A DNA stretch of 36,776 nucleotides from Microcystis aeruginosa Ma_SC_T_19800800_S464 (GTDB lineage Bacteria > Cyanobacteriota > Cyanobacteriia > Cyanobacteriales > Microcystaceae). The number at the start of each line of letters is the position of its first letter. Position 1 is the first letter of the stretch. Shown one piece after another: positions 1 to 36,776 of the stretch. The stretch is taken from positions 1 through 36,776 of the forward strand of contig SFBL01000177.1 in assembly GCA_007095785.1 (NCBI GenBank), given 5' to 3'. The notes beneath the pieces were generated by a model. That model was not told where the DNA came from, did not search any database, and saw nothing but the letters and a program-made list of their open reading frames with translations. The position numbers and the translations under genes were made by a program.

Positions 1-176
1 TTATCAGTTATCAGTTATCAGTTATCAGTTATCAGGTTTGAGTTTTCCGTTAGTAGTTATCAGTTAGTAGTTATCAGTTATCAGTTATCAGGTTTGAGTT
101 TTCCGTTAGTATTATCAAGTGGCAAGTTCGGAGCTTTCTTTTCACTGATTACTGGTTACTGATTACTGATTACTGA
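1..176. repeat. Heptameric tandem repeats (TTATCAG / TTACTGA)
   Basis: TTATCAG is repeated head to tail at the extreme left edge and again around 60-90. TTACTGA repeats occupy about 145-175. A longer direct repeat, beginning ATCAGGTTTGAGTTTTCCG, occurs at about 32 and 87, so the block itself was duplicated. No coding potential is evident. This is the short tandemly repeated sequence type common in cyanobacterial spacers. Confidence 0.85.
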
Positions 177-434
177 CTAGGGATTGCTACTTTTGCGACT
201 CTTTCAACAGGGGAAAAGATCAAGGCACCAAAACCGTTAAAGAAACGATTGAAACGACTAAGAAAGGCACAGAAAAACCTTTCTAGAAAACAGAAAGGAA
301 GTAACCGACGGGAAAAAGCCAGAAAACGAGTAGCTAAAATCCACGCAAAGATTAAAGACACTCGAAACACATCAGGAATGGTTAAAAATCGGAAGTTGTC
401 CCGTGCTATAAGTACCGCGCGCAAAATTAATTAG
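177..434 (+). pseudogene. tnpB: TnpB (IS200/IS605 OrfB) relic with internal deletion
   Basis: The forward frame reads GIATFATLSTGEKIKAPKP, then the basic KRLRKAQKNLSRKQKGSNRR stretch typical of the central part of TnpB, the RNA-guided nuclease encoded by IS200/IS605 elements. After KIHAKIKDTRN the frame jumps straight to a TSGMVKNRKLSRAIS-like segment, which in intact TnpB lies some tens of residues further on. An internal in-frame deletion is therefore likely. The first RuvC aspartate normally next to the GI..LATLS motif is missing, as are the amino-terminal half and the zinc-finger end. The stop codon (TAG at 432-434) is supplied by the MITE that follows. It cannot encode an active nuclease. 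Confidence 0.8.
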
Positions 435-800
435 GGTTTGCTGAAAAAGTTTTTCCTGGGGGTAGGAGTCAGTAGCCGGTCGTCAGGAGCCGGTCGTTTC
501 AGGCTTTGTTGCCCTTGTTTTTTGTACCAAGTTATGTACTACAAGAAGGATAATGCAAGGTTTTTGAAAGTCCCAATCCTATTTTCTTGCACTAACATCG
601 GATTTTAACAGGTCAAAAGCCTTATTTTAAAAGGGTTTTACCATTATTCAGCAAGCCCTAAGGCTCTTCTCGACTTTGTGTGATAATTTTTGCTTATGGA
701 ATCCTCAAGTGCTTATTGGGCAAGACTTTTAGGACTATTTTGCGGATATTCTATCAGTATAGACCTCGTTTCCACACAGAAACCAGAAGAGCCGCCCTAA
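431..800. mobile_element. MITE with TTAGGG(C/T)TTGCTGA ends, interrupted by another element
   Basis: The left end TTAGGGTTTGCTGAAAAAG (431) and the right end TTCAGCAAGCCCTAA (647-661) are inverted repeats bounding about 231 bp with no open frame of note. A second element occupies 662-793, and the last seven bases, GCCCTAA, reappear after it (794-800). The original element therefore ended at 800. A relative with the same ends lies at 36243-36504. It directly abuts and truncates the tnpB relic. Confidence 0.75.
662..793. mobile_element. ISL3-type MITE (GGCTCTTCT ends) nested in the previous MITE
   Basis: The left end GGCTCTTCTCGACTTTGTGT and the right end, which read on the minus strand begins GGCTCTTCTGGTTTCTGTGT, are imperfect inverted repeats 132 bp apart. 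A GCCCTAA direct repeat (655-661 and 794-800) flanks them as a target duplication. GGCTCTTC termini are typical of ISL3-family elements, though 8 bp duplications are usual there and I see 7. There is no transposase inside, so it must be mobilised in trans. A lone copy of one end occurs at 25824. Confidence 0.7.
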
Positions 801-892
801 TTACACATCTAAGCCACTACTCCGTCAGAATTCTGGTGTGAGGAAACAGTGAACTGAAAACTCAAATCCGATCCCTAATAGCTGTCTCCCGT

Positions 893-937
<45 letters not shown>

Positions 938-977
938 GGAGTCTCGACTAGGAAATTAATTTTGCACGACTACTTAA

Positions 978-1073
978 TATGATGAAGCTTTGGAAGAGGC
1001 TTTTAAGCAAGTCTCGGAAAAAGACCTTCGTAATTGGTTCACACACTGTTGCTATTGTACCTCATCTATCTGA
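978..1073 (+). pseudogene. 3' relic of an IS630-family transposase
   Basis: One forward frame reads YDEALEEAFKQVSEKDLRNW and then FTHCCYCTSSI before TGA (1071-1073). The ending RNWFTHCCYCTS resembles the carboxyl terminus of IS630-type transposases found in cyanobacteria (recognised from memory). Nothing of the catalytic DDE domain remains upstream, where the heptamer array is found. A 74-codon frame on the same strand (979-1203) overlaps it and is probably chance. Confidence 0.6.
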
Positions 1074-1231
1074 GAAAGGCTGTCAGCGTAAACCTCATTC
1101 TCTCGTTCTCCTGACAGGGGAAGGTCTCAAGGTTTTTCCCTACACCCTAGCCCCCACACCCTGTTTCACTTTCAATCTGCCTGTCACCCCTTTAGGCTGG
1201 TGATAACTCTCATTGGCAATCCCTAAAAATA

Positions 1232-1266
1232 TATAACTGATAACTGATTACTGATAACTGATTACT
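1232..1266. repeat. TAACTGA/TTACTGA heptamers overlapping the pilQ stop codon
   Basis: Five consecutive seven-base units alternate TAACTGA and TTACTGA. On the minus strand the pilQ stop codon TAA (1264-1262) lies inside the last unit, so the array has reached the very end of the coding sequence. Confidence 0.8.
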
Positions 1267-3355
1267 GTCGCGGTTGTACGGGGAAACCTTGACGCTGAAG
1301 CATTTCCGCCGCATCTTGTCCCGGTTGATAGTTGATGCCGAGGGTAGAGGTGGCCGTATCTTCCATGATTTTGGGAGTGAGGAGAATAATCACCTCCGAG
1401 CGATCATTGCGATTGGTACGACTGCGGAATAAAGCTCCTAAAATGGGAATATCCCCTAAAATCGGCACTTTTGTCTCAGAACTCTGTTGGCGTTCTTGGA
1501 TAATGCCAGAAAGAATTAAACTCTGTCCATCCCGGAGACGAATTAAACCAGAAGTTAATTCCCGACGAATCAGAGGGGTAAGGGTGTTGATTGTCAGACC
1601 ACCGCTATTAAATTGAATTGGAGACCCCGGAGAGGCGATGGTAGGGCTAACCGACAGGGAAATAAAACCGTTATCATCCACCTGATCGACATTTACCGCT
1701 AAAGTTAATCCAGCATCGGCCAGTACAGGGACAGTGGTGCGTTCGCCACTGAGAGGATCTACACTTGTCTCCACACTTTCTAGCACTTTCTCGGTAAGCT
1801 TAACGGTGGCCTGTTGACCTTCCTGTACTACCAGCGAGGGATCGGTAAGAATCTTGGCATTTCCTGTCTGAATTGACGCTTGCAGGGTCATCAAGAATTT
1901 TTGGGGATATTGGAAGAGGGTCGGGGGTTCGTATTCGTACTCTACTATTCCCGTCTCTGGGTCAATATTAACATCACTCAAACCGGGTTGGAAGGGGTTA
2001 ACAGTGCGACCAAAACTAGGGCGTGCGTAGGGTGTTAGACCCCCTACAAAGTCATTCAGTCCCTGGTTAACACGGCCAAAGGGAGCGCCATTCTGAATGT
2101 CAAGAAAAGGTTGAATTTCTGCTGTCCCCGTACCCGATATGATATCAAAAATCGGCACAACAGGCTGTGCAAAAGCCCCCGGTCTGGAGACAGTCCCACT
2201 ACTGGGTGGGTTCATATTACCAAAGTTCAGCACTGCTGCCCCGTTATCTTGAACGAAGAAACCATCGTTAAAACCGAAGGAAAAACTACTGTTAAAACGG
2301 TCTGTATTGAGCAGGTTAACATCAATAACTTTGACATTAACCACCACCTGACGGCGACGGGCATCCAGTTGGGTTAATAAAGAGGTGGCGATCTGGACTT
2401 GCCGCGCTTCGCCAATTAAATTAATAGAATTAAGGCGATCATCGGCGGCAATTCTTAGACCGGTTAAAAGTAGGGCAGCTTTTGAGCCTTCTGTGTTTTG
2501 GGGTTTCAGTGCCTCTAGGGTGGCGGGAACATCCCGGCGACCGATGACCCGTCCAGTGAGGGGATCGACGATATCCTCGGTTTTCGAGACTAAACGCTGG
2601 TATTCTGCCCCTTGGGTGGCGAGGAAAGTGGCGGCATTAACGGCTTTAACTTGGTTGAGACGCAGGGTGCGGCTAATCAAATTACGAGCGCCCTGGGGTA
2701 ATTGCGCCCCGACAAAGATAGTTGTCCCCTGACGGTTGGCCTGGAGTCCGGAAATTAACAATACGGCGTTAAAAATGTTTTCCACCGATTCGTTAGTAAA
2801 TTCCAAGGAAACTGTCTGAGAGGTGGCGTTAGTTTCCCCCTGGGCGCTGGTGAAAACGACGTTATAACCGGCATAGTTAGCAAGGGTCATTAACACTTCT
2901 CTAGCGGAAGCTTCCCGCAGTAAAACACGAGGTACGGTGATATTACGCTCGAATTTGACCTTTTCGGCACTAGCATCGATGTTAGAGATGGCAATATCTC
3001 CCACCGGTGGGGCGACAGCCCGGGGTAGGGTGGGAGCGCCGGGGGTTTGGGGTGCGCCTTGAATAATAATTTCAGGATTGGGGACAAGGGGCGCACTTTG
3101 GGCGAGCAGTTTTTCACTGGCTAAAATGCGATCGCTCATTTCCTTTTGTACGGCTGCGCTGGAAGGGACAAGCTGATTTGGCGACTTTTGTAAATTTTCT
3201 TGACTAAACTCTTGCAAAAATTCAACTTTTGATGTAAAAGATTTTAACTCTGAACCATGGAAGGAAATGGGAGTTTCGGCCAAAGCGCTCAGGGGAGCCA
3301 TCAATAAAAACGAGGCCATTGGGGGGATAAACAGGGCATAACGGGACGGATTCAC
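1262..3355 (-). CDS. pilQ: Type IV pilus secretin PilQ
   Basis: PilQ is the outer-membrane secretin through which the type IV pilus passes; it serves motility and natural transformation. The amino terminus (NPSRYALFIPPMASFLLMAP...SALA-ETP) is a signal peptide. A small secretin amino-terminal (STN/N-type) domain lies around residues 130-220 (REVLMTLANYAGYNVVFTSA). The carboxyl-terminal third carries the secretin core, with the characteristic TPLIRRELTSGLIRLRDGQS and KVPILGDIPILGALFR stretches. An in-frame TTG start exists at 3373. I prefer the GTG at 3355 because AGGAG lies about 10 bases before it and the protein then begins directly at the signal peptide (697 residues). It is the last gene of pilM-N-O-Q, 55 bases after pilO. 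No pilP is present, as is usual in cyanobacteria. Confidence 0.93.
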   Translation of the reverse strand: MNPSRYALFIPPMASFLLMAPLSALAETPISFHGSELKSFTSKVEFLQEFSQENLQKSPNQLVPSSAAVQKEMSDRILASEKLLAQSAPLVPNPEIIIQGAPQTPGAPTLPRAVAPPVGDIAISNIDASAEKVKFERNITVPRVLLREASAREVLMTLANYAGYNVVFTSAQGETNATSQTVSLEFTNESVENIFNAVLLISGLQANRQGTTIFVGAQLPQGARNLISRTLRLNQVKAVNAATFLATQGAEYQRLVSKTEDIVDPLTGRVIGRRDVPATLEALKPQNTEGSKAALLLTGLRIAADDRLNSINLIGEARQVQIATSLLTQLDARRRQVVVNVKVIDVNLLNTDRFNSSFSFGFNDGFFVQDNGAAVLNFGNMNPPSSGTVSRPGAFAQPVVPIFDIISGTGTAEIQPFLDIQNGAPFGRVNQGLNDFVGGLTPYARPSFGRTVNPFQPGLSDVNIDPETGIVEYEYEPPTLFQYPQKFLMTLQASIQTGNAKILTDPSLVVQEGQQATVKLTEKVLESVETSVDPLSGERTTVPVLADAGLTLAVNVDQVDDNGFISLSVSPTIASPGSPIQFNSGGLTINTLTPLIRRELTSGLIRLRDGQSLILSGIIQERQQSSETKVPILGDIPILGALFRSRTNRNDRSEVIILLTPKIMEDTATSTLGINYQPGQDAAEMLQRQGFPVQPRQ

Positions 3356-3428
3356 TTTAACTTCACTCCTCAACGATTACGGGATTCAACGGACAAAAAA
3401 CGCAATACTCACACCAGATTGAAGACTA

Positions 3429-4220
3429 TTATTGGGACGGACTAGCGGGGGGTTGACCTTTGGAGCGGGGTTGACCTTTGGGGGGTGGGGGTGACGCTAA
3501 TTTCGCTAATTCGGCGGCACTGAGAGGAATAATTACATTGAGAAGAAAAGTCGTGGTCACGGGTTGATCAGGTTGGGGAACGATAGTGGCTTTATTGTTG
3601 CCAGTACTAACCACTTTAACCGCCGATCCTTGCTTTTCCATCTGGGTATTGAGACTGTTGAGCAAAATAAGCGGCTGTAATCTTTCTAAATCCCGAATCA
3701 CCTCTTGAGTGTTAGCATAGTCCCCTTCGATCTTGACGTTAAAAGTTTGACGTTTGAGCTTATTATTAGCCGCACTACCGAGGGAACCATCGGAGACCAC
3801 CACTGGTTCTAGTCGTTGGGGTTGGAAACTAATCAGCTTAACATTGCGAGACTTAAAGATATTACTAATATCTAAGAGAATAGTGCTTAAGTCCTTTTCT
3901 TTAGCAAAAAGCGAGAGTATTTGCTGTTTAATAGCTTTTTTTTGTTGCAGCTGACTCTCAATTTTTGGGAATTCTGCCGGTCCGAGACCGCTTTTTTGTT
4001 GATCTACCTGTTGTTGTTTGCCGGCTGCATCGTTTTGCAACTGTTGCAAGGCATTATAAGCAGGCATCACCCAGTTAAAAAGCAGATAGAAAGAGCCAAG
4101 TAAACCTAGCACAGCGACAGCGATGCCACTATTGCGGGGAGTAAAAGTTATCCCGAAAGCGATGGGATACTCGTCAAATTCCTCTAATTCCCGATCTTCA
4201 AATTCTTCGGTAAAGGTCAT
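3429..4220 (-). CDS. pilO: Type IV pilus assembly protein PilO
   Basis: PilO is an inner-membrane alignment-complex protein that pairs with PilN to link cytoplasmic PilM to the secretin. The 263-residue product has an acidic cytoplasmic amino terminus and one membrane helix around residues 33-53 (SGIAVAVLGLLGSFYLLFNW). A glutamine-rich coiled coil follows (LQQLQNDAAGKQQQVDQQ), then a ferredoxin-like periplasmic domain that ends in a proline/lysine-rich tail (PPPPKGQPRSKGQPPASPSQ). The ATG overlaps the pilN stop as ATGA, indicating translational coupling. Identification rests on this topology and on the position between pilN and pilQ. Confidence 0.9.
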   Translation of the reverse strand: MTFTEEFEDRELEEFDEYPIAFGITFTPRNSGIAVAVLGLLGSFYLLFNWVMPAYNALQQLQNDAAGKQQQVDQQKSGLGPAEFPKIESQLQQKKAIKQQILSLFAKEKDLSTILLDISNIFKSRNVKLISFQPQRLEPVVVSDGSLGSAANNKLKRQTFNVKIEGDYANTQEVIRDLERLQPLILLNSLNTQMEKQGSAVKVVSTGNNKATIVPQPDQPVTTTFLLNVIIPLSAAELAKLASPPPPKGQPRSKGQPPASPSQ

Positions 4221-4987
4221 GGTTGAATAGCTCCTTGGCGTTTGAGAGTATTAATCCTAGTAATAACTCCGATCGCTCCATTCCGGGCCAGATTGGGCAG
4301 TTGTTGGGTAGCGGGAGTATCACTTAATTGGGCGGTGATCACAAATTGAACCACTTGCGGGAAAGTGACATTAATATTTTTGTACTGATTTTCCACCTCT
4401 ACGGGTAAATCGGCCAGGGCAGCACTTTCGATCACCGTTTGCTTACCCTGTAAAAAAGGAGAAGCTTGTAGGGTTAAGAGATAATCATTGACTGCTTCGT
4501 AATTACTGGCAAAACCACTGATTTTTAAGCGAGTAGCCCGATTGGGTTGCCCTTGATTCGGGGCAGCGGGAACCTCCACCTGCTGCACACTGGTTAGCTG
4601 GACGCTAGGGGGAGTTTGTTGACGAATTTCTTGGAGAATGGCTGACCAAGGACTAATCTGATTGAATACATCTACTAGAGCTTTATTGTCTCCTTCTAAC
4701 ATCTTTAATTGCCCTCTCAGGTCTTCTAGCTTTTTACTTTGGACTTGCAGTTGACCTAATTCCCCGTCCAGTTGCTGAATTAGGGCCTGAGTTTCGCCGG
4801 TTTGCCAACCGACGATTAAACCGAGTAATCCCGTCAGTGTCAATAATCCGGCCCCCACTGCCACACCAATCCACAGGGGTGTTTGTTTACGCAGGTTAAT
4901 AGCGGTGGAAATCTTGGCTGTGGGGGTTCCTTTCCCCGTTTGCTTAAGATGGCGATCCTTGAGAAAATTAACGTCAAGACTATACAT
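4217..4987 (-). CDS. pilN: Type IV pilus assembly protein PilN
   Basis: PilN is a bitopic inner-membrane protein whose short cytoplasmic segment binds PilM and whose periplasmic domain pairs with PilO. The start MYSLDVNFLKDRHLK matches the conserved PilN motif (INLL..R). One membrane helix follows at about residues 37-63 (PLWIGVAVGAGLLTLTGLLG), then a coiled coil (ALIQQLDGELGQLQVQSKKL) and a periplasmic domain. Length is 256 residues. The ribosome binding site GGGAGG lies within the end of pilM, about 10 bases before the ATG, and the 3' end overlaps pilO by four bases. Confidence 0.9.
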   Translation of the reverse strand: MYSLDVNFLKDRHLKQTGKGTPTAKISTAINLRKQTPLWIGVAVGAGLLTLTGLLGLIVGWQTGETQALIQQLDGELGQLQVQSKKLEDLRGQLKMLEGDNKALVDVFNQISPWSAILQEIRQQTPPSVQLTSVQQVEVPAAPNQGQPNRATRLKISGFASNYEAVNDYLLTLQASPFLQGKQTVIESAALADLPVEVENQYKNINVTFPQVVQFVITAQLSDTPATQQLPNLARNGAIGVITRINTLKRQGAIQP

Positions 4988-4996
4988 ACTTTTTGT

Positions 4997-6112
4997 CTAT
5001 ACCTCCCGTAATCCTAAACCGAGAACTGTTCCTAATCCAGGTCTTTCGGTATTAGGAATCTCTTGAGTTGTGTCTAAGTTCAATGATGCGATCGGATCGA
5101 TTGCCATGGTGGGGACGCTGAGACGTTGAGTAAAATATTCGTCTAGTTGTGCTAAACCGCCCCCGGGACCTGCTAAAAGTAACTGGACGATTTCCAGTTC
5201 ATCGCTTTGGTTAAGATAGAAATTAATCGAGCGCCGCAATTCATCGGTTAATTCCCCTAAAACCCTCATCAGTGCCGTCATCCCGGCGTTAGTAGGGACT
5301 CCGGAAGTGCCGGTATTGGTGCTAAGACTATCAAAGGCAGTAATCGGGATTGTCATGCCCAAAAGAATCTCAGGACTGCGGGAGGTGGGCAAATTCATCG
5401 CCCTGGAGAGGGCATTTTGTAGCTGGAAAGTGCCGATGGGTACAGTGCGGGAAAATTGGGGAACCCCATCCACCACGATGGCAATTTCCGTGTTATCAAA
5501 TTCTATATCAACAATGACGGCAGCTTCATTGGAACTAAACTGCCGCAAATGCTCGCGAATCGTCCGAATTAGGGCAAAACTATTAATTTCTAGCACATCT
5601 ACCTCTAATCCTGCCTGTTGGAAGGTTTCCATATAGGCATCGGTAATCTCCCGACGAGTGGCTACCAGCAAAACCTGCACTTTTTCGATCCCGTCTTCAT
5701 CCTGAAAGTAGCCCAGTTTTTGGTAGTCGAGATCCACTTCCTCGCGAGGATAGGGAAGGTATAAACTAGCCTCATGATTTAAGACCAGATCGCGCAATTC
5801 CTGATCGTCCAATTCCGAGGGAATCGGGATAATCCGGATAATTGACTCCCGCATCGGCACACCAGTAGCGACTCGTTTGCTGTTAATTTTATTCTCCTTG
5901 AGGACTTCTTGGATTAATTCCGCTAAAGCGGGGGAATCGACGATTTTTCCCTCCTCAAAGATGCCTTCCGGGATATCCGACCAGCAATATTTAACTAATT
6001 GATAATTTTGTCCCTGTTTGGCGATCTGAGCGACGTTAATCCGTTCTGGGGTAATCTCTAACCCAACACCTTGATTTTTTTTTGTCAATAGCTTCTTAAA
6101 AAAACTTACCAT
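4997..6112 (-). CDS. pilM: Type IV pilus assembly ATPase-fold protein PilM
   Basis: PilM is an actin/FtsA-fold cytoplasmic protein that anchors PilN and is the base of the pilus alignment complex. The 371-residue product begins with GVGLEITPERINVAQIAKQG, the first phosphate-binding strand of the fold. It contains the PilM-typical segments KRVATGVPMRESIIRIIPIP and LRRSINFYLNQ, and a glycine-rich LLLAGPGGGLAQL near residue 315. It is the first gene of the cluster. The start ATG at 6112 gives a family-like amino terminus, but no strong ribosome binding site is visible before it. The 506-base divergent spacer to ilvC should carry its promoter. Confidence 0.92.
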   Translation of the reverse strand: MVSFFKKLLTKKNQGVGLEITPERINVAQIAKQGQNYQLVKYCWSDIPEGIFEEGKIVDSPALAELIQEVLKENKINSKRVATGVPMRESIIRIIPIPSELDDQELRDLVLNHEASLYLPYPREEVDLDYQKLGYFQDEDGIEKVQVLLVATRREITDAYMETFQQAGLEVDVLEINSFALIRTIREHLRQFSSNEAAVIVDIEFDNTEIAIVVDGVPQFSRTVPIGTFQLQNALSRAMNLPTSRSPEILLGMTIPITAFDSLSTNTGTSGVPTNAGMTALMRVLGELTDELRRSINFYLNQSDELEIVQLLLAGPGGGLAQLDEYFTQRLSVPTMAIDPIASLNLDTTQEIPNTERPGLGTVLGLGLREV

Positions 6113-6548
6113 AGATTTTCTTGGGCAGACCTAAGGGGATTGGTGATCAACAAAGCCAATAATTTTTTGACCTGATTTTATCTAGGGTCGATCAAGGCAG
6201 TAAATCAGTCTATAAACGATCCTGACTGGGTAAATCACCCAGAAAAGGTGAAAATCGAGGAGGAGAGCCGCTATTCCTCTACTAAATGCTAACCCGATTA
6301 TCTGTGTTCAGAGCGAGGTTAATCTTGACTGGGTGAGAGGAGAGGAAGTGCCTATTGATGGTGATATTGTAATCAATTTTGGTGAAAGAACCAAGTCTAG
6401 ACAAAAAACCTAGTTAACCGCTCCATCTCGTTTCCTACTCCAGAAAAATTCGCCTTCGTTAGTTAGATTACCCAAATATCTCCAGAAAATTTGAATTTTT
6501 CTAGGCACTATTTTTTCTTGACTCCCAGAAATAGGCGAGCGAATGCTT

Positions 6549-6575
6549 CTGACAGGCGTGATTTTCCCGTATAAT
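6549..6575 (+). promoter_or_regulatory. Candidate ilvC promoter in the pilM-ilvC spacer
   Basis: TATAAT at 6570-6575 is a perfect -10 hexamer 44 bases before the ilvC ATG. CTGACA (6549-6554) is a possible -35, with a short 15-base spacing. The rest of the divergent spacer (6113-6548) contains no open frame I can support and no recognisable riboswitch. Confidence 0.4.
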
Positions 6576-6606
6576 TAGGAGTTTGCACAGTGACAAAAGA
6601 AGTTAA

Positions 6607-7611
<1,005 letters not shown>

Positions 7612-7618
7612 TTCTCTT

Positions 7619-7746
7619 TTTTTCGGTGGAGGGTTGGACGCAACCTGGCAATTCTTGCTGTTGAGTCCGCCCCTACACCCCACACCCCAACCCCCAACCC
7701 CCAACCCCCAACCCCCAACCCCCAACCCCCAACCCCCACCGAAAAA
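7619..7746. repeat. Inverted repeat enclosing a CCCCCAA heptamer array between convergent genes
   Basis: TTTTTCGGTGGAGGGTTGG (about 7619) is mirrored by the CCAACCCCCACCGAAAAA end (about 7729-7746) with one mismatch. Between them CCCCCAA repeats about eight times (7685-7738). The base sequence can fold into a long stem and sits between the 3' ends of ilvC and the membrane-protein gene, so it could end transcription from both sides. GAAAAACTTTTTCAGCAG just beyond resembles the GCTGAAAAAG end of the TTAGGG MITEs, suggesting an eroded copy. Confidence 0.6.
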
Positions 7747-7765
7747 CTTTTTCAGCAGCTCCTAC

Positions 7766-8554
7766 CTAGTAGATCGCCTCCCGTGATTTGACCAGACCGA
7801 TCGCCCGTAAACCGGCAATAACACCACAACCGATCACCATACCGACGAGGGAACGAATCAGATTTTCTACGGGAATGATCGGAATTAAAGCGATCCAGAC
7901 TTCTTCAGGCCAGTTAAAAATCGAGTAGGTAATGGCGACGACCCCTAAATGGGAGAGGCCGCTGGCGGTCCAAGTCCCCCCAAAAATTCCCGCAGCTCCT
8001 AGAGCTAAATTATTACCTTTGATCCAATGGGTAAAAAGAGTCCGGGTTGGCAGGATAAATAATACCAAAGCCGACCAGTCGACGAAAGCCCCGGCGATAA
8101 AGACTCGTGGCGAAATGCCGTTCAGTCCGATCGCCCGGTTAGCGTAGATAAACAGGGGAATCAGAAAAATTAACGTTAATCCTAACCACCAATAACGGCG
8201 TTTTTTGCCTAAAACCATCGTTCCCGCCACAAAACTAGACAAAATAGCCCCAAAGACCGAAATAGCGGGAATTCCTGCCGTGTAGGGGGCAAGGAAAGCC
8301 CCAATTAAGGCCCCAATGCCGCTAGCGATCGCCCCAGCGATCGGGCCGAGTAACCAACCCAAAAGGGGAAAAACCGCTTGACTGAGGGGCATACTACCGC
8401 CGGAAGCGAGGACAATGGAGAAGGGAATAAAAGAAAGGGTGGTGACAATGGCCGCTAAGACGACAATATAGGCGATCGGCGCACCATCAATGGCGGCACT
8501 ACTGACAGCCTCTACTTTGCGTTCTTCCCCTTCGGGGATAATATCTAGGGTCAT
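7766..8554 (-). CDS. Multi-pass membrane protein, ECF transporter S-component-like
   Basis: The 262-residue product has a short hydrophilic amino terminus followed by about six hydrophobic helices. Its glycine/alanine-rich helices, for example FPLLGWLLGPIAGAIASGIG and ending in VGMVIGCGVIAGLRAIGLVK, resemble substrate-binding S components of energy-coupling-factor vitamin or metal transporters. In those the S subunit captures the ligand and shared EcfAA'T units drive import. No ATPase or EcfT gene lies nearby, so a shared module elsewhere would be needed. The ligand cannot be told from sequence. The family assignment is by overall pattern only. Confidence 0.55.
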   Translation of the reverse strand: MTLDIIPEGEERKVEAVSSAAIDGAPIAYIVVLAAIVTTLSFIPFSIVLASGGSMPLSQAVFPLLGWLLGPIAGAIASGIGALIGAFLAPYTAGIPAISVFGAILSSFVAGTMVLGKKRRYWWLGLTLIFLIPLFIYANRAIGLNGISPRVFIAGAFVDWSALVLFILPTRTLFTHWIKGNNLALGAAGIFGGTWTASGLSHLGVVAITYSIFNWPEEVWIALIPIIPVENLIRSLVGMVIGCGVIAGLRAIGLVKSREAIY

Positions 8555-9023
8555 AGTTGCAAGGGTAATTCTAACTTTTCTATCATCCTCTGGTTTGATC
8601 TTCTTCGGGCAATGATTGATTTTTTCGATAACAGCGCACGGTAATGTGATCCTAAATCCGTTGAGTATAGGCTACATATCAGGACAGGCACTCATGCAAA
8701 AGGGAGAATAAATAATCAGTCTTTAATAACTGGATTTATAGCGTTTCCTGTTCGCAAGAGGTACATTATCGATGTTAAAAAGCTTTATCAGCAAAGGTTT
8801 AACTGTGCCACATAGTGTGAGAACCGCTATAGTATGACATCCAAACAGATAAAACTCAAAAACAGTAGGGCCAGCTTTTGGCGTATATCCGCAAAAACTG
8901 GCACCTTCTATCTACTGACTTTCATATATTTAAGGTCTTTATCTCGGCTGACCTCATTTCAAATTGTCTATAGTATTTCCTACTTTTCCATCGTTTCCTC
9001 TATACTTAAGTATTTTTTAATAT
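8555..9023. other. Gene-free spacer with a MITE and a dispersed 18-mer
   Basis: The spacer between two minus-strand genes has no supported gene. ACAGGCACTCATGCAAAA (about 8684-8701) recurs at about 24091. The MITE at 8739-8829 occupies the middle. A 113-codon forward frame from 8834 runs into the yqeG gene on the other strand and has no family features, so I do not call it. Confidence 0.6.
8739..8829. mobile_element. 91-bp MITE with TAGCG...CGCTA ends at a TA target
   Basis: The ends TAGCGTTTC and AACCGCTA are imperfect inverted repeats flanked by TA on both sides. Internal blocks such as GAGGTACA and GCAAAGGTT align with the two elements at 24400 and 24838, so this is a diverged third member. 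A TA target duplication is typical of IS630/mariner-type elements. Confidence 0.6.
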
Positions 9024-9578
9024 TTACTTTTGTGAGGATTGGTCAGGTTTTATTAAGTAATGCTGCGGATGTAGCGAAACGCCGAGAATTTCTGATATCC
9101 ACACCTCAAAATCGTGGATTGGATAAGCTTGCCCCCCCGTCAAAGGATTTACCATTGGTTTCACCAGAATGGTAAACATTCCCAGACGATTTCCCGCTAA
9201 AACATCGGTAAACAAGCGATCGCCAACCATAGCAATTTGTTGGGGGGGAAGTCCCATGGCTGCCATCGCTTGCCGGAGTTTGCGTCGAGAGGGTTTCACC
9301 GCACCGAGAAGGTAGGGAAGTTGTAAATTATCAGCGATCGCACCGATGCGATTTTCGCTCAGATTATTGCTTACCAACCAAATCGGTAGATAAAGACGCA
9401 AGGAATCGACCCAACGCTGTAAATCGTCAGAAACCGTCGTTTCCTGGAGGGGAACAAGGGTATCGTCCACATCAAGAATCAATCCCTTAATCTGATGCTG
9501 ACTCAAAATCTCCAGACTGAGTCCGAGAATCGTATCCCCTAAAATTAAATCAGGTTGTAGAATTTTTGCTCTAGTCAT
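9024..9578 (-). CDS. YqeG-family HAD-superfamily phosphatase
   Basis: The product is a 184-residue single-domain HAD phosphatase of the YqeG/IIIA type, probably cytoplasmic; its physiological substrate is unknown to me. Motif I is LDVDDTL with the nucleophile and acid/base aspartates at residues 36 and 38. Motif II is the serine of LVSNN near 68. Motif III is the lysine of GAVKPSRR near 95. Motif IV is the VGDRLFTDV block near 118. All four catalytic motifs are intact. The methyltransferase gene lies upstream on the same strand, 116 bases away. Confidence 0.88.
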   Translation of the reverse strand: MTRAKILQPDLILGDTILGLSLEILSQHQIKGLILDVDDTLVPLQETTVSDDLQRWVDSLRLYLPIWLVSNNLSENRIGAIADNLQLPYLLGAVKPSRRKLRQAMAAMGLPPQQIAMVGDRLFTDVLAGNRLGMFTILVKPMVNPLTGGQAYPIHDFEVWISEILGVSLHPQHYLIKPDQSSQK

Positions 9579-9694
9579 TAACTTCTCAAAAATAACTGGC
9601 AGCGAGTCGCTCGAACTCAGCTTGATTAAAAAACCGTTGCCTTATTCAGTATAAATGACCGACTGCCCCTGAAAATAATGCCTGGTCGATCCCT

Positions 9695-10324
9695 TCACTT
9701 GACCGCTTGTATCACCTGTAAACTACCACCAGCGTATAATTTTTGTTGACAATCACGAAAACCGATCGCCTGTAAAGATCGGATCAGGTCCCTATCGATA
9801 AACTGCCAAGCGGTATCGGTTTCAAATAATTGCAAAAATAGGGCTAAAGAAGGCCAAAAAAGCGGGTTAGTGGGTCGATGAAAATCCACGAGGGCAAAAA
9901 TTCCCCCCGGTCTGAGAACTCGATACACTTCTTTCAGGATTTCCTCTAACTGCTCCGGTTCCATTTCGTGGAGAGCGGCGCTAGTATGAACAAAGGCGAA
10001 TTCTCCGGCACTAAAGGGCATTTTTTCGGCTAATCCCTCCACATAATGCGCTTGTGGCACCGCTAAACTAGCTCGCTCCAGGGCCCGGGGAGAAACATCT
10101 AAACCGACACAGCGATCGGATAGGGGTACTAAATAACGGGTGGTTTGACCCGCACCACAACAGAGATCGAGGATAGAGTCATTTTTAGCTATTTTTAAAC
10201 CTTCTAGGGCCAATTGCCGAAAACGGGACTCCCCACCCACTGCTAGGGCAGCCAGACGGGAGATACCATCGTAAAGCCATTGATATTGATAACTGAGGGG
10301 ACGTAAAATTGTCGCCAAGATCAA
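9695..10324 (-). CDS. Class I SAM-dependent methyltransferase
   Basis: The 209-residue protein has the Rossmann methyltransferase fold. Motif I is ILDLCCGAGQT (residues 51-61), the acidic loop is VGLDVSPRALERA, and the post-II region is MPFSAGEFAFVHTSAALHEM. The motif VYRVLRPGGIFALVDFHRP is typical of UbiE/MenG-like C- or O-methyltransferases acting on small molecules. The methyl acceptor cannot be deduced. The amino terminus (PLSYQYQWLYDGISRL) also resembles the ubiquinone/menaquinone methyltransferase group. It is divergent from hemH with a 113-base spacer. Confidence 0.85.
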   Translation of the reverse strand: MILATILRPLSYQYQWLYDGISRLAALAVGGESRFRQLALEGLKIAKNDSILDLCCGAGQTTRYLVPLSDRCVGLDVSPRALERASLAVPQAHYVEGLAEKMPFSAGEFAFVHTSAALHEMEPEQLEEILKEVYRVLRPGGIFALVDFHRPTNPLFWPSLALFLQLFETDTAWQFIDRDLIRSLQAIGFRDCQQKLYAGGSLQVIQAVK

Positions 10325-10437
10325 CCTCCAAGATTTGATTAAGTTCTCTGTAGCCTGTAATTTGTTTTAACGGTTCCACCGATATATTGTTAAACTTGGT
10401 AAAGAATCTGAAAATTTAAAAATTATCTGTTAACACT

Positions 10438-11601
10438 ATGGGTCGCGTTGGCGTTTTATTATTAAATTTGGGTGGGCCGGAGCGGTTAGAGGATGTGCGT
10501 CCTTTTCTATTTAACCTTTTTTCTGACCCAGAAATCATCCGTTTACCGATCAAAGGATTACAAAAACCGTTAGCTTGGTTAATATCGACGCTAAGAGCGA
10601 GTAAATCCCAGGAAAATTACCGTCAGATCGGTGGTGGCTCTCCTTTACTCAAGATTACGGAAGCACAGGCCACGGCACTGCAACAACGTCTCGCGGAAAT
10701 GGGCCGCGAGGTGAGCGTTTATATTGGGATGCGTTACTGGAATCCCTTCACCGAAGAAGCGATCGAGCGGATTAAACGGGATCATATCAAAAAATTAGTT
10801 ATTCTGCCCCTTTATCCCCAATTTTCCATCAGCACCAGTGGTTCCAGTTTTCGTGTGCTGGAGGAAATGTGGCAACAGGATCCCTATCTGCGTTTAACGG
10901 AATATACTCTCATCCCCTCTTGGTACGATCATCCCACTTATCTGAGTGCTATGGCGGATCTGATTGTGCGAGAGTTAGAACAGTGTGCTAATCCTGATCA
11001 AGTACATATCTTTTTTAGCGCCCATGGTGTCCCCCAAAGTTATGTGGAGGAAGCGGGAGATCCCTATCAAAGGGAAATTGAAGAATGCACTAGGGCGATC
11101 ATGCGTACTCTAAACCGACCCAATCAGTACACTTTAGCCTATCAAAGTCGCGTCGGTCCGGTGGAATGGCTAAAACCCTACACTGAAGATGCTTTAAAAG
11201 AGTTGGGAGAGCAGGGAATTAAGCATTTATTGGTCGTGCCGATTAGCTTTGTCTCGGAACATATCGAAACCCTGCAAGAAATCGACATAGAGTACCGAGA
11301 AGTGGCGGAAGAAGCGGGAATTGAACATTTTCAGCGAGTACCGGCTCTTAACACTCACCCGATGTTTATCGAATCTCTCTCCCAGTTAGTGGTCAAATCC
11401 CTAGAGGAAAAACCCACCACTTTCGAGCAAATTACCCGTCCGAAAGCTAATATGAAAATGTATCCCCAAGAGCGTTGGGAATGGGGTATGACCACGGCAG
11501 CCGAGGTGTGGAATGGTCGATTAGCGATGATCGGTTTTCTGGCAATTATTATCGAATTAATTACCGGTCAAGGACCGTTACATTTTGTTGGTTTATTATA
11601 A
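10438..11601 (+). CDS. hemH: Ferrochelatase with C-terminal chlorophyll a/b-binding (Hlip-like) tail
   Basis: HemH inserts Fe2+ into protoporphyrin IX, the last step of protoheme synthesis. The start [14 protein letters not shown] and the active-site [17 protein letters not shown] are family hallmarks, with the catalytic histidine in FFSAHG and the conserved glutamate in [15 protein letters not shown]. Residues about 320-342 form a linker. Residues about 345-387 are a membrane helix with the CAB motif [12 protein letters not shown], a feature of cyanobacterial and plastid ferrochelatases that ties them to pigment-binding assemblies in thylakoids. Length (387) is normal for this fused type. 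Confidence 0.96.
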
Positions 11602-11647
11602 CCCCAATCTTCGCTGCAATTGCTTTTGACGGTAACTACCAAAATAA

Positions 11648-11676
11648 GGTTGGGTTTAACTATATTTAACCCAACC
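11648..11676. terminator. Hairpin between convergent hemH and the 83-residue gene
   Basis: GGTTGGGTTT and TTAACCCAACC form a stem of about 9-10 bp with a short A/T loop. The hairpin lies 47 bases after the hemH stop and just beyond the 3' end of the opposing gene. It has no long T tract. The GGTTGGGTT core recurs at 30235. Confidence 0.5.
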
Positions 11677-11693
11677 ATTGGCGATTTTATCTC

Positions 11694-11945
11694 TTAGGAC
11701 ATCATATTAGCAGAACGAACATTAACGTTAACTTCTAGCCTGCCATTGCCGAGCATATCTAACCCAGTGACGCTAAACAGATTAGCTTTAATCCCCCTTT
11801 CCTGAAAATTAGCCTGTAATTCTTTGATGAGAACCTCTTCCACTTTCCCTTCATCATCTGCTAGAGCTTGGACGATTTTAGCGGCGAAAGAGCCAATTTT
11901 TGCGCTTAATATTTCTTCCACATTGGTAATCTCGATAATAACCAT
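11694..11945 (-). CDS. Small conserved-looking protein of unknown function
   Basis: The product is an acidic 83-residue protein with no signal peptide or membrane helix. It alternates helix-forming stretches (VEEILSAKIGSFAAKIVQAL, KVEEVLIKELQANFQERG) with two short strands (KANLFSVTGLDML and GRLEVNVNVRSANM). I do not recognise the family. It converges on hemH and is divergent from the ATPase gene at 12096, separated by 150 bases. Codon use looks like that of its neighbours, so it is probably real. Confidence 0.6.
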   Translation of the reverse strand: MVIIEITNVEEILSAKIGSFAAKIVQALADDEGKVEEVLIKELQANFQERGIKANLFSVTGLDMLGNGRLEVNVNVRSANMMS

Positions 11946-12095
11946 TGATTTTTCTTCTTAGTAGAGGACAAAGAGCTTGACAAGCCAATAAGAACAGAAT
12001 TTGCGAGAAAATAGAGCTGCTCTCATCTTAGGAATCAGTATAACCTGCACTGTTCTCCCCTAAACGTAAATTCCCACCCTGAAGGAGATTACTGC

Positions 12096-13514
12096 ATGAT
12101 AAACCTAGAGACCCTAGAAGGTTGGTTAAATGCCCCAGTGGAAAATGAGCGACTAGAATTTAAACAGGCTAAAAATCAATTTGATACAAACAAACTGTTA
12201 AAATATTGCGTCGCTCTTGCTAATGAAGGAGGTGGCTATTTTATCTTAGGTGTTACCGATAAACGTCCCCGTAAAATTGTTGGTTCAGAAGCCTTTCCTA
12301 CACCCGAAGCAATTAACAAAATAAAAGCCCAAATCGTGGAAAAACTTCGCTTGCGCGTGGAAATCACCGAATTGGCCCCCCCTGATGGTCGTGTCTTGGT
12401 TTTTGAAGTGCCAACCCGTCCCACAGGACAACCTATCGCCTTTGAAGGCGCTTATCTAATGCGAGCAGGGGAAGACTTAGTACCCATGACACCTGATCTG
12501 CTTAAGCGCATTTTTGCTGAAGATCAACAAGATTGGTTTTGTCAATCCGCTTGCTTTCATGCTAGTCCAGATGAGGTTATTGACCTACTCGACACCCAAA
12601 CCTACTTTAAATTGCTCAAGCTTCCTTATCCTAGCCATCGTGATGCTGTTCTAGAAAGGTTACAAGGCGATCAACTCCTTGACAAAACATCAAAAGGTTG
12701 GACAATTCCTAATTTATCTGCCATTCTTCTGGCCAAACAACTTGAGAGCTTTTCCCCTACCTTAGCCCGTAAAGCAGCTCGAGTGATTATCTATGAGGGA
12801 ACAGGTAAAATTAAAACTCGGCTGGAACAGACAGGAATTAAGGGATATGCTGTGGGTTTTGAGGGTTTAGTTAATTTTGTCCACGATTTAGCCCCTCAAA
12901 ATCGCATCATCGAGGAGGTTCTTAGGGAAGAAGTGAAAATGTTTCCTAAACAAGCTTTGCGAGAACTCATCGCCAATGCTTTGATTCATCAGGACTTTCT
13001 CACTACAGGTGCTTCGGTGATGATTGAAATGTATGATGATCGAGTAGAAATCTCTAACCCTGGTATTCCTTTTATCAAAGTAGAACGCTTTATAGACGAA
13101 TATCGCTCCCGTAATGAGCAATTAGCTGACATAATGCGTCGTTTTGGCATTTGTGAAGAAAAGGGCAGTGGTATTGATAAAGTTATTTCCGCTGCCGAGA
13201 AATTTCAACTTCCCGCACCAGATTTTAGAGTAGGTGAGATCCGAACAACTTCTATCCTATTCGCTCATCAGGATTTTGGCAAAATGAGTCAATCTGACCG
13301 TATTCGCGCTTGTTATCAGCACTGTTGTCTCCTATATATCAATAATCAACGGATGTCTAACCAGAGCTTAAGAGAGCGATTTCATTTAGACGAGTCAAGA
13401 GCTGCCACTGTGTCTCTACTAATCGGTGCAACTAAAGAAGCGGGACTGATTAAATCCGACGAATCTGAATCTAAATCAACTCGTTATGCTCGTTATCTCC
13501 CCTTTTGGGCCTAG
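12096..13514 (+). CDS. AlbA_2/Schlafen-domain protein with GHKL-type ATPase domain (divergent AAA_4 / RecG-like)
   Basis: The 472-residue protein starts with an AlbA_2 (Schlafen-type) domain (residues ~15-130) with ERLEFKQAKN, ALANEGGGYFILGVTD and the LMRAGEDLVPMTPDLL end. Residues ~290-370 carry the HATPase-like segment ELIANALIHQDF, MYDDRVEISNPG and GSGIDKVISAAEKF. A winged-helix region closes the protein. Such proteins are often annotated as transcriptional regulators or RecG-like helicases, but no helicase motifs are present. GGAG eight bases before the ATG fixes the start. The gene is solitary, which suits an accessory regulator or defence-related gene. Actual role unknown. Confidence 0.8.
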   Translation: MINLETLEGWLNAPVENERLEFKQAKNQFDTNKLLKYCVALANEGGGYFILGVTDKRPRKIVGSEAFPTPEAINKIKAQIVEKLRLRVEITELAPPDGRVLVFEVPTRPTGQPIAFEGAYLMRAGEDLVPMTPDLLKRIFAEDQQDWFCQSACFHASPDEVIDLLDTQTYFKLLKLPYPSHRDAVLERLQGDQLLDKTSKGWTIPNLSAILLAKQLESFSPTLARKAARVIIYEGTGKIKTRLEQTGIKGYAVGFEGLVNFVHDLAPQNRIIEEVLREEVKMFPKQALRELIANALIHQDFLTTGASVMIEMYDDRVEISNPGIPFIKVERFIDEYRSRNEQLADIMRRFGICEEKGSGIDKVISAAEKFQLPAPDFRVGEIRTTSILFAHQDFGKMSQSDRIRACYQHCCLLYINNQRMSNQSLRERFHLDESRAATVSLLIGATKEAGLIKSDESESKSTRYARYLPFWA

Positions 13515-13541
13515 ACTAGCCCTGGGCGAAGTCGAAAGGCT

Positions 13542-13638
13542 AAAAAGTGCTTTAACGCAAATCCATTTTAGGGATGTCAAATCGGCGAAACCCTTATGCA
13601 GCAAGCAAAAAAGTGTTTTAACGCAAATCGACATTTTT
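13542..13638. repeat. Direct repeat pair, about 66-bp spacing
   Basis: AAAAAGTGCTTTAACGCAAA (from 13542) and AAAAAGTGTTTTAACGCAAA (from about 13608) are nearly identical and both continue into a CATTTT-like run. They lie between the convergent 3' ends of the ATPase gene and prfB. With only two units this is not a CRISPR array. Confidence 0.7.
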
Positions 13639-13708
13639 CCAAGAGGAGATTTTATCATCACTTCCACACCAGAGTGGGACTTGTGGACGACAACGGCGAT
13701 ACATTTCT

Positions 13709-14816
13709 TTAAACTCCACCCCCCAAACGTAAATAGGCTTCAATAAAGCTATCTAAATCCCCATTCATTACCCCAGTAACATCGGTGGTTTCCACATTAC
13801 TACGGAGATCCTTAACTAATTGATAGGGATGAAAAACATAGTTACGGATTTGATTGCCCCAAGCGGCCTCCACCATATCGCCGCGAATTTCGGCGATCGC
13901 TTGAGCCTGTTGTTCCCGAGCGATAATTAACAATTTCGCTTTTAATAAAGCTAGGGCTTTTTCTTTATTTTGTAATTGCGATCGCTCTTGGGTACAACGC
14001 ACAGCGATACCTGTGGGAAGATGAACTACACGCACGGCAGTTTCCACTTTATTAACATTTTGTCCACCTTTTCCCCCGGATCTAGTGGTGGTAATTTCTA
14101 AATCTTTATCGGGAATTTCTACCCTCACCGCATCATCACCCAAAATTGGCATCACTTCCACCCCGGCGAAACTGGTTTGACGTTTACCATTAGCATTAAA
14201 AGGGGAAATTCTGACTAACCGATGGGTGCCTTTTTCTCCTTTCAGATAACCGTAAGCATAAGTTCCGGCAATTTCAATTGTCACCGATTTAATTCCCGCT
14301 TCATCTCCTTCTGATATTTCCGCTAAAGTGACTTTATATCCCTGTTTCTCGGCCCAGCGAGAATACATTCTCAGGAGCATTTCTGTCCAATCTTGGGCAT
14401 CAGTTCCCCCGGCCCCCGCATTAATCGTTAAAACCGCTCCTTTTGCGTCGTAGGGACCATTTAAAAGCTGTTGCAATTCCCAGCGATCGAGGTCATGCTG
14501 TAAATGAGTTAAATTGTCCGTCGCTTCTTCTAGTAAAGCTCGATCGGATTCTAATTCTAATAACTCGATAATTGCCTTAGTATCTTCTAATTGTCCACAC
14601 CAACCCTGATAGGATTCTAAAGAAGATTTACATTCGTTTAGTTCTTGCAGGGTTTTTTGAGCAGTATCGGGATTATCCCAAAAAGTGGGGACGGCTGCCA
14701 CCTGTTCTAAGTCTTTAATTTTGGCCCTTAAAGTGGGTAAGTCAAAGATAGTCCTGGGTTTTACCCAGGCGCGATCCTACTATCTCGATACCTTTTTTTA
14801 GTTCTGATATTTCCAT
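13709..14816 (-). CDS. prfB: Peptide chain release factor 2 (programmed +1 frameshift)
   Basis: RF2 recognises UGA and UAA stop codons and triggers hydrolysis of peptidyl-tRNA. The main frame carries the GGQ peptidyl-hydrolase motif ([19 protein letters not shown]) and RF2 domain 2. The gene starts at ATG 14816: 24 codons ending ...KTQDYL precede an in-frame TGA (14744-14742). Shifting +1 at CTT TGA C continues as [19 protein letters not shown] into the long frame. This is the classical autoregulatory frameshift: scarce RF2 stalls at UGA and promotes the shift. The corrected product is 368 residues, normal for RF2. An annotation starting at the internal GTG (14701) would miss the amino terminus. 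Confidence 0.96.
14741..14769 (-). promoter_or_regulatory. prfB +1 frameshift site with 5' stem-loop
   Basis: On the message, CCTGGGT-AAA-ACCCAGG (14769-14753) is a perfect 7-bp stem with a three-base loop, followed at once by ACTATCTTTGAC, where CTTTGAC is the slippery stop site. The Shine-Dalgarno-like AGGA that normally stimulates the shift overlaps the 3' arm of the stem. Confidence 0.8.
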
Positions 14817-14819
14817 GTT

Positions 14820-15060
14820 TTCAGTTATCAGTTATCAGTTATCAGTTATCAGTTGCTCTAGAAGTCAGGAGGCCGGAGTTGAGAGTTGAGAGTTGAGAGT
14901 TGGGGTTTTAGGGTTTTGGGGGTTTGGGGGTTTAGGGAAATTTCAGCCAAATGCTCCACTTCCCCATTTCCCCATTTCCCCACTCCCCCATTTCCCCATT
15001 TCCCCATTTCCCCATTTCCCCACTCCCCCACTCCCCCATTTCCCCTATCCACTCTCTGTT
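14820..15060. repeat. Composite of four heptamer-type repeats
   Basis: TTATCAG (about 14821-14853), GAGAGTT (14879-14899), GGTTTTAGGG/GGGGGTTT runs (14900-14937) and TTCCCCA/CTCCCCCA (14956-15043) follow one another between prfB and the DUF3747 gene. Open frames on both strands here are repeat translations and are not called. Confidence 0.85.
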
Positions 15061-15078
15061 CCGCAGTTCCAGCGTTCA

Positions 15079-16215
15079 CTAAAATGGTACGATCGATCCG
15101 CGCAGGGGGGCAAGACTTTGTAAAGCGTTTTCAGCCTTATCACGACTACTAAACGCGCCTATTTGCCAGACGCGACGACCTTGGTGGGAAGTGGGGAAAG
15201 CGTCGGGATAGAGAGAACGAACTTTGCTGCGATCGCTCTCGGTTTTAGCTTCAATTACTACTTTAAAGCCTTTGCGGCCAGTATTACCAGTATTACCAGT
15301 ATTACCACTACTGGGATTAGGGGCAGCCCGATTAAAAGTGATTACGTCTGATAAACTTCTGGGATTGCCTAGGTTGCGCGGTGGCGGGGGTGGTACAATT
15401 GCATTATTATTCTGAGCATTGGGAGGAGTCAGGGGGGGTAAATTAGGGCTAACGGTCGGCTGTGGCGTTAAATTTGACTCTGGTACTCGATTAGTGACCA
15501 ATGGCTGAGGAGTGCTTCGTACTGCTGTTTCTGCAGCGGTAAAAGTATATTCTCGCACTTCGGGATCACTGGAAGGACTAACAGGTGTTTCTGCTTTCAC
15601 GGATTCTCTGGGGGGGGGTGTGGGGGGGATAGACGATTGGGTACCCGCGAGTAATTCCGGGGGAGGATTGAAACTGGGACTATCGGCAGTTAGATAGATA
15701 TGACTGAGATTTTGACCGGCTAGACTGCGTTTAGTAAAGCGCCAGCCATCGATGAGATAAATTTGGATTAAACCGGTCCCTAAACCTTTTGTCCGTCCAA
15801 TAATTACCTCCGATTGTCTGGGATTGCGTGGGGTTCCCACGAGGACTAATTCCCCGTTGCGTTGTACGATACGCAGCAGGTATTCTAAACCGTAATCTTT
15901 GCCCTGAATGCGAAGGGAATAACCGTTACTGTCGGTGGCCCGTTCACAACTGCCGGTAAAATCGAAATCGAGGAGGAGAGGCTGAACAATGGTCGGTTCT
16001 GTGCCATTTACCGCCCAACATTGGCGTTTCCCGGGGATTTGTTGCAAAATCAGTAAATCGTATTTACCGTTACCGTAGGGACGGGCAATAGCGATAAAAT
16101 CCTCTTGATTAACTTCTCGTTGTTCAAAGAGAGTTGCTTGACTGGGTGTCGTCAGGAGACAACCCCCCAGAAGTGAAAACAGTAGGGTAAATTTTAAGGA
16201 TGATTTTAGATTCAT
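15079..16215 (-). CDS. Secreted DUF3747-domain protein with SPOR-like C-terminus
   Basis: The 378-residue protein has a lipoprotein-like or Sec signal (LKFTLLFSLLGGCLLTTPSQA). Residues ~28-180 match the cyanobacterial DUF3747 pattern (FEQREVNQEDFIAIARPYGN, YLLRIVQRNGELVLVGTPRN, GWRFTKRSLAGQNLSHIYLT). A long proline/serine-rich linker follows. The end (KGFKVVIEAKTESDRSKVRS...VWQIGAFSSRDKAENALQSL) is like a SPOR peptidoglycan-binding repeat. GNTGNTGNTG in the linker is encoded by a perfect 9-base repeat near 15290. Function unknown; an envelope role is inferred. AAGG precedes the ATG. Confidence 0.8.
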   Translation of the reverse strand: MNLKSSLKFTLLFSLLGGCLLTTPSQATLFEQREVNQEDFIAIARPYGNGKYDLLILQQIPGKRQCWAVNGTEPTIVQPLLLDFDFTGSCERATDSNGYSLRIQGKDYGLEYLLRIVQRNGELVLVGTPRNPRQSEVIIGRTKGLGTGLIQIYLIDGWRFTKRSLAGQNLSHIYLTADSPSFNPPPELLAGTQSSIPPTPPPRESVKAETPVSPSSDPEVREYTFTAAETAVRSTPQPLVTNRVPESNLTPQPTVSPNLPPLTPPNAQNNNAIVPPPPPRNLGNPRSLSDVITFNRAAPNPSSGNTGNTGNTGRKGFKVVIEAKTESDRSKVRSLYPDAFPTSHQGRRVWQIGAFSSRDKAENALQSLAPLRGSIVPF

Positions 16216-16321
16216 AAATAAGGAGCCTTGTTATGGAGATCGTACTTGCATTTATTTTATCGATTTAGACGCAAGGGAGAGAATTTTGTTTTCCTAGGGG
16301 AAATAGTTTTATAATTCAGTT

Positions 16322-16350
16322 GTCGGCCGTCAGCCGTCAGCCATCAGCTA
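16322..16350. repeat. GCCGTCA heptamer array
   Basis: About three and a half units of GCCGTCA/GCCATCA sit in the 203-base spacer before the broken toxin gene. No other feature is seen in 16216-16418. Confidence 0.75.
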
Positions 16351-16418
16351 GGAAAGGCAATCATACCAATTGAAAGGTCTTGGAGTCTGCTCAATTCTGC
16401 TGGATTTTTGCTAGGGAT

Positions 16419-16718
16419 TTATTTTATCTCGGAGAATAAAGCTTCTAAGTCTTGACGACCGCTAACTATTCTTAAAATCTCTACTGTGTCATCAATAACT
16501 CGATAGAAAATAATATATCCATCTAAAGGCAACCCTCTCAAGGACGGTCTAATATGACTGTAACTACGTCCTCAATTGGGAAATTGTGCTAATTGTTGAC
16601 ACTTTTGGGAAAATTTTATCAATAGTTTTTCCCCAGCTTCCACGTTTACCGCTAAAAAATAATCAGCAATCTTGTTTAAATCTTGACTGGCTGATGGGGC
16701 AATAATATAACGATTCAT
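16419..16718 (-). pseudogene. ParE-like toxin gene with in-frame TGA
   Basis: From ATG 16718 the frame reads MNRYIIAPSASQDLNKIADY and on to QQLAQFPN. It then meets TGA (16574-16572, codon 49) and continues in the same frame as GRSYSHIRPSLRGLPLDGYI, then IFYRVIDDTVEILRIVSGRQ to a TAA at 16419. The whole 99-codon frame is a typical ParE/RelE toxin, where FPN is usually followed by one residue and then GR. A single nonsense change thus removes the second half of the toxin fold. The antitoxin gene upstream is intact and two bases away. A sequencing error is the alternative. Confidence 0.85.
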
Positions 16719-16720
16719 GA

Positions 16721-16981
16721 TTAGGGTTTACGCTCTTTCTGAAATTTTTCTAGAATATTGTTGATAACTGTTTCGACCTCTAATCCTTCCCCATGGTCTA
16801 ATTCAGCTACAGCAATATCAATTTGATGACCAGTTTCTTCTCGCCATTGTAAATAATCTTCATTGATGTTGGACAGCAAGTGTAAAGCGGTATCTATGAG
16901 CTGCTCTACATTATCAAATCTGCCACTTTTTAACTGTTCTTCGATAAATTTTTCTTGATTGGGTTTTAGTTGAATATTCAT
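16721..16981 (-). CDS. ParD-like antitoxin
   Basis: The 86-residue protein has the ParD/CC2985-type pattern: a ribbon-helix-helix amino terminus (MNIQLKPNQEKFIEEQLKSG, RFDNVEQLIDTALHLL) that would bind operator DNA, and an acidic carboxyl end (WREETGHQIDIAVAELDHGE) that would wrap the ParE toxin. It precedes the toxin gene in the usual order with a two-base gap. Because the partner toxin carries a stop codon, this antitoxin may now be an orphan that could act on related toxins in trans. Confidence 0.85.
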   Translation of the reverse strand: MNIQLKPNQEKFIEEQLKSGRFDNVEQLIDTALHLLSNINEDYLQWREETGHQIDIAVAELDHGEGLEVETVINNILEKFQKERKP

Positions 16982-17152
16982 ACTAATTTTTGTCAGTTCA
17001 AGGACTAAATTATAAGCATTCTATTTTATTATACTGCAAGGAGCAGACAGAATAGACTAAGAGTATCGCTGATCTAGGGGCAGAAATAAGGTCACAATCC
17101 ACAGTAGGATAGAGATTGCTAAAAATTGACTCTTGAGTAGAGTGGCAACAAG

Positions 17153-18502
17153 ATGGCGAAAGCGGCGATTATTGGATTGGGAAGATCGGGAATAGCAGCG
17201 GCAAGATGCTTAAAACGGGATGGTTGGCAGGTGACATTAAGCGATCGCTCTGATTCTCCCGGCCTACAAGCAACCAAAACCAATCTGGAAAGGGAAGGAA
17301 TTATCGTCAATCTTGGTCAAAATCTCAGTCTAGAGGCTTCGGACTTGCCTAATCTTATTGTGGTTAGCCCCGGCGTGCCTTGGGATGCCCCGATTTTAAT
17401 TACTGCCAGAGAAAAAGGCATCGATACGATCGGAGAATTAGAATTAGCTTGGCGTTATCTGCAATCTTCTCCTTGGTTGGGGATTACGGGAACTAACGGT
17501 AAAACCACCACCACCGCCCTCTGCGCCGCTATTTTTCAAAAAGCGGGGTTAAATGCCCCTTCCTGCGGTAATATCGGCTATGCTGCCTGTGAATTGGCTT
17601 TAAAAGCCGATAAATACGATTGGATTATTGCAGAGATTAGTAGTTATCAGATCGAGTCTAGTCGGGATTTATCGCCGAAAATCGGCATCTGGACAACTTT
17701 TACCCCCGATCACCTCAGTCGTCATCAAACCCTGGAAAATTATTATCAGATTAAAGCCTCTTTACTGCAAAGAAGCGATCGCCAAATCCTCAACGGTGAT
17801 GATCCCTATCTGCGTCAAATCGGTGTTAGTCAATGGCAACAAGCTTACTGGACTTCTGTACAGGGCAAAGATGCGCTTTTGGGCGATCCTAGTCGTGGTG
17901 TTTATCTGCAAGATAACTGGATCGTGGCTTTTGGGGAATTAATTGCCCCGGTTAATCTCCTGAAAATGGTGGGCAGTCACAATCAGCAGAATTTGCTTAT
18001 GGCTGTGGCCGCCGCTAGATTGGCAGGAATCGAGAAAAAAGCCATTACTGAAGCGATCGCCACTTTCCCTGGGGTTGCCCATCGTCTAGAGTATATTTGT
18101 ACTTACAAAGGACTAGACTTTATTAATGATAGTAAAGCAACTAACTACGATGCCGCTGCCGTGGGCTTACAATCGGTCCCGGGTCCAGCGATTTTAATCG
18201 CGGGGGGAGAAGCGAAAGCAGGGGATGATCGGGCCTGGATCGCTGAAATTAAGGCAAAAGTCGCCACTGTGCTGCTGATTGGTGACGCTGCCGCCGATTT
18301 TGCCCGTCGTTTACAGTCAGCAGGTTATCAAGATTATGAATGTGTAGAAACGATGGACAGGGCAGTTCAACGCGCAGCCGAACTAGGACTAGCAAAAGCC
18401 GCTAAAGTGGTGTTATTATCCCCCGCTTGCGCTAGTTTTGACCAATACCAAAGTTTTGAACATCGCGGCGATCATTTTCGGCAGTTGTCTTTACAGTTGT
18501 AG
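17153..18502 (+). CDS. murD: UDP-N-acetylmuramoylalanine--D-glutamate ligase
   Basis: MurD adds D-glutamate to UDP-MurNAc-L-alanine in the cytoplasm, the second amino-acid step of peptidoglycan synthesis. The amino-terminal Rossmann segment is [19 protein letters not shown]. The ATP-binding loop [12 protein letters not shown] lies at residues 110-121. Mur-ligase motifs include [27 protein letters not shown] and [13 protein letters not shown] (where the carbamylated-lysine/Mg2+ region and the ligase C-terminal domain meet). Length 449 is normal. It starts within 50 bases of a gene-free spacer and has no co-directional partner overlapping it. Confidence 0.96.
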
Positions 18503-18512
18503 GGAGATGGGG

Positions 18513-18600
18513 AATTATGAATTATGAATTATGAATTATGAATTATGAATGGGGAATTTCAACTAAAACCGCAAAACCCCAATACCCTAAAACCCTGTTG
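18513..18600. repeat. Inverted copy of the composite spacer repeat
   Basis: GAATTAT repeats (18514-18548) are followed by GGGGAATTTCAACTAAAACC and CAAAACCCCAATACCCTAAA. This is the reverse complement of the module order seen at 21366 and 31327. Confidence 0.65.
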
Positions 18601-18700
18601 CCGACAGCTAAGACGCAATTTTTGTTCCCAAAGATACTCTTTTTTGACTAAGTTGGGTAAAATCAGTAAGAGTTAACCAAAAAAATTAAGAGAAAAAAAC

Positions 18701-21352
18701 GTGCTGGGATCGTCCTTCCGTCTTGATCATCTTTTTAACAAGCCCCTAATTGCCTGTCTTTTGTCCTGTGTGGGTGTCTTGCTACCGATCCCAGTTTTAG
18801 CGACACCGGTGGCAGTGTTAAAAAGTCAAGAAAATGCCAATCAATGGACAGATATCACCGATCGTTTGCAAAATGTCGGGGTTAATTACTGCATTCTCCA
18901 GAGTAACCAGTGGCAAAGTGACGCAGATTTAAATAAAATTAAAGTCCTAATCATCCCCAACGTCGAGACTATTTCCGGTTTACAAGCTAGTGTCTTGAGT
19001 CGTTGGCTGAATCGCGGTGGTAAAATTATCGTCACCGGTCCGGCGGGGAATCTTTCGGAAGCTGCTGTGCGTGATCAACTGCGATCGCTATTTGGAGCTT
19101 ACTGGGCCTATCCCCACTCCCAAGCTTACACCCTGCGGCCGACTAATTTAGGCGAACTGAAAAACCAAAAACCTTTAGCCAGCAGTCTCCTCGGTGGTGT
19201 GGTTATCCCCACGGGAGTTAATAGCCAAACCGTCGCCGTCTGGGGGGCGCGCAACAATCCCCCCGCCGTTGTCCTCAATAATAACTCGATTTTTCTTGGT
19301 TGGCGCTGGGGCAGCGATGCCGTCGCTAATCTCGCCCTCGATAGTGCTTGGCTAGAAACCGCCCTGCAACGCTACGGCATTAATCGCAGTTCTTCTCCTA
19401 GCACAATTGCGCCCTATTGTCAAGGACAATCAACAATAGTTGATAATATTAATAATACACCAACAGCGATCTCGCGTAGCGAGCGCGTTGCGACCGCAAC
19501 CCGTCGCCCTCTACCCCCGACTGCGGAAACTTTAGGTAATGAAACGGCGAGATTAAGTCCGAGTACCGAGCAAATTCCCCCCAGAGCAAGTCTAACTCCT
19601 CAACAAATTAGCCAAATGACGGCGGAATTGCAGGGATTAATCGGGCGTTATGGGGCGACTCTCTTAGCTGCAGAGGCCAGTAATAGTAATATATCCAATA
19701 CTGATAAATCCTTAGCACAAGCATTTCATGATCGGGCGAAAAATTCCCCCACCTCAGATACAGCCAGACGATTCCGTTTAGCCCTAGAAAATGCTCAAGG
19801 AGCCTTGAATAATTTTCAGAATTTAATCGCCCAGGGTTCCTATACGCAAGCGCGGGAATTTTGGTTACAAGCGCGGCGAAGTCTTTGGGATAATTATCCC
19901 ACTAATCGACAATTTGCCCAACCAGAAATACGGGCAATGTGGTTAGATCGAGGCACGATCGTACAAGCTAAAAATGAGGACGATTTAGCTAAAGTATTTG
20001 ATCGCATGGCAGCAGCGGGTATTAATGTGGTCTTTTTCGAGACAGTTAATGCTAGTTATACTATTTATCCCAGTCAAGTTGCCCCCGAACAAAACCCTTT
20101 AACTAGAGGTTGGGATCCCCTAAAAGTTGCCGTTAAACTAGCCCATGAACGCAATATGGAAATCCACGCCTGGGTGTGGGTTTTTGCGGCGGCTAATCAA
20201 GCTCATAATAAGGTATTAGAGCAACCATTGGATTATCTCGGACCAGTTTTATCCCGTAATCCCGATTGGGGGGCAACTAATAAAAGTGGTGGTTCTTTTG
20301 ATTATAGTCAAGGCACAAAAAAAGCCTTTTTTGATCCTGCTAATCCCGACCTACAGAACTATCTTTTATCTCTTTACGAGGAAATTGTCAAGAATTACGA
20401 TGTGGATGGCTTACAGTTAGATTATATTCGCTATCCCTTCCAGAGTCAAGATTCTAATCAAACCTATGGTTATGGTAAATCCAGCCGGTGGTTATTTAAA
20501 CAAATGACAGGAGTTGATCCCATTACTTTAAATCCCCGGGGTGCTTTATGGGAACAATGGACTAGCTTTAAAATCCGTCAGGTTGATACTTTTGTCTCGC
20601 AGGTTTCTACTAGCTTAAAACAGATTCGCCCCCACTTAAAAATGTCGGTGGCGGTGTTTCCCATGGAACAAAAAGAACGATTATATCGTATTCAACAAAA
20701 CTGGGAAGAATGGGGACAAAATCAATGGATAGACCTGATATTTTTAATGACTTATGCTCTTGATACAGGGACTTTAGAAGATAAAACTAAGTCTTTATTT
20801 GATCGCCAAATTGCCGGAAATGCTCTGATTATACCTGGTATCCGTCTGTTAAAAGTACCCGATCAAGTCATGATCGATCAACTACAATTTATTCGCAATC
20901 TTCCCACTTCGGGATTCGCTCTTTTTGCCACAGAAAATCTCAATCCCAACTTGCAAACAATTCTCAATCGCATTCAGGGATCGATAATTACGAAAAAATC
21001 CGAACCTTTACCCCACCGTCAACCCTTTAAAACAGCAGCGGCGCGGTTTAATTCCCTGCGTCAAGAGTGGAGTTTTTTAATCATGAATAATTTATTAGCA
21101 ATGGAGGAGCGAACCTTAAAAACTTGGGGGCAAGAAGTGGACGAAATGGCTAATCTATTAGAGCAATTAGCGACTAATCCCAGCCCTCGCAATTTGACTT
21201 TAACTCAAAATGCTTTAAAGCGATTTAGCTATCAATTTAAGTCCGTGATGTCCAGACAAAAAGATTTATCTGGCTATCAAATACAAGTCTGGGAAAATCG
21301 CCTCGCAACCCTACAAAGTCTCTTAAGTTATGGTCAAAGGGTTGAGTTTTAA
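18701..21352 (+). CDS. Secreted GHL10-type glycoside hydrolase-like protein (DUF187 family)
   Basis: The 883-residue product has a signal peptide (IACLLSCVGVLLPIPVLA). A ThuA/GATase-like domain follows (KVLIIPNVETISGLQASVLS, GGKIIVTGPAGNL), then a proline-rich linker. Residues ~405-760 form a GHL10 TIM barrel (MWLDRGTIVQAKNEDDLAKV, AHERNMEIHAWVWVFAAANQ, VDGLQLDYIRYPFQSQ, IDLIFLMTYALDTG). Family members are thought to act on peptidoglycan or envelope glycans; the substrate is not established. GTG at 18701 is chosen because it leads directly to the signal peptide. A helical carboxyl end (~800-883) is unassigned. Position after murD is suggestive, but they are 198 bases apart. Confidence 0.85.
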   Translation: MLGSSFRLDHLFNKPLIACLLSCVGVLLPIPVLATPVAVLKSQENANQWTDITDRLQNVGVNYCILQSNQWQSDADLNKIKVLIIPNVETISGLQASVLSRWLNRGGKIIVTGPAGNLSEAAVRDQLRSLFGAYWAYPHSQAYTLRPTNLGELKNQKPLASSLLGGVVIPTGVNSQTVAVWGARNNPPAVVLNNNSIFLGWRWGSDAVANLALDSAWLETALQRYGINRSSSPSTIAPYCQGQSTIVDNINNTPTAISRSERVATATRRPLPPTAETLGNETARLSPSTEQIPPRASLTPQQISQMTAELQGLIGRYGATLLAAEASNSNISNTDKSLAQAFHDRAKNSPTSDTARRFRLALENAQGALNNFQNLIAQGSYTQAREFWLQARRSLWDNYPTNRQFAQPEIRAMWLDRGTIVQAKNEDDLAKVFDRMAAAGINVVFFETVNASYTIYPSQVAPEQNPLTRGWDPLKVAVKLAHERNMEIHAWVWVFAAANQAHNKVLEQPLDYLGPVLSRNPDWGATNKSGGSFDYSQGTKKAFFDPANPDLQNYLLSLYEEIVKNYDVDGLQLDYIRYPFQSQDSNQTYGYGKSSRWLFKQMTGVDPITLNPRGALWEQWTSFKIRQVDTFVSQVSTSLKQIRPHLKMSVAVFPMEQKERLYRIQQNWEEWGQNQWIDLIFLMTYALDTGTLEDKTKSLFDRQIAGNALIIPGIRLLKVPDQVMIDQLQFIRNLPTSGFALFATENLNPNLQTILNRIQGSIITKKSEPLPHRQPFKTAAARFNSLRQEWSFLIMNNLLAMEERTLKTWGQEVDEMANLLEQLATNPSPRNLTLTQNALKRFSYQFKSVMSRQKDLSGYQIQVWENRLATLQSLLSYGQRVEF

Positions 21353-21365
21353 TTAAGGCAAAAGG

Positions 21366-21473
21366 TAGGAGGCAGGTTTTGGGGTTTTAGGGTTTTAGGG
21401 TTTTAGTTCAATTTCCCCACTTCCCCACCTCCCCACTTCATAATTCATAATTTATAATTCCCACACCCCACAC
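21366..21473. repeat. Composite low-complexity spacer repeat
   Basis: GGGTTTTA octamers lead into a TTCAATTTCCCCACTTCCCC block, then ATTCATAA-type repeats and CCCACACCCC. The same module order, with a stretch of about 31 identical bases across the central block, recurs at 31327-31463. Confidence 0.75.
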
Positions 21474-21546
21474 CCTCTTGTCAGAGGCCCGCCCGAATAT
21501 GTAACAATTTATGGGAGAAACCCCCAGCAAATTCAACGAGAAAAAC

Positions 21547-21762
21547 ATGGCAGGTACAATTAAGAAAGGAGCTTTAGTCCGCGTGGTGACGGGAAACCTA
21601 GAAAACAGCCTCGAAGCCCTAGCCAGCGATCGCCGTTTACCCAGTTATATGTTCGACTCAACAGCAGAAGTCTTGGATATAAAAGATGATTATGCTTTGA
21701 TTAAATTCTATGTTCCCACCCCCAGTGTGTGGCTAAAGCTCGAACAACTGGAACCCGCCTGA
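21547..21762 (+). CDS. ndhO: NAD(P)H-quinone oxidoreductase subunit O
   Basis: NdhO is a small peripheral subunit of the cyanobacterial/plastid NDH-1 complex on thylakoid membranes, which carries out cyclic electron flow and respiration. The 71-residue product reads IKKGALVRVVTGNLENSLEA, LASDRRLPSYMFDSTAEVLD and VWLKLEQLEPA, covering the whole family. An upstream ATG at 21511 would add 12 residues (MGETPSKFNEKN) not typical of NdhO, so I take 21547; the longer form cannot be excluded. mdh follows 26 bases after the stop, with a hairpin between them. Confidence 0.9.
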   Translation: MAGTIKKGALVRVVTGNLENSLEALASDRRLPSYMFDSTAEVLDIKDDYALIKFYVPTPSVWLKLEQLEPA

Positions 21763-21780
21763 TGAGGATATTGCCTCATC
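21761..21780 (+). promoter_or_regulatory. Stem-loop between ndhO and mdh
   Basis: GATGAGG-ATATTG-CCTCATC is a perfect 7-bp stem that starts inside the ndhO stop codon and ends nine bases before the mdh ATG, where a ribosome binding site would normally be. There is no T tract, so translational control or mRNA processing is as likely as termination. Confidence 0.5.
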
Positions 21781-21788
21781 CATAAACC

Positions 21789-22766
21789 ATGGTTGACTTC
21801 TACGATACACCCATCCCCTGTCAATCGCCCCGAGTCTCGGTTATTGGTGCCGGCAACGTCGGACGCACCCTGGCCCAACGCATCGCCGAAAAAAACCTCG
21901 CCGATGTGGTTCTCCTCGATATCGTCAATGGTTTGCCCCAGGGTATTGCCCTAGATCTGATGGAAGCCCAGGGCATAGAACTGCACGACAGCGAGATTAT
22001 TGGCACTAATAACTACGAAGACACGGCAGGCTCGGATATTGTCGTGATTACGGCTGGATTAGCCAGAAAACCGGGCATGAGTCGCGATGATCTCATGAAT
22101 GTTAACGCCAAAATTGTCGTTGAGGCCGCCACTAAATGCCTCAAGTATTCTCCGGAAGCCATTTTTATCGTCATCACCAATCCCCTTGATGTGATGACCT
22201 ATCTAGTCTGGCAAGCGACCGGTTTACCCCCCCAAAGAGTGATGGGAATGGCGGGGGTCCTCGATTCTTCCCGTTTACAAACCTTTATCGCCATGGAATT
22301 GGGGGTTAGTACCGCCGACGTTCATGCTATGGTTTTGGGTGGTCACGGTGATTTAATGTTGCCCCTACCCCGTTACTGTACCGTCAGTGGTGTGCCGATT
22401 ACCGAATTAATGGATGAGATGACAATTAATCGTTTAGTGGAGAGAACTCGCAACGGTGGGGCTGAAATCGTCAAATTACTGCAAACTGGCGGTGCTTATT
22501 ACGCCCCTGCTTCCTCTGCCTGTATGATGGTCGAGACGATATTGAGGAATCAATCCCGTTTACTGCCGGCGGCAGCCTATCTTAAGGGTGAATACGGCCT
22601 AGAGGATGTCTATCTGGGGGTTCCCTGTCGCCTAGGCTGTCGGGGTGTGGAAAGTATTCTGGAAGTGCGTTTGACTGATGCTGAACGTCTGGATTTACAC
22701 ACTTCTGCTGCCTCAGTTCGTCAAAATGTTCATTTAGCTCTTGACAGTCTCAAGGTTTTGATGTAG
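21789..22766 (+). CDS. mdh: Malate dehydrogenase (LDH-like type)
   Basis: The enzyme interconverts malate and oxaloacetate with NAD. The Rossmann glycine motif VIGAGNVGRT starts at residue 18, and aspartate 44 at the end of the second strand (VVLLDIVNG) favours NAD over NADP. The substrate loop LARKPGMSRDDLMNVNAKIV has the double arginine of malate-type enzymes, and the catalytic histidine lies in LGGHGDLMLPLPRY. At 325 residues it belongs to the LDH-like MDH group common in cyanobacteria. It is probably co-transcribed with ndhO and ends before a strong GC hairpin. Confidence 0.94.
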   Translation: MVDFYDTPIPCQSPRVSVIGAGNVGRTLAQRIAEKNLADVVLLDIVNGLPQGIALDLMEAQGIELHDSEIIGTNNYEDTAGSDIVVITAGLARKPGMSRDDLMNVNAKIVVEAATKCLKYSPEAIFIVITNPLDVMTYLVWQATGLPPQRVMGMAGVLDSSRLQTFIAMELGVSTADVHAMVLGGHGDLMLPLPRYCTVSGVPITELMDEMTINRLVERTRNGGAEIVKLLQTGGAYYAPASSACMMVETILRNQSRLLPAAAYLKGEYGLEDVYLGVPCRLGCRGVESILEVRLTDAERLDLHTSAASVRQNVHLALDSLKVLM

Positions 22767-22827
22767 TTAAACTGCCCGCGAATTTAAATTACTGGTTGAG
22801 ATGAGGCAAGAGGCAAGACCCCCCCAA

Positions 22828-22865
22828 CCCCCAACCCCCCCCCGACATCGGGGGGGGGTTGGGGG
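22828..22865. terminator. Very strong GC hairpin between convergent mdh and rlmL-like genes
   Basis: An 18-bp perfect stem (C5-AA-C9-GA against TC-G9-TT-G5) with the two-base loop CA lies between the stops of the convergent genes. Outer C and G runs extend it imperfectly. It is symmetric, so could stop transcription from both sides, although there is no long T tail. Homopolymer length here is prone to sequencing or replication slippage. Confidence 0.7.
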
Positions 22866-22917
22866 GGTGGGGGAGATTCGACTAATCTAAGAATAAGCGG
22901 CTTAAATGCGTCTTAGC

Positions 22918-24045
22918 TTAATACAACTCATATTTTAAGAGGGTACAGGGCAAAGAACCGTTATACAAGGGTGTGCGACGGGAAGAACGCAAACCGATTT
23001 GTTTAGTCAGTTCTTTGTTTCCCGATAAAATATAGGCTGTCCAACCCTTAAACCTCTGTTTTAAGACATCACCGAAGGATTTATATAAGGCCCCTAATTC
23101 TTCGGTATTGCCCAATCTTTTGCCGTAAGGGGGATTACAGAGAATAATCCCTCGATCGCTCGTCGGTTCTAAGTCGGTGATGCTTTGCAAGCTAAAATCA
23201 ATATAGTCCTGCACTTGACAAAAATAGGCATTATCCTCGGCCTGATGCAAAACCTCGTAATCGGCATCACTAGCATAAATTGGCGCATTTAGCTGAAATT
23301 TTTGTTTTTCTTTAGCTTCCTTGACCAAAGATTGCCATAAATCCGGTTGATAGTCTGGCCATTTCTGAAATCCGAACTGGGAACGAGATAAACCGGGGGC
23401 AATATTTAAAGCTTTTAACGTCGCTTCAATGACAATGGTTCCCGAACCACAGAAAGGGTCCAAAAGTGCCATATCATCCTGCCATGCCGATAATTCTACC
23501 AAAGCAGCGGCGAGACTTTCTTTTAGGGGTGCGACTCCCATGGCCCGATGATACCCGCGACGATGCAAACTGTGGCCAGAACTATCTAAACTAAGCACAC
23601 AGCGATTTTTCTCGATATGAGCGTTAATTTGCAGGTCGGGGTTTTCTGTATCCACAAAGGAACGGGAATTGCCCTGTTGACGCTGTTGGTCGATAATAGC
23701 GTTTTTGATGCTTAAAGCGGTGTAATGGGTGTGATTGAGGCGATCATTCGTTCCCGTACATTGTACCGCTAAAGTTTCCTCACTGGTGAGATAATCGCGC
23801 CAATCAATGGACTGGATACTATCATATAGTTCCTCCCCATCCCCACAGGGAATTTCGGCAATGGGAACCAAAACCCGAAAAATAATTCTTGACCAAAGAT
23901 TGACTCGATAGAGTAGGGAGATATCCCCCTGAAAATGGACTCCGGTGAATACGGGTTTCACTTCTTTGGCCCCTAGGAATTCTAATTCTCTAGCGGCAAT
24001 TTCTTCTAGTCCCCTAGCGGTAGTAGCAAAATAGGATCGAGTCAT
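22918..24045 (-). CDS. THUMP-domain class I rRNA methyltransferase (RlmL/YpsC-like)
   Basis: This predicted 23S rRNA guanine-N2 methyltransferase has 375 residues. A ferredoxin-like start (RSYFATTARGLEEIAARELE) is followed by a THUMP RNA-binding domain (~residues 60-155) and a Rossmann domain with the SAM motif ALLDPFCGSGTIVIEATLKA and the catalytic NPPYGKRLG (~308). This is the amino-terminal (RlmL) half of E. coli RlmKL, without RlmK. The end SRRTPLYNGSLPCTLLKYEL is conserved in the family. It is convergent with mdh. Target nucleotide is inferred from the family only. Confidence 0.92.
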   Translation of the reverse strand: MTRSYFATTARGLEEIAARELEFLGAKEVKPVFTGVHFQGDISLLYRVNLWSRIIFRVLVPIAEIPCGDGEELYDSIQSIDWRDYLTSEETLAVQCTGTNDRLNHTHYTALSIKNAIIDQQRQQGNSRSFVDTENPDLQINAHIEKNRCVLSLDSSGHSLHRRGYHRAMGVAPLKESLAAALVELSAWQDDMALLDPFCGSGTIVIEATLKALNIAPGLSRSQFGFQKWPDYQPDLWQSLVKEAKEKQKFQLNAPIYASDADYEVLHQAEDNAYFCQVQDYIDFSLQSITDLEPTSDRGIILCNPPYGKRLGNTEELGALYKSFGDVLKQRFKGWTAYILSGNKELTKQIGLRSSRRTPLYNGSLPCTLLKYELY

Positions 24046-24396
24046 ATCAGTTATCAGTTATCAGTTTTCAGCTTCTGAAGGCAAGGGGCAACAGGCACTC
24101 ATGCAAAATGAAAGAATCTGGCAATTCTCCTACCTCAAAAGAAGGTTAGAAACTAAGCACATCTAGCTTAACAAATTAGGTGTTAGATTCGGTCGAGTTT
24201 TGGATCTTCGGTTTGTGTTATGCAATGGACGGGGTTTATAAGGGATGGAATCCTTATATAGAAAGGCATTTAGCGATTTTTGTCAATTGTTTTTGATCTA
24301 GAGCGAACTAATCAATTAAGTCTCTTGCCAGATAAGGATTTAGTCGATTTATGCCCCCCTATCGAATCATGCCAAGTAACGAAGAACCGTAATATA
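24046..24396. other. Gene-free spacer with TTATCAG units and a dispersed 18-mer
   Basis: Three TTATCAG-type units (24049-24070) are followed by ACAGGCACTCATGCAAAA (about 24091-24108), shared with 8684. No gene, RNA or promoter is convincing in the remainder. The frame 24312-24566 is part of the interrupted gene that follows and of a MITE. Confidence 0.6.
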
Positions 24397-24399
24397 TTA

Positions 24400-24492
24400 T
24401 AGCGGTGTGCAGTCGTATGAGGTACAGTGTCACGAGCTATAAACCATGCCAGGCAAAGCTTGGTCTGTATCTCACTCAAGCGCTTACCGCTA
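24400..24492 (-). mobile_element. 93-bp MITE (TAGCGGT...ACCGCTA), copy A
   Basis: The ends TAGCGGTG and TACCGCTA are inverted repeats with TA on each side (24398-24399 and 24493-24494). It is inserted at the stop codon of the gene described above and closely matches, in inverted orientation, the copy at 24838; GGTCTGTATCTCACTCAAGCG is shared apart from small changes elsewhere. Confidence 0.85.
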
Positions 24493-24837
24493 TACCTCCA
24501 TTCAACTGAGACATTAGAACCTACTAATCGCAGATAAACGATTCTTCCGGGCAAATTTCCTTCCAAGAGAATTTTTCCGTTCTCTCATATATGCTTGATC
24601 ACCTAGACCTATTGCTCCAATAATGCACCGCGATCCATACAATTGCTTGCCAGTAGAATCAATGATGATAGAGTCTGTGGGAGAAAAATAAAGATCTCTG
24701 ACTTCCCCTAAGTTTGCAACCATAAAAGTACAAACTACAGAATTATTGTCTTTATTACAATTCTGAATCTCGAAAGCAAAACCATTGCTTACACGTCTCA
24801 AATTACGGGCTTGAGCAATATCATCGTGATTCTGATA

Positions 24838-24931
24838 TAGCGGTATTCGCTTGAGTGAGATACAGACCATCGTCTTGCCTAGACTGACTTATAGCTTGTT
24901 GCAGTATACCTCATTCGACTGCATACCGCTA
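24838..24931 (+). mobile_element. 94-bp MITE (TAGCGGT...ACCGCTA), copy B
   Basis: It has the same ends and TA flanks (24836-24837 and 24932-24933) as copy A and opposite orientation. It lies just after the signal-peptide codons. Part of its sequence is translated in an apparent 118-codon frame (starting MVCISLKRIPLYQ), which is therefore an artefact of insertion. Confidence 0.85.
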
Positions 24932-25119
24932 TAGAAGTTAGAAGATAAAGCTGTAGTTAAGGCTAAAATTGGTAGCCATCTTAAAAATCCTTTTTTCATC
25001 ACCATTCGCTACGCAGTACATAAGTGTTCGCCCTCTCGCAGCTAGGTTAAGCAACAACCGAACCCAGTACACAAGGCGGATAGTAGAACAATACATACTC
25101 CCCCCACAAATGTATCAAA

Positions 25120-25155
25120 AGCTACAATTTAATAAATATTTACATTCCTCTCCCT
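25120..25155. repeat. Dispersed repeat, copy 1 (AGCTACAATTTAATAAATAT core)
   Basis: AGCTACAATTTAATAAATAT followed by TTACATTCCTCTCCCT is nearly identical to sequences at 27001 and 28758, all in the same orientation. The remaining bases of 25000-25284 show no gene. Confidence 0.75.
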
Positions 25156-25284
25156 AACCAGCGATTGAGATTTTGGGGTTTTTGGGGAGTTCAAGAGCTT
25201 GAAATTGTACAATAAGGTTGTACAAGTCCCCCCTAAAAATCATGTTAAGCAAAGAAACCACTTACTCTCAAACACAGTATTTTA

Positions 25285-25545
25285 TCAACTGTAGATATCT
25301 CGGCGATGTCCAACCTTATGGATGGTAAGCCGCTTTGCTTCGGGTGCAAAAGAATAGATAACTCTATAGTCACCGACTCGAAGCTTGAAAAGACCAATCA
25401 AATTAGCACTTAAAGCTTGAGGACTAACATTTTCAAAATTATCCGACAACCAGCGAACTTTCCGCAAAATTCGCTCTTGAATGATAGGAGCGAGTGCTTC
25501 TAAATCAGCGATTGCTTCGTGGCTAAATTCTACAAAGTAAGCCAT
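25285..25545 (-). CDS. RelE/ParE-family toxin
   Basis: The 86-residue protein with MAYFVEFSHEAIADLEALAP, ILRKVRWLSDNFENV, GLFKLRVGDYRVIYSF and LTIHKVGHRRDIY is a textbook RelE-fold toxin. RelE members cleave mRNA in the ribosome, while ParE members poison gyrase. The basic carboxyl-terminal GHRRDIY favours the RelE type. Its ATG overlaps the antitoxin stop by one base (TAATG), so translation is coupled. All segments of the fold are present, so it is probably functional. Confidence 0.9.
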   Translation of the reverse strand: MAYFVEFSHEAIADLEALAPIIQERILRKVRWLSDNFENVSPQALSANLIGLFKLRVGDYRVIYSFAPEAKRLTIHKVGHRRDIYS

Positions 25546-25760
25546 TACCAGTTTAATCCTAATTTTTTGGCTACTTCCTCGGCTGAAACCCCCTTTTCTC
25601 CTATTTCGGTTCGTCTTAGAGAGTCAAGAAGTTGTTGCTTAACTTCAGGTTTGACTCCTTTGTCTTGGTCAGGATCGAGTAAGATAGATTGGATGGTTTC
25701 GGCAACAGTTTCTTGAATGAGGAGCTTGAGTTCTTCAACGGTTAGCTCTTTAACTTGCAT
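25545..25760 (-). CDS. Antitoxin partner of the RelE-type toxin
   Basis: The 71-residue protein starts with MQVKELTVEELKLLIQETVA and continues as an amphipathic helix to a short end (VSAEEVAKKLGLNW). This is a pattern I associate with small cyanobacterial antitoxins encoded directly before RelE toxins. No ribbon-helix-helix or HTH domain is clear; the EEVAKKLGL end could be a partial HTH helix. Assignment rests mainly on the overlapping gene pair. Confidence 0.8.
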   Translation of the reverse strand: MQVKELTVEELKLLIQETVAETIQSILLDPDQDKGVKPEVKQQLLDSLRRTEIGEKGVSAEEVAKKLGLNW

Positions 25761-25823
25761 ATTTTTAACTAGGAGAGAAGAATAAATAAACTACTCCTAA
25801 TTTTGGCACTAAATTGGTTATTT

Positions 25824-25846
25824 GGCTCTTCTCGACCCTGTGTGAT
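25824..25846. mobile_element. Lone ISL3-type terminus
   Basis: GGCTCTTCTCGACCCTGTGT matches the left end of the element at 662 with two changes. I find no matching opposite end nearby, so this is a solo relic. Confidence 0.5.
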
Positions 25847-25920
25847 CATCAATGCTTTGTCTCGTTCCAAGGTAGAACCTCTGGAAATGCGTTGCCAGGG
25901 AGACCCTAGCAACGAGGTGA

Positions 25921-26022
25921 TATAGCAAATAATGGGTTATTTAGGACGCTTTCAATTTTCAAACTCTTATCTGAACAGGGTTTCAGAGATGGATTGTCCT
26001 AAGCACCTTGGTCTTTGCTATA
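25921..26022. mobile_element. 102-bp MITE with TATAGCAAA ends
   Basis: TATAGCAAA...TTAGGAC at the left and GTCCTAAG...TTTGCTATA at the right are inverted, with the intervening 12 bases of each end diverged. The interior has no frame. TA-rich ends suggest IS630-type mobilisation. The rest of 25761-26138 holds only the ISL3-type end and no gene. Confidence 0.6.
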
Positions 26023-26138
26023 GTTGTTTAATAAGCGAAACGAAAAGACATCGCTGTCCGAAAAGCTTCCAAGGCTTCCACAAAAGTGTTTAAAGGAAGT
26101 GAACCAAATCTTCCTAAAACTTCCACTAGAAGCCTACG

Positions 26139-26834
26139 TTACCCGTGACGCTTTTTTGCAACCCTCCAAAAACCCAAGAGACCAAATCCCAATAGTCCGC
26201 CGATAGCTCTTGGCTCGGGAATATTCGGGTTATTCTCCGCATTACCGAATCGCAAATCGTCAAAGCCCAGAATGTCGTTGGTGGCGTTGAACGTGACGCT
26301 GGAAATCTGGTTCCCAAAATCGATGAAGCCGAAGAATGCGCCGCCCCCATCAATGGCAGGCGGCATATTGAGCGTTGTAGTAACGGAGGATCCATCCGTG
26401 TACACGATGGTTTGCTGCGGTACGAGATTCGTTTGCAAGCCATTTACATAGAAGCCAAACGAATCCACTGGGTTGGTGAAGCTGAATGTCACCGAACCAC
26501 CTTCGACAAGGCTGAAGAAAGCACCGCCAGGGGTAGTATTGAACCCGCATAACGCACCGCAGCCCGAGTTGTTGGTTGTGCTGCCGCCAGTAATGGTCAC
26601 GTTGGGGGGCAACGCTGACTCAAAGTCAACGATGGAAATGGCACCAGCCACGGAATCAAAAGCCGCAGCCGCCGCAAGGGAATTAACCATCCCTGCCAGC
26701 GAACTGACGCTGTTGTCCGACGCTGAGTAGACGACGGGCGCTGCTTACGCTGGCATGTAGGTCTCTATACCAGCTATAACGCCAAATACAGCAGCGGCAG
26801 AAGTTAAAGTCTTTGTGATACTGTTGTCGTTCAC
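26139..26834 (-). pseudogene. PEP-CTERM exported protein gene with a stop codon in the signal region
   Basis: From GTG 26834 (GAGGT eight bases upstream) the frame reads VNDNSITKTLTSAAAVFGVI then AGIETYMPA. It meets TAA (26747-26745) and continues in the same frame as AAPVVYSASDNSVSSLAGMV, then the long body. The body has beta-rich segments (FSFTNPVDSFGFYVNGLQTN, ISSVTFNATNDILGFDDLRF) and the PEP-CTERM anchor PEPRAIGGLLGFGLLGFW then RVAKKRHG, which directs exosortase processing. CAA to TAA at the AQA signal-peptidase site would explain the stop. An internal ATG (26690) would give a 183-residue form without a signal peptide. Confidence 0.8.
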
Positions 26835-27000
26835 TTTTATTTACCTCAATCAGATAACATAGCGGTTTTCACAGAAGCGAGTCTCCACCAATGCCCACAG
26901 TAGACAACACCTGTTGCCTGGGAAATCTATCTTTAGAAGGATTTGAAGAACACCAATGTCGGACAATAAAACAATACACACACACCACAACTGTATTAAA

Positions 27001-27036
27001 AGCTACAATTTAATAAATCTTTACATTTCTCTCCCT
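27001..27036. repeat. Dispersed repeat, copy 2
   Basis: AGCTACAATTTAATAAATCT then TTACATTTCTCTCCCT, the same unit as at 25120 and 28758. An ACAATACA-type sequence precedes both this copy and copy 1. The 26835-27315 spacer otherwise holds the MITE at 27134 and no gene. Confidence 0.75.
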
Positions 27037-27133
27037 CATGACTGACGCTAGTATCTGCACTACTTCCTTGTCAGCATCAGGATTTTCAGTGATTTGGGGA
27101 TTTTCAGGATTATTGGATGACGATGTAAGATAA

Positions 27134-27224
27134 TAAGCTAAACGGCGCTTAACCCGCATGAGCCAATAGCTATAACCCTTTTGGAGTCTATATCGGTGAT
27201 CCGAAGTAAAAGCCGTTTAGCTTA
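27134..27224. mobile_element. 91-bp MITE with TAAGCTAAACGGC ends, copy 1
   Basis: TAAGCTAAACGGCGCTT and AAAAGCCGTTTAGCTTA are inverted terminal repeats. The same 91 bases occur at 36151-36241 with about three differences, so both insertions are recent. There is no open frame. Confidence 0.85.
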
Positions 27225-27315
27225 CACCACCAATGACTGGCGATAGGGAATCACTACAATCCCAATGAAATGGCATCACTAAAATATTGAAATGTTTTCT
27301 TAAACTGATTATTAT

Positions 27316-27672
27316 ATGAAGGAGATTGTTTTTTATCGTACCCAGTCAGGAGCCAGCCCCGTTGAAGATTTTTTAAATTCTCTGTCTGGAAAACAAGCTC
27401 AAAAAGTGTTGTGGGTGTTACGCTTAATTCAGGAGTTAGATTCTGTACCGAGTCAATACCTGAAAAAATTAGTCAATACTGATGATATTTGGGAAGTGAG
27501 GGTTCAGATTGGCAATAATATATTCCGTCTGCTGGGCTTTTTTGGAGAAAGTGATTTAATGATTTTAACGAACGGATTTGCCAAAAAGACTCAAAAAACA
27601 CCATCTCAAGAGATTTATTTGGCAGAGCAACGAAAACGAGACTACTTAAACAGGAGATTCGACGATGAGTGA
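27316..27672 (+). CDS. HigB/Gp49-family toxin
   Basis: The 118-residue protein of the phage Gp49/HigB group has [49 protein letters not shown] and [20 protein letters not shown], all family hallmarks. HigB toxins are ribosome-dependent mRNA endonucleases. The toxin gene precedes the antitoxin, the usual order for hig operons, and overlaps it by eight bases. The fold is complete, so it is probably active. Confidence 0.92.
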
Positions 27673-27940
27673 TGTAGAACAATATATTAACAGGAGAAAA
27701 CAAACTGACAGTCAATTTTGCCAAGGCTTCGAGTCTGGTTATCTCAGTTTCAAGCTGGGAGTTATCTTATCACAGGCAAGAGAAGAAGCTGGACTGACTC
27801 AGGAAGAATTAGCGCGTAAGTTAAATTGGGATAAAGCAACGGTTTTCAACCTAGAAGAGAATGTGGAATCTGTCGGTATTTCTACTTTAGAAAAATACGT
27901 CAAAGCTTTAGGAAAGGAACTTATTGTCGAAATAAGATAG
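27665..27940 (+). CDS. HigA-type XRE antitoxin
   Basis: The 91-residue protein has an acidic amino terminus for toxin binding ([17 protein letters not shown]) and a helix-turn-helix of the XRE type ([56 protein letters not shown]). It should repress its own operon together with HigB. It starts inside the last codons of the toxin gene. Confidence 0.92.
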
Positions 27941-28029
27941 CGGCTTCTGTAGGTTGTCGATCCAGAAAATCCCGTACCGCACCAACTAGCTGATAGACTA
28001 GGGATACCAGCTTTGATCAAGGTATCGCC

Positions 28030-28332
28030 ATGACTACCAACGCAGCAAAAACCCAATGGCAGTATTTAGAGAAACGTCCTGATTCTTGGCGACAGCAACT
28101 TTACCTTAAGGGGAGGAAACTAAGAGCCTATACAGTTTGGTCGGAGCTGCTGGTTAACGGCGATACTATCCTAGAAGCGGCGGATAATTGGGACTTACCC
28201 CTAGGGGCGATTGAAGAAGTTATTCGCTATTGTCAAACCCATCAGTCTCTTTTGCAGCAAGAGGCAGAAGAAGAAGGCCGTTACTTAGAAGACAGAGGAG
28301 TAGTGCTTGAGCCTACCGTTACTCATCGATGA
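28030..28332 (+). CDS. DUF433-family antitoxin
   Basis: The 100-residue protein has the DUF433 pattern: a short strand region (LYLKGRKLRAYTVWSELLVN) followed by the HTH-like ILEAADNWDLPLGAIEEVIR. DUF433 proteins commonly precede DUF5615 PIN-like toxins, and here the next gene is exactly that, overlapping by 26 bases. The amino terminus AAKTQWQYLEKRPDSWRQQL is typical of cyanobacterial members. Confidence 0.85.
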   Translation: MTTNAAKTQWQYLEKRPDSWRQQLYLKGRKLRAYTVWSELLVNGDTILEAADNWDLPLGAIEEVIRYCQTHQSLLQQEAEEEGRYLEDRGVVLEPTVTHR

Positions 28333-28666
28333 AGACTCTCTGTGCAAGGTTCTCGTCAAAATGCTCACAGTTGCTGGTCACGATGTCATAACAGTCAACG
28401 AAGTGGGACTTTCTGGACAGCCAGATTCTGTTGTCTTGAACTATGCCCGACAAAACAATCGAATCCTGCTAACTCGTAATTGCCGAGATTTTGAAGCCCT
28501 CCATCAAGAAAACCCCCGCCATCCAGGTGTTTTGGCCATTTACGAGAATAGGGACTACTCAAAAAATCTCAGTAGAAGGGAAATTGTCAAAGCGATCATC
28601 AATCTGGAAACTGCTAATATCCCTCTGGCCAATCAGTTCATCTCCCTGAATCAGTGGAACTATTAG
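28307..28666 (+). CDS. DUF5615 PIN-like toxin
   Basis: The 119-residue protein resembles PIN-like (Mut7-C related) nucleases: LPLLIDEDS with the first acidic residues, AGHDVITVNEVGLSGQPDSV, ILLTRNCRDFEALHQ with the second, and GVLAIYENRD. The predicted activity is RNA cleavage. TTG at 28307 gives the conserved start just before LPLLIDED; I see no better ATG. It overlaps the DUF433 gene, so expression is coupled. Confidence 0.85.
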   Translation: MSLPLLIDEDSLCKVLVKMLTVAGHDVITVNEVGLSGQPDSVVLNYARQNNRILLTRNCRDFEALHQENPRHPGVLAIYENRDYSKNLSRREIVKAIINLETANIPLANQFISLNQWNY

Positions 28667-28757
28667 CTTTTCTAGGTTTGGCTAGGGAACAACCCAACCT
28701 AACACCAAAGCTGGACGACAATAGAGTACACACTAAACTAAAATAAGCTGTATCCTA

Positions 28758-28792
28758 AGCTACAATTTAATAAATATTTACATTCCTCCCTT
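28758..28792. repeat. Dispersed repeat, copy 3
   Basis: AGCTACAATTTAATAAATAT then TTACATTCCTCCCTT. It sits 24 bases beyond the 3' end of asnS (minus strand). Confidence 0.75.
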
Positions 28793-28816
28793 CTCCCGTC
28801 GATCCTAGACATCATT

Positions 28817-30181
28817 CTAAAAGTCGGCACTTAAAGGGGTACGGGGGAAAGGAATCACATCGCGAATATTGGTCATTCCCGTCATGAATTGTACCAGACG
28901 CTCGAATCCTAAACCAAAACCAGCGTGGGGAACGGAACCGTAGCGACGCAGCTCTAAATACCACCACAAATCATCGGGATTCATTCCCTGTTCCTGCATT
29001 CTTTGTCTGAGTATATCTAATCGTTCTTCCCGTTGGGAACCGCCGATAATTTCGCCGATCTTGGGTGCTAAAATATCCATAGCAGAAACAGTTTTATTAT
29101 TGTCATCTAGACGCATATAAAAAGCTTTGATTGTCTTGGGATAATTGGTGACAATCACGGGTTTTTTAAATAGTTCCTCCGCTAGATAACGTTCGTGTTC
29201 TGACTGTAGATCTACGCCCCATTCTACTGGAAACTCGAACTGACGATCGGCTTTTTCTAATAACTTGATCGCTTCGCTGTAGGTAATCCGGCCAAACTCA
29301 CTATTAACGATATTTTCGGCCGTACTTAACACCGTTTTATCGATACGTTCGTTAAAAAACTGCAAATCTTCGGGACAATTTTCTAAAACGAATTTAAAGA
29401 TATATTTGAGAAAAGCTTCCGCTAAATCCTGATCTCCTTCCAAGTCACAAAAAGCCATTTCCGGTTCCACCATCCAAAACTCGGCCAGATGACGGGAAGT
29501 ATTAGAATTTTCGGCGCGAAAAGTCGGGCCAAAAGTGTAAACATTAGATAGGGCCATAGCCATTACTTCCGCTTGTAATTGTCCACTGACGGTTAAATAG
29601 GCCCGTTTACCAAAGAAATCCTCAGCAAAATTAGCGGGTTTTTTTAAATCTAAACTGGTGACAGTAAATAATTCTCCCGCACCTTCGCAGTCGTTAGCGG
29701 TAATAATGGGAGTATGTACCCAAATAAAGCCTTTTTCTTGGAAAAAAGTGTGAATAGCGGTAGCGCAAGCGTTTCTAACCCGCATTACTGCCCCTAGGGT
29801 GTTGGTTCTTGCTCGCAGATGGGCAATAGTTCTCAGAAATTCAAAGGAATGACGTTTCTTTTGTAGGGGATAATCTGGGGGACAGTCACCATAAAGGGTG
29901 ATTTCGGCCGCTTTTAACTCGATATTTTGCCCTTTACCCGGGGAAGGAACCAAATTTCCCGAAACAGCGATCGCTGTTCCTGTACTAATTGTTTTTAGTA
30001 CATTTTCATAATCGGGTAAAGTCGATTCGAGGATAACTTGTAAGTTAGCCAGGGATGAGCCATCATTAACTTCCAGGAAAGTAAATTCTTTTAATTCTCG
30101 TTTTGTTCTCACCCAACCCTGCACGGTGACGGATTGATCCGGTTGTCCTGTCTGAAAAATTTCCTTGATTCTGCTAGTCAT
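28817..30181 (-). CDS. asnS: Asparagine--tRNA ligase
   Basis: This class IIb synthetase charges tRNA-Asn with asparagine. An OB-fold anticodon-binding domain is at residues ~15-100 ([20 protein letters not shown]). The catalytic domain shows motif 2 ([20 protein letters not shown]) and motif 3 ([17 protein letters not shown]). [13 protein letters not shown] is characteristic of AsnRS rather than AspRS. Length 454 matches cyanobacterial enzymes. It is a housekeeping gene closing the accessory island. Confidence 0.97.
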
Positions 30182-30234
30182 TGCTTATCCCTATGTTAAG
30201 TGGCTGAGTGGAATTAAATATAAGATGAACGTAG

Positions 30235-30259
30235 GTTGGGTTGAAGCATGAAACCCAAC
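30235..30259. repeat. GTTGGGTT...AACCCAAC hairpin repeat
   Basis: An 8-bp perfect stem with a nine-base loop in the divergent asnS/TM2 spacer. GTAGGTTGGGTT units are a widespread dispersed motif in cyanobacteria. A related hairpin lies at 11648. Confidence 0.6.
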
Positions 30260-30382
30260 GCCAGATTATGTTACGCTACCGCTAACCCATCCTAAAAATA
30301 ATTGTGTCTCCCTACTTAGAACCAAAGAGTATTTTAGAATAGAAGGTTCAGATCAGGCTAAAATCAATCTCGAACAGGTGTC

Positions 30383-30778
30383 ATGCTTCTGGTGGAAAAA
30401 TTATTAAGTAAGCCCAAAAGCCGTAAATTAGCGATTTTTTTGGCTTTTATTGGTAGTATTCTCGCTTTACCCTTTCCTATCGCCGGTATTCATAAATTCT
30501 ATCTCGGTCAACCTCTCTGGGGAATTATTTATCTTCTCCTTTGGCAAACTCCGATTCCCCGGGTGGCTTGCGCGATCGATGCGGTGTGGTATTTAATCCA
30601 AGATAACCAATTTTTGGCTAACTATTTGCCCACTGCCACCGCTGCTGCCACTGTCCCCAGTTTAGAGCCTAAACAAGTAGAGGCGATCGGGGCAGCTTTA
30701 AGGGAATTAGAGCGCCTCCGGCAAGAAGGATTGATTTCTGAGTACGAATTTGAAGAAAAACGGCGACAATTACTATAA
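30383..30778 (+). CDS. TM2-domain membrane protein with C-terminal SHOCT motif
   Basis: The 131-residue protein has two membrane helices (LAIFLAFIGSILALPFPIAG and FYLGQPLWGIIYLLLWQ) joined by the GIHKFYLGQ loop that defines TM2 domains. The carboxyl end (AALRELERLRQEGLISEYEF, EEKRRQLL) is a SHOCT oligomerisation motif. Function unknown. Its TAA shares one base with the ATG of the next gene (TAATG), so the two are a coupled operon. Confidence 0.88.
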   Translation: MLLVEKLLSKPKSRKLAIFLAFIGSILALPFPIAGIHKFYLGQPLWGIIYLLLWQTPIPRVACAIDAVWYLIQDNQFLANYLPTATAAATVPSLEPKQVEAIGAALRELERLRQEGLISEYEFEEKRRQLL

Positions 30779-31308
30779 TGACACCGCAAAACTGGTTAGG
30801 ACGCACTTTTAACCCTTTAAAAGCCAAAATTAGCAATGATCCCTATTATCGCTTTCGTTCCCTTGATGAGATCGCTATGGCGGCACAATTGGGCATTAAA
30901 ATTAATGTCAGTCAAGCGGGTGTGGATGATTGGCTGCGATTGCCGGGGATATCCATCCATCAAGCGCGGATGTTGGTGGAATTGCTGGGTATGGGGGTAG
31001 AATTGCTTTGTCTTGAAGATCTAGCGGCTGCTTTGAGTGTTCCTGTGGCTAGATTGAAAGTTTGGGAACCGATTCTAGAATTTGCCTATTATAGCTCGGA
31101 AAGTCACCTCGCACCCCCTAAAATCAATCCTAACACCGCCTCGATCGAGCAGTTAACCACCCTGCCCCTGATCAGCGATAATTTAGCAGCTGCCATTATA
31201 AAAAGCAGAGAAGAACAGGGATTATTTAAGAATATTGTGGATTTTAAAGGGCGTTTATCCTTAGACGCTCAGGAAATCTGCCAATTAATGCACTTTTTTC
31301 AGTTTTAA
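30778..31308 (+). CDS. Helix-hairpin-helix (ComEA-like) protein
   Basis: The 176-residue cytoplasmic-looking protein has two HhH repeats. The first is around residues 50-75 (DDWLRLPGISIHQARMLVEL). The second is around 118-160 (INPNTASIEQLTTLPLISDN, LAAAIIKSREEQGLFKNIVD), matching ComEA-type DNA-binding modules. There is no signal peptide or membrane anchor, so it is not a typical surface ComEA. DNA binding is inferred from the domain. It is translationally coupled to the TM2 gene. Confidence 0.85.
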   Translation: MTPQNWLGRTFNPLKAKISNDPYYRFRSLDEIAMAAQLGIKINVSQAGVDDWLRLPGISIHQARMLVELLGMGVELLCLEDLAAALSVPVARLKVWEPILEFAYYSSESHLAPPKINPNTASIEQLTTLPLISDNLAAAIIKSREEQGLFKNIVDFKGRLSLDAQEICQLMHFFQF

Positions 31309-31326
31309 TCCCAAATTTTAACGAAG

Positions 31327-31463
31327 GCAGCAGGAAGGTTTTAGGTGTTGGGGGTTGGGGTTTTGGGGTTTTGGGGTTTTGGGGTTTTAGTTCAATTTCC
31401 CCACTTCCCCACCTCCCCAATTCATAATTCAGAATTCATAATTCATAATTCCCACACCCCACT
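31327..31463. repeat. Composite low-complexity spacer repeat, second forward copy
   Basis: GGGGTTTT octamers (31358-31390), the TTCAATTTCCCCACTTCCCC block, ATTCATAA repeats and CCCACACCCC follow in the same order as at 21366. It separates the convergent HhH and gyrA genes. Confidence 0.75.
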
Positions 31464-31474
31464 TCCGGGCAAAT

Positions 31475-34027
31475 CTAAATGTCTTCAGATTCCTCCCCAT
31501 CACTAGGGGGAACTAGGGCTACCGCAGCGATCGCATCGTCCTCATCGAGTTTTTGTACCCGGATGCCTCCGGCCGATCGCGATTGGGGAGTAATAGCATC
31601 GACGGATTGACGGATAATAATACCCCGTTCGGTGATAATCATAAATTCCTCGTTGGGGTTAACAACGTGCAGAGCCGCTAATTTATCGTTCTTTTTGCGG
31701 AATTTAATCACTCTGACTCCTAATCCCGCCCGATTTTGCAGACGTAGGAGGGTAACGGGAACCCGTTTTCCTAGTCCTGCCATGGTAATCGCTAACACCC
31801 AGGGGCCATTATTAGCCACTTCGGGGTTAATTTCTTCGCTTTCGTCCTCGGTTTCTTCTTGGTTAGATTCAGCGATTTGGGCGACAATTTGACTAGGCAG
31901 GATGTCCATACTAATTAATTCGTCACCTGAGCGCAATTTCATCGATTTTACGCCCTTAGTTGCCCTTCCCAGGGAGCGCAATTGTTGACTATCGGCCTTA
32001 AAATGAATTGCCATCCCCTGACGAGAACCGATAATGACGCTATCTTCCTCTTTGGCCAAGCGAACCCAACGTAGTTGATCACCGTCTTCGAGAGAAATGG
32101 CGATTAAACCGTTCGATCGAATATTACTAAAGGCAGCGAGGGCGGTTTTCTTGATAAATCCCTTTTGTGTGAGCATAATCAGGTAATTATCCTCGCTGAA
32201 CTCGCTGACTGCCACCACCGAGGTGATTTTCTCCCCTTTGGGAATCTCTAACAGTTGCACGATCGGAACTCCGCGAGCGGTACGGGAACCGGTGGGGATA
32301 TGATAGGCGTTGAGACTATAGACAACCCCGCGATCGGTGAAAAAGAGGACGCTATCGTGATCGCGGCAGGTGATAAAGTGATCGATGCCGTCGTCTTCTT
32401 TCATTTTCGCGCCAGCTTTGCCCCTTGTCGCCCGATTTTGGGACTCAAAGGTATTAACCGGCATTCTTTTGATGTAACCCTGTTCAGTGACAAGAATTAA
32501 GGCCTGTTCGTTGGCAATCAGGTCAGTTTCGGCGATTTCTCCTTCCCGTTGTTCAATATGACTGCGACGGGGGGTAGCGTGAATCGTTTTGATCTGTTGC
32601 AGTTCTTCCTCGATAATGCTGTCGATCCGTTCTTTTCTGGCTAAAATATCCTGAAGATCGCTGATTTTTGTCAGTAAGTCCCCGTGTTCTTGCTGAATTT
32701 TCTCCGATTCTAGGGCAGTTAACCGTCGCAGCTGCATTTGTAGGATTGCGTCCGCTTGCACCTCTGAGAGACCAAAATTCTGCACTAATCCCTCTTTTGC
32801 GGTAGCTGTATCGGCAGCACTGCGAATCAGGGCAATGATTGCATCGAGACTAGCGAGGGCAATTAGTAAACCCTGAAGGATATGATCCCTTTCCTCGGCC
32901 TTGCGGAGTTCATAACGGGTACGACGGGTGATCACTTCTACCCGAAAATCGAGGAAAACCCGGAGAAACTCCCTTAAAGTCAGTAATCTCGGTTCGTTAT
33001 CGACTAATGCCAACATATTCGCCCCAAAATTCGACTGGAGGGGCGTTTGTTTATAGAGATTGTTGAGGACGACGCGAGGATAGGCATCTCGTTTCAGTTC
33101 GATCACCACCCGGATGCCGTCGCGATCGCTTTCGTCCCGCACATCGGAAATACCGTCTATTTTGCGATCGTTGACTAAATCGGCGATTTTTTCGATTAAT
33201 GCCGCTTTATTGGTTTGATAGGGCAGTTCGGTGATAATAATAGCATCTCGATCGGGTCTTCCCCTTTGTTCGATGGTTTCAAAGGAGGCGACTCCCCGCA
33301 GGGTAATAGAACCGCGGCCGGTGGTGTAAGCTTCCTGAATACCGTCTCTGCCAAGGATATGCCCCCCGGTGGGAAAGTCTGGACCGGGGATATAACGCTG
33401 TAATTCCGTATCGGTGAGATCGGGGTTATGGATGAGGGCAACAGTTCCATCGATGATCTCGGCCAGGTTGTGGGGGGGGATATTGGTGGCCATACCGACG
33501 GCGATCCCCGATGAGCCATTAATTAGCAGTTGTGGGACTCTAGAGGGTAAAACCACGGGTTCCTGTTGGGAACCATCGAAGTTATCGGCGAAATCGACGG
33601 TTTCTGACTCGATATCCTGTAGAAGGGCGTTGGTGGCCAGGGTGTGCAGACGACACTCGGTATAACGCATGGCTGCCGGGGGATCGTTATCGATCGATCC
33701 GAAGTTACCATGACCGTTAATCAGGGGATCGCGCATGGAGAAATCCTGGGCCATGCGGACGAGAGCATCGTAAACGGCAGTATCCCCGTGGGGGTGGTAT
33801 TTTCCTAATACTTCCCCGACGACTCTAGCGCATTTCCGGAAGGGGCGATCGGGGGTTAATCCTAGTTCGTACATCGCATAAAGAATGCGCCGGTGTACGG
33901 GTTTCAGTCCGTCCCTAGCGTCGGGCAAGGCGCGCCCGACGATGACGCTCATGGCGTATTCTAGATAGGAACGGGACATTTCATTGCTTAAGTCTGTGGG
34001 GACGATATGATCCTGGGCGGCGGTCAT
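31475..34027 (-). CDS. gyrA: DNA gyrase subunit A
   Basis: The A subunit of type II topoisomerase cuts and rejoins DNA during negative supercoiling. The amino-terminal domain reads [20 protein letters not shown], the quinolone-region segment is [20 protein letters not shown], and the catalytic tyrosine is in AMRYTECRL. With the start at 34027 the tyrosine is residue 122 and the quinolone-contact positions are Thr83 and Asp87, matching E. coli numbering, so the longer in-frame start at 34114 is unlikely. The carboxyl-terminal pinwheel carries [10 protein letters not shown] as the GyrA-box. Length is 850 residues. Confidence 0.97.
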
Positions 34028-34219
34028 AGGGGGGTTAACTCCAATAACAAGGCAAAAAAGCGTTTTTGTGAGTAAATTCGCTAAAAATCGGGCTTTTACC
34101 CTTTTGATGTGCAAAATATGCCCATTTGTACGACTATTTTACCATAAAATCTCCCTTTTTTGTCGGTTTTGAGGCGGCGCTCGCAGGTTTCTTGGCTGGG
34201 ATGGGGAGTTAATGGTTTG

Positions 34220-34804
34220 TTATCCTCTTGACAGAGATTGCAGAAAGTCGCGCAGCTCTTTAAAAGAAGGACAACGAGTGGCACAAAGTTCTAAATTTAG
34301 CTTTTCGGCTAGTTCAACATTCATGTTGGTACTATAACGGGGTTTTCTATTTTCACCGATTGACAATTGGATCAATTTTTCTTTCGGTTTGATAATTAGG
34401 TGAGGGTTTGGGTGAGCGTTTCCCTTGCCTCGTCCCACATATTTAACCACCTCTGGATCAGACCAAAACCAAGCCTCTAATTCTTCTATTGGGATGCAGA
34501 TATATTTCCTGATACCATTAATATTGGAACAGCTTGATTCTAAGTGATCTCGCAATTGTTTTTCATCATTAAGAGAGTTATTCTTGGGATTACGATCTAA
34601 ATCATGAACAATGATAAAAGCATCACATCCTTCCCTTGTCATCACTTTAAGTTTTGCTGACAGTTTTCTCTTTAATGTACTAGAGGATTTAGATGCCCAA
34701 GATTTTGTCCTAGTATTTGTCCCCAGAACGCGATGGATAATTTGACGAAACACATCGCAGTCCGTCTCATCTTCGGCAATTATGGCGATCAAGTTACTAC
34801 TCAT
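34220..34804 (-). CDS. DUF4276-like TOPRIM protein, partner of the upstream ATPase
   Basis: The product is 194 residues. NLIAIIAEDETDCDVFRQII supplies the TOPRIM glutamate (E11) and FIIVHDLDRNP the D-x-D pair (D68, D70), the metal-binding residues of TOPRIM nucleases. PIEELEAWFWSD (105-116) is characteristic of the DUF4276 group. The ATG at 34804 overlaps the ATPase stop by eight bases (ATGAGTAG), so translation is coupled; an upstream in-frame start at 34816 would add four residues. Such ATPase/TOPRIM pairs resemble split OLD-family defence systems (for example AriA/AriB of PARIS). Nuclease or effector action is inferred. Confidence 0.75.
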   Translation of the reverse strand: MSSNLIAIIAEDETDCDVFRQIIHRVLGTNTRTKSWASKSSSTLKRKLSAKLKVMTREGCDAFIIVHDLDRNPKNNSLNDEKQLRDHLESSCSNINGIRKYICIPIEELEAWFWSDPEVVKYVGRGKGNAHPNPHLIIKPKEKLIQLSIGENRKPRYSTNMNVELAEKLNLELCATRCPSFKELRDFLQSLSRG

Positions 34805-36011
34805 CGAGAATACCACTGTAAATCCAGTCTCCTAAATCTCCTTCTTCACAGAGGTACTCGACAACTTTTTCAATCTCTCCTTCTTCTAGTTTCCTAACAC
34901 TTGTCCGTCCCTGGTTACGATAAACTAAGCTAATATTTTCTGGCTTTGTCCAAGCTACTACTTGTGGTGAATGAGTTGATATAATTAAATTTTCATCCCA
35001 AGTATAGGATTTAATTTCATTTAATAATTTTGCTAACATTGCGGGATGTATTTGTGTTTCTGGCTCCTCAATTATGGTTGTTGCATTAGGAGAGTGAGCA
35101 ATTATTTCGATAAGAATTGATAAAACTCGCAAGGTGCCATCGGAGAGTAATCCAATATTGACTCCATCTAATAATACTGAAGCGATGTACTCTTCGTCTT
35201 TACCTTGGCCTGTCTGTCCAGAATGCTCACTCAAAACGAACTTCTGCACAGTGATTTTCTTGGCAAGTCCTATTCGTTGACAAATATTTTCTAGTTCATC
35301 AAAATCATCCGTACCTACCCAACGAAATATTCTCCGAGCTAGAGTATCTGCTAGATCAAATCGACTGGCAGAAATCTTCTTACTTGCCACCTTTAGTAAG
35401 GAAGGCTGTCGTCTTGATGTGCGACGGATAGGAGCTTTGCCAAGAAGACGAATCCCTTTTAAAATAGCATAAACCCACTGCATTTCTGGAGGTAAATTTA
35501 GCGATGAATTTCTAGGTATATTTGACTGTCGCAGCGAGGTAGTATTGCCAAGAATAGCAAATATTGGCTCACCATTATTAGGGAAGCTTGTTAGTCCAAA
35601 TTGGCTTTTCCAGAGAAGTTCTTGATCTCCATCAATATACTGACAAGAATCATCCCAAGTGAAGGAACTTTCCAAGGAATTATCGTTAGTGGTATCATCT
35701 ATGTCTGTATCTAGATCGTCCATAGAAAAGGGGATGATTAGCTCATACCTGTATCCTAAGCGCCGGTTAGTCGGTGTTAGAATTTCAACCTGCAAAATTG
35801 TGGGAATGCTATCACTGTCAATCATCCGAGAGCCGATCGATCTACCGATAGCACAGGATGAGATGGCTTCAAATCCTTCTAGGATAGCGGATTTCCCCGC
35901 ACCGTTTCTACCCACTAATACCCCAACTTGGTTAACTAGGGATAGGGAAACTGGACCTCCTAGCACACCCCAACCATCGAGGGTAAAAGATAATAGTCTA
36001 GGCTGGTTCAT
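34797..36011 (-). CDS. SMC/OLD-like AAA ATPase of a two-gene system
   Basis: The 404-residue ABC/SMC-type ATPase of the AAA_21/AAA_15 group has Walker A VGRNGAGKSAILEGF (residues 33-47), an ABC signature-like LLSDGTLRVLSILIEI (~285), Walker B TTIIEEPETQIHPAML (~310) and the switch histidine in IISTHSPQVVAWTKP (~345). OLD-family ATPases keep a TOPRIM domain fused at the end; here the TOPRIM is encoded by the next gene. The insert between Walker A and signature (~80-270) has no recognisable coiled coil and may be a recognition module. It is probably transcribed with the TOPRIM gene from the 36012-36150 spacer. Biological role unproven. Confidence 0.85.
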   Translation of the reverse strand: MNQPRLLSFTLDGWGVLGGPVSLSLVNQVGVLVGRNGAGKSAILEGFEAISSCAIGRSIGSRMIDSDSIPTILQVEILTPTNRRLGYRYELIIPFSMDDLDTDIDDTTNDNSLESSFTWDDSCQYIDGDQELLWKSQFGLTSFPNNGEPIFAILGNTTSLRQSNIPRNSSLNLPPEMQWVYAILKGIRLLGKAPIRRTSRRQPSLLKVASKKISASRFDLADTLARRIFRWVGTDDFDELENICQRIGLAKKITVQKFVLSEHSGQTGQGKDEEYIASVLLDGVNIGLLSDGTLRVLSILIEIIAHSPNATTIIEEPETQIHPAMLAKLLNEIKSYTWDENLIISTHSPQVVAWTKPENISLVYRNQGRTSVRKLEEGEIEKVVEYLCEEGDLGDWIYSGILDE

Positions 36012-36150
36012 ATTAAAACAATTCTAGTTTTTGGGATCATACAGAGCCTTATTAGTTAATTATATCCAATCTATCTGATCTTCCCTCAGTTTTCCGGGCT
36101 GGCGGCTGGCGATCGCCGATGAGGACTACTTTTAGCAGTTTTTCCCTCGA

Positions 36151-36241
36151 TAAGCTAAACGGCGCTTAACCTGCATGATCCAATAGCTATAACCCTTTTG
36201 GAGTCTATATCGGTGCTCCGAAGTAAAAGCCGTTTAGCTTA
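36151..36241. mobile_element. 91-bp MITE with TAAGCTAAACGGC ends, copy 2
   Basis: Same element as 27134-27224, differing at about three positions. It lies 140 bases upstream of the ATPase gene, separating it from the mobile block at the right edge. Confidence 0.85.
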
Positions 36242-36242
36242 A

Positions 36243-36504
36243 TTAGGGTCTGCTGAAAAAGTTTATTGGTGGGGTTAGGAGTCAGGAGTCAGGAGCCAGG
36301 AGTCAGGAGTCGGGAGGGGAAGTCAGAATAACAGAATGACCTCGCACGTCTGGAAGCGGAACCCTTCGAGATCGAAGAGCGAAAGTGCAAGGGTTTGAGT
36401 CCCTCGGATCGATTTCTCAACGTTTGTTTCTGGCACTTTTTTGGCTAAAAAAGTGCCAAAACCGTTTTCTAGTAAGGCTTTCAGTAATTTTCAGCAAGCC
36501 CTAA
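36243..36504. mobile_element. 262-bp MITE with TTAGGG...TCAGCAAGCCCTAA ends
   Basis: TTAGGGTCTGCTGAAAAAG (36243) and TTTTCAGCAAGCCCTAA (ending 36504) are inverted terminal repeats like those of 431-800, but the interiors differ. Inside are AGGAGTC heptamers (36283-36320) and a perfect 12-bp stem TGGCACTTTTTT with loop GGCT (36431-36458). A T-arm-like GGGTTTGAGTCCC occurs, but I see no tRNA cloverleaf. There is no open frame. Confidence 0.7.
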
Positions 36505-36776
36505 TTAGGGCTTGCTGATTGACATCCTCGCCGCCGTAAAACGGACGGCGATTCCTCACCACGCCACTTTTTTAGGGTGGTCGCGTCAATGGGGTTGACG
36601 CAGATAGCGAAAAACGCTTAATTGCTTAAGTCTGACACTTTCGACCCGTCCATTTTGAGTGTCCGAATGCCCTCCGGCCACTTTGAACAAGTCGAAAAAA
36701 TCTCATGTTCAACCTTATTTCCTAGAAAGTTTTACTCGTTCAAGGCCGAATTTGAAGTCTTTTCTGAACGAAACCC
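36505..36776 (-). mobile_element. Right end of an IS200/IS605-type element adjoining a second TTAGGG terminus
   Basis: TTAGGGCTTGCTGA (36505-36518) is another MITE end, directly followed by TTGACATCCTCGCCGCCGTA and the imperfect hairpin CGCCG...ACGGCG. This resembles the subterminal hairpin and right end of IS200/IS605 elements. Reading inward on the minus strand, only short broken frames are seen (for example RTLKMDGSKVSDLSN), so any tnpB here is degraded or lies beyond the window. Confidence 0.6.

Follow-up and report, generated by a model that had tools for sequence, protein, structure and literature searches.

In PARIS, an ATPase (AriA) and a TOPRIM effector (AriB) are encoded by separate genes, and the system is activated by the anti-restriction protein Ocr. 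PARIS loci are recognised by an AAA_15/AAA_21 ATPase scoring above 32/27 bits together with a DUF4435 protein (Rousset et al., PMC9122126). According to the same report, PARIS needs both genes and both active sites, and the growth of infected cells is halted, while AriB has been described to cleave tRNAs (PMC12409363). Within the classes of OLD systems PARIS forms class 4 (PMC10568477, PMC12796447), and operons of OLD-ABC and TOPRIM genes have been described as conflict systems (PMC12839542).

Pairs of an AAA_21-type ATPase and a DUF4276 protein are already catalogued as well, namely as the PADLOC candidate system HEC-01 (Hma-embedded candidate 01, PADLOC-DB), and MAD3/MAD4 are related to them. 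Hma itself is defined in PMC8565338, and several of the Hma-embedded candidates are reported to be active, a statement that names HEC-06 and not HEC-01 (PMC12988326). PMC9252829 makes no mention of HEC. A literature search returned nothing for HEC-01 with PADLOC or for MAD3/MAD4, and a full-text search for DUF4276 found no paper, although DUF4276 proteins are common in Microcystis.

Here, a pair of this type is described that lies next to gyrA in Microcystis. The pair is probably an accessory cassette for antiphage defence that combines an AAA_21 ATPase with a DUF4276 TOPRIM protein, and it would act as a sensor and effector of abortive infection.

The ATPase and TOPRIM genes

The window, by which the whole analysed stretch of 36,776 nucleotides is meant, encodes on its minus strand an ABC/SMC-head ATPase (AAA_21/AAA_15) of 404 residues (34797..36011) and a DUF4276 TOPRIM protein (34220..34816), the former being the putative sensor or regulator subunit and the latter the putative nuclease effector. 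Read from a GTG codon, the TOPRIM protein has 198 residues. An alternative in-frame ATG at 34804 gives a form of 194 residues and is the likelier start, because the aligned copies have a common methionine at this position; TOPRIM residue numbers below refer to the ATG form. With the ATG start, the reading of the sequence places the TOPRIM start and the ATPase stop in an overlap of 8 nucleotides, ATGAGTAG (34797..34804, minus strand), through which translation of the two genes may be coupled. The ATPase scores 70.1 bits against AAA_21 (cut-off 27) and 49.2 bits against AAA_15 (cut-off 32.1). The TOPRIM protein scores 40.4 bits against DUF4276 (cut-off 30.2), and a Pfam search at E up to 1 matched it only to DUF4276, DUF3226 and one spurious family.

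The catalytic residues are well conserved in an alignment of 24 copies, comprising the window pair, the 21 loci L063-L083, L086 and L046, from which L062 was excluded as near-identical to another copy. The roles of the Walker, signature, switch and TOPRIM residues are those generally known for these families. The ATPase shows no variation in Walker A (GxNGxGKS) or in Walker B (EEPE...HP). The LSDGT signature, which occupies the place of LSGGQ in classical ABC proteins, is invariant or conserved at 90% or more, and the switch-region histidine H347 is present in at least 90% of the copies, L073 having a glutamine. Invariant positions of the TOPRIM protein are E11, D68-x-D70 and, within the IEELEAWFW stretch, E107, E108 and E110. 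The original prediction had described two separate, overlapping genes with intact motifs and an ATPase without an obvious coiled coil; the first is confirmed by the open reading frames, Pfam and the 24-copy alignment, and the second agrees with the predicted ATPase structure, in which the longest helix comprises about 15 residues.

Pairwise dN/dS values of the four Microcystis copies, calculated from small counts, range from 0.27 to 0.63 (ATPase) and from 0.32 to 0.71 (TOPRIM protein), which fits intact and fairly fast-evolving genes. The pair has a GC content of 40%, compared to 50% in gyrA and 45% in the window as a whole. A promoter scan gave 8 promoter-like sites against a mean of 5.5 in shuffled sequence; the terminator scan found no terminator, and the Rfam scan gave nothing at the gathering threshold.

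Comparison with PARIS, MADS, OLD and AbiL

The pair resembles PARIS in that the ATPase and TOPRIM genes are separate, and in the AriA-type head fold of its ATPase, for which AriA is also the closest solved relative by sequence in the PDB. With 70.1 bits (AAA_21) and 49.2 bits (AAA_15), the ATPase scores above the limits used for PARIS detection. However, the PARIS effector is a DUF4435 protein, whereas here it belongs to DUF4276. Profile searches against AAA_15, AAA_21, DUF4276 and DUF4435, as suggested in the original prediction, matched the first three and gave no match for DUF4435. A DUF4435 (PF14491) gene or fusion was absent, and AriB was not among the 18 PADLOC families listed. The pair is thus not PARIS, because DUF4435 is missing, and the original prediction was right both in placing the effector in DUF4276 and in holding that the pair does not fit this system exactly. 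At the level of sequence, the overlapping frames, the conserved active sites and the relation to AriA can be regarded as established.

If modelled on PARIS, the ATPase would assemble through its heads into dimers or into a higher oligomer and thereby keep the TOPRIM subunit inactive. The ATPase would be triggered by a phage product or event, and upon infection it would activate or release the TOPRIM nuclease. The active TOPRIM protein might then cut nucleic acid, either tRNA, the substrate in PARIS, or DNA, the substrate of OLD and GajA, and this cleavage would stop the infected cell, again as in PARIS. Should the pair be such a PARIS-like switch, it would add a further group of effectors, with a target accessible to direct testing.

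MADS is a further relative, with the ATPase matching MAD3 (E 9.1e-16) and the TOPRIM protein MAD4 (E 8.7e-5). Membership was rejected as the scores are 58 bits against an NCBIfam equivalog cut-off of 420 bits for MAD3 and 22.7 against 160 bits for MAD4; moreover, the window pair adjoins gyrA and not a MADS gene.

The pair shares its ABC ATPase and TOPRIM chemistry with OLD, GajA and retron-Eco8, but these carry the modules in one chain (PMC10568477), whereas here they are encoded by two genes. A single-chain OLD system (class 1-3) was accordingly rejected, there being two open reading frames in the window and separate ones in 23 of 23 complete pairs. Another reading is a split OLD-type DNA nuclease, in which the ATPase would bind phage or foreign DNA directly and the TOPRIM subunit would degrade it without a deliberate arrest of the cell. 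This is unlikely, as the TOPRIM matches do not rise above background and the TOPRIM profile retrieved no OLD sequence from the PDB at E up to 1, its only match being a spurious one to S100. In addition, AriA, the closest solved relative of the ATPase, has a partner that cuts tRNA (PMC12409363).

The ATPase also matches AbiLi in PADLOC (E 1.5e-19), whereas AbiLii is not among the listed matches of the TOPRIM protein. The AbiLi match and the two overlapping genes would suit a module resembling a toxin-antitoxin system, as has been tested for AbiL, in which the TOPRIM protein is toxic alone, the ATPase restrains it and phage defence is secondary. Fusobacterium nucleatum AbiLii was indeed toxic in E. 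coli (PMC3985639). However, according to the same report AbiLi did not act as an antitoxin and AbiLii from L. lactis was not toxic, and deletion of either PARIS gene is reported as non-toxic (PMC9122126). Combined with the lack of a listed AbiLii match, this makes a toxin-antitoxin-like function rather improbable.

Relationship to HEC-01

Like the window pair, HEC-01 consists of two genes, for an AAA_21-type ATPase and a DUF4276 protein. HEC-01A is the best PADLOC match of the window ATPase (E 9.7e-23) and HEC-01B that of the TOPRIM protein (E 1.8e-9), both matches being weak and only partly covering. All 24 TOPRIM proteins of the clade reach E ≤0.001 against HEC-01B models, and all 24 likewise match DUF4276. 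In profile-profile comparison, the TOPRIM proteins of the window clade align with three HEC-01-type TOPRIM proteins of Microcystis over 177 columns (E 4e-14), with the E, DxD and EExEAWF positions matching; the EELEAWF motif is therefore common to HEC-01-type TOPRIM proteins and not specific to the clade. On the evidence of these profiles, the TOPRIM protein is homologous over its full length to its HEC-01-type counterparts. The corresponding comparison of the ATPases aligned 116 columns of the C-terminal lobe (E 3e-15).

The window clade is a remote branch, because four other Microcystis DUF4276 pairs match HEC-01 at 1e-48 to 1e-203, whereas none of the PADLOC sub-models is a close fit to this clade. 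The pair belongs to a divergent, mostly cyanobacterial clade of AAA_21 and DUF4276 pairs. For the clade member in a Thermoleophilia metagenome-assembled genome (MAG), the best ATPase match is AriA (E 9.4e-24) and not HEC-01A. Of the candidate split OLD-type system in the original prediction, the split ATPase and TOPRIM pair has stood, but it is not a lone new system, as pairs of this composition were already catalogued.

Matches to DUF4276 are found in all 12 Microcystis species genomes (38 matches, 33 of them over the Pfam cut-off), and no match was found in 14 control genomes. An ATPase open reading frame, recognised by its motifs, lies directly upstream in 28 of the 30 loci inspected out of these 38; both loci lacking it are under the Pfam cut-off. 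At an HEC-01-type pair elsewhere in the genome that carries the window pair (L101, G000:C150 near 8507-9405), the ATPase is split into two open reading frames of 234 and 164 residues, and this pair is apparently decaying.

Distribution and gene neighbourhoods

Full-length matches to both the ATPase and the TOPRIM protein occur in 4 of the 12 Microcystis species genomes (G000, G001, G007 and G011) and, among 59 relatives, in one other genus (G016). Two more Microcystis genomes have weak TOPRIM matches alone (27%). Near-identical loci are present in Microcystis wesenbergii FACHB-1317 and in an M. novacekii MAG (97% and 96% for the TOPRIM protein, respectively). The TOPRIM protein was matched at E 1e-6 in 7 of 386 genomes taken from the phylum; three of the 7 are Microcystis, and two of the 7 matches are interrupted by an in-frame stop.

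A contig scan with the six-member profile A1 returned 50 pattern stretches, 24 of which encode relatives: 22 from cyanobacteria, one from the Thermoleophilia MAG and one from a distant deltaproteobacterial MAG. Together with a single IMG/VR locus (L086), this gives 25 loci. The pairing of ATPase and TOPRIM protein is beyond chance, because 23 of the 25 loci hold complete pairs and the frames overlap in all 23; the other two are a truncated remnant (L084) and a distant relative (L085). Spread by plasmids or phages was considered and rejected, since tblastn with the TOPRIM protein matched none of 72,556 plasmid and 50,697 phage records, a collection from which records very near the window may be missing. 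The L086 pair is located on a contig of 73.7 kb called viral; this contig may come from a virus or a plasmid, or be a miscalled fragment.

The neighbourhoods of the pair were compared to control regions using PADLOC at E up to 1e-20. The neighbour set contained 136 proteins, from open reading frames of at least 100 residues within 4 kb of the pair at 21 non-Microcystis loci, and the control set a sample of 136 out of 144 proteins from 20 regions of 10 kb chosen arbitrarily in 10 genomes. The neighbours matched 53 PADLOC families and the controls, which are not species-matched, 24, and an enrichment in defence is not claimed from these counts. Among the families listed, the excess arises mostly from many models hitting few proteins; for example, the DpdE and ZorD rows both stem from a single helicase (L067). 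Clear defence-type neighbours are a type IIG restriction-modification (R-M) enzyme and an Orf5/HEC-06-type protein at L069, and an AbiEi/AbiEii pair at L078. The control matches include Cas1, Csx1, reverse transcriptases, TnpB/Cas12f-like proteins and PDC-S03, and MAD3-like ATPases are represented by 2 proteins in each set. By reading, many copies of the pair stand among ordinary genes. Recurrence in defence islands, which the original prediction had proposed to check, was hence not borne out, as defence families are not clearly more numerous around the 21 loci than in the controls, and the defence reading therefore leans on the family relationship and on the gap next to gyrA. The clearest defence-rich neighbourhood seen is that of the Planktothrix copy (L069:2291-16420), which lies amid the type IIG R-M enzyme, the Orf5/HEC-06-type protein and a MAD3-like ATPase.

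A variable gap upstream of gyrA

The strongest evidence for a defence role of the pair is positional. Downstream of it lies gyrA (31475..34114, minus strand, likely ATG start at 34027), an essential gene and conserved neighbour that was found in all 12 Microcystis species genomes. In four of these genomes (G000, G001, G007 and G011) the pair occupies the gap upstream of gyrA, and all four Microcystis pairs of this kind sit there. In G004, G005, G008 and G009 the gap instead contains a methyltransferase and a restriction enzyme, and in G003, G006 and G010 only a short intergenic sequence. The methyltransferase belongs to the C5-cytosine enzymes (PF00145, E 6e-69 in G005; PADLOC MTase_II, E 1e-113 to 1e-115 in G004, G008 and G009). 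The restriction enzyme is of type II in all four genomes (PADLOC REase_II, E 1e-113 to 1e-115), and REase_II is restricted to these 4 of the 12 genomes, always at the gyrA gap. A Cro/C1-type HTH gene adjoins the R-M genes, as found by a scan in G004 and as an open reading frame in G008. The twelfth genome, G002, has the left flank of the R-M type and the first methyltransferase codons, followed by other sequence. This other sequence (L056) holds a glycine/tyrosine-rich repetitive open reading frame and a short one that resembles a transposase on visual inspection.

All 12 genomes share about 140 bp on the upstream side of the likely gyrA ATG. The right flank is common to G001, G007, the three empty genomes, G004, G008 and G009. 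In G000 it is shared up to about 36153, where a repeat starts, and the contig of G011 stops at this point; a rearrangement is present further right in G005, and G002 has no right anchor. From the flanks shared with the three empty genomes, the interchangeable cassette extends approximately over 34169..36124, junctions not being resolved to the base. We read the gap as one site at which cassettes appear to be exchanged. The pair is regarded as an accessory cassette because it is present in only some Microcystis, with the gap filled by an R-M system in others. The original prediction had named presence at this locus in nearly all strains as an argument against defence; instead, the pair is found in 4 of the 12 species genomes and an R-M system in 4 others.

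A housekeeping nuclease and ATPase in DNA repair, replication or the cell cycle, as reported for archaeal Cran1, would be in keeping with the ordinary genes adjoining many copies and with the lack of a detectable antiviral role of Cran1, an OLD-family ATPase (PMC12796447), but it is very improbable given the patchy presence (4/12 Microcystis, 7/386 phylum genomes at E 1e-6) and the exchange with an R-M cassette, neither of which fits a core function.

An extension of the antiphage-cassette reading, which we put forward only tentatively, is that the pairs constitute a class of split ATPase-TOPRIM immunity in its own right, mainly found in cyanobacteria and having an effector target of its own, and that the gyrA gap in Microcystis is a small exchange site at which defence cassettes (the pair, type II R-M or none) may be swapped whole, through recombination between conserved flanks and with no integrase involved. 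Bloom-forming cyanobacteria have unusually many R-M systems (PMC8262939), and the gap offers a natural comparison of close relatives with the pair, without it or with R-M, useful for understanding how these organisms swap defences. Among the matches listed in a literature search on Microcystis defence, R-M and gyrA, none is about the gyrA gap by title or by the start of the abstract.

Repeats flanking the cassette

Mobile sequence on one side of the pair and gyrA on the other had also been predicted, and two multicopy elements were located opposite gyrA. The first, beside the cassette in the window genome, is a MITE-like repeat of about 91 bp with terminal inverted repeats (36151..36241), of which the same genome contains 5 other copies (97-99% identical), one of them at 27133-27224 of the window and the remaining four at 98-99% identity. 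The second runs to the contig end (36519..36776) and recurs at 96-97% in 3 other places. A search for a conserved repeat flanking the cassette at 22 loci found no match between the flanks in 13 and a match in 9 (L070-L072 and L076-L081). At L070, the match is a repeat of 204 bp (91% identical) on both sides of the pair, and at the other eight loci the matches are mostly short repeats with GCGATCGC, which we take to be HIP1-like. No general insertion mechanism for the cassette follows from these flank repeats. The pair at L070 (6500-8900) lies between two copies of the 5' end of an open reading frame of 1204 residues, read as metH, as if a cassette with a foreign gene start had been inserted.
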